Under the pieces are notes generated by a model, which worked only from the letters and a program-made list of their open reading frames with translations, was not told the DNA's origin and searched no databases. Of a stretch of 64,000 nt of DNA, positions 1 through 64,000 are shown piece after piece; position 1 is the first letter of the stretch, and each line of letters starts with the position of its first letter. Origin of the DNA: Alphaproteobacteria bacterium (GTDB taxonomy: Bacteria; Bacteroidota; Bacteroidia; Bacteroidales; FEN-979); contig SACF01000001.1 of the NCBI GenBank assembly GCA_009928665.1, positions 124,001 through 188,000 of the forward strand, given 5' to 3'. A program made the translations under genes and the position numbers.

Positions 1-155
1 GAGATCTGGTAACGCGCTTTTTCGGGATTTTTAAAGAAATCCTCAAGCGGGATCTGTCGTACCTGCATGGGTTTTTTTTGTTTGCAGCCTCCCAAAATCA
101 GGGAAACGCTGATAAATCCTCCGATCAGGAGGAACAGAAATAAACGTGTCTTCAT
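1..155 (-). CDS. S9-family peptidase lipoprotein, N-terminal fragment (cut by window edge)
   Basis: Only the first 51 codons lie in the window. The reverse strand starts at ATG 155 with a short basic end, a hydrophobic stretch and the lipobox LGGC (Cys24), so the protein should be a lipoprotein. The following residues IPLEDFFKNPEK and then ARYQIS are the usual opening of S9 prolyl-oligopeptidase-type enzymes (an IPLEDFF-(K/R)NPE entry into the beta-propeller). The catalytic domain lies outside the window, so the family call rests on this short match. It is divergent to the kinase gene at 307. Confidence 0.6.
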   Translation of the reverse strand, partial: MKTRLFLFLLIGGFISVSLILGGCKQKKPMQVRQIPLEDFFKNPEKARYQI

Positions 156-270
156 AGAAAAATATTTTTTATCAATATTACGTTTTTTTAAAGATCAGAT
201 TTCATTTTTTCGATCATATGCCCTCTTTTCTCTTTGAAAACCCGGTGAGACCTGATATTAAAAAAACACA

Positions 271-278
271 TACCTTTG
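271..278 (+). promoter_or_regulatory. Candidate Bacteroidetes -7 element for the sensor kinase gene
   Basis: TACCTTTG matches the TAnnTTTG -7 consensus and would place transcription start near 285, just before ATG 307. No clear TTTG -33 element stands at the expected distance, so this is a partial match. Confidence 0.4.
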
Positions 279-306
279 ATAACCAGATAAAAATATTATC
301 GGCCTC

Positions 307-1833
307 ATGCCGTTGATAAAGAAAACGGAATTTGTGGATATCTACCTAAGGAAAAAACGCTGGAAGTTAATCCTGTTCCTCACGGCAGTGCTGATTGTTG
401 CGGCATCCCTTTACTATACCAACATCCTTGTGAATGAGATCCGAAAGGATGAAAGGAAAAACGTGGAGATCTGGGCCGACGCCATCCACCAGAAAGCCGA
501 CCTGGTGAATTATACCAACCACCTGTTCGATCAGATAAAAAATGAAGAGCACAAAAGGGTTTCGATCGTGGCCGAAGCCCAGCGGCGCATTATCCAGGCC
601 AGCGCAAATGAAGACCTCAACTTCTTCCTGAGCATCATCGGCGAAAACAATACCATCCCGGTGATCGTGACCGACGCTTCGGGCAGAATCATAAATTCAA
701 GAAATATCAACACCGATGGGATCACCTTCCTCGAAGGACCCCTGAAGAAAGAATTCTCACTCTACCCGCCCATCGTGGTAACCTACTATATGAACCAAAA
801 GATGTTCTTTTATTACAAGGATTCCAACATCTTTGAAGAACTGAAAAAGGTACTCGACAACCTGATCAAATCCTTTTTTTCGGAAGTGGTGATCAATTCG
901 GCATCCGTTCCCGTTATCATTACCGACAGCACCGGAAAAGAGATCTTCGATTATGGGAACATCCCCGACCTGAAGATAAAAGACCCGGTGTGGGTGGCCC
1001 GTACGTTGAGATCAATGGCCGCTCAGAACACACCCATCAAAGTCGACCTGGCCGACACCGGTATTCATTACATCTACTACCAGGATTCATTTCTTCTGAC
1101 CCAGCTGAAATACTATCCCTTCGTGCAATTTGCCGTCATCACTATCTTTTTGCTGATCGCTTACCTGCTCTTCAGTTATGCACGGAAATCGGAACAGAAC
1201 CAGGTCTGGGTCGGGATGGCCAAGGAAACGGCCCATCAGCTGGGCACCCCGTTGTCATCGATGGTTGCCTGGCTCGAACTGCTGAAACTGAAAGGACTCG
1301 ATGAAGAAACCGTCAGGGAAATTGAGAAAGATGTCCAGCGTCTTGAGACCATTACCGACCGTTTTTCAAAGATCGGATCGACGGCACGACTCGAACCGTT
1401 GAATATTGTGGCTGTTGTTCACGAAACCGTGAACTATATCCGGTCTCGCGTCTCTGCCAAAGTTAACTTTACCATTCAGCCCGGTTCCCATCATGAAATC
1501 CGGGTTCCCCTCAACCTCCACTTGTTCGAATGGGTGATCGAGAACCTGTGCAAGAATGCCGTCGATGCGATGGATGGCAACGGAATGGTGAACATCGTAA
1601 TCACCGAAGATGTTGACCACATCCACCTCGACGTAACCGACACGGGTAAAGGAATCCCCAAATCGCGGTTTAAAACCATCTTCCATCCCGGTTTTACCAG
1701 CAAAAAAAGAGGCTGGGGGCTTGGGCTTACCCTCTCGCGCAGGATCATCGAAAACTATCACAACGGCAGGATTTTCGTGAAATCTTCTACCCTCAACAAA
1801 GGAACCACTTTCCGCATAATCTTGAAAAAATAG
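307..1833 (+). CDS. Membrane sensor histidine kinase
   Basis: This is a 508-residue sensor kinase. A membrane segment near residues 19-39 and a second near 275-292 enclose an extracytoplasmic sensing region. The phospho-acceptor motif is ETAHQLGTPLSSM (His near residue 310). The ATPase domain shows the N box NLCKNAVDAM, the G1 box DTGKGI and the F/G2 region PGFTSKKRGWGLGL. No response regulator is adjacent, so the partner is unknown. It lies 4 bases ahead of hemW and is probably co-transcribed with it. The signal sensed cannot be read from the sequence. Confidence 0.88.
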   Translation: MPLIKKTEFVDIYLRKKRWKLILFLTAVLIVAASLYYTNILVNEIRKDERKNVEIWADAIHQKADLVNYTNHLFDQIKNEEHKRVSIVAEAQRRIIQASANEDLNFFLSIIGENNTIPVIVTDASGRIINSRNINTDGITFLEGPLKKEFSLYPPIVVTYYMNQKMFFYYKDSNIFEELKKVLDNLIKSFFSEVVINSASVPVIITDSTGKEIFDYGNIPDLKIKDPVWVARTLRSMAAQNTPIKVDLADTGIHYIYYQDSFLLTQLKYYPFVQFAVITIFLLIAYLLFSYARKSEQNQVWVGMAKETAHQLGTPLSSMVAWLELLKLKGLDEETVREIEKDVQRLETITDRFSKIGSTARLEPLNIVAVVHETVNYIRSRVSAKVNFTIQPGSHHEIRVPLNLHLFEWVIENLCKNAVDAMDGNGMVNIVITEDVDHIHLDVTDTGKGIPKSRFKTIFHPGFTSKKRGWGLGLTLSRRIIENYHNGRIFVKSSTLNKGTTFRIILKK

Positions 1834-1837
1834 GACT

Positions 1838-3040
1838 TTGACCGGAATCTATGTCCATATCCCTTTTTGCAAAAGCAAATGTCCATATTGTAACTTCTTT
1901 TCGCTCGCTTCCCGAAAATACAAACTCACTTTTCTTCAGGCCCTGAGTCGGGAAGTTGAACTTACTTCCGGCTACCTTGAAGGCCAGCCGGTCACTACTG
2001 TATACTTCGGTGGCGGAACCCCTTCCGTTTACCCACCGGCTGCTCTTCAACAGATTCTCGAAACCATCGCGAATACCCACAAGGTGATCGGATGGAACAG
2101 TCATGGAATAATACCCGGTTCTTCCATCGCCCACGACAGCATGGAGGATTACCGCCCCCCGGCCATTCCTGCCGAGATTACCCTCGAGATTAATCCAGAT
2201 GACGTTACCGTTGCATTTGTAGGAGAACTGAAACAAACCGCTTTTAACCGGATCAGTCTCGGAGTTCAATCCTTCGACATGGATGACCTGGGGTACCTGC
2301 AACGAACCCATTCGACCGATCGTTCGATGCAAGCCGTCAGATTGCTGCAAGAGGCAGGCTACGAAAATATCAGTATCGACCTGATCTATGGCATCCCCGG
2401 TTCATCTGCAGAGCGATGGCACCGGACCCTTGAAACCGCTTTCGCGCTGGAAGTCAGTCATATTTCGGTCTATGCCCTGACCGTAGAACCGGGAACCATC
2501 CTCTCCTGGATGATCGAGCGGCAACGGTCGGCCCCGACAGATGAAGAACTCCTGGTATCCCAATACCATTTGCTGACCCGGATGGCCGTGGATCATGGTT
2601 TCGAACAATATGAGATATCGAATTTTTCCCGCCCCGGTTGGCATTCAAAGCACAATACCGGATATTGGCAGGGTACACATTATCTCGGACTGGGACCCTC
2701 AGCTCACAGTTACAACGGAATCGCCCGGCGGTGGAACGGGACTAACCTGAATGAGTACCTACAGGGTGTTACGGAGGGTCGTCTAAAATTCGAAGAAGAA
2801 ACGCTCACCCCGGAACAGAAATACAACGAATATGTCATGACCTCCCTGCGCACCATGTGGGGCTGCGATTCAAATAAAATCAATAAAGACTTTGGATCCC
2901 CGGTTTACAATTTTTTCAGGAAACAGGTAGCCCTGTCGATGCAACAGGAACTGGTACAGGAAACTTCCGGGATTTATTTCCTGACCGAAAGGGGTAAACT
3001 CTTTGCCGATCGCATCGCTTCCGACCTCTTCCTGGTCTGA
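1838..3040 (+). CDS. hemW: Radical SAM haem chaperone HemW
   Basis: The 400-residue protein begins at a TTG codon, 4 bases after the kinase stop; starting there restores the canonical N-terminus TGIYVHIPFC. The radical SAM [4Fe-4S] motif is CKSKCPYC (CxxxCxxC), followed by the glycine-rich YFGGGTPS motif. HemW proteins (once called coproporphyrinogen III oxidase-like) deliver haem to respiratory enzymes, which fits a region rich in haem proteins. An extra segment of roughly 30 residues (about 90-120, between the LETIANTH helix and the AEITLEINPDDV strand) is not in the usual family alignment. The HemN C-terminal domain is present. Confidence 0.87.
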   Translation: MTGIYVHIPFCKSKCPYCNFFSLASRKYKLTFLQALSREVELTSGYLEGQPVTTVYFGGGTPSVYPPAALQQILETIANTHKVIGWNSHGIIPGSSIAHDSMEDYRPPAIPAEITLEINPDDVTVAFVGELKQTAFNRISLGVQSFDMDDLGYLQRTHSTDRSMQAVRLLQEAGYENISIDLIYGIPGSSAERWHRTLETAFALEVSHISVYALTVEPGTILSWMIERQRSAPTDEELLVSQYHLLTRMAVDHGFEQYEISNFSRPGWHSKHNTGYWQGTHYLGLGPSAHSYNGIARRWNGTNLNEYLQGVTEGRLKFEEETLTPEQKYNEYVMTSLRTMWGCDSNKINKDFGSPVYNFFRKQVALSMQQELVQETSGIYFLTERGKLFADRIASDLFLV

Positions 3041-3078
3041 ATCAGTAAGGAATTTTACGGTTTCTTTTGTCCGGGATA

Positions 3079-3984
3079 TCAGTGGGTATGGAATCGCAAA
3101 AAGGTTCCCATGGGAAGCTTTCTGCTGCTCCGGTCGGTAACATAAAACACTCCCGACTGCAAGTCAGAAGGTTTTTCAAAATGAGTATGAATCAGGCTTT
3201 CGGAGATCAATGGAGAAAATCCCATCGAATAGAGGCTCATTACCAGGAAGAAACGGTCGCGATCTGCCAGTTGTCGGCATAGATTAATCATTTCGTCGAT
3301 CGATTCCTCCAATACCCATTTTTCTCCCTCTGGTCCCCGGCCGTAAGCAGGCGGGTCAAGAATGATCCCATGATACCGGTTGCCCCGTTTTACCTCGCGG
3401 CGGACAAACTTCAGGGCATCTTCCACAACCCAGCGGATATCTTTAAGGCCTGACGCCTCCATCATCTCACGCGCCCAGGTCATCACGGGCTTTACCGAAT
3501 CAACATGCACTACTTCTGCTCCACCAGCCCGGGCAGCCAGCGATGAACCACCTGTGTAAGCAAAGAGATTCAAAACCCTGGACGATGTTCCGGCCGGCGC
3601 CTGCTGTATCAAATCATAAATATAATTCCAGTTCCCGGCCTGCTCCGGGAAAATCCCGATGTGCCCGAACGCAGTGAGTCCAAGCCGTAAATTCATATCC
3701 AACTCCTTGTAATGATAACCGATGTTCCACTGGTCCGGCATCCCTTTTTTTCGGATCCACTCCCCCTTTTCCCCGTGATCCGGCCCTGCCTGACGCGTAC
3801 CCCTGGTTCTCCTGTAACGGGCATGGGCCGTGTGTTCCCATTCCGCTTCAGGGAGCGCTTTCCGCCATACAGCCTGGGGTTCGGGCCGGGCCAGAATGTA
3901 TTCGCCAAACCGTTCCAGTTTTTCAAGACCGCCCGAATCGATCAATTCATAATCTTTCCAACCTCCGGGGGACAATATTTCCAT
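3079..3984 (-). CDS. Class I SAM-dependent methyltransferase (RlmI/PF10672-like)
   Basis: The 301-residue protein has a Rossmann methyltransferase core: motif I VLNLFAYTGGSSLAA, an acidic strand end VVHVDSVKPVM and the catalytic DPPAYGRG motif of RNA/protein N- or C-methyltransferases. The second half resembles the catalytic domain of RlmI/RlmK-type 23S rRNA methyltransferases, but no PUA domain is present, so the substrate is uncertain. The gene converges on hemW and starts at ATG 3984, about 70 bases downstream of the cupin gene that precedes it on the same strand. Confidence 0.78.
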   Translation of the reverse strand: MEILSPGGWKDYELIDSGGLEKLERFGEYILARPEPQAVWRKALPEAEWEHTAHARYRRTRGTRQAGPDHGEKGEWIRKKGMPDQWNIGYHYKELDMNLRLGLTAFGHIGIFPEQAGNWNYIYDLIQQAPAGTSSRVLNLFAYTGGSSLAARAGGAEVVHVDSVKPVMTWAREMMEASGLKDIRWVVEDALKFVRREVKRGNRYHGIILDPPAYGRGPEGEKWVLEESIDEMINLCRQLADRDRFFLVMSLYSMGFSPLISESLIHTHFEKPSDLQSGVFYVTDRSSRKLPMGTFLRFHTH

Positions 3985-4054
3985 GCTCGTACTTTATTGA
4001 TTTTGAACCTTTCCCGGTTACAACCAGAATATCAAATTCTATTTATTACTACGA

Positions 4055-4372
4055 TTACTCTTTCAACTTGCAAACCAGGATTTTGATCACTCCCTTCCCG
4101 TTGTTCTTCCAGGCTCGCGTAACACCGGCTTGAACCATGACCGAGGTTTCCGACTGAATTTCAAGTTCCTCAATGCCGATAATCAGAATTCCGGAGCCTT
4201 CAGATAGATAAAAAACCACATCAAACGGTTGGGTATGCAACTCCATGGATGCTCCCGGATCAAGAGAAAGATGTACCATTTCGAACCGGTCGGAAGAAAA
4301 CAGGATTCTTCCGTCAAATTTAAAAGGAACCCTGGGCGCCGCATCAAGTCTCATGATTTGATAATCGCTCAT
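4055..4372 (-). CDS. Small cupin-domain protein
   Basis: This is a 105-residue single cupin barrel. The first motif is represented by ELHTQPFDVVFYLSEG and the second by a strand-turn at VQAGVTRAW. The second-motif histidine usual in metal-binding cupins is replaced by Arg, so metal binding is doubtful. It lies immediately downstream of nrfA on the same strand (52 bases), so it may be the last gene of the nrfHA transcript. A second, differently preserved cupin sits in the nitric-oxide operon at 16477. The ligand is unknown. Confidence 0.75.
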   Translation of the reverse strand: MSDYQIMRLDAAPRVPFKFDGRILFSSDRFEMVHLSLDPGASMELHTQPFDVVFYLSEGSGILIIGIEELEIQSETSVMVQAGVTRAWKNNGKGVIKILVCKLKE

Positions 4373-4424
4373 AGTTAAGAGAATTTGAAATTATCCTGAA
4401 AAACCATCCTCATCTGGCTTCCCA

Positions 4425-5939
4425 CTATTCTTCCTTTTGTACCTTCCAGGAATCCTGGCGCTCCCTGGCTTTCCGGTCCCACTCCACCGGGATACTCTTA
4501 ATCCATCCTGCCTTTTCTGCGTTCACGATTTCCATTTCAAGACCAATGTACTTCTGAGCGAGCGCTTTGGTAGCAATATCGGGATAAGGAACTTCCCGGT
4601 TCATGCCGTGACCGGCCAGGACCCTTGCAAGCAGGATCCGCGCCTCTTTCGATTCACTGATTGACAGGCCGATGATTCTTGAGACTTCAACCGGTGAATG
4701 AAACGCATTTCCATGGCCTGCTGCAGAATAATCCCAATACCACTGCGCGTTACGGATGTGCTGAAGAGCCGGATCCATCTCCTGCTGTGTGGCTCCCGAT
4801 TCCCATGCAATTTTTGCTTCCACGTGCGCCCTTACCAATTCAATCTCCGATTGATCCCGGATTTCCTTTACTTTTCGCTGACGTTCGTATACATTGTTTT
4901 TCAGGGTCTCTTCCGATTCACGGTGACAAACCTGGCATGTGTTCGAAATATTGAGCAACGGACTGGCAATTTTATGGCTGGTAAACTTTTGTCCGCCTTC
5001 CTTGACATACGGCATATGGCAGTCGGCACATGCAACGCCGCGCTGGGCATGGATCCCCGTTAAATAAACTTCATAATCCGGATGTTGGGCCTTCAGGATG
5101 GGAGACTTGCTGAGCTGGTGGGTAAAATCGGTAAAGCCATGGGAATTATAGTACTTCAGAGCGCTGTCGGCCGTGAGCCCAAGGCTCCAGGGAAAGGTCA
5201 GATAGGCAACATCCGGGGAATCGGCCCGCTTTTTATCAAAATAATACTCCACATGACACTGTGCGCAAACCAGCGACCGCATCTCCTGGTGCGTTGCTTT
5301 TGAGATATCCTTCCCCATCGAATTGAATGCCTCAACCAGTGCCGGCCGGGTGATCCTGAGATCCATGGTCTTAGGATCGTGACAATCAGCACAACCGATA
5401 AAATTGACCACCTCAGCACCTTTTGCCGCCCATTTCCCTTTATAAAATCCCGCCGCACCCATTTTTTCCATTAACCGGGGAACATCGGGACTTTTACAAG
5501 TCCAGCAGGTATTGGGCTGGGGACCGTCGTCAGGACCTTTGGGAGTTCCTGTCCTCAGTGTGTTACGGATGTCGGTAATCGCATAATAATGTCCGCGGGG
5601 CGCTTTGTAATCCTTCGAAAAAGCATATCCGGCCCAAAGGATTACCATCCTTGGATCTTTGCCAAGCGCGTCGCTCACAGCATTCCCGTTAAATTCGCTG
5701 TGAAACGAAGTGTCGGCTGTCGTGAGATAGCTTTGATATTCCCTGGGAAAATTCTCCCCCCAAAGATCATTCCGGGGTTCATATTCACTCAGGTTCACTT
5801 TCGGCTTATAAACATATTCCGATTCGGCTTTCCGCTGGGTAATGGAAGAAGCCAGTAATCCCAGAAGAAAAACAATTATCATGGTTCCGAAAAACAAAGC
5901 CCAGTTAATCCAGGGTGCACGTTTTTTTGTTGTATCCAT
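4425..5939 (-). CDS. nrfA: Ammonia-forming cytochrome c nitrite reductase, catalytic subunit
   Basis: NrfA reduces nitrite to ammonium with six electrons in the periplasm. The catalytic haem has the diagnostic CxxCK motif (CWTCK, residues 145-149); four CxxCH motifs follow (CADCH, CAQCH, CADCH, CQVCH), giving five haems. The active-site stretch CAQCHVEYYF and the HMPY segment are present. I chose ATG 5939 (504 residues) over the in-frame ATG at 6008 because MDTTKK leads directly into the N-terminal membrane segment (residues 12-32). The gene follows nrfH by about 105 bases. Dissimilatory nitrite ammonification is the expected role; NrfA can also reduce NO. Confidence 0.97.
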   Translation of the reverse strand: MDTTKKRAPWINWALFFGTMIIVFLLGLLASSITQRKAESEYVYKPKVNLSEYEPRNDLWGENFPREYQSYLTTADTSFHSEFNGNAVSDALGKDPRMVILWAGYAFSKDYKAPRGHYYAITDIRNTLRTGTPKGPDDGPQPNTCWTCKSPDVPRLMEKMGAAGFYKGKWAAKGAEVVNFIGCADCHDPKTMDLRITRPALVEAFNSMGKDISKATHQEMRSLVCAQCHVEYYFDKKRADSPDVAYLTFPWSLGLTADSALKYYNSHGFTDFTHQLSKSPILKAQHPDYEVYLTGIHAQRGVACADCHMPYVKEGGQKFTSHKIASPLLNISNTCQVCHRESEETLKNNVYERQRKVKEIRDQSEIELVRAHVEAKIAWESGATQQEMDPALQHIRNAQWYWDYSAAGHGNAFHSPVEVSRIIGLSISESKEARILLARVLAGHGMNREVPYPDIATKALAQKYIGLEMEIVNAEKAGWIKSIPVEWDRKARERQDSWKVQKEE

Positions 5940-6044
5940 CTGTATTGAATTTTGATTGTTCTTTAAGGTGTATTGACAATTCCTTGTGATCGGGTTCTGA
6001 AAACCCATTTTCTACCTGCCATTATCATTTTAACCCTTTCGGAA

Positions 6045-6626
6045 TCATTCATCGTCCTTCTCATCCTCCCGCGCTGTCCGGTTTTCCATCTTCGTCTTTA
6101 CCAACGCACCGGGAGTTGAGGCAATGCTGTTTACCCTTTTGTGCGGCGTTTCACGGTGGCAGTCGGCACAGCGCCGTTGCTGAAGATGATTGGAAAAATC
6201 TGGCTGAACGGACCCCAAAAACTGCATCCCGGTAGCCCGTTCATGGCACCTGATACAGTTTGCCTGTACCGCGTTCTTCCCGGCTTCCCGGATGTAAATA
6301 GCGTTGGGTTCGTTTCGTAATGTAAAAATGGTGGCATGCCGCAATCCATCTTGCGCCTTGAACCAATATTTGTTGAAAATATTGTCGTGTGGAACATGAC
6401 AATCGTTGCAAACCGCTACGTTGCGATGAGAACTGTGCGCCCAGTCATTGAACTGGGGATTCATTACATGGCAATTAATACAGGTTTCGGGATTATCGGA
6501 AAGATAGGAAACAGCCCGCGAAATATACAAGGCATAAGCCCCCAGACCAAAAAAAATGCCCAGCAAGACCGCGACGGTGGGCTTCCACTGTTCAGGGGGG
6601 ACCAGCCAAAGGAAAATCTTCTTCAT
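6045..6626 (-). CDS. nrfH: Cytochrome c nitrite reductase small subunit, membrane quinol dehydrogenase
   Basis: This 193-residue NapC/NirT-family tetrahaem protein takes electrons from menaquinol and hands them to NrfA. It has one N-terminal membrane helix (about 18-36) and four haem motifs: CINCH (49-53), CNDCH, CIRCH and CADCH. The first haem motif is followed by VMNPQF, containing the Met that serves as an unusual haem ligand in characterised NrfH. It is the first gene of the nrfHA operon, with its own promoter candidate at 6652-6683. The C-terminal tail is charged. Confidence 0.96.
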   Translation of the reverse strand: MKKIFLWLVPPEQWKPTVAVLLGIFFGLGAYALYISRAVSYLSDNPETCINCHVMNPQFNDWAHSSHRNVAVCNDCHVPHDNIFNKYWFKAQDGLRHATIFTLRNEPNAIYIREAGKNAVQANCIRCHERATGMQFLGSVQPDFSNHLQQRRCADCHRETPHKRVNSIASTPGALVKTKMENRTAREDEKDDE

Positions 6627-6651
6627 GCACCGTAGGTTGGGAATAGTTTCT

Positions 6652-6683
6652 CAAAAATACCATTTTCCTGAATAAGACAAAAA
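6652..6683 (-). promoter_or_regulatory. Promoter of nrfHA
   Basis: On the minus strand a TTTTTG -33 element (6683-6678) is separated by 18 bases from TATTTTTG (6659-6652), a perfect TAnnTTTG -7 element. Transcription would start near 6645, about 20 bases before the nrfH ATG. No TTGAT-N4-ATCAA box is seen here. Confidence 0.65.
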
Positions 6684-6754
6684 TCCGGCTTGTTTTTATT
6701 GTGTTTAGTACCTTTACATCATCGTACCCAAATTGCATGTTGATCTACAGTCAG

Positions 6755-8158
6755 ATGCCGGAAATTGTCGATCATAAAAAGATCTATTCACTCCTCGAAA
6801 TCGCCGAAACCCTGCGCCAGACGATCAGTGTGGAATTTTCCTCCGCATACTGGATAAAAGCGGAAATGAACAAGCTGAATTATTATTCCTATTCCGGACA
6901 TTGCTATCCCGAACTGGTCGAAAAGGTCGATGGGAAAATGGTTGCGCAGATGCGGGGAACTTTATGGAAAGAAGATTATTTCCGTATCAATAAAGCATTT
7001 CTCGATACGCTCCAGGAGCCTTTGAAGGACGGGATCACCATTTTGTGCCTGGCCCGCCCCAGTTTTGACCCGGTATATGGATTGAGCCTCCGCATCAACG
7101 ATATAGATCCCTCCTTTACCCTCGGCGAACTGGAACGAGAAAAAAGAGCTTCCGTCAACCAGTTGATCCGGGAAGGAATCTTCGACAGAAACAAAAAACA
7201 AAGCCTTCCTTTACTTCCAAAGCGTATCGCCGTCATCTCGGTGGAAACCAGTAAGGGCTATGCCGATTTTCTGAAGATTATCAACGAAAACCCTTTTCAT
7301 TTCCGGTTGTCCGTCATGCTGTTCCCGGCGCTCCTGCAAGGAGACAAAGCCGGCGCCTCTATCGGTTATCAGCTGGACCGCATTGCTCGCGTTAAACACC
7401 ATTTCGACCTGGTCGCCCTGATCCGTGGAGGAGGGGGCGATGCCGGACTTTCGGCTTACAATAATGTAGAACTGGCCCGCAAGATTGCACGCTTTCCCCT
7501 CCCGGTCCTGACCGGTATCGGGCATGCAACCAATGAAACTGTGGTCGAAATGGTTGCCTTCAGGAACAGCATCACACCAACTGCATTGGCAGATTTCCTG
7601 ATCCTCCAATTTCAGAATGTTTCTGATTCCCTAAAAGATGCATTCCGGATTATCCGGGGAAGTGCAGTGAAAATAATGCTCCTGGAGAAAAAAAATTATT
7701 CGCAATGGACTTCACGATTTAATTTAAGCACCGCCGGCCATCTTGAAGTTTCTAAGAACCGGTTGTCCGACCGGATTCAGGCCATTTCGGGATATTCCGG
7801 ATTCTATGTAAGAAACGGCAAAGAAAAAATCCACGAGATACATGGCAGACTATTGAAACAATGTCCCGATCTGACCGGATTCCATCGTGACAACATCCGG
7901 GTTATGAAGCAAAAAGTCAAGGTCGCAGCGACCCGGAACTTTTCCAAAGGATTCATAGAATTGGAGCGTCTCAGACATCAGGTTACCATGCTTGATCCCA
8001 AAAATGTACTTTCACGTGGATATTCGATTACTTTTTCTGGAAAGAAATCCATCCGCTCCTGCACCGAAATTAACCCGGGTGACGAGATTAAAACCATTAT
8101 CTTTGATGGTGAGATCAACAGCACAGTCATCCACAGCCAAAAAGAATACAACGAATGA
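6755..8158 (+). CDS. xseA: Exodeoxyribonuclease VII large subunit
   Basis: The protein has an N-terminal OB-fold (residues 10-110) and the catalytic domain with IAVISVETSKGYADFLKI, the RGGGGDAGLSAYNN motif and GIGHATNETVVEMVA, all typical of XseA. ATG 6755 (467 residues) is preferred; the reading frame is open upstream to 6701, but those codons do not resemble the family N-terminus. The stop overlaps the xseB start (ATGA), which shows translational coupling. ExoVII degrades single-stranded DNA and acts in mismatch and damage repair. Confidence 0.94.
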   Translation: MPEIVDHKKIYSLLEIAETLRQTISVEFSSAYWIKAEMNKLNYYSYSGHCYPELVEKVDGKMVAQMRGTLWKEDYFRINKAFLDTLQEPLKDGITILCLARPSFDPVYGLSLRINDIDPSFTLGELEREKRASVNQLIREGIFDRNKKQSLPLLPKRIAVISVETSKGYADFLKIINENPFHFRLSVMLFPALLQGDKAGASIGYQLDRIARVKHHFDLVALIRGGGGDAGLSAYNNVELARKIARFPLPVLTGIGHATNETVVEMVAFRNSITPTALADFLILQFQNVSDSLKDAFRIIRGSAVKIMLLEKKNYSQWTSRFNLSTAGHLEVSKNRLSDRIQAISGYSGFYVRNGKEKIHEIHGRLLKQCPDLTGFHRDNIRVMKQKVKVAATRNFSKGFIELERLRHQVTMLDPKNVLSRGYSITFSGKKSIRSCTEINPGDEIKTIIFDGEINSTVIHSQKEYNE

Positions 8159-8361
8159 GCCCCAAAATCTCTTATACCGAAGCCTTTCATGAACTACAGA
8201 CCATTGTGAATGAAATGGAAGCCGGTGAAATTTCCGTTGACCAGGTTGCTGAAAAAGTAAAAAGAGCCGCAATGCTCATCAGGATCTGCAAAGAAAAACT
8301 GTCATCTACCGAATCCGATGTCAATCAGATTCTGAAAGAGCTGGAGGAGGATAACAACTAA
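8155..8361 (+). CDS. xseB: Exodeoxyribonuclease VII small subunit
   Basis: This 68-residue helical protein has the typical XseB pattern: SYTEAFHELQTIVNEME, then GEISVDQVAEKVKRA and a C-terminal coiled segment. Its ATG overlaps the xseA stop by four bases. The following 278 bases to the next gene hold no recognisable gene; a short ACCGG/CCGGT hairpin right after the stop is too weak to call a terminator. Confidence 0.92.
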   Translation: MSPKISYTEAFHELQTIVNEMEAGEISVDQVAEKVKRAAMLIRICKEKLSSTESDVNQILKELEEDNN

Positions 8362-8639
8362 CCGGCCACCTTTGCCTGTCCGGTAAGTATTTCGTGACCT
8401 ATTGATTGGTCTTCCTGAAAAGTTTCACCAGGTCCATTTTCTGTTTATCTGTCATCCTGATACTCTTTCGTTAATTTGGTTTATATCTCAGGAATACACA
8501 TGAACTGATGCTCATGAATTACATCTCCGGATCAATTTGAAAGCAGTAATTTTACGACAGATAACGAGTTTTACCATGAAGTCATCGAATTTGTTTTTCA
8601 CGGGGTCGAGGAACTGATACTTTCACTCCTTTTCTACTT

Positions 8640-11147
8640 TTGTTCGCTGTGTCTGATAAAATCAATACACTGAGTTTTTTACTGACGGGAATCTTTCTTT
8701 TTTGCCTGGGGAATATTGTGTTAGCAGGTACTCCGCAGAATCATGCGTTTGATTCGGCATTCAGATCAAAAAAGATTATTCCGGCCGTTAGGATTGACAC
8801 CCCGCCTAAGATAGATGGATTATTGAATGAGCATTTCTGGCGAACACTCCCCGCGGCAAAGGATTTTGTTCAATATTCACCCTTAAACGGCGCTTTCCCC
8901 TCTTATCCTACAGAGGTGCGGTTCGCCTATGATGATATGGCGTTGTACATCGGCGCAACGATGTTCGATGCACATCCCGACAGCATTTGTAAAGAACTGG
9001 GACGCAGGGATCAGGTCGAGTCACTGAATAATGATATCATCTCTTTCGACATCCTTCCGTACGATGATGATCTGAACATGTATGAGTTCAAACTTTCGCC
9101 GGCTAATGTGCAAAACGACTGTAAGTATTCTGCGATCGGAAATGATATTACCTGGGATGCAGTATGGGAAAGCGCCACATCCGTTAACAACGAGGGATGG
9201 ATCGCAGAGGTAAGGATCCCTTACTCCGCTTTGCGTTTTCCAAGAACCCCGAAACAAATCTGGGGGATCAACATGTGGCGGAACCTGCAACGTCGCGGGG
9301 AATATTCTACCTGGACTTTCGTGGATATCAACGATCAGAATATTTTCAGATATTATGGTGATCTGGCTGGCATCGACAGTATTCAGCCGCCGGTTCGGCT
9401 CTCTTTTTCGCCCTATCTTTCAGGCTACCTTGAGAAAAATCCGGATACAAAAAACTGGCAATACTTCATTCGGGGCGGATTGGACCTGCGATATGGTATC
9501 AACGAAAGCTATACCCTCGACATGATGCTGATCCCCGATTTCGGACAGGTGCAATCTGATGATCAGGTGCTCAACCTCACCCCTTTTGAAATCCGGTACG
9601 ATGAAAAACGCCAGTTCTTTACAGAAGCGACCGAACTGTTCGATAAATGCGAGATTTTTTATTCCCGCCGTGTAGGAAGCGTTCCGAAAAATTTCTATGC
9701 GCCATACGACAGCTTGAATATCAATGAAATAGTGTCGAAAAATCCGGAAGAGACCCGTATTATTAATGCTACAAAAATATCAGGACGCGATGTCCGGGGA
9801 CTTGGAATCGGCTTTTTCAACGGAATGACCACCAACACCTGGGGAATCCTCGAGGACACGCTTACCGGTAACCAACGCAGGATTATGTCGCAACCCTTCA
9901 CCAACTATAACGTTCTGGTTCTGGACCAGAATCTTAAAAATAACTCCTATGTTACCCTGATCAATACCAACTATTATACTCCGGCCGATCGTTATACAGC
10001 CAACGTTACCGGCGTTGAGACAAAACTTTGCAATAAAAAAAATACCATGGCATTTTTCGGGCGGGGTATCGTAAGCCAACGGTTCCATGAGGGAATTTCT
10101 CCCGTATTCGGCCACCGGTATACCCTCGAAATTTCAAAACCCAGCGGGAGATTTCAATACAGCATTTTCCGCGATGAGATCGGAAGCACCTACGACCCCA
10201 ATGACATGGGTTTCTTGTTGTACAACAATGAAGCAATAAACAGGCTGACCCTGAATTATACCATTTCCGATCCGGTCTGGATCATTCGGAATTCTCAGTC
10301 TTATTTCTCGACCACCTATAAAACCCTCGTAAAACCATACAGCTTTACCGGACTTGAATTCGAAGTCTACAACCAGACGGTCTATAAAAACATGTGGAAT
10401 TCATTCATCGACTTCTCCGTCCAACCCTTGGGGAGCAACGACTATTATGAAGCAAGGGTATGGGGCTGGATATATAAAAAACCATGGAGCTATAACACGG
10501 AGGTCAATATTGGCACCGACCAGAGAAAAATGTTTCGGATATCCAGTGGCCTGGGTTGTATTCATGCTCCCGACAACAGAAATTTCAATTACTGGATCAG
10601 CCTGATTCCCCGGTTCCGGTTTTCCGACCAGTTCACGGTTTCGGTGTCGTTCAATTACGATATGAATTACAACGACCGGGGATGGGTTAATACTTTGTAT
10701 GATTCCGTCGCTGAACCAACCATCTGGTTCGGACGCAGAGATGTATCCACCTTTAACAATATCCTGAATATCAAATACATCTTTAACACTAAAACCTCGG
10801 TCACCCTGAGAGCCCGACATTATTGGTCAACGGCTAAGTATTTTGAATATTACCGCCTGGGCCATGATGGCGAACTCAGCCGGGCAGATTATCCATATAA
10901 TGCGGACCTCAGCTATAACGCCTTCTCTGTCGATCTTCAGTTTGTTTGGTACTTCGCTCCGGGAAGCGAGCTCAGCGTAGTCTGGAAAAATAATATCAAT
11001 ACGCTGAACGAACTGTCTTTGCTGAATTACTGGGATGACCTTACCGGAACCTTAAACTCCCCCCAAACCAACAGTTTTTCGGTAAAAGTGCTTTATTATA
11101 TTGATTATCTCAATATTAAAAAACTATTTATCCGAAAGAAAGGTTGA
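8640..11147 (+). CDS. DUF5916-domain outer-membrane protein with carbohydrate-binding family 9-like domain
   Basis: The 835-residue protein has an N-terminal signal peptide (hydrophobic about 9-30, cleavage near VLAGT), then a CBM9-like beta-sandwich (about 45-250: IDGLLNEHFWRTLP, VRFAYDDMALYIGATMFD, EVRIPYSALRFP) and a long DUF5916 region rich in alternating aromatic strands, expected to form an outer-membrane barrel. The start is uncertain: the frame opens at TTG 8640, GTG 8649 is possible, and no ATG is in a sensible place. A TAnnTTTG match (TACTTTTG, 8635-8642) overlaps the putative start, so the promoter may be coincidental. Function is unknown; such proteins are common in Bacteroidetes, often near peptidases, as here. 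Confidence 0.78.
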   Translation: MFAVSDKINTLSFLLTGIFLFCLGNIVLAGTPQNHAFDSAFRSKKIIPAVRIDTPPKIDGLLNEHFWRTLPAAKDFVQYSPLNGAFPSYPTEVRFAYDDMALYIGATMFDAHPDSICKELGRRDQVESLNNDIISFDILPYDDDLNMYEFKLSPANVQNDCKYSAIGNDITWDAVWESATSVNNEGWIAEVRIPYSALRFPRTPKQIWGINMWRNLQRRGEYSTWTFVDINDQNIFRYYGDLAGIDSIQPPVRLSFSPYLSGYLEKNPDTKNWQYFIRGGLDLRYGINESYTLDMMLIPDFGQVQSDDQVLNLTPFEIRYDEKRQFFTEATELFDKCEIFYSRRVGSVPKNFYAPYDSLNINEIVSKNPEETRIINATKISGRDVRGLGIGFFNGMTTNTWGILEDTLTGNQRRIMSQPFTNYNVLVLDQNLKNNSYVTLINTNYYTPADRYTANVTGVETKLCNKKNTMAFFGRGIVSQRFHEGISPVFGHRYTLEISKPSGRFQYSIFRDEIGSTYDPNDMGFLLYNNEAINRLTLNYTISDPVWIIRNSQSYFSTTYKTLVKPYSFTGLEFEVYNQTVYKNMWNSFIDFSVQPLGSNDYYEARVWGWIYKKPWSYNTEVNIGTDQRKMFRISSGLGCIHAPDNRNFNYWISLIPRFRFSDQFTVSVSFNYDMNYNDRGWVNTLYDSVAEPTIWFGRRDVSTFNNILNIKYIFNTKTSVTLRARHYWSTAKYFEYYRLGHDGELSRADYPYNADLSYNAFSVDLQFVWYFAPGSELSVVWKNNINTLNELSLLNYWDDLTGTLNSPQTNSFSVKVLYYIDYLNIKKLFIRKKG

Positions 11148-11170
11148 CCATCTGGAACCCCTCCTTTTTG

Positions 11171-11178
11171 TAATTTTG
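11171..11178 (+). promoter_or_regulatory. Candidate -7 element for the M28 peptidase gene
   Basis: TAATTTTG matches TAnnTTTG 14 bases before ATG 11192. The nearest TTG upstream (11144-11146) is 24 bases away, longer than usual. Weak but plausible. Confidence 0.35.
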
Positions 11179-11191
11179 CAGAAAAACCGGG

Positions 11192-12583
11192 ATGATGAAA
11201 AGACTCGTTTTCGTTTTTGCTTTTTTTGTCGGATTTACGGGAACCGAAGTCATTTCCGGGAATCCTGATAGTCTGGTAATCGGAAATTTTTTCAGTGAAG
11301 CACTGACCCATCCGGTAGCTTACCACAACCTCGGATTTCTCTGTAACAATTTTCAGGGAAGGTTGTGCGGTACTTTACAGGCCGAAAAGGCTGTTGCATG
11401 GGTATACCGGATGTTAAAAGAAATGAATCCCGACACCGTATACCTGCAACCCTTAACCGTTAAACGATGGGAACGTGGTGAGAAGGAAGTTGCCCGTGTG
11501 AAATCAAGTGCTGTTGGAAAACAGGTTCTCAACATCTGTGCATTGGGAAGCTCCATAGGTACCGGGTCAAAAGGCATAGAAGCAGAGGTGGTCGAAGTGG
11601 CCGGCTTTGAACAGCTCGACGACCTTGGGCGCGAAGGGATTTCGGGCAAAATTGTGTTTTTTAACCGTTGTGCCAATCCCACCTGGTTCTATACTTTCAA
11701 TGCCTATGCAGAAGTGGTGGCATTGCGTGCACGCGGAGCGCTCTATGCGGCGAAATACGGGGCTATCGGAGTTATCGTACGCTCTGCAACGCTTTCCCAC
11801 GACGATTATCCCCACACCGGTATCCAGCATTATGCCGACTCGGTAATCCGCATCCCTGCCGTAGCTGTCAGCACCAATGGAGCCGATTCCCTGTCCGCCT
11901 GGCTTAAAGTAGACCATCGTTTGCGATTGTTTATACGGACAACCTGCATGGAACTTTCCGAAACCGGCAGTTTTAATGTAATTGCAGAAATAAAAGGAAC
12001 GGTTCACCCCGAAAAGATTATTGCGTTCGGTGGTCATATTGATGCCTGGGATCTGGGACAGGGGGCCCATGACGATGGCGCCGGAGTGGTTCAGACCATG
12101 GAAGTGCTGAGACTATTTAAACAGTTGCAGATTAAACCGGCCAACACCCTTCGCCTGGTGGTTTTCATGGATGAAGAATATGCGCAACGGGGAGCCACAG
12201 CTTACGCCAGCGCTGTTGGTATTAAAAATGAATCCCATATCGCCGCAATTGAATCAGACCGGGGTGGCTTCACACCGCAGGGATTTTCCATCGATGCAAC
12301 GGATAAACAGGTTGATCTGATCCGCCGCTGGCAGCCACTTTTAGAGCCATATGGATACTGGTCGTTCGCGAAAGGGGGCAGCGGAGTCGATATCGGCCCA
12401 TTGAAAAAATATGGATTCCCTTTGATCGCCCTGGTCACCGATTCACAACGATATTTTGATTACCAGCACGCCGGTTCCGATACATTTGACAAGATCAGTC
12501 CCCGGGAACTTCAACTCGGAAGCGCCGGAATTGCTTCACTGGTCTACCTGATCGACAAATACAGCAACCTGTTGGCTCCTTGA
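11192..12583 (+). CDS. Secreted M28-family metallopeptidase with PA domain (carboxypeptidase Q-like)
   Basis: The 463-residue protein has a signal peptide (MKRLVFVFAFFVGFTG...), a PA insertion (about 115-245) and an M28 di-zinc aminopeptidase/carboxypeptidase domain. Metal ligands and catalytic residues are visible: GGHIDAWDLGQGAHDDGAG (His and two Asp), DEEYAQRG (catalytic Glu pair), IESDRGG and the late YQHAGSDTFDKI histidine. The best match is the plasma glutamate carboxypeptidase (CPQ) branch. It acts outside the cytoplasm in peptide degradation. Two ATG codons stand in tandem at the start. Confidence 0.88.
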   Translation: MMKRLVFVFAFFVGFTGTEVISGNPDSLVIGNFFSEALTHPVAYHNLGFLCNNFQGRLCGTLQAEKAVAWVYRMLKEMNPDTVYLQPLTVKRWERGEKEVARVKSSAVGKQVLNICALGSSIGTGSKGIEAEVVEVAGFEQLDDLGREGISGKIVFFNRCANPTWFYTFNAYAEVVALRARGALYAAKYGAIGVIVRSATLSHDDYPHTGIQHYADSVIRIPAVAVSTNGADSLSAWLKVDHRLRLFIRTTCMELSETGSFNVIAEIKGTVHPEKIIAFGGHIDAWDLGQGAHDDGAGVVQTMEVLRLFKQLQIKPANTLRLVVFMDEEYAQRGATAYASAVGIKNESHIAAIESDRGGFTPQGFSIDATDKQVDLIRRWQPLLEPYGYWSFAKGGSGVDIGPLKKYGFPLIALVTDSQRYFDYQHAGSDTFDKISPRELQLGSAGIASLVYLIDKYSNLLAP

Positions 12584-12701
12584 ATCACCATACCTGGAAC
12601 GAGCCGGACTGGTTTCATAACGGGATAAGCTCCCTTCAAACCATATGAATCCCCTGATATCTTCAACTGATTTGCAAATCGAATTTCCTATTAAAAGAAT
12701 T

Positions 12702-13262
12702 ATGACACTTACAAGAGAAAAAGCGCTGGAACTTTTACACTACTATGTGAAAAATGAAAAAATGATCTTTCATTGCCTGGCCTCTGAAGCCGTGTTGAAA
12801 GGTATTGCCCGAAAATTGGGACAAGATGAAGAGAAATGGGCAATGGCCGGCCTTTTACACGATCTCGATGTGGAAGTTACCCACGCCGACCCGCTGGTTC
12901 ATGGGACACAAACAACAAGCCTGCTCAAAGATTATAATGTTGATCCCGAAATCCTCGATGCCATCAGCATGCACAACGAATGTTCTGCCGGAAAGGAACG
13001 AAACACCGAATTCCAGCACGCACTCGCCGCCGGGGAAACCATAACCGGACTGATCTTTGCCACCACTTATGTCTATCCCGACAGGAAGCTCTCCAGCGTG
13101 AAACCAAAGTCCGTGGTCAAACGAATGAAAGAAAAAATATTTGCTGCCTCCGTGAAACGAGAAAATATTATGGAATGCGAGAAATTCGGAATCCCGATCG
13201 ATGAATTTGCGGCCCTGGCCATCAATTCCATGTTACCGATAGCTGGCGAATTAGGTTTGTGA
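12702..13262 (+). CDS. HD/HDIG-domain metal-dependent phosphohydrolase
   Basis: The 186-residue protein (from ATG 12702, MTLTREKALELL) is a compact HD domain: an HCLASEAV helix, then the signature GLLHDLDVEVTH and a later SMHNECS helix. In-frame codons back to 12645 lack the family pattern, so the shorter form is preferred. Small HDIG proteins of this type are common in anaerobes; the substrate is unknown (nucleotides or nucleotide second messengers are usual for the superfamily). Its 3' end overlaps the convergent PepSY gene by 12 bases. Confidence 0.82.
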   Translation: MTLTREKALELLHYYVKNEKMIFHCLASEAVLKGIARKLGQDEEKWAMAGLLHDLDVEVTHADPLVHGTQTTSLLKDYNVDPEILDAISMHNECSAGKERNTEFQHALAAGETITGLIFATTYVYPDRKLSSVKPKSVVKRMKEKIFAASVKRENIMECEKFGIPIDEFAALAINSMLPIAGELGL

Positions 13263-14876
13263 ACGGGGGTGTTTCCTTCGTGCAAGCCACCAACTGAAAA
13301 AACCGGAAACCAGAATGACGAGCGTCATCAGTCCAATGAGTGGTACAATCAATATGTAAAAACCTCCCAAAACCGGTTGAAATATACGGCCTGTATGGAT
13401 CTCTAATGCAAGATTCCACAATGAAATGGGGCTCTGAGAAATTATTGCTTCGGGCATTGCGGGGAATGGATTCTTCCCCTTTACAGCCATAATCCCAACA
13501 GCATAATCAAAAACAACTTCTATTGAATCATTAACACGGCAAAAACCTGCCACACTTACCTGGCCAAAAGGAGGTCCTTCCACTCCTGTTCGGTAATAGG
13601 GCAATTTTGTAATATAATCGGTAATTGCTCCGGTTTCAGTGTTCCAGATAAAAATCCCGCTGAATGAACCAATCAGATACCCGGACCCGGGTATTTTCTT
13701 CAGGACATTGATGCCCATTACACTAACGGGAGGCTGATAGGGTAATAATTTCAGCTTCTTGTTAAACTGAAGATCCGCTTCGAATATCCCTTCCTGAGTC
13801 GCCACAATGAACCGCCCCGACTCCCGATCAAATTCAAAATCACGGAGTTTATCGAACCATGGATTGGGGCTGTCGAGTTCGGAAAAGGGAATCGGCTGTA
13901 CCCGGGAACCGGCAATGGGTATAAGCAGAGGCGGCCTAAGGAACATCCCGGTGAAGGTCGTGAGGATCAGCACCGGGAAAAGCCACGATCCTACAATATT
14001 GTGCCACCTGAGCGTGCCCCTGTTGAATCTTTTTAACCTGGAACGATGCAATTCATCTTTCAAACGCCTGATTCGATGTGGAATCAGAAAATAGATCAAT
14101 CCTGTTATACACAGCAGAATAATACTCAGGCCGACAAAATCGACAAGGATTTTTCCTGCAAATCCATAGATCTCGCCGCTGTGAACAACCCAGAAAGTTC
14201 TGAAAAGCCCCACCTTCCCGTCCCATCCTTCAGGTGGTGGGATCGAAATAATACTGAATTTCGGAATTTGAACCTTTGTCGAATTTATGACCGTTTTTCT
14301 CTTCGCAATACCATTATCAGGGGAACGATCGGATGCATGATGATTTTCGTCTTTTTCAGGGTTATTCCCCGGTATTGTCATCATCAGAAGTGACCTTGAC
14401 ATGACCATTAAGGTATCCCCAACGGTGATAATTTTCACGATACGCTCGTCACCCGAAGGCAGTTCTATACGGGCCCACCTTCCCTTTTTGAAATCGTACC
14501 GGAACATTCCGAACAGTGTTCCGGCGTATAATCCTGACCTTTTATTGAAATGGACAGTATTGATTTTCCGGTTATCCACACCCTTCGGAAAACCAGTGTT
14601 GAACGCTCTGAACTGTTGGTACGAAGAATTAGTCAGCCAAACCCCCAGATTTCCGTAAACCAGAATAGAATCATCTGAAATTTGCTCAGAGCCTTTAATT
14701 GCCGCAAGATTCCAGTTGTTATATCGGTAAGCCGATGGAAGGAAATTCCGGTCTATATTTATTCCCGATAACAGATTCCTGTGATTCAAAATGATTCCTG
14801 ATATCGCGAAAAATAAAATGAAAAGCGTAGCAACCAGACTGAACCACTTGTGGTATTTCCGGAAAAAATTGCGCAT
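13251..14876 (-). CDS. PepSY-associated transmembrane protein
   Basis: The 541-residue protein starts MRNFFRKYHKWFSLVATLF, with the HKW motif and first membrane helix (about 12-30) of PepSY-associated TM proteins (PF03929). Other helices lie near 235-265, 295-315 and 510-530; the segment LRWHNIVGSW carries a conserved His. A large periplasmic part between the helices contains beta-propeller-like repeats (VGDTLMV, SGYLIGSFSGIF). Members often act as inner-membrane ferric or siderophore reductases, but that is inference here. It is downstream of the nitric-oxide operon, separated by a strong hairpin. Confidence 0.78.
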   Translation of the reverse strand: MRNFFRKYHKWFSLVATLFILFFAISGIILNHRNLLSGINIDRNFLPSAYRYNNWNLAAIKGSEQISDDSILVYGNLGVWLTNSSYQQFRAFNTGFPKGVDNRKINTVHFNKRSGLYAGTLFGMFRYDFKKGRWARIELPSGDERIVKIITVGDTLMVMSRSLLMMTIPGNNPEKDENHHASDRSPDNGIAKRKTVINSTKVQIPKFSIISIPPPEGWDGKVGLFRTFWVVHSGEIYGFAGKILVDFVGLSIILLCITGLIYFLIPHRIRRLKDELHRSRLKRFNRGTLRWHNIVGSWLFPVLILTTFTGMFLRPPLLIPIAGSRVQPIPFSELDSPNPWFDKLRDFEFDRESGRFIVATQEGIFEADLQFNKKLKLLPYQPPVSVMGINVLKKIPGSGYLIGSFSGIFIWNTETGAITDYITKLPYYRTGVEGPPFGQVSVAGFCRVNDSIEVVFDYAVGIMAVKGKNPFPAMPEAIISQSPISLWNLALEIHTGRIFQPVLGGFYILIVPLIGLMTLVILVSGFFSWWLARRKHPRSQT

Positions 14877-14898
14877 GCCTGCAACGATGATAAAAGGG

Positions 14899-14934
14899 AA
14901 GGCTGAAGCATCGGTTTTTCGATGCTTCAGCCTT
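14899..14934 (-). terminator. Hairpin terminator after the nitric-oxide operon
   Basis: A perfect 15-bp stem (14899-14913 with 14920-14934) and a 6-base loop lie between the stop of the DUF438 gene and the start of the PepSY gene. On the minus strand an A-rich stretch precedes it, and a short pyrimidine run (TTCCCTTTTAT) follows. It should end or attenuate the operon transcript before the PepSY gene. Confidence 0.72.
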
Positions 14935-14945
14935 TTCCCGGTTCG

Positions 14946-16472
14946 TCATTTTCTGAAATAGGTGTGAAACAATCCATCAGTACCGGTTTCTGAACGAGTC
15001 TGATAGCCGGCTGCAGCCATTTCCTCAATCATGGGTGCCGGCGGAAACGGAGTAATCACTTCATAAACCTCCCCCGGAAGCAACGCGGCACACTCCTCCT
15101 GAACTTGTGCAAGGGGATGTATGCCCTTGGCCAGTAATGGTCTGGCATCCAAAACTACTTTTGAAACCGGATGATCCGGCTCGGCTACTTTACCTCCGGC
15201 ATCAGCCTGTTCGTTCTTTTTCGCAGATTCTGATCTTTCGCTCTTCCGGTAACTCAACAACCGCTGATCGCCTGAAAGCGCCCTTTTTTCCGTCAAATCC
15301 TGCGACATTTCAACGGTCCCAAGATACTCACCCTTTTCGTTCCGCAGTGCTAAATATTCAATATGGATGAACTTTCCACCCATCTGAATCCAGAATGGAG
15401 CGCTGTCGGCCTTACCACTCTTAAAATCACCCACGATCTGATCCACGATATGAACACTAGAAGGCGGATGACACATGCGAACATCACGGCCTAAAATCGC
15501 TCTGTTCCGGTCGAAAATCCGTTCTTTCCCCTGAGAGAAGTATTTTACCTTATCGTTACGGTCGACAAAAGTAATATCAACAGGAAGCGTGTTCAGCATG
15601 GCCAGCAACTCTTCTGTTGTGAACCTTCCACTGGGGAGATTCACCGTCCCCTCTTCAGCCGAAACCTCCGTTTCTGCTTCAACTCCCTGCGGCTTCCAGG
15701 TGAACTTCGGGTCATACAAACAATAACCGATCTCCAGGGTTTGACGATAAACTTCGTACCAATCGGCTTCACTAAGCTTATCAAGTGTCATTGGAAACAG
15801 GATCTCCTCCTCCTTCATGATCATGTCGGTTATAGCTTTAGCAGCCGGTTTTAGGTGAAGATCGATTTTCATTTCCATCATCTCGGTCGTGAATTCACCC
15901 GGCATGTTCAGTGCATTGATCGCATTTTTCAACAGATCGCGGGTCTCATCGTGTTTTCCCCACATGACTTTGGGTGGCCCGGTAATTCCGTATTTCTCGA
16001 GAAACGGAAAGAGTAGGTTCTCCTTCCGCCTGTAATGTTTATCAACATCCATCAGGCTGTTAAACAGCGTCTTAATTGTGTTGAGATACTTTTCTTTGCC
16101 GGAACTCTGCATTTCATCAGCCACCCGGCTGAATAATACGTTGAGCTGATCTGCTACCTTTATAAGTTCTTTGTTCTCCTGTTTGAACGTGTCGACCGGA
16201 TGACCCGGCGCTACGATTTTCATTCCGGCCAGATCGATATGACCCTCAAGCGCTTCTGTGTGAACATCACACAAACGAAGAACTTCCGTTTCGGGCAATC
16301 CTTCGTTGATCAACGCCTGTTCTACCTCCACCACCTCACCATAAGGAATTTTTGCCATAAGTTCTACCATTCGTGCCCTTACTGCTTCCGGGGCCACCCC
16401 TTCGTGCAGCTGCAGGATCATGTGCTTTAACAACTCCTTCCTGCTCCTTGAATTATTGATCAGTTCACTCAT
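14946..16472 (-). CDS. DUF438-hemerythrin-PAS-DUF2249 protein
   Basis: The 508-residue cytoplasmic protein has four recognisable parts: DUF438 (about 12-85, ELMAKIPYGEVVEVEQ), a hemerythrin-like four-helix bundle (about 92-230; DVDKHYRRKENLLFP, HDETRD and MKEEEILFP supply di-iron His/Glu ligands), a PAS domain (about 290-400; GRDVRMCHPPSSVHIVDQ, often haem- or ligand-binding) and a C-terminal DUF2249 (about 440-508; LDARPLLAKGIHPL). Hemerythrin/DUF2249 proteins are recurrent members of NO-response regulons. It starts 5 bases after the cupin stop, so it is clearly in the qNor operon. It probably senses, buffers or repairs NO damage. Confidence 0.85.
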   Translation of the reverse strand: MSELINNSRSRKELLKHMILQLHEGVAPEAVRARMVELMAKIPYGEVVEVEQALINEGLPETEVLRLCDVHTEALEGHIDLAGMKIVAPGHPVDTFKQENKELIKVADQLNVLFSRVADEMQSSGKEKYLNTIKTLFNSLMDVDKHYRRKENLLFPFLEKYGITGPPKVMWGKHDETRDLLKNAINALNMPGEFTTEMMEMKIDLHLKPAAKAITDMIMKEEEILFPMTLDKLSEADWYEVYRQTLEIGYCLYDPKFTWKPQGVEAETEVSAEEGTVNLPSGRFTTEELLAMLNTLPVDITFVDRNDKVKYFSQGKERIFDRNRAILGRDVRMCHPPSSVHIVDQIVGDFKSGKADSAPFWIQMGGKFIHIEYLALRNEKGEYLGTVEMSQDLTEKRALSGDQRLLSYRKSERSESAKKNEQADAGGKVAEPDHPVSKVVLDARPLLAKGIHPLAQVQEECAALLPGEVYEVITPFPPAPMIEEMAAAGYQTRSETGTDGLFHTYFRK

Positions 16473-16476
16473 TTTT

Positions 16477-16806
16477 TTATCCTTTAATCATTGTTAAAAC
16501 CATCTTAAACTTCTCAACAGCATTCACCGCGTGCGGAATCCCGGCCGGCATAATAATGGCATCACCCGCCCCCAGGGTGAAAGGAATCTCGTTAATGACA
16601 ATTTCAGCGTTCCCTTCTACGACCTGAACCAGTGCGTCGAAAGGCGCTGAATGGGTACTTAACCGCTGACCCTTGTCAAAGGAGAATAAAGTGACCGTTC
16701 CTGCTGTGCGGTCGATGACTCTTTTACTGATAATACCCTCGGCTGAATAATCTACCTTTCCTGGGAATCTGAACACGTTTGAGTGTTCGAAAATGCTCTT
16801 TTCCAT
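16477..16806 (-). CDS. Cupin-domain protein of the nitric-oxide operon
   Basis: The 109-residue single cupin barrel keeps the metal-ligand histidines (STHSAPFDALVQVVEG; MPAGIPHAV). It lies 66 bases downstream of qNor and only 4 bases ahead of the DUF438 gene. Small cupins recur beside NO reductase or hybrid-cluster-protein genes in anaerobes, so a role in nitrosative stress is likely, but the ligand is unknown. Confidence 0.82.
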   Translation of the reverse strand: MEKSIFEHSNVFRFPGKVDYSAEGIISKRVIDRTAGTVTLFSFDKGQRLSTHSAPFDALVQVVEGNAEIVINEIPFTLGAGDAIIMPAGIPHAVNAVEKFKMVLTMIKG

Positions 16807-16872
16807 AATTTGTTTTTTTTAATTAAACCCTTACTATCTTGACTTTATTTTGAAATTTTATTTTTGTTTGGA

Positions 16873-19131
16873 TTACAGTTTTATATAATCCTTTTTAAGT
16901 GACCACCCTCCCTTTAATCCAAAAATGAACCATGCCAAAGCAAGCGCCCCCAATGTAAAGACTGTGTCACCGATTACCCGTAACCACTTGAAAGTTATGA
17001 TCAGGGGATCCTGAAGAAATTCAGCCGAACGGGCATACCACATGCCGTTCTTTACACTTACCCAGGTCTGTGCAAGCCCTACTGGCAATACACTTAGCAA
17101 TACCATCAACGCCAATCCGATATTTATGGACCAGAAGGCAAAACGAATCCATTTTGAATTCCACACTTTCCCGGGATCCATGCTTTTCAGCACAAACAAC
17201 ATCAATCCAATTCCCAGCATCCCGTAAACTCCGAATAAAGCGGTATGTCCGTGAACCGGGGTCGTGTTCAATCCCTGCATGTAATACAACGCGATCGGCG
17301 GATTAATCAAGAATCCAAAGATACCGGCTCCTACGAGGTTCCAGAAGGCCACGGCGAGGAAGAACCAAATCGGCCACCGATATCCCTCAATCCACGCCCG
17401 GCTTTTTGATATCTTGAAATTTCCATAGCCTTCATACCCCATCAATACCAGGGGAACTACTTCAAGGGCCGAGAAGGTGGCTCCAATGGCGAGTATCGCT
17501 GTCGGGGTGCCTGTAAAATAAAGATGGTGAAAAGTACCCATTATCCCGCCAGAAAGAAAGATTATCGTGGAAAATAATACACTCGATGTGGCTGTTGCAA
17601 CCCTTATCAAACCGAGACGGACAAACAGAAAGGCAATGGCAACAGTGGCAAAAACCTCGAAGAAACCCTCCACCCAAAGGTGGACGACCCACCAACGCCA
17701 GTATTCAGCAACAGCAAGATGCGTCTGACGGCCCCACATCAGTCCGGCTCCGTAAAAAGCAGCAATGGCGATGGAAGAAATGATGAACATGGTTAAAAGA
17801 GACCGGTTTTCGGAACGTTGTTTAAATGCGGGCGCTAAACCTCTTCCCATGAGAACAAGCCATATGACCAATCCAACAAACAGAAAAATTTGCCAGAACC
17901 TTCCCAGATCAACATATTCATACCCCTGGTGCCCGATCCAGAAATTCTGAACCAACCCAAGCTTCTGCATGACACCGTACCATTGTCCCGCCAATGAACC
18001 GACAACAATGATCAATAAAGCAATAAAAAGAAAATTCACACCCAACGCCTGATACTTGGGTTCCTTACCTGCAACGGCAGACGCCAGATACAAACCGGTT
18101 GCAAGCCATGAAGTGGCAATCCAGAAAATCGCCAGTTGAACATGCCAGGTACGCGAAATAGAATAAGGCAACCATTCCGATAAAGGTAAACCGTAAAATG
18201 CCTGGCCCTCCACTCCATAATGAGCCGTGATCGCCCCCATCAGGATTTGAACAAGAATCAGGGCCGTGACGATCCAGAAATACTTCAGTGTGGCTTTCAT
18301 TGATTGGGTCTGAATTCCACCCAGCAAAGGATCTGTAGCCGGCATCTCATGACCAGCCAAACCCTCTTCCTTTCGTGAAGCATAATACCAAACCATCAGA
18401 CCGATTCCCGCAAGTAACATAATTACGCTGAACCCGGTCCATAAAATCAGTGAACTCGTAGGCTTATTATCAACCAACTCATCCGACGGCCAGTTGTGGG
18501 TGTATGAAATATCAGATCCGGGACGGTTCGTTACACAGGACCAGGCTGTCCAGAAAAAAAAGGCATTCATTTTATCCATCCTGCTCAGATCCTTGATAGA
18601 GTTCGGTGGTATGGCATAATGATCGCGCAAGGTATCATACGCCCGATCGTTCATGAAAAGACCGGAGTAATGTTGTCCCACGGCCTCAATGGCCTTTGCC
18701 CTGAGTGGAGAAACAACAATTCGTCCGCTTGACGGATTATAGGTATTTATACGCATCTCCTGCTGCAACCTGACCCGGAGCATCGCCTGTTGTTCGGGTA
18801 ATATTTGATTGTAGGGTTTGTGAAACGTTGTATCAGAAAGGTAATTCAGAATATACTCCGATTCCCGGTGAAGCCAATCGGCCGACCAGTCTGGAGCGAC
18901 GTATGAACCATGTCCCCATACGGATCCGACTTCCTGCCCCCCGATAGACTGCCAGATGTTCTGTCCATCTTTTATATTTTGACCCGTGAATAAAACCGAA
19001 CCATCGGTAGTGACGACCGATTCGGGAATGGGTGGCGCCTGCCGGTATATTTCCCGGCCATAGAAAAGAAGCACTGCAAAAGAGACCACCATGACGGTGA
19101 TAAATCCAAACCATAGTTTTTTTGTCTTCAT
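16873..19131 (-). CDS. norZ: Quinol-dependent nitric oxide reductase (single-subunit qNor)
   Basis: The 752-residue protein reduces 2 NO to N2O using quinol. The first membrane helix (about 5-25) is followed by a periplasmic NorC-like domain without a CxxCH haem site (GQNIKDGQNIWQSIGGQEVGSVWGHGSYVAPDW), the hallmark of qNor. The rest is a 12-helix haem-copper-type NorB core with the conserved His ligands in WVVHLWVEGFFE, FHHLYFTGTP and PVHGHTALFG. Length matches the family. It is the central enzyme of the operon 20121-14946 and detoxifies NO, for instance that arising from nitrite respiration by NrfHA. Confidence 0.96.
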   Translation of the reverse strand: MKTKKLWFGFITVMVVSFAVLLFYGREIYRQAPPIPESVVTTDGSVLFTGQNIKDGQNIWQSIGGQEVGSVWGHGSYVAPDWSADWLHRESEYILNYLSDTTFHKPYNQILPEQQAMLRVRLQQEMRINTYNPSSGRIVVSPLRAKAIEAVGQHYSGLFMNDRAYDTLRDHYAIPPNSIKDLSRMDKMNAFFFWTAWSCVTNRPGSDISYTHNWPSDELVDNKPTSSLILWTGFSVIMLLAGIGLMVWYYASRKEEGLAGHEMPATDPLLGGIQTQSMKATLKYFWIVTALILVQILMGAITAHYGVEGQAFYGLPLSEWLPYSISRTWHVQLAIFWIATSWLATGLYLASAVAGKEPKYQALGVNFLFIALLIIVVGSLAGQWYGVMQKLGLVQNFWIGHQGYEYVDLGRFWQIFLFVGLVIWLVLMGRGLAPAFKQRSENRSLLTMFIISSIAIAAFYGAGLMWGRQTHLAVAEYWRWWVVHLWVEGFFEVFATVAIAFLFVRLGLIRVATATSSVLFSTIIFLSGGIMGTFHHLYFTGTPTAILAIGATFSALEVVPLVLMGYEGYGNFKISKSRAWIEGYRWPIWFFLAVAFWNLVGAGIFGFLINPPIALYYMQGLNTTPVHGHTALFGVYGMLGIGLMLFVLKSMDPGKVWNSKWIRFAFWSINIGLALMVLLSVLPVGLAQTWVSVKNGMWYARSAEFLQDPLIITFKWLRVIGDTVFTLGALALAWFIFGLKGGWSLKKDYIKL

Positions 19132-19221
19132 GTTTTTCGATTTACTTGGTGTTGAATAATTACTCGGTGCGTGATATGATGAAAGAAATTCCAGGATATT
19201 GTTTCTTCTATATACTCATTT

Positions 19222-20121
19222 TTATTGCCATTCCTCCTCGAGTACCTCACCCTTGACGCTGACAATCGCCTTTTTTATCGGGATGTTCCGACCTGCTTCA
19301 CTCCGAGCTGCCTGTGCCATCTGCAACAACCCGCCGCAACAGGGAACCTCCATCATGATCACGGTCAGCGAATTGATCTTTGATTCCTGTATCATGGCCG
19401 TCAGTTTCTGGAGGTACGACTCCTTGTTGCTGTCCAGTTTCGGACAAGCAATCGCAAGGGTCTTCCCCTTTAAGAACCGGCTGTGGAAATTTCCCATGGT
19501 AAAGGCAACACAATCTGCCGCCAACACTACATCGGCCTGATTAAAATATCCGGCCCGCGGATTTAATAAGTGCATTTGAACCGGCCACTGCCGTAATTCA
19601 GAGGGAACTTCGATGCCGGTACCAGCGACAGCGTGTTCAACTTTGTGTTGATCAATTCTGAAATCAATGGTCTGAGCACCCGGACAACCGTGTCCGGAAT
19701 GCAACCGCTCCTCCCTGAGTGCAGTCACAAGATTTGGATGTGTCGCATTCCCACCCTGTTTTTCCGCTGCCGGACCCATTTCAATATTTTTTTCTTTTAA
19801 ATACCGTATAGCCTCCTTTAGCAGCTCCTCCTCATTGTGATCACGGAGGTGCTCGAGATGCGCCAAAATGGTATTCCGGCCTTTTGGTACGATCTGTTCC
19901 ATGACCTTCTGCTCGTCATAGGGCTCTGCTTCACGCTCAATGATCTCAATGGCGCCTTCAGGACAATGGCCAATACACGCCCCCAGACCGTCACAAAACA
20001 GATCACTGATCAGTCGTGCCTTCCCGTCAATAATACGGAGTGCGCCTTCATGACAATTGGGCACACATTGACCGCACCCATTACATTTTTCCTCATCAAT
20101 CTGAATAATTTGCCTTTTCAT
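19222..20121 (-). CDS. Ferredoxin-type 4Fe-4S protein of the nitric-oxide operon
   Basis: The 299-residue protein has a di-cluster ferredoxin N-terminus: CNGCGQCVPNC binds one [4Fe-4S], while the second motif CDGLGACIGHCP has Leu where the second Cys should be. A linker of charged helices (70-130) leads to a C-terminal domain with further cysteines (CPGAQ, DCVAF, CPKLD, CCGGLLQMA). Proteins of this layout occur beside hcp or nor genes in anaerobes and presumably carry electrons in the NO response. It is the first gene downstream of the Rrf2 regulator and precedes qNor by 90 bases. Confidence 0.8.
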   Translation of the reverse strand: MKRQIIQIDEEKCNGCGQCVPNCHEGALRIIDGKARLISDLFCDGLGACIGHCPEGAIEIIEREAEPYDEQKVMEQIVPKGRNTILAHLEHLRDHNEEELLKEAIRYLKEKNIEMGPAAEKQGGNATHPNLVTALREERLHSGHGCPGAQTIDFRIDQHKVEHAVAGTGIEVPSELRQWPVQMHLLNPRAGYFNQADVVLAADCVAFTMGNFHSRFLKGKTLAIACPKLDSNKESYLQKLTAMIQESKINSLTVIMMEVPCCGGLLQMAQAARSEAGRNIPIKKAIVSVKGEVLEEEWQ

Positions 20122-20166
20122 CTTAACAGTTTGTTAATTTTCATCTTAATTTACCATTCCCATGAA

Positions 20167-20180
20167 CCCGCCCCGGCGGG
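20167..20180 (-). promoter_or_regulatory. G+C-rich hairpin in the leader of the ferredoxin/qNor operon
   Basis: CCCGC-CCCG-GCGGG-type symmetry stands out in an otherwise very A+T-rich intergenic region, about 45 bases before the ferredoxin start on the minus strand. It has no following T-run, so it is more likely a 5' leader stem than a terminator. Its role is unknown. Confidence 0.3.
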
Positions 20181-20209
20181 CTGATATAACAATTACTTAT
20201 ATTGTATTT

Positions 20210-20225
20210 AAGTATTTAATTACTT
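20210..20225 (-). promoter_or_regulatory. Candidate Rrf2/NsrR-type operator before the ferredoxin-qNor operon
   Basis: AAGTATTTAATTACTT is a near-perfect 16-bp palindrome (one internal mismatch) between the Rrf2 gene and the ferredoxin gene. Twelve of 14 bases match the second copy at 20650-20663, in front of the regulator gene. A/T-rich inverted repeats of this size are typical of NsrR-like Rrf2 repressors. Confidence 0.55.
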
Positions 20226-20242
20226 ATTTAAAATAAAAAAAA

Positions 20243-20641
20243 TTATATATAGGACCGCAGGGTCTGTTCCTGTAAGAACTTTTTAAATTCAGCGGTCAGT
20301 TTATTTACAACATTCCCCATCACACATTTATCAAAACCACAAACATCATAGGATAAGGGACAATCTCCCATTTCCAGACTTCCTTCGATCGACTCGTAAA
20401 TATCAAGAAGGGATATCAGGGCAGGATCCTTTTTTAATGAAAAACCACCCGATGGCCCCCGCACGGATTTTAACATACTATTTTTGACCAACCTTTGCAA
20501 TACCTTGGCAATGTGATTTTTTGAGAATCCGGTGGTCTCGGCAATTTTCACTGCATTGATTCCGTTTTCCGATTTTGCGATCAGAACCATGCTGTGAATC
20601 GCAATTGAAGCAGCTTCAGATAATGCAAAAATTTTAGACAT
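20243..20641 (-). CDS. Rrf2-family transcriptional regulator (NsrR-like)
   Basis: The 132-residue protein has the Rrf2 winged helix (VKIAETTGFSKNHIAKVLQRLVK; wing RGPSGGFSL) and three cysteines, Cys94, Cys101 and Cys106, in the usual position for an Fe-S cluster. NsrR uses such a cluster to sense NO, and the location directly upstream of the qNor operon supports that role over IscR. An operator candidate overlaps its own transcription start, so autorepression is likely. The name NsrR is inferred from context, so no symbol is given. Confidence 0.87.
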   Translation of the reverse strand: MSKIFALSEAASIAIHSMVLIAKSENGINAVKIAETTGFSKNHIAKVLQRLVKNSMLKSVRGPSGGFSLKKDPALISLLDIYESIEGSLEMGDCPLSYDVCGFDKCVMGNVVNKLTAEFKKFLQEQTLRSYI

Positions 20642-20649
20642 TTTTATTT

Positions 20650-20665
20650 AGGTAATTGAATACGC
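20650..20665 (-). promoter_or_regulatory. Candidate operator over the start site of the Rrf2 gene
   Basis: AGGTAATTGAATACGC repeats the palindrome at 20210-20225 (12 of 14 bases when read AGGTAATTGAATAC against AAGTAATTAAATAC). It sits immediately downstream of the -7 element, over the expected transcription start, where a bound repressor would block initiation. Confidence 0.55.
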
Positions 20666-20699
20666 AAATGTATAAATAAAATTCTTTCCTCCGACAAAA
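20665..20699 (-). promoter_or_regulatory. Promoter of the Rrf2 regulator
   Basis: On the minus strand TACATTTG (20672-20665) is a perfect TAnnTTTG -7 element, with TTTTG (20699-20695) 22 bases upstream as -33. The start codon follows about 24 bases later. Confidence 0.55.
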
Positions 20700-20764
20700 C
20701 AGCGAAAAAAATATTTCTTTCATGGGAAATCATAAAATTTGTTGAAAAATAATATCTTGCGGCT

Positions 20765-21589
20765 ATGATAAAAAAAATAACCAGCATTCAGAATCCTTTT
20801 ATTAAAAACCTTTTGCTTCTTGAATTGAAGCCAAAAACCCGCCAGGAACAAAACAGGTTTATTATTGAAGGAGTCCGTGAGATCGGTCTGGCAATCGCCG
20901 GCGGATATACCATTACCGATTTGTGTTTCACCCCGGGAATAACCCATCAACAACATGCTGATGCACTGATAGAAGCCGCTGGTTCCGATTCAAATACTAT
21001 CGAACTTACAAAAGATGTATTTAACCGTGTTGCATATCGTAAAGACAACGGCGGAATGATTGCTCTGGCAATTCTCCGACGTCCGGAATTAAAAGACCTG
21101 TCGCTTGGGATAAATCCCTTGGTCCTGGTCCTCGAGACCGTTGAAAAGCCCGGGAATCTTGGGGCTATACTGAGAACAGCCGATGCAGCCGGTCTCGATG
21201 CCGTTATCATCTGTGACCCGTCCACCGACATTTTCAATCCAAACGTCGTTAGATCAAGTATTGGTTGTATTTTTACCCTGCCGGTGGTCACAGCACCTTC
21301 AACCGAAGCTATCAACTGGCTGCATACCAACAATATAAGCATAATAGCTACCGCTTTGACAGCCACCCGTTGTTATTATGAAACTGATTTCTCTAAACCT
21401 ACTGCAATAATTATGGGATCTGAAGCCCAGGGTCTCAGTGATCCATGGCTTAAACAGGCTGATTCCCTCATTAAAATCCCAATGAGGGGTAAGATTGATT
21501 CGATGAATGTATCAGTATCGGCCGCCATTGTAGTTTTCGAAGCGCTCCGGCAAAGAGGTAATCACAAAATTTCAATGCCCCTCCTTTGA
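20765..21589 (+). CDS. TrmH/SpoU-family RNA 2'-O-methyltransferase
   Basis: The 274-residue protein has an N-terminal substrate-binding domain (KNLLLLELKPKTRQEQNRFIIEG) and the SPOUT knot domain with its three motifs: EKPGNLGAILRTADAAG, IMGSEAQGLS and IPMRGKIDSMNVSVSAAI. The family methylates ribose 2'-OH in rRNA or tRNA; the target cannot be told from the sequence. It is divergent from the Rrf2 gene with a short shared intergenic region. Confidence 0.9.
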   Translation: MIKKITSIQNPFIKNLLLLELKPKTRQEQNRFIIEGVREIGLAIAGGYTITDLCFTPGITHQQHADALIEAAGSDSNTIELTKDVFNRVAYRKDNGGMIALAILRRPELKDLSLGINPLVLVLETVEKPGNLGAILRTADAAGLDAVIICDPSTDIFNPNVVRSSIGCIFTLPVVTAPSTEAINWLHTNNISIIATALTATRCYYETDFSKPTAIIMGSEAQGLSDPWLKQADSLIKIPMRGKIDSMNVSVSAAIVVFEALRQRGNHKISMPLL

Positions 21590-21593
21590 ACCA

Positions 21594-22496
21594 TTAACCA
21601 TAATTTTCATCTTCCGGTTTCAATATCAGAAATCCCCGGGGCATTTTACTTTTAAACTCCAACAGCTGGCCATTAACCGGATGAAATAATGATAAATAAA
21701 AAGCATGTAACCGGATTCTTCGGTGAAACCGGTCATCGGCTCCATAACGCCGGTCACCGACGACCGGACAACCCAAGTCGGCGAGATGAACCCGGATTTG
21801 ATTCTTTCGCCCGGTTCCAAGTTCGACCTCTAAGAGGGTGTAATCGGGAGTGCGATCCATTACTTTGTAATGTGTCACCGCATATTTTGCCCCATCTTGT
21901 TCCTGAACGGAAAACATCCGCTGCTGCGGTCCTTCCATCAGCCACCCCTTCACGGATCCCTCTTCCTTCCCGGGATAGCCCTCGGTCAATGCATAGTATC
22001 TCTTTTTGGCGCGCGACCAGTCACTTTTAATTTTTTGCTGTATCGGCTCACTTTTGGCAAACACCAGGATTCCTGAAACCTCCCTGTCAAGCCTGTGTAC
22101 AATAAATAAACGCTCTTTCCCCCTTGAATTTTCTTTATTCCACAACTGCATGATCTTGTAAAAAGAAGTTCCTCCCGTATCTTTATTTCCGACAGTCAAC
22201 AGTCCTGCGGGTTTCTCGGCAACGAGTATCAGATCGTCTTCATACAACACGGGATATGGGGGTTTTACCCTGCCTATTCGAACCTCCTGCCGGTTATATT
22301 CAACGATTGCACCGGGATGAACCAGTTCTGAAGGATTGGTAACCATACTTCCATTCACCTTGATGTTCCCATGGGTGATCCATTGTTTTACTGTCGTTTT
22401 TGAAGCATTCTGAAAAACGACCTTTAAATGATCCAATAACGTCATTTCCGATGTTACTGCAGTTTTCATGGGGTATTTGTTTTTTATATTTTTCAT
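21594..22496 (-). CDS. RluA-family pseudouridine synthase
   Basis: The 300-residue protein has an S4 RNA-binding domain (about 18-75, TVKQWITHGNIKVNG) and the RluA catalytic domain with HRLDREVSGILVFAKS, where the Asp is the catalytic nucleophile, plus GRKNQIRVHLADLGCPVVGD. It makes pseudouridine in rRNA or tRNA; the position modified is not deducible. Its ATG overlaps the stop of the upstream EEP gene (ATGA), so the two are translationally coupled. Confidence 0.92.
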   Translation of the reverse strand: MKNIKNKYPMKTAVTSEMTLLDHLKVVFQNASKTTVKQWITHGNIKVNGSMVTNPSELVHPGAIVEYNRQEVRIGRVKPPYPVLYEDDLILVAEKPAGLLTVGNKDTGGTSFYKIMQLWNKENSRGKERLFIVHRLDREVSGILVFAKSEPIQQKIKSDWSRAKKRYYALTEGYPGKEEGSVKGWLMEGPQQRMFSVQEQDGAKYAVTHYKVMDRTPDYTLLEVELGTGRKNQIRVHLADLGCPVVGDRRYGADDRFHRRIRLHAFYLSLFHPVNGQLLEFKSKMPRGFLILKPEDENYG

Positions 22497-23575
22497 GGGT
22501 TACCCAAAATGACCTTCATAATTACAGGGTTGTGATCCGACCATTTGAAACCAAGATCTGCCGTTTCAATCCCTACCACCCTGATATTGGGTGAAACAAC
22601 AAAAAAATCAAGGATCGTTGTTCGTGTCCGGCCTTTAAGGTACCCCTCATCAGTATACCTTTCTGACGGAATACCGGGATCAAAAACGAACTGCCACCCT
22701 GTTAAAATGTGTTCCGGGAAGGGTGGATCACTTTTCATCACCACATCTTTTGTCCTAATCCGCTCTGTTTTAAATCCCTTTGGATTGATATTCCAGTCGC
22801 CTCCGGCAACAATAAAATTACCCTTTCGATACTCCGTGTTCAGCGTGGAATCAAGAATCATTAATTCCTTTTCACGAAGGATCCCGGTTGAATCATAAGC
22901 GGAATTATGAAGATTCACAACGATCAGGTCCTTTTTATTATGTAAGGAAAACCGGAAAAGGTTAAAACAGCGCTTCAGCATGACCAGTCGCATGGGCCAG
23001 GGAAAATCCGTATAATAGTACCTGGTCTCCCATGAAACGGGCTGAAATTTACTAAAAGTTGTAATCCCTGATAGTACCCGTCCCATTGGATTGGCTAAGG
23101 GCACAGGAACATACCGGCACTCATAGTTTTTGGAGAACCATTTCGTATGTCCTGGAAAATTTGTTGAGATTTCTTCAAATTCATCCAGGTCCCAGGATCT
23201 TTTAGAACAACGGTCTACCTCCTGTAAAAAAATAAATGGGATGGTGTCATACCTCCCGATCACTTGTCTGATTCCCGCTAAGCAAGCCAGTGTATGCAAT
23301 TTACTTTGACGGGTCCTGTGACCCCCGTCATAAAAAAAATCCATTTCCTTTCCCAAACCGGCGTAACCGATATTCCAGGAAAAGAAAGTGATCACCTTTC
23401 CCGGCTCAGGCATGCCAATGCCACCGCCGGGAAGATCTGCACTCAGGGATACCGGTTTAAACTCGGTGAAATGCAGAAAAGCTAATAAACTCAAAAAAGA
23501 AAACAGCAACACCAGGACGACCAATCCGGTAATGCGTATTGTAATTTTTAGTATTTTTTTCATGGAAGATTGCAC
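22493..23575 (-). CDS. Endonuclease/exonuclease/phosphatase-family protein with N-terminal membrane anchor
   Basis: The 360-residue protein has one N-terminal membrane helix (about 13-35) and a DNase I-like fold: FFSWNIGYAG, the metal-binding Glu in FIFLQEVDRC, GGDWNIN and SDHNPVIMKV (catalytic Asp-His). The active site should face the periplasm. Substrates in this superfamily range from DNA to inositol phosphates and sphingomyelin, so none is assigned. It is coupled to the RluA-type gene by a 4-base overlap. Confidence 0.88.
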   Translation of the reverse strand: MQSSMKKILKITIRITGLVVLVLLFSFLSLLAFLHFTEFKPVSLSADLPGGGIGMPEPGKVITFFSWNIGYAGLGKEMDFFYDGGHRTRQSKLHTLACLAGIRQVIGRYDTIPFIFLQEVDRCSKRSWDLDEFEEISTNFPGHTKWFSKNYECRYVPVPLANPMGRVLSGITTFSKFQPVSWETRYYYTDFPWPMRLVMLKRCFNLFRFSLHNKKDLIVVNLHNSAYDSTGILREKELMILDSTLNTEYRKGNFIVAGGDWNINPKGFKTERIRTKDVVMKSDPPFPEHILTGWQFVFDPGIPSERYTDEGYLKGRTRTTILDFFVVSPNIRVVGIETADLGFKWSDHNPVIMKVILGNP

Positions 23576-23674
23576 CTTCTAAATTACGCCAATATTCTTA
23601 ATCATGCCTGGGTTTCTGTAACTTTACTTATTCAATCACCTCATGGCGTTTCAGGTAGGTTTCATCAGAAGTAT

Positions 23675-23682
23675 TACCTTTG
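23675..23682 (+). promoter_or_regulatory. Candidate -7 element for the LysE-type gene
   Basis: TACCTTTG fits TAnnTTTG in the 211-base intergenic region; transcription would start near 23689, about 100 bases before the GTG start. The -33 element is poor. Confidence 0.35.
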
Positions 23683-23786
23683 TATGTTTTATCGGGGTGA
23701 CAAAAATAAGCTAATCATAGCAATTTCTGAAAACAGTCGACCTAAAAGCCGGCTGGCTCAGGTAAGAATGTTTTAAATACGAATCT

Positions 23787-24461
23787 GTGAATTCCATATT
23801 ACACCCGTTGTTTGAGGGAATAATCCTGGGATTGACCGTGGCTATAACCTTGGGGCCGGCGCTTTTTTCATTACTGCAAACCAGCATTAAACATGGGATA
23901 AAAACGGGGATTTTTCTCGCAACAGGAATTTTTATCAGCGATCTCGCAGTAGTAGTTGGATGTTTTTTTGGCGCCACTGCAATTGTAACCGATTCCCATT
24001 ATCATTTGATTCTGGGTATATTCGGAGGGATCGTCATGATTGTCTTTGGTTTTTATACGATTTTTAAAAAGATGCCCGTAACTGAACAAATTGAAGTTAT
24101 AACCGAAATAAAAGTTAAAAAAAAGGGTAGACTCCCCTATTTTTTCAAAGGCTTTGTATTGAATCTGGCCAACCCGTTTTTATGGGTATTCTGGATTACT
24201 TCAGTACTTGCAATTAATGCCACCTACGGTGGTGATCAGAAACAGGTGGCATTGTTCTTCACGGGAACATTATCCATTATTCTGGCTACGGATATTTTAA
24301 AAGTGGTGCTCGCCAATAAACTAAAAATTGCCGGCAATCCCCAGGTGAAATTATGGATAAACCGGATTGTCGGGATCCTTTTCGTGATAATAGGCGCATT
24401 TATTATTACGGGATCACTACTCGAATTTTTCAGGGGGATTTCCCTTCCGGTACTTAAATAA
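23787..24461 (+). CDS. LysE-family amino-acid exporter
   Basis: The 224-residue inner-membrane protein has about six hydrophobic helices. The opening (LFEGIILGLTVAITLGPALFSLLQTSIKHG) is the conserved LysE/RhtB-type N-terminus, and LNLANPFLWVFWI is the second conserved region. The start is GTG 23787. Substrate is unknown; the family exports amino acids. It converges on the LytTR regulator gene with a 3-base gap. Confidence 0.85.
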   Translation: MNSILHPLFEGIILGLTVAITLGPALFSLLQTSIKHGIKTGIFLATGIFISDLAVVVGCFFGATAIVTDSHYHLILGIFGGIVMIVFGFYTIFKKMPVTEQIEVITEIKVKKKGRLPYFFKGFVLNLANPFLWVFWITSVLAINATYGGDQKQVALFFTGTLSIILATDILKVVLANKLKIAGNPQVKLWINRIVGILFVIIGAFIITGSLLEFFRGISLPVLK

Positions 24462-24464
24462 AAC

Positions 24465-25181
24465 CTAAATAGACCGGATAAGCCGCTCAAATTCATTCTT
24501 GAAATTTGTTCCCACGGGTAGCATCCTGTCCCTGATCTTTACCTGGTTGCCTTCAATAAGATCAATACGCGATAAGGCAATGATAAATGATTTATGAATC
24601 CTGGGAAATTGCTTCGGAGGGAGTAAGGTTTCAATGTTTTTTAACGACTGGTAACTTACGATCATTTTATCCGTAGTATGGATTTTCACATAATCACCGA
24701 GGGCTTCAATATAAAGAATATCTGACAGATTTACTTTGAAAGTCTTTTTACTTGATTTTACAAAAATAAAGTCCTCATCCGTCTTTTCCACCTCCCTGTT
24801 TTCAAAATGTTGAATGTCACGCGCTTTAAGAATTTCCTCTGCTTTTTGGACCGCTTTATAAAACCTTTCAAAAGCAAATGGTTTCATGAGATAATCCACA
24901 ACATCCAATTCATACCCCTGGATTGCATATTCAGCATAAGCTGTCGTGATAATGACGAGGGGAGGATTCTTAAGAGTCCTTAAAAAATCAATACCGGTTA
25001 GTTTGGGCATGTTGATATCAAGAAATATAAGGTCAACACCCTCATGATGAAGCACCTCTATAGCTTCAATAGCCGAGTTGCATTTCTTTACAATCTGAAG
25101 ATAAGAAAGGTTCTCAGCATACCGTTCAATGACACGCTGTGCAAGCGGTTCATCATCAATGATCAGACACCGTATATTCAT
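24465..25181 (-). CDS. LytTR-family response regulator
   Basis: The 238-residue regulator has an N-terminal receiver domain (acidic IDDEPLAQRV; phospho-acceptor Asp in DLIFLDINMPKLTGI; Lys in LMKPFAFERF) and a C-terminal LytTR DNA-binding domain (DILYIEALGDYVKIHT, FPRIHKSFIIAL). It overlaps the upstream LytS-type kinase gene by 4 bases, so the two form a standard pair. The target genes are not evident. Confidence 0.93.
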   Translation of the reverse strand: MNIRCLIIDDEPLAQRVIERYAENLSYLQIVKKCNSAIEAIEVLHHEGVDLIFLDINMPKLTGIDFLRTLKNPPLVIITTAYAEYAIQGYELDVVDYLMKPFAFERFYKAVQKAEEILKARDIQHFENREVEKTDEDFIFVKSSKKTFKVNLSDILYIEALGDYVKIHTTDKMIVSYQSLKNIETLLPPKQFPRIHKSFIIALSRIDLIEGNQVKIRDRMLPVGTNFKNEFERLIRSI

Positions 25182-26230
25182 GATAGTTTGATGGTTAATT
25201 CAACTAAATATTGATTTTCAGTATCTCTGATGGTCAGTTCGTGTTTTTGGGGATAAAGAAGCTCCAGACGCTTTCTTACATTGGTAAGACCTACACCACT
25301 TGATTCGGGAAATTCGGTATGAGTCTCTTTACTGTTTCTGATGATAAACCCAATCCGATCCTCCCGTTCAAGATTAAAATCTATTTCGATGAAGGGTCGG
25401 TCCTTGGCAGCCTTTGATCCATGTTTGAAGGCATTCTCAATAAAGACAATATAGAGCAACGGAGCGACCTTAATTCTTGTATTTGAACCTTTTACATTAA
25501 AAACAACTTTGAGATTTTCATCATTGCGCAGATTTTCAAGAAAGACGTAGTTCTTCATGAATTCAAGTTGCTTTTCCATGCTGACCAAGTCTTCACTCGA
25601 TTCGTAAATGATAAATCTCATTAAATCAGATAATTTCAGGATTAGTTCAGGCGCCTTATCCGATTTATCAAGACTGAGAGAATAAAGACTGTTCAGCGTA
25701 TTGAAAAAGAAATGGGGATTAACCTGGGCTTTTAATGCTCTTAACTCGGCCTCAACTTTTTGTTTTTCAACCTCTTTGATGCGTAATTCAACATCCTGAA
25801 GGGTAATTGAATCGCGGGTAAACTTTATAAGGGTCGAAACAACTAAAAAGATCAGTACTAAAATGAATTCCGCAACGATCTCGGAAAGGAAGTTTGGGTG
25901 ATCGCCACCTTCAAATAAATAGGTAAAGTAATAATTTAAAGCGATAAAAAGCAAGATGTTGACAATTTCCAGTACCAGAAATAATCCGAATCTTCGTTTG
26001 TAAAAAAAAGTCGGAATTAGCCACAAATAATTGATATACACCGATACAGCCAGAAAACCAATGGTCATCAGGATATTGACTGTAATCCTCAGACTGATAT
26101 TGTAAAAATTGAAGTCACCCCGGGTAAACACAAGGACCACCGTGAAAAGAATGATGCTGGTAATCCAGAAGAGTAAATGAGGGAAAACAAAATGTCGTTT
26201 ACAATTCCGGTAAAAACTACGAATTCCCAT
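25178..26230 (-). CDS. LytS-type sensor histidine kinase
   Basis: From ATG 26230 (350 residues) the protein has four N-terminal membrane helices (about 15-130), a coiled linker and a His_kinase domain with the phospho-acceptor motif VNPHFFFNTLNSLYSL, then an ATPase domain ending in GVGLTNVRKRLELLYP. A TTG at 26248 is a possible earlier start. Its stop overlaps the LytTR regulator start. A 7-6-7 inverted repeat at 26270-26289 stands about 40 bases upstream. Confidence 0.92.
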   Translation of the reverse strand: MGIRSFYRNCKRHFVFPHLLFWITSIILFTVVLVFTRGDFNFYNISLRITVNILMTIGFLAVSVYINYLWLIPTFFYKRRFGLFLVLEIVNILLFIALNYYFTYLFEGGDHPNFLSEIVAEFILVLIFLVVSTLIKFTRDSITLQDVELRIKEVEKQKVEAELRALKAQVNPHFFFNTLNSLYSLSLDKSDKAPELILKLSDLMRFIIYESSEDLVSMEKQLEFMKNYVFLENLRNDENLKVVFNVKGSNTRIKVAPLLYIVFIENAFKHGSKAAKDRPFIEIDFNLEREDRIGFIIRNSKETHTEFPESSGVGLTNVRKRLELLYPQKHELTIRDTENQYLVELTIKLS

Positions 26231-26269
26231 GTTCTGATTTTTCAGCAAATGTGGTAATTCGTTGTCGAA

Positions 26270-26289
26270 TTATCAACATTATTTGATAA
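26270..26289. promoter_or_regulatory. Inverted repeat upstream of the LytS/LytTR operon
   Basis: TTATCAA-CATTAT-TTGATAA, a perfect 7-6-7 dyad, lies 40 bases before the kinase start. It could be the site of an autoregulating or other dimeric factor. Confidence 0.35.
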
Positions 26290-26411
26290 CCATCAGAATA
26301 TTCACGTTGAAACGATCGTTTTTTCACCCTGAGAAAAAGAGGATTCATGCCAAAAAACGCAACAGTTATCGAGTAATTGGATGTTTCAGTATAATTTGAG
26401 CATCTTGGTTG

Positions 26412-26492
26412 ATAAAATGTCACTAATATTGCAATTCGTTAAATCTACATCAATTCCAATTTATTAACCGGTGAAAACACGTGACATTTTAT
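26412..26492 (+). repeat. Long-range 12-bp inverted repeat ending in the S46 start codon
   Basis: ATAAAATGTCAC (26412-26423) is exactly complementary to GTGACATTTTAT (26481-26492), whose last two bases are the first two of the S46 peptidase ATG. If the left arm is transcribed, pairing would hide the start codon; otherwise it may bind a regulator. The 57-base gap between the arms is A+T-rich. Confidence 0.5.
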
Positions 26493-28686
26493 GAAAACCA
26501 TTTTGAAAAAAATTGAAATTGCCCTTCTGGCGATGATCCTTTTAACGGCCTCCGGCCTCAAAGTCCAGGCTGATAATCCTCCTGATGAAGGAATGTGGCT
26601 GCCACTTTTACTCGAACGGCTGAATTATGTCGATATGCAAAAAATGGGACTTCACCTGACGGCCGAAGAATTATATAATATTAACCACAACAGTTTGAAA
26701 GATGCAATTGTCGGACTTTCAAACGGAGGTGCTTCGGGTGGCTTTTTTTGCACGGCTGAGTTGGTCTCAGCTCAGGGACTGCTTTTTACAAACCATCATT
26801 GTGGTTTCGGAGCTGTTCAGGAATTAAGCTCCACCGAACATGACTATCTGACCAATGGTTTTTGGGCAAAATCTTTTAAAGAAGAACTGCCCAACGAAGG
26901 AATGTGTGCATCTTTTCTGCAACGGATTGAAAATGTTACCGATTCTATCATCCCTCTGCTATCAGATACCATGAAAGAAACCGACAGAAATTCAAAGGTG
27001 AAGGAAGTATCTGCAAGGATCAAAAAAAGAGCAGAGGAGGGTGGAAAATACGAAGCTTCTGTAAAATCATTCTATGGTGGAAATGAATACTATCTCTTTG
27101 TTTTTAAAACTTATCGGGATGTACGCCTTGCCGGGGCTCCCCCCTCTTCTATCGGAAAATTCGGCGGAGATACCGATAACTGGATGTGGCCCCGTCATAC
27201 CGGCGATTTTACAGTACTCCGTGTTTATTCAGACGCCGAGGGTAATCCTTCGAAATATTCAGAAAAAAACATACCGCTACAGGCCGCGTACCACCTTCCA
27301 ATCAGCCTTAAAGGGATCAAAAAAAATGATTTTGCCATGATCTGGGGATATCCGGGCAGAACTTCAAGATACCTGACTTCCTGTGGTATCGACTATAATC
27401 TGGCGGTTTTTTATCCGACCATTATCAAGATCTTCGGAAAAGAACTGGAAGTAATGAAAGAGAGAATGGATGTCGATAAGGCCGTAAAAATTGCTTATGC
27501 CGCCGATTATGCCGGTATTGCCAATACATGGAAAAATTTCATTGGTCAATCAAAAATGCTGGTCCGGAACAAAGTAGAGGATAAAAAGAAAATGATCGAA
27601 AATGATTTCACTGCCTGGTATAGTAAAGAACCGTCGTTACAAAAAAAATACGGAAAAATTCTCGACAATTTAAGTACCAATTATGCCGCAATGAAAAAAG
27701 TTGCAGTACCGTTCTTTTATGCAAATTTGGCCGGCAATGGATTAGATGTCGTACAAACCGCAAATCAATTCGGAACTATTCAATCCGCACTGGAAAAGAA
27801 AAACAAAGAAACTCTCAAATCAGCACAGGAAGAGGTTAAATCGGCCATGAAACGTCAATTTAAAGAATATGATGAAGCCATTGCTCAAAAAACACTTGCC
27901 GAATTGCTTCGCATGTACCATACTGATGTCTCCAAAGAAGATCTTCCGTCGATCTTTTCAGTAATTGAAAAAGATTACAACAACGACTTTAACGCCTTTG
28001 CAAAAGCGGTTTACAATACTTCTGTTTTCACCTCACTGGAACGTACCAATGCCTTTGCAGATAAACCCGCCCTTAAAGTCTTCAAGAAAGACCTGGGATG
28101 GCAATTGGCTCAATCGATGAACGGAGCTACCGGGAAATACGCCGCTTCATTTAGCGCAGCCCAGGGAAATGTAAGTGTTTCAAACAGGAAGTTTATTGCA
28201 GGACTGAGGGAAATGAATCCCAATCTGGTACGTTATCCCGATGCCAATTCGACCATGCGAATGAGTTATGGAAGTGTCCTGGATTACTTCCCGGCCGATG
28301 CGGTACATTATGATTATGTGACAACCCTGAAAGGAGTCATGCAAAAAGAAGATCCCAATAACGATGAGTTCATCGTCGACCAGAAACTGAAAGATCTTTA
28401 CAATGCAAAAGATTTTGGCCCCTACGGCGAAAATGGAGAAATGATCGTATGCTTTCTGACAACCAACGATATTACCGGCGGCAATTCGGGCAGCCCGGTA
28501 ATCAATGGCGATGGACAATTGATCGGACTTGCTTTTGATGGCAACTGGGAGGCGATGAGTGGAGATATTATGTTCGAACCGGATATGCAACGCACCATTA
28601 ATGTCGATATCCGTTATGTGCTTTTCATTATGGATAAATTCGCAGGAGCCACAAATCTGGTAAATGAACTGACTTTAATCAAATAA
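26491..28686 (+). CDS. S46-family dipeptidyl-peptidase (DPP7-like)
   Basis: The 731-residue protein has a signal peptide (ending near VQADN) and the chymotrypsin-like S46 fold split by a helical domain. The catalytic His is in FTNHHCGFGAVQ, the Asp in DTDNWMWPRHTGDF and the Ser in GGNSGSPVINGDG. After the Ser, FDGNWEAMSGDI carries Gly at the position where acidic-specific DPP11 enzymes have Arg (FDRN), so hydrophobic P1 specificity of the DPP7 type is expected. These enzymes take dipeptides from peptides in the periplasm of amino-acid-using Bacteroidetes. Confidence 0.93.
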   Translation: MKTILKKIEIALLAMILLTASGLKVQADNPPDEGMWLPLLLERLNYVDMQKMGLHLTAEELYNINHNSLKDAIVGLSNGGASGGFFCTAELVSAQGLLFTNHHCGFGAVQELSSTEHDYLTNGFWAKSFKEELPNEGMCASFLQRIENVTDSIIPLLSDTMKETDRNSKVKEVSARIKKRAEEGGKYEASVKSFYGGNEYYLFVFKTYRDVRLAGAPPSSIGKFGGDTDNWMWPRHTGDFTVLRVYSDAEGNPSKYSEKNIPLQAAYHLPISLKGIKKNDFAMIWGYPGRTSRYLTSCGIDYNLAVFYPTIIKIFGKELEVMKERMDVDKAVKIAYAADYAGIANTWKNFIGQSKMLVRNKVEDKKKMIENDFTAWYSKEPSLQKKYGKILDNLSTNYAAMKKVAVPFFYANLAGNGLDVVQTANQFGTIQSALEKKNKETLKSAQEEVKSAMKRQFKEYDEAIAQKTLAELLRMYHTDVSKEDLPSIFSVIEKDYNNDFNAFAKAVYNTSVFTSLERTNAFADKPALKVFKKDLGWQLAQSMNGATGKYAASFSAAQGNVSVSNRKFIAGLREMNPNLVRYPDANSTMRMSYGSVLDYFPADAVHYDYVTTLKGVMQKEDPNNDEFIVDQKLKDLYNAKDFGPYGENGEMIVCFLTTNDITGGNSGSPVINGDGQLIGLAFDGNWEAMSGDIMFEPDMQRTINVDIRYVLFIMDKFAGATNLVNELTLIK

Positions 28687-28708
28687 GAAAATCACGAAAA
28701 TAATCAGG

Positions 28709-28738
28709 AGGGGGAATTATCGGAATTCCCCCTTTTTT
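28709..28738 (+). terminator. Rho-independent terminator after the S46 peptidase gene
   Basis: A perfect 10-bp stem AGGGGGAATT/AATTCCCCCT with a 5-base loop is followed by a T-run, 23 bases after the stop codon. Confidence 0.88.
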
Positions 28739-29429
28739 ATTGTGTGGCATCCTTCGGGGAGTTCTTTTTGACCAAACCTGAAACAGCCCAATAAATCGAT
28801 GCGAATGCAAGGCTGATCCACATTGCGGCTGGTATCACACCGACTAAAAGACAGATAATGCCACCGATAATGATAAAGAAACTTGCGATTGCCATCAGAA
28901 AAATAGTCCCGGCCTTGCCTTTTGTCATACTCCAGCTTTTTCGTATCGCTTCAAGAGCTTCCAGTTTTTCATCCATGATCAGATAGGGAACAAAAGCCAG
29001 CCTGCATGCAAATATGATTCCCGGAACGATTAGTAAAATAAATCCAATTCCGACAATCAACCCCACCAGTAGATACGCCAAAAGGATATCTGTTATCCGT
29101 TGGTAGGCAAAAAACATATCCTGGATCCGGAATGGTTCCCCCCGAACCGCTTTCAAATTAACCCAGGCATATCCTGCCCCTACCGGAATCAGAACCAAAA
29201 TGCTGTAAATCAAATTAAACAGGGATCCCGGCAGAATTTCAACTTCACTCGGGTTAAAAATAATATTGGTCAAACCGACCGGAATGGCAAGTAAGGCCTG
29301 AACCAGGAAAACCAGAAGCAGATCAACAAATTTTTGCTTTAAAACGTTCCAACTGTGGCTGAATACACCGGAAACGCGGGGCTCAGGAACCTGCAGGGAA
29401 CTATCGATATGATTTGAATTATTTTCCAT
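28737..29429 (-). CDS. Multi-pass membrane protein of unknown function (YciC/DUF975-like)
   Basis: The 230-residue protein starts at ATG 29429 (MENNSN); the frame is open further upstream to 29516, but those codons look non-coding. Six hydrophobic segments are visible (about 38-60, 76-96, 120-150, 175-205, 207-225). The pattern of a soluble N-terminus, a WNVLKQKF entry helix, LIVPGIIFACRLAFVPYLIMDE and EAIRKSW SMTKGK resembles the glycerophosphoryl-phosphodiesterase-membrane-domain/YciC superfamily. No function is assigned. Confidence 0.7.
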   Translation of the reverse strand: MENNSNHIDSSLQVPEPRVSGVFSHSWNVLKQKFVDLLLVFLVQALLAIPVGLTNIIFNPSEVEILPGSLFNLIYSILVLIPVGAGYAWVNLKAVRGEPFRIQDMFFAYQRITDILLAYLLVGLIVGIGFILLIVPGIIFACRLAFVPYLIMDEKLEALEAIRKSWSMTKGKAGTIFLMAIASFFIIIGGIICLLVGVIPAAMWISLAFASIYWAVSGLVKKNSPKDATQ

Positions 29430-29460
29430 TTCTGACTTTTTTTGTTCAAATATATAGAAT

Positions 29461-30759
29461 TTATCGAATGTATCTGCGGAACAACATCTTGTTATCTGCT
29501 TCGCCTTTAATATCATATAAATAATATACCAAACCGCCGTGAATAATGATTTTTTGTGGAAAAGAATGGTCTAAGGAGATTCCCTTATCTAAATTCCCGG
29601 TATTTAAGTCGATCTTATAAATTGTTATAATTCCGTTATTAATATAGGATGTATAGACCAGGTGCGTGATCTCATCCGTCAGGATCTCCTGAGTCCAGCG
29701 ACCGCTTTGGACGGCCTCTGTCAATATCGCAAGTTTATAAGAAAAAGTCCCTTCGTCATCATAGAATTCCATGCTTCGCTCAGGAATATTGAAAATGCAA
29801 GTGTACCCCTTGATCCGGTACAACGCGGTTTTTATCGGCCTGTACAGGATCTTGTTGGCATAATTCCACGAAACAAAATCATCCCTCGAGTTAGGTGGTT
29901 TGTAAGAATTATTGTACCACTGATCCTCCTGATTGCGCCGCAGCATTTTTAACTTTTTTTCATCCATCACAACCGATAATTTCTGCCTTTGCAAAGTCTT
30001 TCGGTTAACACCCATATACTCTACCATCAGTCCTTTATGGGATTCCTTTTTAAAGTACAGGACCGATGGTGAGGCAGCAACACAATTTTTCAAGATATCA
30101 TTGAACTTTTTTAGTTTGACCGGATGAATCAAACGAATCTGGCGTCCGTCTCTGAATATCTGGAATCCTGAATCGATGCCCAATAAATGCAGATATCCAA
30201 GACAATCACGGTTTAGTTTTTTTGCTGAAAAAGACAAAGGACCCGTCCGTGCAACAGTATCTCCCCTTTGATCCTTGCATATCAGCTCACAATCTGACAG
30301 CTTTTGCCTATAAACCAGAATAAAAATCAAATTACTGTCTGGAAGATAGTCCAGAACCGCATACTTTGGATCTTTATAAAACGGTTCAAACGCTTTTGCT
30401 TTTATCTCAACCTCGGCCAAAGTAGTCGCCCCGGGATCAAGGTAAAGATTCAAAGAAAAAGAGGTCTGATCGAGTACAATAATCTTGGTCTTGTACCCGA
30501 TGAAACTTACATGCAAAGTTGCCGGAATACTGTCGATAAAAAAGGAAAACGTTCCGTCCTTCCCCGATACTGTCCCAACCAGAGATCGCTCAACCCTAAG
30601 ATTTGCATTGGCAATTGGCTGGCGGGTGGCTGCATCCGAAACCTTTCCATAATAAAAATGATACCTTACCTGTGCTAACACATAGTGATCCCCAAAACAA
30701 CAATAAATGATCAATAGCAGAAAACTGATCGTGATTTTCTGATATCGGAAAGTTAGCAT
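29461..30759 (-). CDS. Secreted protein with carboxypeptidase-regulatory-like domain
   Basis: The 432-residue protein has a signal peptide (cleavage near VLAQV) followed by a CarboxypepD_reg-like beta-sandwich (about 36-115: YYGKVSDAATRQPIANANLRVERS, GTVSGKDGTFSF, LHVSFIGYKTKI), the module that opens many TonB-dependent receptors. No plug or barrel follows; the remaining 300 residues are of unknown fold with beta-rich repeats. It starts at ATG 30759; TAnnTTTG matches (TAAATTTG and TAAGTTTG) lie on the minus strand at 30789-30782 and 30804-30797. Confidence 0.72.
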   Translation of the reverse strand: MLTFRYQKITISFLLLIIYCCFGDHYVLAQVRYHFYYGKVSDAATRQPIANANLRVERSLVGTVSGKDGTFSFFIDSIPATLHVSFIGYKTKIIVLDQTSFSLNLYLDPGATTLAEVEIKAKAFEPFYKDPKYAVLDYLPDSNLIFILVYRQKLSDCELICKDQRGDTVARTGPLSFSAKKLNRDCLGYLHLLGIDSGFQIFRDGRQIRLIHPVKLKKFNDILKNCVAASPSVLYFKKESHKGLMVEYMGVNRKTLQRQKLSVVMDEKKLKMLRRNQEDQWYNNSYKPPNSRDDFVSWNYANKILYRPIKTALYRIKGYTCIFNIPERSMEFYDDEGTFSYKLAILTEAVQSGRWTQEILTDEITHLVYTSYINNGIITIYKIDLNTGNLDKGISLDHSFPQKIIIHGGLVYYLYDIKGEADNKMLFRRYIR

Positions 30760-30959
30760 GGCAATTCAGCGATTTGTAACTCAAATTTACAAATTTCAAA
30801 CTTACAGTTGCTTATAAATCAATGAAATATTTAAAGATTTAATCGATCGAATCAAACAAATGACCGGACAATTGGCCATATTGATCGATTTGTCTCTGAA
30901 TTGTTTGGATTTAGACCTTAACTATTGTTATTTTGTGTGGTCACTTCTGCGCACATTAC

Positions 30960-31985
30960 ATGAAAAAAAAATATAAAGTTCTGATTCATGTCGCTTTCTG
31001 GCTCTACATTTTAAACCAGATTTTCTTCGCCATTTTACTCATGCCGGAAAAGTCCGATGTTGCATTTGAGGAAGTGACCATCTACCCTTTGACCAGTTTT
31101 ATTACCTTTTACAGTTTTTATTTTACCTATGGCTTGTTTACCGGATCAAAACACAAGGCATTGCCGGTGCTTTATCTGATTCTGGTTATTTCACTCCTGA
31201 TTCCTGCCCGCATCGGATTGGAATATCTGTTCTGGAAGTACATAGGTTTTGAATATATCCGTTCCGGACAGGACCTTATTGTCACCAAGCCCTGGTGGAT
31301 TAATTCAATTCGTCTGGTTATCATTTACGGAATTTATGCCCTCTTAATCAAACTTGCAATTGGGTGGTTTGAATCCCAAAAAATAAAATCAGCTTTGGTT
31401 TTGGAAAAGCAATCGGGTGAACTGGCCTTATTACGCTCGCAGGTAAATCCGCATTTTCTCTTTAATACCCTGAACAATATCTATTCGCTGGTTTACATGA
31501 AATCAGATGACGCCCCTTCAGCAGTCATGAAAATGTCGGCCGTGATGAGATATGTGCTGAGTGATGCACAAAACAATCATATCCCGCTGGATAAGGAACT
31601 CGATTACCTTAAAAGTTATATTGAACTCGAAACCTTGAGAATTAAATATAAGGACTTCGTTGAAATAAATATTTCCGGCAACCTTGAAGGAAAATCAATC
31701 GCTCCAATGCTTTTGATCCCTTTTATCGAAAATGCTTTTAAACATGGCGATAAATCCGTACCGGCTCCCGGAATCAGAATTAGTTTGACGGCCGGGGAAA
31801 ACATGATTTTATTTGAAGTCACCAATTCTATCCGGAAAAATGTGACCATTAACAAAGATCAGGTTGGGGGAATTGGATTAGAAAATATTTGTCGTCGCCT
31901 GAATCTGCAATATCCTGGGAAACACCAGTTGGAAATAAATCGTGATGAGGCTAAATATGAGGTCAAACTTACACTTTGGTCCTGA
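30960..31985 (+). CDS. LytS-type sensor histidine kinase, separated from its regulator
   Basis: From ATG 30960 (341 residues) the protein has four membrane helices (about 8-130) and a His_kinase/ATPase module with VNPHFLFNTLNNIYSL and GGIGLENICRRLNLQYPG. It is similar in plan to the kinase at 25178. The C-terminus (VKLTLWS) is complete. Such kinases are normally followed at once by a LytTR regulator; here the likely partner starts at 34094, with an amidohydrolase and a transposase fragment in between. Confidence 0.9.
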   Translation: MKKKYKVLIHVAFWLYILNQIFFAILLMPEKSDVAFEEVTIYPLTSFITFYSFYFTYGLFTGSKHKALPVLYLILVISLLIPARIGLEYLFWKYIGFEYIRSGQDLIVTKPWWINSIRLVIIYGIYALLIKLAIGWFESQKIKSALVLEKQSGELALLRSQVNPHFLFNTLNNIYSLVYMKSDDAPSAVMKMSAVMRYVLSDAQNNHIPLDKELDYLKSYIELETLRIKYKDFVEINISGNLEGKSIAPMLLIPFIENAFKHGDKSVPAPGIRISLTAGENMILFEVTNSIRKNVTINKDQVGGIGLENICRRLNLQYPGKHQLEINRDEAKYEVKLTLWS

Positions 31986-32002
31986 AATTATCAGTAATCG
32001 TC

Positions 32003-33769
32003 ATGAAAAAATACAGAATACCCTTTATGGTCCTGGCCGCCTGGTGTACGGTGGCCATGGTTTCCGGGCAGGATGCCGGAAGCGGGATCGTTGCTTTTAA
32101 AAATGTCCGGCTCATCCCGATGACGTCGGAAAAAGTGCTGGAGAACCAGACGGTCCTGGTGAGAGGGGACCGGATCTTCCGGGTCGGTTCCACGGAGAGC
32201 GTGGAGATACCCCCGGAGGCGGCCGTCGTTGACGGTACCGGGAAATATCTCATGCCGGGTCTCGCCGATATGCACGTCCACCTGATCTCCAAAACATGGG
32301 AAACGCCCGAATTGAACATGTTCCTTGCCAACGGGGTGACGACCATACGCGACCTGACCCAGGGGCCGGGGGCGATGTCGATAAAAAGGTGGTGCGAGGA
32401 TTTCCGTTCCAAAAAACGGCTGGGCCCCGTAACCTACAATGCGTGGACCATCTGGGGAACGGAGCCCAATATCGCGGAGATCGTCCCGGCCTGCAAAAGG
32501 AACGGGTACGACTGCATCAAAATAGATGATTACATAACCAAAAAGGATTTCTATGAGACCGTGAAGAGAGGCAGGGATTCGGGCATCTACATCGCAGGAC
32601 ACATTCCGTATACCGTTAACGTGGACGATGTCGTTTCGGCCGGGATGGACGAGCTCACCCATATCGAGCTGTTCCCCGTCGTCCTGGCTTCGAATATGGT
32701 ACAGGACGATAAAGACAGGATGCCGAGGGAGAAGCTGGATGAAGCGGTGATCACCAACGCTTTTAAGCTCCTTGAGCCGGTTACCAGGCAGTATTCCCCG
32801 TCATATCTCGACAGCCTGCACCGGATGCTGGACCGTGAGATCGCCAAACTCAAGGGGAAAAACATCACCGTTATCACCACGCTGGTTGCCGATGAGAGCC
32901 TTGCACTGAAATTCAACGACACCCTGAAGCTGAAATCGAAGCCCCAGAACAGGTACCTCCCCGGGAGATTCTGGGACGATCTGCGGAAGGGAAAAGACAA
33001 GAACTCCTATTTCATCGGCCATGAGAAATGCGCGGATGTTTTTTACGATCTCGTAATTTATTCTCTCGGGCAATTAAAGAAAAACGGCATTCCCCTGGTC
33101 GCCGGTACGGATGCCGCATCCATCCTGGGCATCGTCCCCGGATTCTCACTGCACGATGAGCTGCAGCTCCTGGTGAAAGCGGGATTCTCTCCCTATGAGG
33201 CCATTCGCTCCGCCACGCGAGACGCATCGCAGGTGGTAAAGAAAATGACGGGGGAGGACGATTTCGGCACGATCGAAACCGGCAAGAGGGCCGATCTGAT
33301 CCTTCTTGACAGAAATCCCCTGGAGGATATCTCCGTTATCCGCCGGCCCTCGGGTGTCATGGCTTCCGGGACATGGCTTCCGGAAGAGAAACTCAAACAG
33401 CTGCTGGAGGTAAAAAGAAAACTGGCATACCCGGTTCTGCTGGAAGTGATGGCCAAAACGAACAGCGCCGATTCTGTTATCGGCGAATATAAAAGACTTT
33501 CCGCCAACAATGACCTGAACGAATATTTTCTGAATGAATATTCGCTTACCTCCGTCGGTTATGACTTGCTGACAAAGAACAAGCCGGATGATGCCATCAG
33601 GATCCTCACTTTCAATGCCGGCGAGTATCCCTATGCCGCCAATCCGTATTATTTCCTGGGTGAAGCATTCTGGTTAAAAGGTGAAAAAGTGGCAGCGGCC
33701 GGATACTTTAAAAAGGCATTGAGCGTTGATCCCAACTATGATCCTGCCATCAAAGCATTGCAGCGGTAA
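32003..33769 (+). CDS. Secreted amidohydrolase-family protein with C-terminal TPR
   Basis: From ATG 32003 (588 residues) a signal peptide (cleavage near VSGQD) is followed by a metal-dependent amidohydrolase barrel: GLADMHVHLI (HxH ligands), a later IAGHIPYTV and DELTHIE, and VAGTDAASIL (Asp ligand), then the small beta-domain ETGKRADLILLDRNPLED. The last 50 residues form one TPR (ANPYYFLGEAFWLKGEKVAAAGYFKKAL). The third positions are clearly richer in G/C than in the neighbouring genes, suggesting recent arrival. The substrate is unknown; imidazolonepropionase/prolidase-like relatives are peptidases or deaminases. Confidence 0.85.
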   Translation: MKKYRIPFMVLAAWCTVAMVSGQDAGSGIVAFKNVRLIPMTSEKVLENQTVLVRGDRIFRVGSTESVEIPPEAAVVDGTGKYLMPGLADMHVHLISKTWETPELNMFLANGVTTIRDLTQGPGAMSIKRWCEDFRSKKRLGPVTYNAWTIWGTEPNIAEIVPACKRNGYDCIKIDDYITKKDFYETVKRGRDSGIYIAGHIPYTVNVDDVVSAGMDELTHIELFPVVLASNMVQDDKDRMPREKLDEAVITNAFKLLEPVTRQYSPSYLDSLHRMLDREIAKLKGKNITVITTLVADESLALKFNDTLKLKSKPQNRYLPGRFWDDLRKGKDKNSYFIGHEKCADVFYDLVIYSLGQLKKNGIPLVAGTDAASILGIVPGFSLHDELQLLVKAGFSPYEAIRSATRDASQVVKKMTGEDDFGTIETGKRADLILLDRNPLEDISVIRRPSGVMASGTWLPEEKLKQLLEVKRKLAYPVLLEVMAKTNSADSVIGEYKRLSANNDLNEYFLNEYSLTSVGYDLLTKNKPDDAIRILTFNAGEYPYAANPYYFLGEAFWLKGEKVAAAGYFKKALSVDPNYDPAIKALQR

Positions 33770-33889
33770 GCAAAGCTCACCGCCGCATACAATGGAAAGC
33801 TGCCCTTGAAGTGATCAAAGAAGAAAACCCATAAAGGGAAATCAGTTTATTTTTGAGGAATATGTGACTTTTGTGAAAAAGTAGAAATT

Positions 33890-34021
33890 GTGAAAATTTC
33901 CATGGATTGGGCAGGACAGGCTTTAGACAATGTGTATATCGAACGGCTCTTCCGTAAAATCAAGTACAGGAAAATTTATCTGGAACATTCTGAAACAGGT
34001 CACGAACTTCACCGCGTTTAA
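33890..34021 (+). pseudogene. Remnant of an IS3-family transposase (OrfB C-terminal part)
   Basis: The frame from GTG 33890 encodes SMDWAGQALDNVYIERLF and then RKIKYRKIYL, which is the DDE-catalytic end of IS3/IS150-type OrfB (typically S-MD-x-G-x-A-x-DN-x-x-IER-x-W-R-x-x-KY), including the catalytic Glu. The frame stops soon after (ETGHELHRV), and no upstream transposase codons remain. The region 33770-33889 shows nothing else. The element is dead; terminal repeats could not be identified. Confidence 0.82.
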
Positions 34022-34093
34022 CAATAACACTTATCTTTGAAATAAAACTGTTCAGTTACACTAACCATCATAATAACCCTTAAAAACGCACCC

Positions 34094-34822
34094 ATGAAAA
34101 TTAATTGTATTGCCATTGATGATGAGCCCCTGGCATTAGATATTATCAAAGATTATTGCTCTAAAGTCGTTTTTTTGAACCTGCTTAAAACTTTTGATAA
34201 TGCCATTGAATCCATCGAATTTATACGATCTAATAAAGTTGACCTGATTTTCCTCGATATACAAATGGAGGAATTAACCGGAATTCAATTGCTCAATGCT
34301 TTAAAACACAGACCATTGGTGATTTTCACCACGGCGTATGAGCATTATGCGATTCAGGGGTTTGAATTAGATGTGATCGATTACATGCTGAAACCGATCT
34401 CCTTTGAACGGTTCATTAAGGGAGTAAACAAAGTTTGTGAAAAAATGCAGCTCGATTCCTCACAGAATAAAAATGAGACTCTTAAAACTTCCCAGCCGGA
34501 AGCACAGTTCTTTTTTGTGAAAACAGAAACACGTATGGAAAAAATTGAGAATCAGGACGTTCTTTATGTTGAAGGAATGGGAGATTATTGGCGTATTGTT
34601 ACAAAAAACAGAAGGATCATGACCCTGATGAATGCCAAAAAGCTGGAGGAGGTACTACATGAACCTCAATTTTGTCGCGTTCATAAATCTTTCTTTGTGG
34701 CGCTGGATAAAATCGAATCCATTGAGCGTAACAGAATAAAAATCAGTGATAAGTATATTCCCGTCAGTGAAACCTATCATAAAAATTTCTTTGATTTGAT
34801 AGAGCGGAAAAAACTTGCATGA
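34094..34822 (+). CDS. LytTR-family response regulator (partner of the kinase at 30960)
   Basis: The 242-residue protein has a receiver domain (IDDEPLALDI; phospho-acceptor Asp in VDLIFLDIQMEELTGI; LKPISFERF) and a LytTR DNA-binding domain (DVLYVEGMGDYWRI, FCRVHKSFFVALDKIE). It lies on the same strand as the orphaned kinase gene, 2.1 kb away. The stop lies one base from the convergent acyltransferase gene. Confidence 0.92.
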   Translation: MKINCIAIDDEPLALDIIKDYCSKVVFLNLLKTFDNAIESIEFIRSNKVDLIFLDIQMEELTGIQLLNALKHRPLVIFTTAYEHYAIQGFELDVIDYMLKPISFERFIKGVNKVCEKMQLDSSQNKNETLKTSQPEAQFFFVKTETRMEKIENQDVLYVEGMGDYWRIVTKNRRIMTLMNAKKLEEVLHEPQFCRVHKSFFVALDKIESIERNRIKISDKYIPVSETYHKNFFDLIERKKLA

Positions 34823-34823
34823 A

Positions 34824-36611
34824 TCATGATTCCTTCCTGAATCGGTTCATAATCGTTTGATCGTGTATCTCCTTTGAAAGCGCTTCGATTTTATCGACAG
34901 GAACTTCAAAGAGATCCAGCATGATCAACGCATCCAGACAATTATTGAACAAGGGGTCGATGTTAAATCCCAGAACCTCTGAATTCACACTTAAATATTT
35001 TTTAAGCAGAATGGGTAATTTAAACTTGGGATCAATATCGTGAATGAACCGGTCAAGCCGGTTTACATCTTTGTGCGTATATCTTAGGAACACCGGAAGG
35101 TCAATAGTTCCCGGAATCCTGTCTTTGAATGAATTCCGGGGTTTGATGTAAGCCCCATATTCTGAATTGTAGTTGTTTGCCTTCAGAAATCTGACTACAA
35201 GACCTTTTGAAATGTCTGAAAATTCGTTGGGAATACTGACCGGCCCGATCAGATAACGATACCTGGGTTCTCGGAGTAAAACATACAAGATCCCTTTCCA
35301 TAAAAGAAATAGTGACAATACTTTTTTTTGATACTCTTTAACGATGAATGAACGACCCAGTTCAAGCGAAATCCTGAGTACCGGACCAAATTCCTTTTTT
35401 ATTTTGAATAAACTGTTGATGTAATGTCCTTCTATCCCAAACCGATCCATTATTTCATCTCCCCTCCCGATCCTGTATCCTCCGACAATCTTCTGGGATT
35501 CATCATCCCAAATGAAGAGCTGTTCAAAATATGCGTCGTAAGTATCCTGGTCTGACTTATTATTTGTACCTTCTCCAATATCACGGTAAGTCAGTTCACG
35601 CAGTCGGCTGATTTCTACCATAATATTGGGTATGATCTTTGAAGGGACGCAGAAAATCCTGTTTCCCTGTAGTTTGAAAAGAAAATATTCAGGAGGGATT
35701 TCATTTATTTCCTTTTGAATAAGATTTTTCTCAACCGATGGAATCAAAGTAGTCGGTTTTACCGGGGGAGGTGTCCGAAAAGGACATGTTCCCCTAGCAG
35801 AAGCTCCAAGACTGTAAGTTTTCATCCGTAACATCTTCCCGAATTCAATGATCTCGCGGAACTCATCCTGCTCACGGACCAATATCGGAGAGCCGATACG
35901 GATTTCAATTATATGATCTTTTTTGTTAAAAAGCTCCGCCGGCAACCGGAGCGTGCGTAACCTCGGGTGAATAATGCCTAAAAAATTAAATATTAACGAA
36001 TTATGTCCACTGAAATAAATGGGAACAATGGGAACCCGGGCCCGTTTTATGAATTTTATAATAGTAAACTGCCAATCCGGATCCATAATCCGAACTCCTT
36101 TTTCCCCAAAACTGCTTACTTCTCCTGATGGGAAAATGCCCAGGGGATTCCCTTGCTGAAGGTGTAAAAGGGCTTCTTTGAGCCCTCCAAAACTCGATTG
36201 AACATCTTTGCGGGTCTCAAATGGATTTACCCCTAAAAAATAGGATTGGATGGGTTCAATCCTGTTCAGGAGAAAATTTACCAGCAACTTGTATCCGGGA
36301 TTGACTTCCGAGACAATTTTTGCCAGCAAAAGGCCATCAATACCACCGTAGGGATGGTTAGAAACAGTAATAAATCCATGGTTTGGGGGAATTTTTTCAA
36401 CATCAGAGGCTGAAATTCTTATTTGGACCCCCGTTTCACGTATTACTTCATCCAGAAACTCCCGTCTGGGAAGATGATAATTCTTTGAATAGATTGCGTT
36501 TACTTTATCAAAATCCAGCAAACGAAAAGCGGCCTGAAGTAAAAGATCGCCTCCTGTTTTTTTCAGAACAGGCATTTTCTTTAATATCTCTTTTTTAGAG
36601 ATAAGCTCCAT
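34824..36611 (-). CDS. Bifunctional aminolipid acyltransferase (OlsF-like fusion)
   Basis: The 595-residue protein joins two acyltransferase domains. The N-terminal half (about 60-280) is a PlsC/OlsA-like O-acyltransferase with VSNHPYGGIDG and GIFPSGEVSSF motifs. The C-terminal half (about 300-570) is a GNAT-type OlsB-like N-acyltransferase (FIWDDESQKIVGGYRIGRG, ELGRSFI, GPVSIPNEF). This order matches OlsF, which makes ornithine lipids in one protein; Bacteroidetes relatives make ornithine, glycine or glutamine lipids. The head-group amino acid is not deducible. It follows rnr by 14 bases, in the same operon. Confidence 0.8.
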   Translation of the reverse strand: MELISKKEILKKMPVLKKTGGDLLLQAAFRLLDFDKVNAIYSKNYHLPRREFLDEVIRETGVQIRISASDVEKIPPNHGFITVSNHPYGGIDGLLLAKIVSEVNPGYKLLVNFLLNRIEPIQSYFLGVNPFETRKDVQSSFGGLKEALLHLQQGNPLGIFPSGEVSSFGEKGVRIMDPDWQFTIIKFIKRARVPIVPIYFSGHNSLIFNFLGIIHPRLRTLRLPAELFNKKDHIIEIRIGSPILVREQDEFREIIEFGKMLRMKTYSLGASARGTCPFRTPPPVKPTTLIPSVEKNLIQKEINEIPPEYFLFKLQGNRIFCVPSKIIPNIMVEISRLRELTYRDIGEGTNNKSDQDTYDAYFEQLFIWDDESQKIVGGYRIGRGDEIMDRFGIEGHYINSLFKIKKEFGPVLRISLELGRSFIVKEYQKKVLSLFLLWKGILYVLLREPRYRYLIGPVSIPNEFSDISKGLVVRFLKANNYNSEYGAYIKPRNSFKDRIPGTIDLPVFLRYTHKDVNRLDRFIHDIDPKFKLPILLKKYLSVNSEVLGFNIDPLFNNCLDALIMLDLFEVPVDKIEALSKEIHDQTIMNRFRKES

Positions 36612-36625
36612 CTCATAACATTTGA

Positions 36626-38782
36626 TCAGGACACTAAATCATAATCCATCTGCTTTCTTGATAAATCAATCCTCTTTACACGGATTCTCAATTTATCGCC
36701 CAGTTTAAAACGGTTTCCATATCGTTGACCTATGATCTGATAGTTCTCTTCATCCAGGAAATAAAAATCATCAACAAGATCCCGTAAACGAATCATTCCT
36801 TCACATTTGGTTCCTGTTATTTCGGCAAAAATACCCCATTTACTTACACCGGAAACCAAAGCATCATATTCCTGTCCGATTTTGTCGGACATAAATTCGG
36901 CTTGTTTATACTTTACCGACATCCGCTCGGCTTCAACTGCTCGGCGCTCCATTTCAGAAGCATGCTCACAGAGGACCTCATATTCATCCTTGTTCACCGA
37001 GGGTTCATGTTGAAGGTACTTATAGAGTATCCGGTGAACCATTAAATCGGGATAACGCCGTATGGGGGATGTAAAATGCGTGTAATTTTGAAAAGCCAGC
37101 CCATAGTGACCGATGTTGTTTGTTGAATAATACGCCTTCGCCATAGTACGTATAGCAATGGTTTCGATCATCGTCTCCGTTCCGGTACCTTTGATATCAT
37201 TAAAAAGACGGTTGAATGAAGCAGCCAGCGTCTTTTTTGAACTAACCTTGATCTTATAGCCTAATCTTCCTAAAAATTGGGTGAAGTTTTCAAGTTTTTC
37301 AGGATTGGGTGTATCATGGACCCTGTATACAAATGTCTTACAATTCCGGTCATCCTTTTTGTTTCCGACCCATTCGGCCACCTTTCTGTTGGCTAAAAGC
37401 ATAAAATCTTCAATCAGTTTATTGGAGTCCTTCATTTCACGCAGGAAAATCTCCAGGGGCCTGCCTGTTTTATCAAGCCGGAAACGGACTTCCTGTGTCT
37501 CAAAATTAAATGACCCTTTCCGAAATCTCTCTGCCCTCAATTTACCGGCTATTTTGTTCAAAATCATGATCTCTTCCCGGTATTCATGCCCCTCACCCTC
37601 AATAATCCGCTGAACTTCTTCATAGCTGAACCGGCGGTTTGAGTTAATAACCGTTTTCCCAATCCACTCCTGATATATTCGCCCCTCCTCATCCATTTCA
37701 AAAACGGCCGAAAAACACAACCGGTTTTCCCCCTCCTTCAGGGAACATAACCCATTGGATAACCGTTCCGGAAGCATTGGAATGGTCCGCCCGACCATAT
37801 AAACGGAGGTTCCCCGCTCTCTTGCCTCCTGATCAATCACTGAACCGGGCTTTACATACCACGAAACATCAGCAATATGTACCCCGACCTCCCAGTGCCC
37901 GGTTTCCATTGCCCTTAAAGAAATTGCATCATCGAAATCCTTTGCATCCTCAGGATCAATGGTAATTGTAAAAACCTTTCTGAAATCCCTTCGGCGCTGA
38001 ACCTCCTCAGAACTGATATCAGATTGAAAGGCTGCGGCTTCCTGCTCGGCTTTTTTAGAAAAAGCAAGTGGAAAATCAATCTCTGCAAGGATAGATTGCA
38101 TCTCTACCTGATCCTCTCCGGGTTTCCCAAGAATTGCTTTTACCTCACCAAATGGATTTGCAGATTGTTCAGGCCAATCCGTTATGATGGCAACAACCTT
38201 CTGACGATTTTTAGCTCCATTGATTTTGGATAAAGGAATAAACAGATCAATAGGCATACTGGTACTGTCGGGCCGGAGAAAAGCAAAATTTTTTGAAATT
38301 TCAAGGGTACCAACGAATTGTCGCTTGCTCCTCCTGATAATTTCAATTATCTGACCTTCAAGCTTATGGCCTTTTCTTTTAGGAAAAAGAAAGACTACTA
38401 CCTTATCACCATGCAAGGCATGGGACGTGTTGGTCGCAGAAATAAAAATATCTTCAGAATGATCCTCGGGAATAACATACGCTTTACCGGTTTGTTTCAT
38501 ATCAACCGTTCCAACAACCTTCGTTTTAAGTTCCCTTGTAAATTCCGGTGATTGAATGTTTATCTGGTATTTTCCCCGTTTCCCCATGATCAGTTCTTCA
38601 CTCATGAACAGTTGTCCTATTATGTTTCTTAAAAGATCTTTCCCGGACCGGTCAACAATTCCAAGCCTCCCTGCAACCTGTTTATAATTGAAACTGCTTT
38701 TCGGATTCTGCCGAAAAAGATCCTTAACTGATTTCACAAGGTTACTTTGCTCGTTTTCGATTATTCTTTTTTTCTTTCCCAT
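36626..38782 (-). CDS. rnr: Ribonuclease R
   Basis: The 718-residue 3'-5' exoribonuclease has cold-shock domains (about 80-230), the RNB catalytic domain with ITIDPEDAKDFDDAISL (the Asp cluster binding magnesium) and a C-terminal S1 domain (about 640-718). Length and order match RNase R. It degrades structured RNA. The acyltransferase gene follows 14 bases later, and the ABC gene ends 58 bases upstream, so a three-gene transcript is possible. Confidence 0.95.
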   Translation of the reverse strand: MGKKKRIIENEQSNLVKSVKDLFRQNPKSSFNYKQVAGRLGIVDRSGKDLLRNIIGQLFMSEELIMGKRGKYQINIQSPEFTRELKTKVVGTVDMKQTGKAYVIPEDHSEDIFISATNTSHALHGDKVVVFLFPKRKGHKLEGQIIEIIRRSKRQFVGTLEISKNFAFLRPDSTSMPIDLFIPLSKINGAKNRQKVVAIITDWPEQSANPFGEVKAILGKPGEDQVEMQSILAEIDFPLAFSKKAEQEAAAFQSDISSEEVQRRRDFRKVFTITIDPEDAKDFDDAISLRAMETGHWEVGVHIADVSWYVKPGSVIDQEARERGTSVYMVGRTIPMLPERLSNGLCSLKEGENRLCFSAVFEMDEEGRIYQEWIGKTVINSNRRFSYEEVQRIIEGEGHEYREEIMILNKIAGKLRAERFRKGSFNFETQEVRFRLDKTGRPLEIFLREMKDSNKLIEDFMLLANRKVAEWVGNKKDDRNCKTFVYRVHDTPNPEKLENFTQFLGRLGYKIKVSSKKTLAASFNRLFNDIKGTGTETMIETIAIRTMAKAYYSTNNIGHYGLAFQNYTHFTSPIRRYPDLMVHRILYKYLQHEPSVNKDEYEVLCEHASEMERRAVEAERMSVKYKQAEFMSDKIGQEYDALVSGVSKWGIFAEITGTKCEGMIRLRDLVDDFYFLDEENYQIIGQRYGNRFKLGDKLRIRVKRIDLSRKQMDYDLVS

Positions 38783-38840
38783 GACACCGAAATTAATTTA
38801 ATACTGAATAAGTGGTTGAGGGGTGCGACTCCGGAACTAT

Positions 38841-40571
38841 CTAAAAACACGGCCTTACAACATTGGCAGGGATCTTCCCTGGAATTGCATTAAGTAAATC
38901 CCGTGTATAGGCCGATTTCGGATTCCCAAACACGACATCGGCCTCCCCCATTTCCACGATCGATCCGTTCTGCATGACAATTATGCGATCTGACATATAT
39001 TTAACAACGGCAAGATCATGTGATATAAAAATATAGGTCAACCCAAAATCTCTCTTCAGATCATTCAGGAGGTTTAATACCTGAGCTTGTACTGAAACAT
39101 CCAATGCAGAGACAGACTCATCGCAAATAATCAGACGGGGTTCCACAGCAAGGGCCCTGGCAATGCATATCCGCTGACGCTGACCCCCTGAGAATTCGTG
39201 TGGATAGCGGTTATAAATATCCCGTGTTAGGCCGACCATTTCCAATAATTCCACAACTTTATCTCTCCTTGCAGAATGATTCCCATGAAGACCATGCACC
39301 TTCATCGGTTCCAGTATGGCTTCACCTACCGTTAATCTTGGATTTAACGAAGCATATGGATCCTGAAAGATGATTTGGAATTCTTTCCGGAATTTTTTCC
39401 TGATTTTCAGTGTAATCTTTGTGATATCGGTATTATCAAAGAATACCCGTCCCGCACTGGAAGGAATCAGATCAAGTACAACACGTGCAAGCGTTGTTTT
39501 TCCGCTGCCCGATTCCCCAACAATACCCAGTGTTTCTCCCGGGTATACTTCAAGACATGCGTCATGAAGCACCTGGTGTTTCCCGAATTTTTTCCCGAGA
39601 TGCTCTATCTTCAGTACTGGTTTCTTGGAATATATTTGCTGATGGTTTTTTTCACGTTGATCCGGCATGATGACCGATTGCCCGGCGACAGACTTTCCGT
39701 TGATAAAATCATTTACAGTAGGAAGCCTTGTCAATCGACTATTCAAAGGAGGTCTACAAGCTAACAATCCTTGTGTGTAGGTGTCTTCGGGATGCCGGAA
39801 AATATCCGTCACCGTTCCCATTTCAACGATCCGGCCTTTATGTACCACGATGATACGGTCGGCAAAACCGGAAACCAATCCGAGATCATGAGTTATAAAC
39901 AGGATGCTCATACCCCTTCGCTCCTGCAATTGCCTTAAAAGTTCTAAAATGGTCTTCTGAACTGTCACATCCAGGGCAGTTGTCGGCTCATCAGCAATAA
40001 GAAGGGTCGGATTACAGGATATTGCCATGGCGATCATCACCCGTTGTTTCTGGCCCCCGGAAAGTTCGTGGGGATATGCATTAAAAATTTCAGCCGGTCT
40101 TGGTAACCTTACTTCGTCAAACAAGTCTAAAACTTTGTAATAGGCATCTTTCGCAGTAAAGTTCAAGTGAATTCTCAGGCTCTCTGCAACCTGATCGCCA
40201 CACGTAAAAACGGGATTCAGGGATGACATTGGTTCCTGAAAAATCATGGAAATCGATTTCCCTCTGATGTTTTGTAACTTTTCAGGACCAAGTTCCAACA
40301 AGTCAATGAATGTCTTATCTGCTTGTCTGAATAGAATTTTTCCCGTGTTGATCGACGCCGGTGGTTGGGAAATTAATTTCAGGATAGCAAGTGCCGAAAC
40401 GGTTTTGCCGGATCCTGACTCTCCCACCATGGCAACAGTCTCCCGGGGCCTGATGGTGAATGAAAAGTGATCAACGACATTAGAGGCTGGTTTATTCCCA
40501 TGACAAAAAGAAATACAGAGATCCTGAACACGTAAAACCGGCAAAGCGAACACTACAAAAAATTTCATCAA
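38841..40571 (-). CDS. Peptide/nickel-type ABC transporter, fused double ATPase (DppD-DppF-like)
   Basis: The 576-residue protein has two complete ATPase modules. First: Walker A GESGSGKT, Q-loop, signature LSGGQKQR and Walker B LLIADEPTTALDV. Second: GESGSGKTT, FSGGQRQR and LIICDESVSALDV. The oligopeptide-type C-terminal extension follows each module. It is built like YejF/GsiA. No permease or binding-protein gene is nearby, so partners must be encoded elsewhere. The true start may be GTG or ATG a few codons after 40571 (the peptide before LPVLRVQDL has no family match). Confidence 0.92.
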   Translation of the reverse strand: MMKFFVVFALPVLRVQDLCISFCHGNKPASNVVDHFSFTIRPRETVAMVGESGSGKTVSALAILKLISQPPASINTGKILFRQADKTFIDLLELGPEKLQNIRGKSISMIFQEPMSSLNPVFTCGDQVAESLRIHLNFTAKDAYYKVLDLFDEVRLPRPAEIFNAYPHELSGGQKQRVMIAMAISCNPTLLIADEPTTALDVTVQKTILELLRQLQERRGMSILFITHDLGLVSGFADRIIVVHKGRIVEMGTVTDIFRHPEDTYTQGLLACRPPLNSRLTRLPTVNDFINGKSVAGQSVIMPDQREKNHQQIYSKKPVLKIEHLGKKFGKHQVLHDACLEVYPGETLGIVGESGSGKTTLARVVLDLIPSSAGRVFFDNTDITKITLKIRKKFRKEFQIIFQDPYASLNPRLTVGEAILEPMKVHGLHGNHSARRDKVVELLEMVGLTRDIYNRYPHEFSGGQRQRICIARALAVEPRLIICDESVSALDVSVQAQVLNLLNDLKRDFGLTYIFISHDLAVVKYMSDRIIVMQNGSIVEMGEADVVFGNPKSAYTRDLLNAIPGKIPANVVRPCF

Positions 40572-40604
40572 ACCTACAGGTTTTTTCCGAATTGAAATTA
40601 ACTT

Positions 40605-40624
40605 TTAATCAAATCTCTGATTAA
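40605..40624. promoter_or_regulatory. Dyad in the divergent comF/ABC intergenic region
   Basis: TTAATCA-AATCTC-TGATTAA is a perfect 7-6-7 inverted repeat, positioned 15 bases before the comF start and 34 bases before the ABC gene on the other strand. It may be a shared operator; no promoter consensus is clear. Confidence 0.3.
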
Positions 40625-40638
40625 CCCGTAAACGTCGC

Positions 40639-41325
40639 TTGTGGATTTATGATTTTATCGGACTGGTTTTCCCTCGGATCTGTGCGGGATGTGGCAATAA
40701 TCTATGGCGCCACGAGAAGGTCCTCTGTGGTCTCTGCCTGTATCATTTACCAAAATCCGGTTTTCACCTGGATAATGATAATCCTGTTTCCCGCTTGTTC
40801 TGGGGCAGGGAAAGAATTGATCAGGCTACAGCCTTCCTGATTTTCAATAAAGGAAGCAAAGTCCAGCATTTAATCCATCAGCTGAAATACAAGGGTAAAA
40901 AAGAAATTGGTACTTATCTGGGAAAACTCTACGGTGAAATTCTTAAGGATGACATCCATTATAAATATGCTGATTATATCATCCCGGTTCCGCTACATAA
41001 GAAAAAATATATGCAAAGGGGATACAATCAAAGTGAGGTGTTCGGCATGGGATTATCAGATTCAATGCGGATTCCAGTCAACCATTCTTTGTTATTGAGG
41101 TCTTCCAATACGGGAACCCAAACCCGAAAATCAAGATTTAACCGGTACTTGAATGTAAATGAAATCTTTATATTAAAAAATTCCCGCCCGTTTGAGAATA
41201 AATATCTACTTCTGGTCGACGATGTTGTGACAACCGGTGCCACACTCGAATCATGTATTCATACCTTAAACCAAATCCCGGGCGTCCGGATCGGTGTCGT
41301 TTGTATTGCAGCCGCCATTATTTAA
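40639..41325 (+). CDS. comF: ComF-family phosphoribosyltransferase-like protein
   Basis: The 228-residue protein starts at a TTG (MWIYDFIGLVFPRICAGC). A zinc-ribbon pair (CAGCGN and CGLCLY) is followed by a PRTase fold with IIPVPLHKKKYMQRGYNQSE and the PRPP loop LLVDDVVTTGATLESC. ComF proteins are needed for DNA uptake in naturally competent bacteria, but the gene is also widespread in others. Its stop overlaps the convergent lamin-tail gene by 4 bases. Confidence 0.9.
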   Translation: MWIYDFIGLVFPRICAGCGNNLWRHEKVLCGLCLYHLPKSGFHLDNDNPVSRLFWGRERIDQATAFLIFNKGSKVQHLIHQLKYKGKKEIGTYLGKLYGEILKDDIHYKYADYIIPVPLHKKKYMQRGYNQSEVFGMGLSDSMRIPVNHSLLLRSSNTGTQTRKSRFNRYLNVNEIFILKNSRPFENKYLLLVDDVVTTGATLESCIHTLNQIPGVRIGVVCIAAAII

Positions 41326-43907
41326 ATTCCCGCAAGGATAACAGCTTTTTTTATGGATTTCGGGGTTCCATCTTCGGCGGTGAATTCCAGGTGCACCAGA
41401 TAAATACCAATCGCTGCCTTTTGACGATCGTCCGTTGTCCCATCCCATATGAAAACAGCGGACTCAGCAGGCAGAATATTATTGGCCAAATGTTTTATCT
41501 GTCTGCCCCGTTGATCAAAAATGGTGATCGTGACGGGTTGGTCAGGTCGGATATTCCTTAGGGTGAGGGATAAAAGATCATTAAATCCATCATTATCCGG
41601 AGAGAATACCGTTGGAAGAACCTCTATTTCAATGGCCGAATTTTCCGTTTGATATCGATGAGAATTTAGGTATCCCGGTGTTGCATAACCATTTGTTTCA
41701 GCTGAGGAGTGCCAGTTTGAGAGGTCCCCCGATGGCCGGTCAGGATGATACCGTTCAAGTGAAACTCCCTCGTGTGAGATTAACAACGGAAAATGCATAC
41801 CCGAATTATACTTCACCCGGTCAATTACCAGTTGATCCCACTTCCTTGCCAGAACAAGAGTTCCTGAATCATCTCTAAAAATGGGGAATGATGTCATTTG
41901 AGTGAAATTTTCAGGATTTGGACACCAGTAATTCTGTTGAATATTTCTACTGCTAGAGGTCAGCACCCGATATTCGCCCGGGAATAACAGACTTCCCTGT
42001 TGCTCGACAGGATGCCCTCCGTTTAGGATATTCCCGATGGTATCTTCATCAGATATGATAAGTGATTCCAGGTTGATAACTTTTTCCGATCTGTTGTACA
42101 ACTCAACAAACCGGTCACCTCCGGAAAAAGGATCCGGAAGAAATTCATTGATAACAAGGTCGTTTTTTTCAACCCGATTCGGCAGGGCACATCGGATTGT
42201 TTTTGATTCATCGATACTGTTTCCTGCGCAATCCATTAAACCAGGATCCGCTTTGATTTGATATACAATGCCGGTATCAAAATTTTTTTGAAATCTTAAG
42301 ATGACTGATTGATAGGAAGGGGACACTAAATGGAGATCTTCTGGAATAAATTCTTTTGGTCCGGCAATGAGTATTTTATTTTTGAGTAATGAAATACTGT
42401 CCATTGATTCCGAAAATCTCACTTCCATAAGGTTTGTGTCTCTTATAAAAGCTTCGGTCAAATAGGGTATGATTTCATCTGGTTGGTTTTGGAAAACGGA
42501 ATTTTGACTCCCGGGGGTACCGCCAAGGGGATGTTTTGAGACGGACCAGTTATCAGAACACCCACAGGGATTACCCGGATCCTTCATTTCTAGCGACCAC
42601 CCGCCCTCCGACTTCAACGACTCCTGATACCAGTCCGGATCGAATTTAATTGTATGAATAATCCTTTGTTCCGGGTCTCTCAGTACCAGCTGTGAACCTT
42701 CATTTGAAACGGAAGAAGAAGATGTGAACAGCCAGGAACATCTTCCATAACTAAGGTAGGCTGAATCTTTTGCAATAATTAGATAACCCAGGGGTTCTAT
42801 TTGAACTGAAGAAAAAATCTTTTTGTTGTTCCCAAAAGAAAGAGACCAGTCCTTCATGAATACCGGAAACAAAGTCGTATTGTACAATTCAATAAATTCA
42901 CCCTCGGGAAGTCCAACAACTGGATCGGGATCTGCCAGTATTTCGTTTATTAAAATTTCATGAACCAATGGATGAAAACAACAAAATCTTATAATAGTAT
43001 CATGGATTTCATTGCCTGAAATATCTTTCAGATCGGTAACACTCAAAGAATCACAGGTACGCTCAGGTAATATTCTGTTAAAGGTGAGCAATACGGTGGA
43101 AGGCCTATCCTGAATTTGGATGACTTTCACGGGGTTTTCACCGCATGATGCGATTGTATAGTGCTTGGGGTTTTCAGCCGCATTTTTTTCGGGTATCTCA
43201 GAATAATTGATTTCCAGCTCTTTATTGTTGAGCATTTCGGTCGATATGATTTTGGGGCAAATGGTATCGCGCTGGACCGGACCTGCATATACATCATCAA
43301 AATAGAACTTTGCTGCATTGCTGGAAGTGTACCTGCAAAAGAAACCAAACCAATGTGTGTCACGAAAAGTACTATCTGTAAAAGTTCCAGCGGTAAAAAA
43401 ACTGGATCCGCCGGTGGTATCAATATACACATTCCAGATTCCCTGATCGGGAGATATAATTTTTATTCTCAAATAATTAACACTGTTATCTGTTTTGTAT
43501 ACGGGGACGGAAAGAATTTTTTTACAGGAATTGTTGATCTGGCTATAAACCGAAACAGAATCATCACCCCCCCCTACCTGAAGATAAAGAGCCCGTCTGA
43601 TATTATTAACTTCATGGGTATCAGCAACAAAATAGATTCTCGCATAATTATTAGCAGAAGTATTAAACGATAGTTTCATCCACCAATTCAATTCCGTTTC
43701 TTTTATCCGGTTATTCCTTGTAAATAATACAGAGGTATCACTTCCTGAAGACTTAAGTTGTAATTGTAACTGTTGATTAATTTCGAAATCGTCGGTATTC
43801 CCTGTCCAGGAAGGATTTTCCGAAAAATTTCCATCGGTAAATCCATCGTTGATTTGAGCACTCACCAAAATTGGTAAAAAACAAAATATCAGGAATATTG
43901 TTTTCAT
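41322..43907 (-). CDS. Secreted lamin-tail-domain protein with gliding/T9SS-type C-terminus
   Basis: The 861-residue protein has a signal peptide (MKTIFLIFCFLPILVSAQ) and a N-terminal concanavalin-like region (20-210), then two lamin-tail domains (about 305-420, LINEILADPDP...EFIELYN; about 580-690, VINEFLPDPFSGGDRFVELYN). A C-terminal FlgD-like Ig/gliding-motility sorting domain (about 765-861: VFSPDNDGFNDLLSLTLRN, TITIFDQRGRQIK, IGIYLVHLEF) suggests type IX secretion. Proteins of this layout are attached to or released from the cell surface. Its role is unknown. Confidence 0.85.
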   Translation of the reverse strand: MKTIFLIFCFLPILVSAQINDGFTDGNFSENPSWTGNTDDFEINQQLQLQLKSSGSDTSVLFTRNNRIKETELNWWMKLSFNTSANNYARIYFVADTHEVNNIRRALYLQVGGGDDSVSVYSQINNSCKKILSVPVYKTDNSVNYLRIKIISPDQGIWNVYIDTTGGSSFFTAGTFTDSTFRDTHWFGFFCRYTSSNAAKFYFDDVYAGPVQRDTICPKIISTEMLNNKELEINYSEIPEKNAAENPKHYTIASCGENPVKVIQIQDRPSTVLLTFNRILPERTCDSLSVTDLKDISGNEIHDTIIRFCCFHPLVHEILINEILADPDPVVGLPEGEFIELYNTTLFPVFMKDWSLSFGNNKKIFSSVQIEPLGYLIIAKDSAYLSYGRCSWLFTSSSSVSNEGSQLVLRDPEQRIIHTIKFDPDWYQESLKSEGGWSLEMKDPGNPCGCSDNWSVSKHPLGGTPGSQNSVFQNQPDEIIPYLTEAFIRDTNLMEVRFSESMDSISLLKNKILIAGPKEFIPEDLHLVSPSYQSVILRFQKNFDTGIVYQIKADPGLMDCAGNSIDESKTIRCALPNRVEKNDLVINEFLPDPFSGGDRFVELYNRSEKVINLESLIISDEDTIGNILNGGHPVEQQGSLLFPGEYRVLTSSSRNIQQNYWCPNPENFTQMTSFPIFRDDSGTLVLARKWDQLVIDRVKYNSGMHFPLLISHEGVSLERYHPDRPSGDLSNWHSSAETNGYATPGYLNSHRYQTENSAIEIEVLPTVFSPDNDGFNDLLSLTLRNIRPDQPVTITIFDQRGRQIKHLANNILPAESAVFIWDGTTDDRQKAAIGIYLVHLEFTAEDGTPKSIKKAVILAGI

Positions 43908-44004
43908 GGTTTTAAGGGTTTATCGTTATAAGAACTAAAAAGTAATGCTCATGGCTCTTTTTTTTATATCCGGTACAATATTCTCCTTCGTCTCCGTTTT
44001 ATTC

Positions 44005-44012
44005 TATCTTTG
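44005..44012 (+). promoter_or_regulatory. Candidate -7 element of asd
   Basis: TATCTTTG is a perfect TAnnTTTG, giving a transcription start near 44019. It supports ATG 44032 or 44053 as the asd start and not the upstream in-frame ATG at 43945. Confidence 0.5.
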
Positions 44013-44052
44013 GTCTATTATCCCCCAAATTATGAGTTCTTATCCTGGTGTT

Positions 44053-45045
44053 ATGAAACTTGCGGTTATTGGCGCTACCGGGCTTGTCGGAAGAGAAATC
44101 CTGAAAGTTCTGGAGGAACATCATTTCATCCCCGACCAGTTGATCCCTGTTGCCTCTCCCAAGTCGGTTGGGCATAACATCGCATTCAACCAATCAATTC
44201 TAAGGGTGGGAACCCATGAAGAGGCAATTGCTGCAAGGCCAGAAATCGCAATTTTTTCAGCCGGATCAGCCGTTTCACTTGAATGGGCCCCACGATATGC
44301 ACGTGCCGGGATTACCGTTATCGATAATTCATCTGCCTGGCGTATGGAAAATCATATTCCACTTATCGTTCCGGAAATCAATGCACACGTGCTGACCTCA
44401 AAGGATAAAATCATTGCCAATCCCAATTGCTCCACCATCCAGTTGGTCTTAGTCCTGGCACCATTGCATAAAAAATACAGGATCAGACGGATTGTTGTTT
44501 CTACTTACCAGTCCGTGTCGGGAACAGGTGCAAAGGCTGTCCGGCAACTTGAAAACGAACGCAGCGGTATCAAGGGCGAGATGGCCTATCCTTATCCGAT
44601 TGATTTGAATCTAATCCCACATGGCGGGTCTTTTAAAGAAAATGGTTATACAACCGAGGAAATCAAATTGGTCAATGAAACCCGTAAAATTCTGAATGAT
44701 CAATCCATCAGAATTACTGCTACCATTGTTCGGGTGCCTGTAATCGGAGGCCATTCTGAGGCGGTTAATATTGAATTTGATAACGATTTTCATCTTTCTG
44801 AAATAATTAAGGACCTTGAAAATACTCCGGGTATTTCTGTAATGGATGATGTACAAAAGAATATATATCCAATGCCCTTATTTGCCCAGGGGAAAGACGA
44901 CGTTTTTGTTGGCCGCATCAGGAGGGATGAATCGATTCACAAGGCATTGAACCTCTTCATCGTTGCCGATAACCTTCGAAAAGGAGCAGCCACCAATGCA
45001 GTCCAGATTGCTGAATATCTGATATTGAATGGGTTGGCAGATTGA
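44053..45045 (+). CDS. asd: Aspartate-semialdehyde dehydrogenase
   Basis: The 330-residue enzyme reduces aspartyl phosphate to aspartate semialdehyde in the lysine/threonine/methionine and diaminopimelate pathways. The NADP-binding motif GATGLVGREIL opens the protein, and the active-site Cys is in NPNCSTIQLV. Later VSTYQSVSGTGAKA and RVPVIGGHSEAVN are family signatures. ATG 44053 is chosen because the promoter candidate ends near 44012 and the protein then has the usual length. ATG 44032 would add seven residues. Confidence 0.93.
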   Translation: MKLAVIGATGLVGREILKVLEEHHFIPDQLIPVASPKSVGHNIAFNQSILRVGTHEEAIAARPEIAIFSAGSAVSLEWAPRYARAGITVIDNSSAWRMENHIPLIVPEINAHVLTSKDKIIANPNCSTIQLVLVLAPLHKKYRIRRIVVSTYQSVSGTGAKAVRQLENERSGIKGEMAYPYPIDLNLIPHGGSFKENGYTTEEIKLVNETRKILNDQSIRITATIVRVPVIGGHSEAVNIEFDNDFHLSEIIKDLENTPGISVMDDVQKNIYPMPLFAQGKDDVFVGRIRRDESIHKALNLFIVADNLRKGAATNAVQIAEYLILNGLAD

Positions 45046-45129
45046 TTTTCCCCGCTCCCTGAGGTTCCATTTAATAGAATAACCACCTTCCTCTATTCAT
45101 TTAAAAATTGATTTATGTTCCCTGTTTCG

Positions 45130-45143
45130 TTGATTTTTATCAA
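45130..45143 (+). promoter_or_regulatory. FNR-type box in the promoter of the Crp/Fnr gene
   Basis: TTGATTTTTATCAA is a perfect TTGAT-N4-ATCAA site. It overlaps the -33 TTG (45130-45132), a position expected to give autorepression, and is identical in half-sites to the box at 45974. Confidence 0.72.
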
Positions 45144-45159
45144 TTTTATTCTATATTTG
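45130..45159 (+). promoter_or_regulatory. Promoter of the Crp/Fnr regulator
   Basis: TTG (45130-45132), a spacer of 19 bases and TATATTTG (45152-45159) make an excellent Bacteroidetes promoter. Transcription would start near 45166, 26 bases before ATG 45192. Confidence 0.7.
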
Positions 45160-45191
45160 TGAAACCAGTAATTGGGAACTATTAGAAAGGA

Positions 45192-45887
45192 ATGGTAAAT
45201 AAAAACACATTTGCTTCAAACTGTGTTGATTGTAATTGCAAATCATCCATATTTAAACATCTTAGCCATCCCGAACTTGACATTATCAGTAATAGTAAGT
45301 TTCAGGTTGTATATAAGGCAGGTGAAATCATTTTTAAACAAGGTACCCCCTCTCCGTATTTTGTCTGTATAACATCAGGATTAGTAAAGATTTACATCGA
45401 AGGTTATGGTAAAAATCTAATTCTGGGATTAGTGAAACCCGTTGATTATATATTTGGACCCGGAATATATGTTGACAACCGGCATCATTATTCTGCGGCA
45501 GCCGTTGAGGATTGCACGGCCTGTTTGATCGATGTAAATGTATTTAAAAGACTGATCCGGGAAAACCCTGACTTTGCTGATGAGTTTATCAAAAGAGTGT
45601 CATTGCAGGCGATTTTCAATTTTGAACAAGTGATCAGTCTGACTCAAAAGCAAATGCCCGGTCGCATTGCTGATGTGCTTTTTTATCTGTCCGAAAAAAT
45701 CTATTGCCAAAATCCTTTTGAATTGTCAATTACCAGGCAAGATCTCGCTGACCTCTCCGGAATGTCAAAAGAAAGCGCTATACGGATTTTAAAAGAATTT
45801 AAGGAAGAGGGTGTGTTAACACTTCATGGAAATCATCTTGAAATACTGAATATCAAACAACTACGCCATATTAGTGAAAAAGGGTGA
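45192..45887 (+). CDS. Crp/Fnr-family transcriptional regulator
   Basis: The 231-residue protein has a cyclic-nucleotide-type beta-barrel (about 30-130) and a C-terminal helix-turn-helix (about 180-215: ITRQDLADLSGMSKESAIRILKE). The recognition helix keeps the E-x3-R spacing of Crp/Fnr. Cysteines at 11, 14 and 16 plus 108 and 111 could hold an Fe-S cluster as in FNR, but many Bacteroidetes relatives have similar cysteines without proven clusters. FNR-type boxes lie in its own promoter and before the next operon, so it probably controls that operon in response to oxygen. Confidence 0.88.
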   Translation: MVNKNTFASNCVDCNCKSSIFKHLSHPELDIISNSKFQVVYKAGEIIFKQGTPSPYFVCITSGLVKIYIEGYGKNLILGLVKPVDYIFGPGIYVDNRHHYSAAAVEDCTACLIDVNVFKRLIRENPDFADEFIKRVSLQAIFNFEQVISLTQKQMPGRIADVLFYLSEKIYCQNPFELSITRQDLADLSGMSKESAIRILKEFKEEGVLTLHGNHLEILNIKQLRHISEKG

Positions 45888-45973
45888 TCTCTTCTCTATA
45901 TTTTTGTGATCCCAGCTATCCGAATTTTTAATTAATTAGTTCAGTATCCGTCCATTTTACCAATATCAAATGA

Positions 45974-46009
45974 TTGATATATATCAATGTGTTCCTTGAT
46001 ATATATCAT
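45974..46009 (+). promoter_or_regulatory. Tandem FNR-type boxes upstream of the cytochrome cluster
   Basis: TTGATATATATCAA (45974-45987) is perfect, and TTGATATATATCAT (45996-46009) differs by one base from the same palindrome. Their centres are 22 bases apart, two helical turns, so two dimers could bind on one DNA face. They lie roughly 76-98 bases before the expected transcription start. Confidence 0.75.
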
Positions 46010-46064
46010 GTTGTTCTTTGGTAAATCTCACGCTGTAACAAATAGTATTACCTGCATTCTTAGA

Positions 46065-46072
46065 TACATTTG
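46065..46072 (+). promoter_or_regulatory. Candidate -7 element of the cytochrome cluster
   Basis: TACATTTG fits TAnnTTTG, giving a start near 46079 and a leader of about 60 bases to ATG 46138. The -33 region lacks TTG, consistent with a promoter that needs an activator. Confidence 0.55.
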
Positions 46073-46137
46073 CTTCTATGTTATTTGCACAATACATGAA
46101 TAGCGAATAATTGTTTATTAACTAAAACTGTAACATT

Positions 46138-47226
46138 ATGAAAAGAATTAAACAATTGATTTTTACTGCAGGATTGGTGTGCTCTGTTGTAATGATCATT
46201 TTCACGGCCTGCACTAAGGAAGGTCCTCAGGGGCCAGCCGGTCCGGCCGGAAAAGATGGTACGAATGGCACCAATGGTAAAGATGCCAATGCTACTTGCA
46301 CCCAATGCCATAACTGGAGTGACAGCCTGGTTACGAAAATCTTCCAGTATGACGCTTCCCGCCACTCATTGGGCGAAACGACATTTGAAGGCACCCGTAC
46401 CTCATGCGCTCCATGTCATACAAGTCAGGGATTTGTGGAGTGCGCCTCAACTGGTTCCGATACCACTGCCGCCCCAGTTTATGATGCAGCCCAAATCAAT
46501 TGCCGCACTTGTCATAAAATCCATAAGACGTACACAAACAATGACTGGGAACTTATCGTCACTTCAGGATTCAATCCGCGTTATGATAAAACGGTTACGA
46601 TCGACCTTGCTGCTGATGGTGGAGGATCCAATCTCTGTGCACGGTGTCACCAGCCGCGAACCACTTCCCCCTGGCTGACAAACCCTTCCAGCACCACCGA
46701 TTCATTGAAACCTACCAGCAGTCGGTGGGGCCCGCATTATGGAGCGGCAGGTGTCGTTTTTGCCGCTAAGGGTGCATTTGAGATTGGAACATCCGCATTC
46801 AGGTCGACAAATCATAAGGATGCATTGTCCTGTGCCACTTGTCATCAGGCACAAGCCCAGGGAGCCCTGGTCGGCGGCCATTCCCTTTGGATGTCGAATG
46901 AAGAAGAAGGAATTAAAAACAATGTCAGTTGCAAATCAGCGGGATGCCACTCCTCCCTCGGAAACAATACATTTGACGTCAATGGCAAGGAAACGGAAAT
47001 TGCCGGTATGATCCAAACCTTGAAGGTCAAATTGGCCGTAGCAGGAATGCTTGATACCAATACAAATAATCTGAAAACTGGTAAATGGTACAAACAAAAA
47101 CAATTAGCTGTATTCTGGAATTATAAGCTTGCTTTCTACGATAAAAGCAATGGAATTCACAACTACCTGTATACTTACGACATGCTTCAGTCTGGCATTG
47201 ATTATATGGCGAGCCTTGGATATTAG
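46138..47226 (+). CDS. Hexahaem c-type cytochrome lipoprotein with collagen-like stalk
   Basis: The 362-residue protein has a lipoprotein signal (acylated Cys25 in IFTAC). Seven Gly-X-Y triplets follow (residues 29-49, rich in PQ, PA, KD and TN), which is a collagen-like stalk. The body has five CxxCH motifs (CTQCH, CAPCH, CRTCH, CARCH, CATCH) and one CX4CH (CKSAGCH), so up to six haems. No close family was recognised. Exposure on the outer membrane is inferred from the lipid anchor and stalk. It is the first gene after the FNR-type boxes, and a terminator follows it. Confidence 0.83.
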   Translation: MKRIKQLIFTAGLVCSVVMIIFTACTKEGPQGPAGPAGKDGTNGTNGKDANATCTQCHNWSDSLVTKIFQYDASRHSLGETTFEGTRTSCAPCHTSQGFVECASTGSDTTAAPVYDAAQINCRTCHKIHKTYTNNDWELIVTSGFNPRYDKTVTIDLAADGGGSNLCARCHQPRTTSPWLTNPSSTTDSLKPTSSRWGPHYGAAGVVFAAKGAFEIGTSAFRSTNHKDALSCATCHQAQAQGALVGGHSLWMSNEEEGIKNNVSCKSAGCHSSLGNNTFDVNGKETEIAGMIQTLKVKLAVAGMLDTNTNNLKTGKWYKQKQLAVFWNYKLAFYDKSNGIHNYLYTYDMLQSGIDYMASLGY

Positions 47227-47242
47227 GGTATTATAATAGATA

Positions 47243-47277
47243 AAAAGGCTTCAGGGGTCCTTCTCTTGAAGCCTTTT
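47243..47277 (+). terminator. Hairpin terminator/attenuator after the hexahaem gene
   Basis: An 11-bp stem AAAAGGCTTCA/TGAAGCCTTTT encloses a 13-base loop, 17 bases after the stop, and ends in a T-run (TTTTATCTT). It is likely to let more transcript of the first gene accumulate than of the genes beyond. Confidence 0.8.
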
Positions 47278-47350
47278 ATCTTAATGTCAATTTGAACTTC
47301 AAATGCTTATGCACATTATTTTTATTTCAATCAATACAAATCTTCTCCGT

Positions 47351-47737
47351 ATGCAAAAGAAAACATTATTTAATCTTGCGTTTGTGCTCATTGGTTTGTT
47401 TATCCTTATCTCTTGTGAATACGCCATTATAACCCCCGATGTGCCACCTCCTCCCCCACCAGGCGATTCCACCTCCTTCTCACTAAAAATCCAACCAATA
47501 TTTGACAATCTTACTTGCGCCCGCGCTGGATGCCATAATGGCAATGTCGCCCCGGACCTCAGATCGGGTAAATCCTATCAAAGCTTAATGGAGAGCAAAA
47601 TGGTCGTTCCATTCCGACCGGAAGAAAGTATTTTGTATACATGCCTGCTTTCAGGTGGCGTAATGGCTTCATATGGCAATCCTACTGACAATTCAACCAT
47701 AAAGTATTGGATTGAAGAAGGAGCCAAGAATAATTAA
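47351..47737 (+). CDS. Small haem-c lipoprotein with polyproline stalk
   Basis: From ATG 47351 (128 residues) a lipobox LISC (Cys22) is followed by a six-proline run (32-37) and a compact domain with CARAGCHNG, a CX4CH haem site in the setting usual for planctomycete-type/DUF1549-like small cytochromes of Bacteroidetes (APDLRSGKSYQSL; then a late Met in GGVMASYGNP). It probably sits in the outer membrane beside the DUF5777 barrel encoded next. The spaced CX4CH motif is shared with the sixth haem of the preceding protein. Confidence 0.75.
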   Translation: MQKKTLFNLAFVLIGLFILISCEYAIITPDVPPPPPPGDSTSFSLKIQPIFDNLTCARAGCHNGNVAPDLRSGKSYQSLMESKMVVPFRPEESILYTCLLSGGVMASYGNPTDNSTIKYWIEEGAKNN

Positions 47738-47774
47738 TCCACTGAAGAATCATTAATATTTAATATTAATAAAT

Positions 47775-48716
47775 ATGCACAAAATTTATCATCCTATCAA
47801 ACTGATTCTGCTAATACTGGTTTTCACATTAACCACCGTTGGGGTCAATCAGGCACAAGATTCTATTCCGGTAGAACCTGTATTAACAAAGAAACCACTC
47901 GCAAAAGCACCATTCGAAAGCGGTATATGTATGGACATTCAGACTGTTGTGGTTCAGCCTGCCAAGACACTGGAATTCGTTCTTCAACACAGGTTTGGTA
48001 CCATTCAAGGTAATTGGAGTGATCTCTTCGGTATTTGGGGGGCTTCAAACATTCGACTCGGATTGAACTTCAGTATTACAAATAACCTTCTTGTTGGTCT
48101 TGGAACTACAAAAAATAACCGTTTACAGGATTTGCAGATCAAATATACTTTTCTGCGCCAACGACAAGGAGGATTCCCACTCACCATTTCTGTTTATGGT
48201 GATTATGCCTTGAACGCCTTGGGAAAGGATTTTTATGGTGCCGGTTATAAATTCGTCGACCGGTTTTCATTCTATCATGAATTCCTTTTTGCCAGACGAT
48301 TTTGTAACTATTTCTCAGCCCAGCTCGGACTAAGCTATACCCATTTTAATAAAGTTGACCGTACCGTTGACTCCACGGCAATGAACGACGCGCTTGCTTT
48401 TGCCCTGCTTGCACGTTTTAAGCTGAGCCCGCAGTCTTCCATTGTGTTATCCTATCAACAGCCCGTCATTGTTAATTATGATCCGGCATTCGTTGTTAAG
48501 TACCCAAATCATTGGCTGGAAATTCCGAAAAACAAAGCCCCCTACCCAAATATCTCTTTGGGATGGGAGGTTTCAACCAGCACACATGCATTTCATTTGT
48601 ACTTATCTGCTGCCCAAGGGATCATTCCTTCAGAAATGGTGATGAACAATGAAAATAATTTCTTTAATGGTTTTATCCTGGTTGGATTTAACCTTACACG
48701 ATTGTGGAATTTTTAA
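47775..48716 (+). CDS. DUF5777-family outer-membrane beta-barrel protein
   Basis: The 313-residue protein has a signal peptide (cleavage near VNQAQ) and alternating amphipathic strands: TLEFVLQHRFGTIQ, LGLNFSITNNLLVGLGTT, QLGLSYTHFN, FALLARFKLSPQSSIVLSYQQ and a C-terminal FILVGFNLTRLWNF ending in Phe, typical of an outer-membrane barrel. The match to DUF5777 is by these signatures. In Bacteroidetes this family often sits beside cytochrome genes. Here it could be the pore through which haem lipoproteins pass electrons, but that is inference. Confidence 0.8.
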   Translation: MHKIYHPIKLILLILVFTLTTVGVNQAQDSIPVEPVLTKKPLAKAPFESGICMDIQTVVVQPAKTLEFVLQHRFGTIQGNWSDLFGIWGASNIRLGLNFSITNNLLVGLGTTKNNRLQDLQIKYTFLRQRQGGFPLTISVYGDYALNALGKDFYGAGYKFVDRFSFYHEFLFARRFCNYFSAQLGLSYTHFNKVDRTVDSTAMNDALAFALLARFKLSPQSSIVLSYQQPVIVNYDPAFVVKYPNHWLEIPKNKAPYPNISLGWEVSTSTHAFHLYLSAAQGIIPSEMVMNNENNFFNGFILVGFNLTRLWNF

Positions 48717-48744
48717 TTTTATCATTCTCTAAAAACAATTGCAT

Positions 48745-49161
48745 ATGAAAACAACAAAAAAAATCACAACCGTATTAATTCCGGTTATTATCTCGGTGTT
48801 TTTACTGGCCGGTAATTTGGCAACAGCACAACAATTAAAACCAAAACCATGGCCAGTTCCTGACAAGGATAAAAACATTAAGACTCCCGGGAAAGCTGAT
48901 CTGGCAGTCGGTAAAGAACTCTGGGCCAAACACTGCAAATCATGCCATGGCAGCAAAGGATTGAGCGATGGACCAAAAGCTGCTTCTTTGAAGACCTTTG
49001 CAGGTGATTTTTCCACCGCTTCATTCCAGTCAGCTACTGATGGTGAACTGTTTTATCGTACCAATAAGGGTCGGGACGAAATGCCGGCATATGAAAAGAA
49101 AATCCCGGATGCCAATGATCGTTGGGCGTTGGTTGCTTACATGCGTACTATGAAAAAATGA
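48745..49161 (+). CDS. Periplasmic monohaem cytochrome c
   Basis: From ATG 48745 (138 residues) a signal peptide (cleavage near ATAQQ) is followed by one class-I cytochrome c domain: haem motif CKSCHG (64-68), and a distal Met in DEMPAYEKKI. It is a small soluble shuttle that could link the inner-membrane complex encoded downstream with the outer-membrane haem proteins upstream. Confidence 0.88.
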   Translation: MKTTKKITTVLIPVIISVFLLAGNLATAQQLKPKPWPVPDKDKNIKTPGKADLAVGKELWAKHCKSCHGSKGLSDGPKAASLKTFAGDFSTASFQSATDGELFYRTNKGRDEMPAYEKKIPDANDRWALVAYMRTMKK

Positions 49162-49261
49162 TGTCATGCCATATGACTGATTTTCAATAAAGGGTGTTGT
49201 GGGTCAAATAGCCTCGACACCCTTTGTCATTCCTGATTTAATTTTTCAAACTATTCACTTT

Positions 49262-50281
49262 ATGACTTACGAAGCAAATGTCAGACCTGCCTGGATCGTG
49301 TTGGTTCTCTTATTACTCTTTATTTTGGCATATACTGTACTTAATGACTCCCCATTGATTCAGTCCATTTCGAACCCACCCAAACAAAATATATCGAAGA
49401 AGGGACTTTCAAACTTTAAAAATTCGGAAGAAAATGAGATGTGCCTGAAATGTCATGGCCAGTCCAAGTATTCATATACCAATAAAGAAAATGGAAAAAT
49501 CATAGTCAAACGAATGTATGCTGAGGCGATTGTGAATAGAGATGATTTTTATGCCTCCAACCATCGTGAATTCAAATGTACGGATTGTCATTCCGAAGAT
49601 TACATTACATTTCCCCATTCTGGTGATTTACGAATGGAAGCAATTGCCACTTGTGTCGATTGTCATGGTGGCGATGAAAAATATGCCAAATTCCAATTTG
49701 AAACTATCGACACTGCTTTTATGGCCAGTGTCCATTCACAAAAACACAGCGAAGAATTTACTTGCTGGATGTGCCACGATCCGCATACCTATAAAATTAA
49801 TGCACGGACTACTGAAAATTTAAAAGAAACTATTACCTATGACAATCTGATTTGCCTGAATTGTCATGGAGATAATAACAATTACCAGTTATTATCCAAT
49901 AAACCCAATCCGAACCTTCTTCAAAAACATGATTGGCTTCCAAATCAATCTTCCCACTTTACCAATGTCCGCTGCATTGAATGTCATACCCGAAACGAAG
50001 ACACTTTGATCGTTGCACACTTTATTACTCCAAAAAATCAAGCTGTTAAGAAGTGTGAATCCTGTCACTCTAAAAATTCAATTCTGTATGCGTCCCTTTA
50101 CAAACATCAAATCAAACAGAATATCGAGAAGGTAGGTATTATTAAAGGACTGTTTTTCAGTGAAACAGCCTCAATTGGGCCGGATCGTAATAACAGTTTG
50201 AATTTATTAAGTTTTCTTATCATGGGATTGACTGTCATTGCCATTTGTATCCATGTATTTTTACGAATTAAAAACAAATAA
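49262..50281 (+). CDS. Heptahaem membrane-anchored c-type cytochrome
   Basis: From ATG 49262 (339 residues) the protein has one N-terminal membrane helix (about 10-28), seven CxxCH motifs (CLKCH, CTDCH, CVDCH, CWMCH, CLNCH, CIECH, CESCH) and a C-terminal helix (about 312-333), so the haem domain is held in the periplasm at both ends. It resembles the multihaem partners of NrfD/cytochrome b complexes (Hmc- or Dsr-type) more than NapC/NirT. It is separated from the cytochrome b gene by 7 bases. Confidence 0.87.
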   Translation: MTYEANVRPAWIVLVLLLLFILAYTVLNDSPLIQSISNPPKQNISKKGLSNFKNSEENEMCLKCHGQSKYSYTNKENGKIIVKRMYAEAIVNRDDFYASNHREFKCTDCHSEDYITFPHSGDLRMEAIATCVDCHGGDEKYAKFQFETIDTAFMASVHSQKHSEEFTCWMCHDPHTYKINARTTENLKETITYDNLICLNCHGDNNNYQLLSNKPNPNLLQKHDWLPNQSSHFTNVRCIECHTRNEDTLIVAHFITPKNQAVKKCESCHSKNSILYASLYKHQIKQNIEKVGIIKGLFFSETASIGPDRNNSLNLLSFLIMGLTVIAICIHVFLRIKNK

Positions 50282-50288
50282 TTAGACA

Positions 50289-50915
50289 ATGAATAACCAT
50301 TCATCTGAACGACTTTATTTATATCCTTTATGGATCAGGATATGGCATATGATTAATGCTGTTCTGTGCCTGATACTTATTATTACCGGACTTAGCATTC
50401 AGTTCTCAAATCCAAGTGTGGTGGTGAAATTCAAAACGGCTATCTCTGTACATAATATTGCAGGGGTTCTTTTAGCGATAAACTATATTGCTTTTTTTAT
50501 CGGTAATCTGTTCACAACAAATGGACATCATTATATCATGCCTGTAAGGGGGTTTTTTAAAAGATTGATCATTCAGATTCGCTATTATACAATTGGTATT
50601 TTTAAAAAGGAGAATCCTCCATTCCCAATAACCCCGGATCAGAAGTTTAATCCATTACAGCAATTCACATACGTTGCCACGATGTACTTACTTGTTCCGT
50701 TGATTGTCCTTTCCGGGTTTGGTTTGTTGTATCCCGAAATGACATTGAAAAGTCTTTTAGGGGCTAGTGGGCTGGAATTGACTGATTTTCTGCATGTGAC
50801 TGTGGGTTTTTTCATCACCTTGTTTATGTGCATACATATCTATTTCTGCACCATTGGCAAAACCCCGGCCAGTAATTTTAAAAGTATGATCAATGGGTTT
50901 CATGAATCACATTAA
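50289..50915 (+). CDS. Cytochrome b (cytochrome b/b6 or thiosulfate-reductase-type membrane subunit)
   Basis: The 208-residue protein has four membrane helices (about 15-40, 50-75, 125-150, 165-195). His20 (RIWHMINAV) and His55 (AISVHNIAGV) on the first two helices and the histidines in ELTDFLHVTVGF and FMCIHIYFCT on the last are the expected haem b ligands of PF01292 proteins. It should link quinol to the heptahaem cytochrome encoded just upstream. It is 11 bases ahead of the ferredoxin gene. Confidence 0.86.
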   Translation: MNNHSSERLYLYPLWIRIWHMINAVLCLILIITGLSIQFSNPSVVVKFKTAISVHNIAGVLLAINYIAFFIGNLFTTNGHHYIMPVRGFFKRLIIQIRYYTIGIFKKENPPFPITPDQKFNPLQQFTYVATMYLLVPLIVLSGFGLLYPEMTLKSLLGASGLELTDFLHVTVGFFITLFMCIHIYFCTIGKTPASNFKSMINGFHESH

Positions 50916-50926
50916 ATAACCAAATC

Positions 50927-51883
50927 GTGAAGGAACAATCAAAAAATAAATCGACTCGTCGGGCATTTCTGAAACAGGGATTGGTCGCCGGTGCCGGAAT
51001 TGCCGCTGGAACCGGTTTGATTTCATCGCTTCTCGATGCCCGAACATCGGAATCGGTAGAAAAAGTGAAAGTAATGACCACGGACGGCCAAATTAGGGAG
51101 GTTGATAAAGCACAGTTAAAACTTCCGCGAGTTTCCAGAGAGGAATCCCATTACGGAATTCCCGGAAGAAAATTTGTAATGGTGATTGACCTGGCTAAAT
51201 GTAAAAATGCCAGAAAATGTGTTGAGGCTTGCCAGAAAGGGCATCACTTGCCGAAAGGACAGGAATTTATGAAAATTTATTTACTACAGGATTCTGATAA
51301 AACATCCCCCTACTGGTTCCCCAAACCATGTTTTCATTGCGATAACCCGCTTTGCGTCAGTGTTTGTCCCGTTGGCGCCACCTATAAAAGAAGCGACGGT
51401 ATCGTCCTGGTTGACAATGAACGCTGCATAGGATGTAAATTTTGTATGACCGGTTGCCCGTATTCCTCACGTGTTTTTGCATGGAAACATTACCCTGAAT
51501 TTGACGAAGATAAAGAACCCTACTCTCCTGAGGCCGGCAGTCCTGGAAAAGAAGGAACGGTCTCAAAATGTGATTTCTGCCCCGATCTTATCCGGGTAGG
51601 AAAAGTCCCTTACTGCGTTTCAGCCTGCCCAATGGGAGTCATCTATTTCGGCGACATCGATGAAGACACCGTGACCAATGGAACCGATACCTTTCAGTTC
51701 AGTCAACTGATAAAGGACAGGGCCGGTTATCGTTACCTTGAAAATTTGGGTACCCGGCCTTGTGTATATTACCTGCCCCCCGTCGACCGTCAATATGATG
51801 TAAGCCTTGGATTTGGTGATTTGAATGAGGAGATTAAAAACAGATATAATGAGACCCCCTATGTCAAAAAACACAAACCCTGA
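50927..51883 (+). CDS. Tat-exported four-cluster ferredoxin (PsrB/HybA/DsrO-like)
   Basis: The 318-residue protein starts at GTG 50927 and has a Tat signal (STRRAFLKQG). Cluster motifs in order: CKNARKCVEAC (Cys92, Cys98 and Cys102, with Ala95 where the second Cys should be), CFHCDNPLCVSVCP, CIGCKFCMTGCP, and CDFC...CVSACP. Fifteen of the usual sixteen cysteines are therefore present, and the first cluster may be [3Fe-4S] or altered. It would transfer electrons between the NrfD subunit and a cytochrome or reductase. The next gene begins 2 bases after its stop. Confidence 0.9.
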   Translation: MKEQSKNKSTRRAFLKQGLVAGAGIAAGTGLISSLLDARTSESVEKVKVMTTDGQIREVDKAQLKLPRVSREESHYGIPGRKFVMVIDLAKCKNARKCVEACQKGHHLPKGQEFMKIYLLQDSDKTSPYWFPKPCFHCDNPLCVSVCPVGATYKRSDGIVLVDNERCIGCKFCMTGCPYSSRVFAWKHYPEFDEDKEPYSPEAGSPGKEGTVSKCDFCPDLIRVGKVPYCVSACPMGVIYFGDIDEDTVTNGTDTFQFSQLIKDRAGYRYLENLGTRPCVYYLPPVDRQYDVSLGFGDLNEEIKNRYNETPYVKKHKP

Positions 51884-51885
51884 TT

Positions 51886-53205
51886 ATGGAAAGTGATAAA
51901 AATATATTATTGAAAGAATTTGCCCCCCAGCTTAACCGTACTGGCCCCTGGGGCTATGCCTGGATTTCGTTTCTTATTGCCGTGATCTGTCTGGGCATTG
52001 TTGCATTTTTCTTTCAGGTCCTACGGGGCCATGAGGTCACAGGAATGCGAGATAATGTCGTTTGGGGCATCTATATTGTAAATTTTATTTTCTTTATGGG
52101 TATAAGTTACGCCGGAGCATTAATTTCGGGCACCTTACATTTATTTCGGTCCTCCTGGCGAAAACCCATTATCAGGATGGCAGAATTTATTACTATCATT
52201 TCTTTGTTGATTGGCCCTTGCTTTATTCTGTTATGTATTGGCCGACTTGACAAACTTCATTATCTTGCAATTTTCGGAAGGATCCAATCACCGATTACCT
52301 GGGATGTAATTGCGATCTCTACAGATATATTTGGCTGCTTGATTTTTCTGTACCTGGCTTTATTAAGGGATCTGGCGACCCTTCGGGACGATGATATTAT
52401 CAAACTTTCAAAATGGAGAAAAAAACTCTATAAGATTCTCGCACTGGGCTATACGGGAACCCCCGAACAACAGCTCCGTTTGAACCGTGCCACAGATGTT
52501 ATGGCTGCTATGATCATTGCAATTGCCATTATTGTATATTCGGTTCTGGCCTGGATTTTTAGTGTCACCCTACAACCAGGTTGGCATAGTACTATTTTCG
52601 GCCCCTATTTCGTAATTGCCGCCGTATACTCGGGAAGTGCCGTATTAATTTTATCCATGTGGCTTTTTCGCAAAATTTACCATCTTGAGAATTATATTAC
52701 AAAAAAGCATTTTGTTTCCGTTGGAGTGATTATGTTGGTTTTAGCCGCATTTTACGGGTACTTTACTTTTTCCGACTATCTTACAAAATGGTACGGTTCA
52801 GAAAAAAATGATGAGTTACTTATTCGCTTATTGTTTAATGAGTACTATTGGTATTTCATTATTTCAAACTATATTGGAGTACTGTTGCCTCTCATCGTGG
52901 TTGGGATACCAAAATTGCGGACTATAACCAATATTACGATCACCTCGGTTGTTGTTATCATTGCACTCTGGTTAAACAGGTATCTGATTGTTGTACCAAC
53001 TTTGGAGTCGCCTTATTTACCGATACAGGATTCCAGGCCGGAGTGGTTGAATTACGGTGCCACCTGGATTGAATGGAGTCTTACAGCTGCCGGAGTTGCC
53101 GTGTTTAGCCTACTCTTTACCCTTGCTTCAAAGTTTATCCCGATTGTTCCCATATCGGGACTTCATCATGATTTAGAGGATAAAAAAGAGGGAATTTTAG
53201 CATAA
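51886..53205 (+). CDS. NrfD/PsrC/DsrP-family quinol subunit
   Basis: The 439-residue inner-membrane protein has about nine or ten helices. NVVWGIYIVNFIFFMGISYAG is the conserved NrfD motif, and the pattern of a Gly-rich first region, RPI-type loop and long C-terminal helices (WYFIISNYIGVLLPLIVV) fits DsrP/PsrC. Such subunits bind quinol and contact the periplasmic FeS protein, encoded just upstream. No catalytic molybdopterin subunit is encoded here. Confidence 0.89.
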   Translation: MESDKNILLKEFAPQLNRTGPWGYAWISFLIAVICLGIVAFFFQVLRGHEVTGMRDNVVWGIYIVNFIFFMGISYAGALISGTLHLFRSSWRKPIIRMAEFITIISLLIGPCFILLCIGRLDKLHYLAIFGRIQSPITWDVIAISTDIFGCLIFLYLALLRDLATLRDDDIIKLSKWRKKLYKILALGYTGTPEQQLRLNRATDVMAAMIIAIAIIVYSVLAWIFSVTLQPGWHSTIFGPYFVIAAVYSGSAVLILSMWLFRKIYHLENYITKKHFVSVGVIMLVLAAFYGYFTFSDYLTKWYGSEKNDELLIRLLFNEYYWYFIISNYIGVLLPLIVVGIPKLRTITNITITSVVVIIALWLNRYLIVVPTLESPYLPIQDSRPEWLNYGATWIEWSLTAAGVAVFSLLFTLASKFIPIVPISGLHHDLEDKKEGILA

Positions 53206-53230
53206 ATAAAATATTTGATATTTGATCCTT

Positions 53231-54139
53231 ATGAAAAAACATATTTCACCTTACAGGATTTCTCTGATACTTTTATTTTCTCTGGTTTTTGTGCCCGATT
53301 CATTTTCGGAAAAAACAACTGATTCAGTGACTGTTCCGGAAACAAGACTCTCCCTAAACTACGTTTGTAACGCTAATGATTCTGTAACATTGTCGGCGAC
53401 ACTCAGTGTTAAACGCGATATGACTATCAAATATCTGGGAAATGCATCACTCTTCTTTTATACTTCCGACGGTTTAAATAAACGTCTTGCTGGTCAGGCC
53501 AAAACTGATTCTGAAGGGAATTCCAAAATAACCATTTCATTATCAAACCTTACAGGAGACCAACAGGATATCATTCACTATACGGTTGAATTTTGTGCTA
53601 CGGGGATCTATTCGGCAGCAACCGCTGAATTTAACGCAAAACTTGCCAGCCTCCAGCAATCGTTCATCATGGAGGATTCACTTCGTGTTTTAAGGATATC
53701 GGCAACAGAAAAGAGTACCACAGGAAAAGAAATTCCTATTCCCCAGGTTACTGTTAACATTTATATTCCAAGGCTTTTCAGTTTGCTTAAAATTGGAGAA
53801 ATAACACTTGATGATTTGGGAGGGGGTACAATGGAGTTCCCAAAAGAACTTATTGGTGATTCATTAGGAAATCTCATCGTTATTTCTAAAATAGAGGAGC
53901 ATGATCAGTTTGGAACAGTACAGGTAATGAATTCAATAAATTGGGGGATCCCTAAACATTATATTTATGCTGAAGGACCTTCGCGTGAATTGTGGACTCC
54001 AATTGCTCCTCTCTGGATGATTATTACACTGGTCATTTTACTTGTCGGGGTTTGGGCACATTACATTTATGCCATTTATGAACTGGTCATGATCAAACGC
54101 CACAATAAAAAGCGAGAGGCGATCAGTCCGGCGGTTTAA
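53231..54139 (+). CDS. Periplasmic protein with C-terminal membrane anchor, unknown function
   Basis: From ATG 53231 (302 residues; the in-frame TTG 53222 is a poorer start) the protein has a signal peptide (to about 27), a beta-rich body with Ig/fibronectin-like spacing (SVTLSATLSVKRDMTIKYLG, LSNLTGDQQDIIHYTVEF) and a C-terminal membrane helix (about 270-292, LWMIITLVILLVGVWAHYIY) followed by a basic cytoplasmic end. It has no haem or Fe-S motif. I do not recognise the family. Its place directly behind the NrfD gene suggests an assembly or stabilising subunit of the same complex. Confidence 0.65.
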   Translation: MKKHISPYRISLILLFSLVFVPDSFSEKTTDSVTVPETRLSLNYVCNANDSVTLSATLSVKRDMTIKYLGNASLFFYTSDGLNKRLAGQAKTDSEGNSKITISLSNLTGDQQDIIHYTVEFCATGIYSAATAEFNAKLASLQQSFIMEDSLRVLRISATEKSTTGKEIPIPQVTVNIYIPRLFSLLKIGEITLDDLGGGTMEFPKELIGDSLGNLIVISKIEEHDQFGTVQVMNSINWGIPKHYIYAEGPSRELWTPIAPLWMIITLVILLVGVWAHYIYAIYELVMIKRHNKKREAISPAV

Positions 54140-54162
54140 TTTCTCCGTAGTTTTGTACCAGC

Positions 54163-54660
54163 ATGAGAAAGAAAACCGTTAAACCTTCACTTTTAAAATT
54201 ACTCACTTCCGGCAATGTAAGAAAAGCAAAACTGTTGTTGGGATCGCTCTATACCATTTCGGGTAAAGTTATCCATGGAAACCATTTGGGAAGAAAAATT
54301 GGATTTCCTACGGCCAATCTTGAAATTGATAATAACTGTTATGTACTCCCGGCTCCAGGGGTCTATGCCGTACTGACTCAGATAGAAGAGCATGAATATC
54401 CCGCAATGGCAAATATTGGTTACCGACCTACTTTCAATGGTAATGTTCTTACAATTGAAGTTCATGTTTTCGACTTCCAACAAGACATTTACGAAAAAAT
54501 CATAAAAGTATCATTCGTCGATCGGATCAGAGATGAAATCAAATTCCCCAAAGTAAATCTCCTGATAGATCAATTAAATCAAGACCGAAAAATCGCTAAA
54601 GAATTAATCGTACGATGGAGTAACCCTGATACCGACACCACAAACGCCTTCGGTCTGTAA
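54163..54660 (+). CDS. Stand-alone riboflavin kinase (RibF C-terminal domain only)
   Basis: The 165-residue protein contains the flavokinase barrel: YTISGKVIHGNHLGRKIGFPTANLE, GVYAVL, ANIGYRPTF and the helical C-terminus. The first 30 residues (LLKLLTSGNVRKAKLLLG) match the linker that, in bifunctional RibF, joins the FAD-synthetase domain to the kinase. The nucleotidyltransferase domain is missing, so FMN but not FAD synthesis is expected. A TAnnTTTG match (TAGTTTTG, 54148-54155) lies just before the start. It shares 57 bp with the convergent gldH end. Confidence 0.85.
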   Translation: MRKKTVKPSLLKLLTSGNVRKAKLLLGSLYTISGKVIHGNHLGRKIGFPTANLEIDNNCYVLPAPGVYAVLTQIEEHEYPAMANIGYRPTFNGNVLTIEVHVFDFQQDIYEKIIKVSFVDRIRDEIKFPKVNLLIDQLNQDRKIAKELIVRWSNPDTDTTNAFGL

Positions 54661-55089
54661 ACGTGGTGTAAGGTTCTCTATTTCCAAATGAAGGTTCCCC
54701 ACTTTATTGATTCTAAGTTGTTGCTTAAGAATTACTTGAGTAAAACATGAATCATTGGTACAGGCTTTAATTAAATCGCCGTTTTCCGTTCGAAAGGGCA
54801 ATTGGTACTCGTTGATTCTTTCTTCTCCCGACGGGGTCTTCATTACCATGTTAAATGCAAGGTCCTTAAATTCAAATGCATTTGATAAATATGCAAACAA
54901 TATAATATCATAATTTTTTTCTGACTGGCTAATTGGAATTTCAAATCGTAATATTTCAAACCGCTCCCAGGTTCTGTTTGAAAACGGATGATACCAGTCT
55001 GTTCGTTCGGGGTTCCCACATCCTGAAATGATAATCAGGAAAATAAAACAGCAGTTAAGCGCTCGGACTATGATCCGTCTCATTTTCAT
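54604..55089 (-). CDS. gldH: Gliding-motility lipoprotein GldH
   Basis: The 161-residue protein has a lipobox IISGC (Cys near 24) and the conserved GldH features: WERFEILRFEIPI, NFxL-type strand and the C-terminus GVCGVGIRV. GldH supports the gliding motor and type IX secretion in Flavobacteria; in non-gliders it may only aid T9SS. The stop lies 57 bp inside the convergent riboflavin kinase gene, and its start overlaps the end of the upstream kinase gene by 35 bp. The tiny start shift to the third codon (ATG 55083) is possible. Confidence 0.83.
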   Translation of the reverse strand: MKMRRIIVRALNCCFIFLIIISGCGNPERTDWYHPFSNRTWERFEILRFEIPISQSEKNYDIILFAYLSNAFEFKDLAFNMVMKTPSGEERINEYQLPFRTENGDLIKACTNDSCFTQVILKQQLRINKVGNLHLEIENLTPRLQTEGVCGVGIRVTPSYD

Positions 55090-58000
55090 ATAATTGATTT
55101 TGATTTGCAGGTATTTTGATCAGAAAACTGGCCCCTTCTGTTGCCGGCCTTTTAAAAGTAATTTCACCGCGAAAATTCTCAATTATCATTTTCACAATAA
55201 CCAATCCAAGCCCCATCCCCCTTTGCTTGGTGGTAAATCCCGGCTTGAAGATATCCCTTTCCTGGTCGGGCGAAATCCCGCTTCCGTTATCCGTCACGGA
55301 AATATAAACCCAGGCTGATTCATTCCAGACTTTAATATCAATATTACCATTCTGTTTCTCTTCAATTGCCTGTATTGAATTATTGATCAGGTTTGTAAAT
55401 ACCCTGTTCAATTGTGATCGATCAGCAATGACATAGTGATCCCCTCCTTCCGAATATATTTGAAATTGAATTGGCGAAGAATCACGATAAAGTGAAACGA
55501 CAAAATTTACCACATCATCAACACGAACCAGCTCAAATTTCATCCGCGGTAACTGTGCAAAATTTGAAAAATCTGAAGAAATCTCTGATAAAATGTCTAT
55601 TTGGGTTATCAGGGTATTAATAAATCGGGACAATTTCACATCTAAGTCGGGAGCATTCTCTTTCCATGCTTTCTCAAAATATTGAGCACTTAATTTCATC
55701 GGTGTAAGAGGATTTTTTATTTCATGTGCCACTTGACGCGCCATTTCCCTCCATGCACTTTCTCGTTCAGATTGAGCAAGAAGTTGGGCACTTTGCTCCA
55801 ATTCATCAACCATTCTGTTATATTCGATCACCAGTTGACCAATTTCATCTTTTGTTTTCCATATAATTTTCTCGTTGGATTTCCCGACCCTGATTCCTGA
55901 TAGTTTGACTGCTAAAAAATCCAGCGGGGCAGTTATATGTTTGGAAATCAATATGGTAAAAAACACACCAAAGATCAATAAAACTATATAAATATTGATA
56001 AAGGTTACAAGAAAAGAGGCAATTTCCCGTTTTGATTCATCCCCCTTGGAAAAGTACGGTAAGTTAATGTACCCCAACAGATTATTCTGGATGCCATAAA
56101 GTGGTATGTATGCCGAGAGAAAATCCATTTCACCTATTTGCTCTTTATGAACAAAGGTCATTTGTTGTTTCTTTAACAATTGAACCATCGCTTCAGGATT
56201 CATTCTGTTCGATATGATACCCGAAGTGAATAATTGTGGCCTGCTTGTTGAAAGTAATAAACCATCCGATCCGTAAAAGTTAATTTCAGTAAAGAATACA
56301 TTTGATAACTTTATGAGGAAATCATCCATTTTAACGACATTAATATCACCGGGATGCATGGTATTCCCGAATTTGTGCTGAATTTCAATCCGGATAGAAG
56401 AAGCTCGTTCTTTTAAATTTTCATTCTCTTTTTTTAAGTTAAATGACAGTATATTGAAAACCTGAATACACCCAGTAATAATCATGGTCAGAATAAGAAT
56501 CCCTATCAACACAATGTACATTTTGTTTTGAAGGGAACTTTGAAGGATGCTTTGGCGGTTTGATACTTTTGTTACCAGTGTATAACATATAATAAAAATT
56601 GAAAACAAAAAGAATAAATAGGGAAACGGGGTCATCCAATTCCATAAAGATGGTTTCAGCTTACTGATTAACAATATGGTATTTATGTCAAGGGGAAATA
56701 TTTCATGACTATAATCGATTTCTGTGATCCCGCGAATAGAATCAGTACAGCCATATTCCGTCTGTATTTGAGTAGGGTAGGGGTATTGGCCAAATGAATG
56801 CAGGAGTTTATTCTCTTTATATATTGCATAAGAAAATGTTCCTTGCGATCGGATATTATTTATGGATTTATCGATGAGAAGTCCTGGAAATCCCGGATCT
56901 ACGCTGACCGAGTTAAGATTTATTTCAATAAAGGCCCAGAGGTTCCGGAATTCCGGGGTTTTTATGTTCCTTAAAGAAAGAACTCCTAAATAATTTTCTT
57001 TCCCATACCAATAATCCAGAAAAAAAAGGTTTTGTAAACCAGTTGGTCTTCCAAAATCCTTAGTAACCCCATTAAAGAAATCCAGACAATTGAAAAGATC
57101 ACCTTGCGGCTGAATAGTTAGTTTTTTAATACTATCGCAAACCGTAATCTGAATATTGTATTTATCCCAATAACCGGTAAAGTACCTCTCTTTTAACAAG
57201 TCCTCTATTGATCCTGATTGAATTTCTGTGTCAGTATTTTGAGTGAAATATTTCTGCCAGAAAGTTGAATCTGATAAAATGTTTGTTTGCGCTTTCTCAA
57301 ACATAATCTCTGTAACAGGATTTCTTCTGTTTGACAACTTTGTTACGAACAATTCGTTTGTGGCTTTTAATCTATAATCATTCGCATTATTCATCATCCA
57401 GGTCGCAGTAATGGAAAAAAAGGTCAGGAATAAAATGATGCCCGGAAAGGAAAAAATTTGTTTCCCGGCAATTTTTAAACCCCAAAAAATAGATATAAAA
57501 ACGATGAATAAAATTGTCAAAATTATCCGTTCATATATAGGTAGAAGCCTAAAAAACAGGAGTCCAGGTAAACACAGGATAATAATCCCAATAAGAATTA
57601 TCAGTATTTTATGAGACTCTTTAGAATTCCAAAAAACCCGGGTTGATTTATCTATTACTCGGGTAGTTTGATATTTATCGTCACAAAATGTGGGTTCCCC
57701 AATCGGAGAACATATAAAGTTTATAGCGTTTTCAACTATCCGGGAAGAGATAAGCCAATAGGAACAGAATAAAAGAAGAATGATAAGGATACCCAACCCA
57801 CTTATGGAAACCATTCCGGATACGTCCTGGAGCTGTAATGAAAATGAGGAATTCAGGATTACATCCTTAATCATTAAATGCAATCCGTAAACGAGAAAAT
57901 TACAAAAAAGAACACTGGTGACTATTTCAACAATTCTGTATTTTCCATATCGATTGTTACGATACAGGCCTGTCGGATAATTTATGTTAAACACAATACT

Positions 58001-58906
58001 GAAAATGAACAGGATGATTACATTGATTAAAAAATCACCCAGCGATGGTAAAATGACCGATGATGAATACCAGGCGGGAGAAAACAATTTTGCCTGATAT
58101 AATAACCGGGGGAAGCCAAAAAATTGCTGAAAAAATCGAACGGTTATAAGACCAATCCCAAAAATCAAAATAAATAAAATCCTTCTTTGTTTTATCCAGG
58201 GTATTTCATGATAGAAATTGTACAAGAACAGTGAAAGCATGATAAAAGTAATGGCTACAAGCACAAATAAAATCCAGGTCTGGGCCATACTTAACTCAAG
58301 AGATCCGGGAAAAATCAGGTTAAACAAAAAAGTTCCCGAAGCTGAATATATGGAATATTTACCGGGTTGTAGGTCAATCTGAAGGCCTGGGCTTCTAATA
58401 AACTCAGGAGCAAAATTATTTTGCAGATAATTATTTTCAATACTGTACTCCCATTTTATCGGTATTACGCCGACATGGTGGTAAGAGCCTACTTTTTTGT
58501 GAATTAAAAGGTACCATCCATTTGCTAGTTTTTCAATATATGGTGTGTTGTATGGTTTCTTTGTAAATCGATCCGGAAGAGATATTAGATTTTCATTCCA
58601 ATAAAGTAAACTATCATTTTTAAAAATGTAGTGGCCAATATCGTTACTTGGAAATCCTGAGATAGGCTTATTAAATAAACAACGGTTAGATAGTAGTGCA
58701 AGGGTGTCGGTCTGTTGTGATAGTATTTCAAAGTCTTTTATTAACGCTTTTTCTTTTTTATGAATGGTTTTTTGAATGGAAGCTGTAATCTTATCTTGAT
58801 TTAATCGTGAAGAAATGGACCACTGATACGATAGAATCATACCTCCCATTAGAATTGACCCAAGAAGGAACCATTTTGAATAAGAATTTTTCCTTTGATA
58901 TTCCAT
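55055..58906 (-). CDS. Large NtrY-like membrane sensor histidine kinase
   Basis: The 1283-residue protein has several membrane helices (about 14-30, 205-260, 280-310, 330-400, 440-515 and one near 765-790), a periplasmic sensing part, a helix near 985-1005, a HAMP domain, the phospho-acceptor motif QVAHEIKNPLTPMKLS and an ATPase domain with NLINNSIQAIEE, DNGSGI and PGFTTKQRGMGLGLVIVKMI. It is much longer than ordinary kinases. The operon includes gldH downstream (35-bp overlap), so a role in cell-envelope control is possible. No response regulator is adjacent. Confidence 0.88.
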   Translation of the reverse strand: MEYQRKNSYSKWFLLGSILMGGMILSYQWSISSRLNQDKITASIQKTIHKKEKALIKDFEILSQQTDTLALLSNRCLFNKPISGFPSNDIGHYIFKNDSLLYWNENLISLPDRFTKKPYNTPYIEKLANGWYLLIHKKVGSYHHVGVIPIKWEYSIENNYLQNNFAPEFIRSPGLQIDLQPGKYSIYSASGTFLFNLIFPGSLELSMAQTWILFVLVAITFIMLSLFLYNFYHEIPWIKQRRILFILIFGIGLITVRFFQQFFGFPRLLYQAKLFSPAWYSSSVILPSLGDFLINVIILFIFSIVFNINYPTGLYRNNRYGKYRIVEIVTSVLFCNFLVYGLHLMIKDVILNSSFSLQLQDVSGMVSISGLGILIILLLFCSYWLISSRIVENAINFICSPIGEPTFCDDKYQTTRVIDKSTRVFWNSKESHKILIILIGIIILCLPGLLFFRLLPIYERIILTILFIVFISIFWGLKIAGKQIFSFPGIILFLTFFSITATWMMNNANDYRLKATNELFVTKLSNRRNPVTEIMFEKAQTNILSDSTFWQKYFTQNTDTEIQSGSIEDLLKERYFTGYWDKYNIQITVCDSIKKLTIQPQGDLFNCLDFFNGVTKDFGRPTGLQNLFFLDYWYGKENYLGVLSLRNIKTPEFRNLWAFIEINLNSVSVDPGFPGLLIDKSINNIRSQGTFSYAIYKENKLLHSFGQYPYPTQIQTEYGCTDSIRGITEIDYSHEIFPLDINTILLISKLKPSLWNWMTPFPYLFFLFSIFIICYTLVTKVSNRQSILQSSLQNKMYIVLIGILILTMIITGCIQVFNILSFNLKKENENLKERASSIRIEIQHKFGNTMHPGDINVVKMDDFLIKLSNVFFTEINFYGSDGLLLSTSRPQLFTSGIISNRMNPEAMVQLLKKQQMTFVHKEQIGEMDFLSAYIPLYGIQNNLLGYINLPYFSKGDESKREIASFLVTFINIYIVLLIFGVFFTILISKHITAPLDFLAVKLSGIRVGKSNEKIIWKTKDEIGQLVIEYNRMVDELEQSAQLLAQSERESAWREMARQVAHEIKNPLTPMKLSAQYFEKAWKENAPDLDVKLSRFINTLITQIDILSEISSDFSNFAQLPRMKFELVRVDDVVNFVVSLYRDSSPIQFQIYSEGGDHYVIADRSQLNRVFTNLINNSIQAIEEKQNGNIDIKVWNESAWVYISVTDNGSGISPDQERDIFKPGFTTKQRGMGLGLVIVKMIIENFRGEITFKRPATEGASFLIKIPANQNQLYENETDHSPSA

Positions 58907-59029
58907 TCTCGGTAAGTGTTTGATTTACAATGCAATGCACGGCCTTATTGGGGGCCATTTAAGGCATGATCTCAATATTATAATAGTAAACCTATAACTT
59001 AAATAGAAAGCCTGTCTATTGGGCTAAAA

Positions 59030-59920
59030 TTAGCCTTTTTTCTTATTCAGTACAAAAATCAGGCTGGAATATCTATTTTCATTGTAATGAGACCTTAAAT
59101 TAAACCAGAAGCCATAGATCGGAAATAGCCAGGAGCGCATTTTATTATACTTATATTTGATGCTTAACATCGAGACATAATAGGCATCAAATTTCTGAGG
59201 AATCACCTTAATAATATCGTACCCGAATTTCATGGCAAGTTGTGAGAAGGTCTCTTTGGAAAAATTGTAAAGATGTCGCGGGACATCATAAGCCGCCCAG
59301 TATTCTTTAAAATATCGGGCGTCAAGAGAATTGCAATTGGGCACGGCAATAACAAGAATTCCATCATCAGACAATAAATCATGGATTTCCCCCATGGTTT
59401 CATTAAGATCGTGAATATGTTCAAGGACGTGCCACATGGTAATACAGTCGGCCGTTCCCTGGAAAATATTCAGGTTATGCAAAGAATCAGCAACATTTAA
59501 ATTATTTTGTAAGGCAAAATTTCTACCGCGTTCATTGGGTTCCACACCCCAAGCTTTGAATCCATGCTCTATGCAATAGGTTAAAAATTCACCAGTTCCA
59601 CAACCAATATCGAGGATATTGGATCCAGATATAAATGACCTGACCAAATTGAATTTAATTCTGATTGACTGTTTTCTTATTAGCCCATAGATACTGTCAA
59701 TGAATCTTTTTTTTCGCAACCCATGGGATAAATATTCATCAGAGGCGTAATAAATTCCTATTTTTTCAACCAGGGGTCGTGGGTTTACAAATATTAATCC
59801 ACATTTAACGCATTTTACCAATGAAAACTTTTCTCCCGAGAAAAACCAATCTGTTATTTCCATATAGGGATTAAAATTCCGTGAGGAACAAATTGGACAC
59901 TGTTCAAGAATTTCTGACAT
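59030..59920 (-). CDS. Class I SAM-dependent methyltransferase with N-terminal zinc ribbon
   Basis: The 296-residue protein has an N-terminal zinc-ribbon (CPICSSRNF; CVKCGLIFVNPRP) followed by a methyltransferase domain with motif I ILDIGCGTGEFL and ITMWHVLEHIHDLN (Methyltransf_23 type). Sugar or O-antigen methylation and cell-surface roles are usual for this type, but the substrate is unknown. It follows mnmG after the parS-like site by 24 bases on the same strand. Confidence 0.84.
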   Translation of the reverse strand: MSEILEQCPICSSRNFNPYMEITDWFFSGEKFSLVKCVKCGLIFVNPRPLVEKIGIYYASDEYLSHGLRKKRFIDSIYGLIRKQSIRIKFNLVRSFISGSNILDIGCGTGEFLTYCIEHGFKAWGVEPNERGRNFALQNNLNVADSLHNLNIFQGTADCITMWHVLEHIHDLNETMGEIHDLLSDDGILVIAVPNCNSLDARYFKEYWAAYDVPRHLYNFSKETFSQLAMKFGYDIIKVIPQKFDAYYVSMLSIKYKYNKMRSWLFPIYGFWFNLRSHYNENRYSSLIFVLNKKKG

Positions 59921-59927
59921 CGATTAC

Positions 59928-59943
59928 CGTTTCACGTGGAACA
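59928..59943. promoter_or_regulatory. parS: parS-like ParB-binding site, downstream of mnmG
   Basis: CGTTTCACGTGGAACA matches the ParB consensus TGTTTCACGTGAAACA at 14 of 16 positions. It abuts the mnmG stop codon (59946-59944). A closely similar copy (CCGTTTCACGTG-R-AACA shared) stands on the other side of mnmG. Confidence 0.7.
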
Positions 59944-61812
59944 TTAATAATTAAGATAAACAATGAGTACTGAAATGTCACTTGGAGAAACGCCACTTAT
60001 TCTTCCCGCCTGACCTACCGTTGCCGGCTTTAGTTTTGATAACTTTTCCCTGGCTTCTGAAGAAATAGAATTCAGACGATGATAATCAAAGTTCTCTGGG
60101 ATTTTCTGATTTTCTAATGCTATCATTTTCAAGGCCAGCTCTTGTTCTTTAAGAATATACGATTGATATTTAATTTTTAATTCCGCTTCTTCAATAATTT
60201 CTCTATCAATTTCTTTATTGATTTTAATATAATTCGAGAGTAATTCTAGGTTTGCAGAGAGTCCTGTTAAGGTAATATTTGGTCTGAGCAGAATAGAGGA
60301 GATCCTTTGTTTCTGTGAAATTTCCTTCGATCCCAAGGATATCAGATATTGATTGACTATTTCAGGTGAGACACTTGATTTCTGTAAAAAATCGATCAGC
60401 TTATTTACTTTAGTGTACTTGTTCTGTGTCCTTAAAAATCTATCATTTGAAATCAGGCCAAGGGTAAAACCTAACGGAGTAAGTCGTTCGTCTGCATTAT
60501 CTTGTCTTAAAAGAATTCGAAATTCCGCTCTTGATGTAAACATTCTATAGGGCTCTTCAGTTCCCTTCGTTATCAGGTCATCAATCAGAACGCCAATATA
60601 AGCCTCTGATCTTTGAAGGCTAAATGGTTCTTTTTCATTAATACTTTGATGGGCATTAATTCCCGCAACAAGGCCTTGTGCAGCGGCCTCTTCGTATCCT
60701 GTTGTACCGTTAATTTGTCCTGCAAAAAACAAATTTTTAATTAGCTTGGTTTCTAAAGTTGAGGACAATTGATCCGGAGGGAAATAATCATATTCTATGG
60801 CATAACCAGGCCTGAAAAATTTAGCATTCTTAAACCCGGGAATCAGTCTCAATGCTTTAAATTGTACGTCTTCGGGCAGCGAGGAGGAAAATCCATTTAC
60901 ATAATATTCAACAGTTTCCCATCCTTCCGGTTCTATAAATAACTGATGACTATCTTTGGAAGCAAATCTTTCAATTTTATCTTCAATTGATGGGCAATAA
61001 CGTGGTCCCTTCCCTTTTATTCTTCCAGAAAATAATGGAGATTTTTTAAATCCTGATCTTAGAACTTCGTGTACTTTATTATTCGTGTAAGTAAGAAAAC
61101 AGTCTTTTTGAGTTTTCAATGCACTGGTGTCCGTAAAAGAAAATTTTCCGGGATTTTCATCTCCCGGTTGCTTTTCCATTTTTGAAAAATCCAATGTGCG
61201 ACCATCTACTCGTACCGGGGTTCCGGTTTTCATTCTTTTTGATTCAAAGCCTATCTTGACCAATTGCTCTGTTAAAAATCTCGCAGCCCGCTCGCCTAAT
61301 CTTCCCCCACTGAAGCTTTTTTCACCTATATGTATAATACCATTTAAAAAGGTTCCCGTTGAAAGAATAACCGATTTACATTGGAATGACATTCCCAAAC
61401 CGGTCTTTACACCAATTATCCTACCTTGAGCTATCAGGATTTCCTCAACAAAGTCCTGCCAAAAAAATATTCTTTTGTTATTCTCCAGAAATTTCCGCCA
61501 TTCACTTGAAAACAGGTATCGGTCATTCTGTGATCGTGGACTCCACATAGCCGGTCCTTTCGATTTGTTCAACATCCTGAACTGAATCATTGACTGGTCA
61601 CTAACAATTCCTGAATATCCCCCCAAGGCATCGATCTCTCTTATAATCTGACCTTTTGCAACTCCACCAATAGACGGATTACATGACATTTGAGCCATGT
61701 TCGACATATTCATCGTTATCAGTAATACCGTCGAGCCTAAGTTTGCTGCAGCCATAGCTGCTTCACATCCTGCATGACCCGCGCCTATTACTATAATCTC
61801 ATAACGATCCAT
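59944..61812 (-). CDS. mnmG: tRNA uridine-5-carboxymethylaminomethyl(34) synthesis enzyme MnmG
   Basis: The 622-residue FAD-dependent enzyme (GidA) modifies the wobble uridine of tRNA together with MnmE. The dinucleotide-binding motif VIGAGHAGCEAA opens the protein; the conserved NPSIGGVAKGQ, GTGTFLNGIIHIG and GRTLDFSKMEKQ regions follow, as does the C-terminal GidA-associated domain. The length is normal. It is flanked on both sides by parS-like sites. In many bacteria gidA lies beside the replication origin. Confidence 0.95.
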   Translation of the reverse strand: MDRYEIIVIGAGHAGCEAAMAAANLGSTVLLITMNMSNMAQMSCNPSIGGVAKGQIIREIDALGGYSGIVSDQSMIQFRMLNKSKGPAMWSPRSQNDRYLFSSEWRKFLENNKRIFFWQDFVEEILIAQGRIIGVKTGLGMSFQCKSVILSTGTFLNGIIHIGEKSFSGGRLGERAARFLTEQLVKIGFESKRMKTGTPVRVDGRTLDFSKMEKQPGDENPGKFSFTDTSALKTQKDCFLTYTNNKVHEVLRSGFKKSPLFSGRIKGKGPRYCPSIEDKIERFASKDSHQLFIEPEGWETVEYYVNGFSSSLPEDVQFKALRLIPGFKNAKFFRPGYAIEYDYFPPDQLSSTLETKLIKNLFFAGQINGTTGYEEAAAQGLVAGINAHQSINEKEPFSLQRSEAYIGVLIDDLITKGTEEPYRMFTSRAEFRILLRQDNADERLTPLGFTLGLISNDRFLRTQNKYTKVNKLIDFLQKSSVSPEIVNQYLISLGSKEISQKQRISSILLRPNITLTGLSANLELLSNYIKINKEIDREIIEEAELKIKYQSYILKEQELALKMIALENQKIPENFDYHRLNSISSEAREKLSKLKPATVGQAGRISGVSPSDISVLIVYLNY

Positions 61813-61817
61813 TTTGC

Positions 61818-61833
61818 CGTTTCACGTGAAACA
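61818..61833. promoter_or_regulatory. parS: parS-like ParB-binding site, upstream of mnmG
   Basis: CGTTTCACGTGAAACA matches the ParB consensus at 15 of 16 positions, including the perfect 14-bp palindrome GTTTCACGTGAAAC. It sits 6 bases upstream of the mnmG ATG on the minus strand. Confidence 0.82.
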
Positions 61834-61849
61834 AGTTTCTAATAAAAGT

Positions 61850-62269
61850 TCAGAATTTATTTAAATAATAGTTCTCTTTCTCGCGAATTATTTTTTTCTC
61901 ACTTTTGGTTTTATCCTTATATCCCAATAAATGCAAAATTCCATGAGCCATAACTCTTTTAAGCTCAGCTGAAGGTGAGGTTTTAAAGATTGCAGCGTTT
62001 TCCTTTATTCTGGGTATGCTAATATAGATATCGCCTGCTATCGGCTCCGACTTTAGATTATATTGAAAAGCAATTACGTCGGTGTAATCATTCTTATTCA
62101 GGTATTTCTTGTTTATTTTCAGTAAATAAGAGTCACTACAAAATATAAAATTTAGGTTCTCTGCTGTTCTTCCTTCCTCTGATAACATTTTTAAATACCA
62201 ACCCCTTAACCTTGTCTTTTCTCTTAGTAAAAACTCAATATCCTCAAAGAAAAAATTGAAAGCACTCAT
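61850..62269 (-). CDS. ybeY: rRNA maturation endoribonuclease YbeY
   Basis: The 139-residue metalloprotein of 16S rRNA maturation has the signature HGILHLLGYKD, with two zinc-ligand histidines; the third ligand (usually in GYDH) is changed to KDKTK, a Bacteroidetes-typical variant. The conserved NKKYLNKNDYTDVIAFQ and GDIYISIPRI strands are present. Its ATG overlaps the upstream gene by 4 bases (ATGA), and mnmG follows 37 bases later. Confidence 0.9.
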   Translation of the reverse strand: MSAFNFFFEDIEFLLREKTRLRGWYLKMLSEEGRTAENLNFIFCSDSYLLKINKKYLNKNDYTDVIAFQYNLKSEPIAGDIYISIPRIKENAAIFKTSPSAELKRVMAHGILHLLGYKDKTKSEKKIIREKENYYLNKF

Positions 62270-62754
62270 AATTTTTTTTGCTTTACATCAACTTCTGTAT
62301 TCCAGTATTCTTTAAGCTTATTAATTCTGAACAGAGACTTTTCGTAATTCATACTTGATACATAGAATACCAATATGATGCTCTTTGCATTAACAGAAAT
62401 AGTAATTTCATCGGTCAGTGACTTAATAATAAATATGTCTTTTGCAAGCTTGTGTTTTCGCACTTCCCGGTCTAAAATATCTTCCTCTCTTTCCGATTCT
62501 TCTCCATCAATTTTTAACCTTATCTTGAAAACCAATCCTTTTGCATTTCGGTCAAATTGAATTGAAATTTTTTTGTTCTTTTCATCATTATTAATTGAGA
62601 ACAAGATTTCTACAGCTTCAGTTGTCGCTAAAAGAATATTGCCAAAATATTCATTGTTAATATTATAGAAATCACAGATCTCTTCAATAAATCGCTCCAG
62701 TTTCACGGATTCTCCTTTTCCATTAATAAGGAGTTCTCTGTAATCTTTATTCAT
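62266..62754 (-). CDS. HATPase-fold protein (anti-sigma-factor-like)
   Basis: From ATG 62754 (162 residues) the protein has an ATPase fold related to serine-kinase anti-sigma factors: the helix NILLATTEAVEILFSINN with the conserved Glu, then strands KKISIQF and VFKIRLKI and C-terminal ITISVNAKSIILVFYV. The glycine-rich lid is poor, so ATP binding is uncertain. In Bacteroidetes a gene of this type commonly stands between DUF4175 and ybeY, as here. An upstream in-frame start at 62775 would overlap the neighbour further. Confidence 0.75.
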   Translation of the reverse strand: MNKDYRELLINGKGESVKLERFIEEICDFYNINNEYFGNILLATTEAVEILFSINNDEKNKKISIQFDRNAKGLVFKIRLKIDGEESEREEDILDREVRKHKLAKDIFIIKSLTDEITISVNAKSIILVFYVSSMNYEKSLFRINKLKEYWNTEVDVKQKKL

Positions 62755-64000
62755 AATTCTGTTCAAGTTTAACAACGTAACTATCCACTTTATTTTTATA
62801 AAAATATTTAAGTGCCGGTAACTCCATTTTTAACATTTCGTTCCCGTTCCTTGTTTTGTTCTTATACTTAATTTTCAGATTAGGGTTACTTATTTCATTA
62901 CTTTTTGCCGTCTCCGCTTCTCTTTTTTCCTCTTTGTCTCTTTTAATCTCTGCTTTTTCGGATTCAAGTAATCGTGATAAAATCTGTTTTTGCCGTTCCA
63001 TAAGCAATCTACTCAGATTTTTGTTTACCATGTCTTTTTCTAATTTTTCCATTTCTTTTGCGGCTTCTGTCATCGCATCCTTTTCTTCTTTTGATAATTC
63101 TCCGGTATTATCCTTTAATTTCTGTAACTCCGTTCTAATAGCTTCTTGACGGGCCGCTAGTTTGGCTATCTCTTTATTGAAACTTTCACTCTTTCCCATT
63201 TTATCTGCCATATTCGACTTTTCTATTTCAGATCTAAGTTTTTCTAATTGCTTTCCTAAATTGTTTTGCATTTCCTTTATATCATTTGTATTTCGTTTTC
63301 CACTTTTCATCCCTGGATTTTTACATGTTTTTGATCCGCTACTTGAATTCATGCATTGCGATATTTTCTCTTCCATTTTTTCAAGTGACTCCTTCATTAA
63401 AATAGCAATGTTATTCAGGGAAGTCATAATATATTGTTGCTTTGCAACTCCTAAATTTATATTTCTTTCCTCCAGGGCTTCTGCTGCCATTTCAATGTTT
63501 TCTTTTAGTGAAGCTAATTCATGATTAAGTATGGGTCTCACTAAAATTTGTCGTTTCCCGATTGCACGTACCGAGTCTTCGATAACTTGTACTCTTATTG
63601 CAAATTCTTTTTGTTTATTTAGATTTTCCAGGTACCTGGGATCTATTTTTGAAACTATTCTTGTTTTATAGATCAACTCTTCCTCTTCAAAAGAAAGTCT
63701 TATCAAGTTCTGCAATAAAATTCTAATCGACTTTGCATCTTCACTATCCTGTTCCATCTCTGAATCATACATTTCAGATTCTAATTGGTCTGCCAACTCT
63801 TTTAGGTCCTTTCCTGTTGACCTTTGAATTTGAGAAGATTTTTGCTTTTCGCCTTTATCAAGCATTTTCTTCGATTCATCCAGATTTTTTGAAATTGTAT
63901 CCCTTTTGTTTTTTGTATCTTTAATATTTACCGGGTTTTCAATAAGTTTATTGTCAATCTCAATTTGTGCTAATTTATTAAGCAATCTTTTTGTACTATC
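62747..64000 (-). CDS. DUF4175-like coiled-coil protein, C-terminal part (cut by window edge)
   Basis: The frame is open through the right edge of the window; at least 417 residues of the C-terminal part are visible. They are almost wholly charged helices (EKMEEKISQCMNSSSGSKTCKNPG, NLGKQLEKLRSEIEKSNM, EEKDAMTEAAKEMEKLEKDM) ending in LEQNYE. The long helical domain with a CMNSSS and low-complexity break fits DUF4175 of Bacteroidetes, which has membrane helices at the missing N-terminus. Its stop overlaps the ATPase-fold gene by 8 bases. Function is unknown. Confidence 0.72.
   Translation of the reverse strand, partial: DSTKRLLNKLAQIEIDNKLIENPVNIKDTKNKRDTISKNLDESKKMLDKGEKQKSSQIQRSTGKDLKELADQLESEMYDSEMEQDSEDAKSIRILLQNLIRLSFEEEELIYKTRIVSKIDPRYLENLNKQKEFAIRVQVIEDSVRAIGKRQILVRPILNHELASLKENIEMAAEALEERNINLGVAKQQYIMTSLNNIAILMKESLEKMEEKISQCMNSSSGSKTCKNPGMKSGKRNTNDIKEMQNNLGKQLEKLRSEIEKSNMADKMGKSESFNKEIAKLAARQEAIRTELQKLKDNTGELSKEEKDAMTEAAKEMEKLEKDMVNKNLSRLLMERQKQILSRLLESEKAEIKRDKEEKREAETAKSNEISNPNLKIKYKNKTRNGNEMLKMELPALKYFYKNKVDSYVVKLEQNYE

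Follow-up and report, generated by a model that had tools for sequence, protein, structure and literature searches.

Gene content of the operon

The window, which is the whole stretch of 64 kb analysed here, comes from a relative of the Bacteroides of gut and sediment and contains ten genes on the same strand, tightly packed behind a gene encoding a Crp/Fnr-family regulator, with intergenic gaps of 3-77 bp among the ten (Table 1). The gene set and its positions are as an earlier note on this DNA had listed them.

Table 1. Genes and regulatory sites of the operon (positions within the window).
Feature	Position	Strand	Basis or remark
FNR-type box TTGATTTTTATCAA	45130..45143	+	zero mismatches; 5' of regulator gene
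Crp/Fnr-family regulator gene	45192..45887	+	profile search; precedes the ten-gene set
FNR-type box TTGATATATATCAA	45974..45987	+	zero mismatches; 5' of hexahaem gene
Second FNR-type box	45996-46009		one mismatch; 3' of box 45974-45987, ahead of hexahaem gene
Hexahaem lipoprotein, collagen-like stalk	46138..47226	+	haem motifs, alignment
Mono-haem lipoprotein (CX4CH), Pro-rich spacer	47303..47737	+	motif, relatives
DUF5777 outer-membrane beta-barrel	47775..48716	+	PF19089, E=7e-64
Soluble periplasmic mono-haem cytochrome c	48745..49161	+	profile search; one haem motif
Heptahaem membrane cytochrome, one TM helix at either end	49199..50281	+	profile, motifs
Di-haem cytochrome b, b561/PhsC-like (Ni_hydr_CYTB, PF01292)	50289..50915	+	profile search
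Tat-exported FeS protein, DsrO/NrfC-like	50927..51883	+	Fer4_11, twin-arginine start
NrfD-type membrane quinol subunit, DsrP-like	51886..53205	+	profile search
Membrane protein: periplasmic domain, single C-terminal TM	53231..54139	+	always behind NrfD
Riboflavin kinase domain only	54163..54660	+	matches the kinase domain of RibF; FAD-synthetase half absent

Sites with zero mismatches to TTGATNNNNATCAA are found only twice in the window, one ahead of the regulator gene and the other ahead of the hexahaem gene. Among relatives, an FNR box is located ahead of the regulator in 28 of 35 loci (about 1.5 expected) and ahead of the hexahaem gene in 29 of 43 loci (about 2 expected), and the boxes do not recur ahead of the other genes tested. 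FNR binds its [4Fe-4S] cluster through four cysteines; in this regulator C11, C14 and C111 are invariant across relatives, and C16, the third N-terminal cysteine, is not conserved. The exact boxes in the window and their recurrence in relatives argue for FNR-type control, which the earlier note had claimed and which is probable from these sites.

Conservation of the operon among relatives

Among the 25 family loci, from genomes which are all draft or MAG-like, the genes encoding the mono-haem lipoprotein, the barrel, the heptahaem cytochrome and the cytochrome b are each kept in 24, and the cytochrome c gene in 23. The order hexahaem lipoprotein, mono-haem lipoprotein, DUF5777 barrel, cytochrome c, heptahaem cytochrome and cytochrome b is shown by 23-24 of the 25, and by most loci from other families of Bacteroidales. 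The search for co-occurrence that had been proposed shows a set conserved across tens of genomes, far beyond chance. The riboflavin kinase gene closes the operon in 23 of the 25 family loci, and the genome analysed here contains a second, longer RibF (a 309-residue frame) elsewhere. Some loci show additional genes: a haem protein with a T9SS tail is encoded between the two lipoprotein genes in L094/L025 and L095, the hexahaem gene of L029/L179 is followed by one for a barrel-like protein whose N-terminal part has a CXXCH, and a fusion of a 19-haem cytochrome with cytochrome b adjoins the operon in L114. In L180-L182, L184 and L185, homologues of the hexahaem gene are at the end of larger clusters that encode ImcH or multihaem-b proteins together with a barrel-sized protein and one cytochrome each of 12-14 and 7-9 haems. 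No description of an operon of this kind in Bacteroidales was found in the literature searched.

Outer-membrane and periplasmic proteins

The hexahaem lipoprotein shows five CX2CH motifs and one CX4CH, the latter being the sixth motif (a small correction to the earlier description), and six additional invariant histidines in the alignment, exactly as many as the haem motifs, so that each haem can be bis-His. Profile searches against the PDB match 6i5b, NrfA and octahaem nitrite reductases in the C-terminal third, or the C-terminal half of the latter two, and also 6qvm, an S-layer undecahaem cytochrome. The first of these matches raise the reading that catalysis takes place in this lipoprotein, as in reductases of the NrfA or octahaem nitrite reductase kind, and that the remaining genes supply it with electrons. 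We consider it improbable, since the alignment contains only the six CXnCH motifs and no CXXCK catalytic motif, the histidine count equals the haem count, the fold search against the PDB is weak with its best hit to an S-layer electron-transfer cytochrome (E 0.012, TM 0.44), and the window already encodes a separate NrfHA outside the operon.

The mono-haem lipoprotein probably starts at 47351, where its relatives begin. Neither lipoprotein shows, on reading of its sequence, a classical acidic surface-export signal after the lipoprotein cysteine. The DUF5777 barrel is modelled with 12 strands (pLDDT 83) and resembles the diffusion channels OmpG, NanC and KdgM; on this model an MtrA-like haem wire would not fit through it. 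DUF5777 barrels are present in about 40% of the Bacteroidota genomes sampled, and the pair of barrel and mono-haem lipoprotein is widespread in Bacteroidota without multihaem genes, so the pair may serve another task. The barrel HMM gives no match to the larger barrel-sized proteins of 423-458 residues or to the fused haem-barrel proteins from other families, and the literature searched contains no mention of DUF5777. The soluble cytochrome c shows an invariant Met113 in the alignment.

Quinol modules at the inner membrane

The heptahaem cytochrome probably starts at 49262, where its relatives begin, and contains seven CX2CH motifs and seven additional invariant histidines in its soluble part. 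The cytochrome b shows four TM segments by hydropathy and the invariant residues H20, H55, H169 and H183, and the FeS protein 15 conserved cysteines in the alignment. The earlier note had likened the inner-membrane part to one Hmc/Dsr-type complex. The operon shares with Hmc and DsrMKJOP the combination of NrfD, Tat FeS protein, cytochrome b and multihaem cytochrome, but it has no DsrK/HmcF, and no such cytosolic ORF is found among its genes, as that note had also said. Furthermore, the FeS protein scores 171.9 bits against a DsrO cut-off of 200 and the NrfD protein 77.5 bits against a DsrP cut-off of 350. The module formed by the FeS protein, NrfD and the membrane protein is missing from five loci of the family, and the cytochrome b and heptahaem pair is not seen in locus L178, which carries two NrfD modules. 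The two are separate quinol modules, each absent from some relatives, and their independent loss together with the sub-cut-off scores speaks against a single Hmc/Dsr-like complex.

Reductases and oxidases

No molybdopterin gene is found near the operon in 36 relative loci, the PhsA-type protein of this genome used as a query against all loci gives none beside the operon, and the two MopB-family proteins of the genome are on other contigs, which speaks against a molybdopterin partner beside the operon. Entry of electrons from quinol into the periplasm with no catalytic reductase among the operon genes, as first proposed, is supported by this result and by the equal numbers of haems and additional invariant histidines in the hexahaem and heptahaem proteins. 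The MtrB_PioB profile shows no match above cut-off in 61 genomes, and this genome contains no MtrB-type porin.

NrfD, the FeS protein, and the multihaem and soluble cytochromes c are also parts of the kind found in alternative complex III, and haem-copper oxidases are present in most genomes of the family; the operon could then supply cytochrome c to an oxygen-reducing oxidase. This is very improbable, because no haem-copper oxygen reductase is found in this genome, where the sole COX1-family match is a nitric oxide reductase, or in G304, and both keep the operon, which disfavours oxygen respiration as its task. The FNR boxes also speak against it. We know of no outer-membrane part in alternative complex III.

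Link to ImcH

ImcH, the Geobacter quinol oxidase for extracellular respiration, is defined by a length of 495-519 aa, three TM at the N-terminus, a single CX3CH and six CX2CH (PMC6295460). Homologues are encoded inside the operon in L147-L149, and in L109, where the gene is broken by N, and beside it in L115, L116, L118 and L128. Those of L115, L116, L118, L128 and L147-L149 have 497-504 aa, and their three TM, single CX3CH and six CX2CH match the published definition exactly. Unlike these relatives, the genome of the window (G000) shows no ImcH match. Quinone oxidoreductases such as ImcH have been named among the best genomic markers for extracellular electron transfer (PMC12977616).

Proposed route

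The operon is best read, with a probability of roughly 60%, as an FNR-controlled anaerobic respiration operon which passes menaquinol electrons to an acceptor that lies at the outer membrane or further out. Quinol would be oxidised by two alternative modules, cytochrome b with the heptahaem cytochrome (CbcBA/CbcL-like) and the FeS protein with NrfD and the membrane protein. Either would reduce the soluble mono-haem cytochrome c of the periplasm, and from there electrons would go to the mono-haem and hexahaem lipid-anchored outer-membrane cytochromes, acting with the DUF5777 barrel. The flow is presumably outward, the lipoproteins may reach the cell surface, and the acceptor would be a mineral, humics, a flavin or other shuttle, or a partner cell. 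Of the quinol-to-cell-surface conduit proposed in the earlier note, the quinol entry stands and the link to extracellular respiration is strengthened by the ImcH homologues in relatives; the genes of its outer-membrane part, a barrel with two haem lipoproteins, are all present, but the barrel as a haem-wire conduit is doubtful with 12 modelled strands. With such a barrel, a Cyc2-like mode, with a mono-haem cap and a small soluble partner, donor or acceptor, that enters the pore, appears likelier than an MtrAB-like one.

Alternatively, the lipoproteins might face the periplasm, anchored in the outer membrane's inner leaflet, and their acceptors would be small soluble compounds (flavins, humic-like molecules, N or S oxyanions) let in through the barrel, with no electron crossing. 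The likeness to diffusion channels, the missing export signal, the additional riboflavin kinase and the proposal that Cyc2 admits its substrate into a small pore (PMC8406198) are consistent with this arrangement, but extracellular acceptors are indicated by the ImcH homologues and by the porin-type multihaem clusters associated with the hexahaem family, and a T9SS-tailed haem protein is located within some operons; we regard it as rather unlikely. Quite improbable is inward uptake, in which Fe(II), corroding metal or a partner cell would donate electrons to quinone for use by NrfHA and nitric oxide reductase: proteins of the CbcL/MtrH/MtoC type are known for both directions of electron flow (PMC6295460), and NrfHA and qNOR share the window with the operon, but a 2018 survey found ImcH homologues only in Fe(III) reducers (PMC6295460), although the present genome is without ImcH.

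Comparison with known systems

The outward route, in its cytochrome b and heptahaem pair, resembles CbcBA/CbcL of Geobacter sulfurreducens in having a multihaem c-type periplasmic part and a small membrane part of the di-haem b type, in lacking a reductase, and in having genes that adjoin those for extracellular respiration, a likeness of architecture; it differs in its genetic setting, alongside DUF5777 genes for the outer membrane and a regulator of FNR type. MtrCAB and Pcc conduits also show a barrel and an outer-membrane multihaem lipoprotein in one operon, but the barrel here has 12 modelled strands against 26 in MtrB, with no multihaem cytochrome for threading it and no MtrB homologue. 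In Cyc2 a single haem is likewise paired with a small barrel, fused in one protein, whereas here haem and barrel are in separate genes (47303-47737 and 47775-48716), with a hexahaem protein in addition. The barrel-like CXXCH protein of L029/L179 is a further point of likeness to Cyc2.

It is possible, though doubtful, that Bacteroidota have an outer-membrane electron gate of their own, in which a small DUF5777 barrel and a mono-haem lipoprotein cap form a split counterpart of Cyc2, coupled in anaerobic lineages to a hexahaem terminal cytochrome and exchangeable quinol modules (CbcBA-like, NrfD-like, ImcH). Retention of the operon in dozens of relatives suggests an undescribed respiration on something outside the cell in a large bacterial group. 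Sediments, groundwater, digesters and electrode biofilms harbour many Bacteroidota. Some members have been associated with electron export for which no pathway is described, and a conserved operon marked by FNR boxes is a concrete genetic target. The operon also offers a natural experiment: one outer-membrane set with three quinol-oxidising modules, of the kinds used by Geobacter at different redox potentials. The uncharacterised Bacteroidetes_1 anode cluster, from a MAG enriched 39-fold on the anode, contains six multihaem cytochromes and one barrel (PMC8258643); it has more multihaem genes than the operon of the window and is closer to L180-L185.

Composition of the operon and other respiratory genes

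The region 45130-54660 shows a gene encoding a Crp/Fnr-family regulator followed by ten genes on the same strand, with intergenic gaps of 3-77 bp; the ten genes are those that the earlier note had described, and the set is conserved in relatives. The best reading of this operon, with a probability of about 0.6, is a route from quinol to the outer membrane without a reductase, which keeps the proposal of that note with two corrections: the quinol modules are separate and the barrel is small. The source genome is a 4.77-Mb draft of 389 contigs, with a completeness of 97.7% and a contamination of 6.9%; the contig that holds the window measures 277 kb, and a second MAG, Bacteroidales bacterium STF2_223 (locus L024), shows the same operon with 95-100% protein identity. 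Since a longer RibF frame is present on another contig, the kinase-only copy of the operon is an extra one; a role in supplying FMN, whether for use as a cofactor or as a shuttle, is a guess. The window also contains NrfHA and a quinol-type nitric oxide reductase, which take electrons from quinol by separate routes of their own. The latter is the sole COX1-family match in the source genome, and genome G304, which keeps the core operon, shows no COX1-family match. Genes of the cytochrome c assembly proteins ResB and CcsA adjoin the hexahaem gene or the core in L117, L118, L122 and L124.

Table. Features of the window and of loci of relatives (L-numbers)
Feature	Position	Strand	Remark
NrfHA, ammonia-forming nitrite reductase pair	4425-6623	-	
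Quinol-type nitric oxide reductase	16873-19128	-	
Rrf2-family regulator	20243-20638	-	near nitric oxide reductase
Gene 1, hexahaem lipoprotein	46138-47226		collagen-like stalk
Gene 2, mono-haem lipoprotein	47303-47737		
Gene 3, DUF5777 barrel	47775-48716		
Gene 4, soluble cytochrome c			
Gene 5, heptahaem cytochrome	49199-50281		TM helix at each end
C-terminus of gene 5 product	50189-50281		invariant His352 and Arg356
Gene 6, b561-type cytochrome b	50289-50915		
Gene 7, Tat-exported FeS protein			
Gene 8, NrfD			
Gene 9, one-TM membrane protein			
Gene 10, riboflavin kinase domain			
Barrel-like protein with N-terminal CXXCH	L029:11568-12860	-	directly after hexahaem gene; Cyc2-like layout, no Pfam match
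Barrel-like protein with N-terminal CXXCH	L179:8011-9234	-	directly after hexahaem gene; Cyc2-like layout, no Pfam match
EB_dh-family lipoprotein	L178:10053-11285		between hexahaem and mono-haem lipoprotein genes

Conservation and quinol modules

The co-occurrence that the earlier note proposed to check was found for most of the set, kept in 20-24 of the 25 loci of the same family whose downstream sequence reaches 5 kb or more: the mono-haem lipoprotein, barrel, heptahaem cytochrome and cytochrome b are present in 24, the soluble cytochrome c in 23 and NrfD in 20. Among eleven loci from the order's other families, nine contain the first four and two the NrfD module. No MopB-type gene was found in the relatives' loci with the PhsA-like protein of the source genome as probe. 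The NrfD module is missing from the operon in five family genomes with long flanks, four of which (G304, G306, G323 and G327) retain cytochrome b and the heptahaem cytochrome. No NrfD match exists anywhere in the G304 genome, G323 shows just a distant one at 34% identity, and the NrfD proteins of G306 and G327, 55-61% identical, are encoded on other contigs. Locus L178, which belongs to a different family of the class, contains, in this order, genes for the hexahaem lipoprotein, a haem-bearing EB_dh-family lipoprotein, the mono-haem lipoprotein, the barrel, the FeS-NrfD-membrane protein module, the soluble cytochrome c and a second such module; the heptahaem cytochrome and cytochrome b were not found at this locus. 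Because of these two patterns, the hexahaem and mono-haem lipoproteins, barrel and soluble cytochrome c are read from gene content as a constant outer part, and the inner-membrane part as exchangeable. The cytochrome b-heptahaem pair, the FeS-NrfD-membrane protein module and, in relatives, ImcH would be alternative quinol modules serving this outer part. A single Hmc/Dsr-like inner-membrane complex, as first suggested, is not supported, because the modules vary independently; the FeS and NrfD proteins also fall below the DsrO and DsrP cut-offs. The EB_dh-family lipoprotein of L178, similar to the haem subunit of ethylbenzene dehydrogenase, shows a CX3CH motif.

Haem cytochromes

The six haem motifs of the hexahaem family are matched by exactly six other invariant His (H76, H129, H200, H226, H248 and H341); the heptahaem family has seven motifs, seven invariant His in its soluble part and one more, H352, within the TM at the C-terminus. 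Since further His equal haem motifs in number, every haem of both proteins can, from sequence, be bis-His. Profile hits of the hexahaem family fall in the C-terminal third of NrfA, of octahaem nitrite reductases and of the S-layer undecahaem cytochrome 6qvm, which is also its best fold match, a weak one (E 0.012); surface cytochromes of that organism are described as taking part in ferrihydrite reduction (PMC7829351). A reductase role is unlikely for the hexahaem lipoprotein because its family contains no CXXCK motif. The invariant His352 and Arg356 of the heptahaem cytochrome, in or at the C-terminal TM helix, lie beyond the seven His needed for its haems, and possibly contact cytochrome b. 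Within a single orthologous family, mono-haem lipoproteins show differing haem motifs: CXCH in six, CX2CH in 20, CX3CH in one and CX4CH in 12, including the window. The CXCH cases belong to genus g147 (L097-L100, L103 and L104) and would represent an unusual haem motif or a lost haem.

Outer-membrane barrel

The DUF5777 barrel was modelled with 12 strands (pLDDT 83), closest to the OmpG, FapF, NanC and KdgM channels, whereas MtrB has 26 strands round a decahaem wire (PMC12133095). No MtrB-type porin was found in the operon or the source genome. Of the outer-membrane conduit claimed earlier, the presence and conservation of the barrel stand, but the 12 strands of the model do not fit a threaded haem wire. 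Of 247 Bacteroidota genomes sampled, 98 contain DUF5777, and a similar mono-haem lipoprotein lies within 1.5 kb of 24 of 30 inspected DUF5777 genes, often with YceI, so the two are an old, general pair, here joined to a multihaem chain. This recurring unit is seen across Bacteroidota in L033-L062. A useful comparison for the separate pair is Cyc2, a 16-strand porin in which one haem is thought to plug the periplasmic mouth (PMC8406198). The pair may either move electrons or let a small acceptor in.

Regulation

Only two exact TTGATNNNNATCAA sites occur in the 64-kb window: the one at 45130 precedes the regulator gene and the one at 45974 the hexahaem gene; weaker sites of this type are as numerous as expected by chance. 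If up to one mismatch is allowed, 28 of 35 loci of relatives show a site upstream of the regulator, where shuffled sequences predict 1.5, and 29 of 43 show one upstream of the hexahaem gene, where they predict 2.0; for the barrel, heptahaem cytochrome, cytochrome b, FeS protein and asd genes, only 0 or 1 loci each have such a site, about the shuffle level. This recurrence at two genes and not at the others supports the earlier claim of FNR-type control. C11, C14 and C111 of the regulator are retained in nearly all relatives, but conservation does not extend to its third N-terminal Cys, which leaves a full FNR cluster only likely. In L116, the core and an NrfD-cytochrome c-ImcH set are on opposite strands, with one Fnr-type regulator gene each.

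Relationship to extracellular respiration

In genus g142 of the same family (L147, L148, L149 and L109, the last broken by unread bases), an extra gene between the membrane protein and riboflavin kinase genes encodes a protein of 497-504 residues with three N-terminal TM segments, one CX3CH and six CX2CH, exactly the make-up that defines ImcH homologues (PMC6295460). The same ImcH-type gene adjoins the core in L115, L116, L118 and L128, and a 19-haem/cytochrome b fusion does so in L114. By make-up, the window's pair of heptahaem c and di-haem b is likened to CbcL, a kind with nine c haems and a di-haem b (PMC9129911); CbcBA is said to act near -0.2 V (PMC12307469). A T9SS-tailed CXXCH protein, located between the hexahaem and mono-haem lipoprotein genes in L094/L025 and L095, hints at secretion to the surface; it is absent from the window, whose two haem lipoproteins show no clear surface-export signal. 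In other families (L180-L182, L184 and L185), larger clusters with genes for ImcH or a multihaem-b protein, a barrel-sized protein (about 423-458 residues), and 12-14-haem and 7-9-haem cytochromes have a hexahaem homologue as their last gene or close to it. These clusters recall the uncharacterised one of an anode-enriched Bacteroidetes MAG, with six multihaem cytochromes and one barrel (PMC8258643). Rieske and cytochrome b genes are seen in the clusters of L180 and L182.
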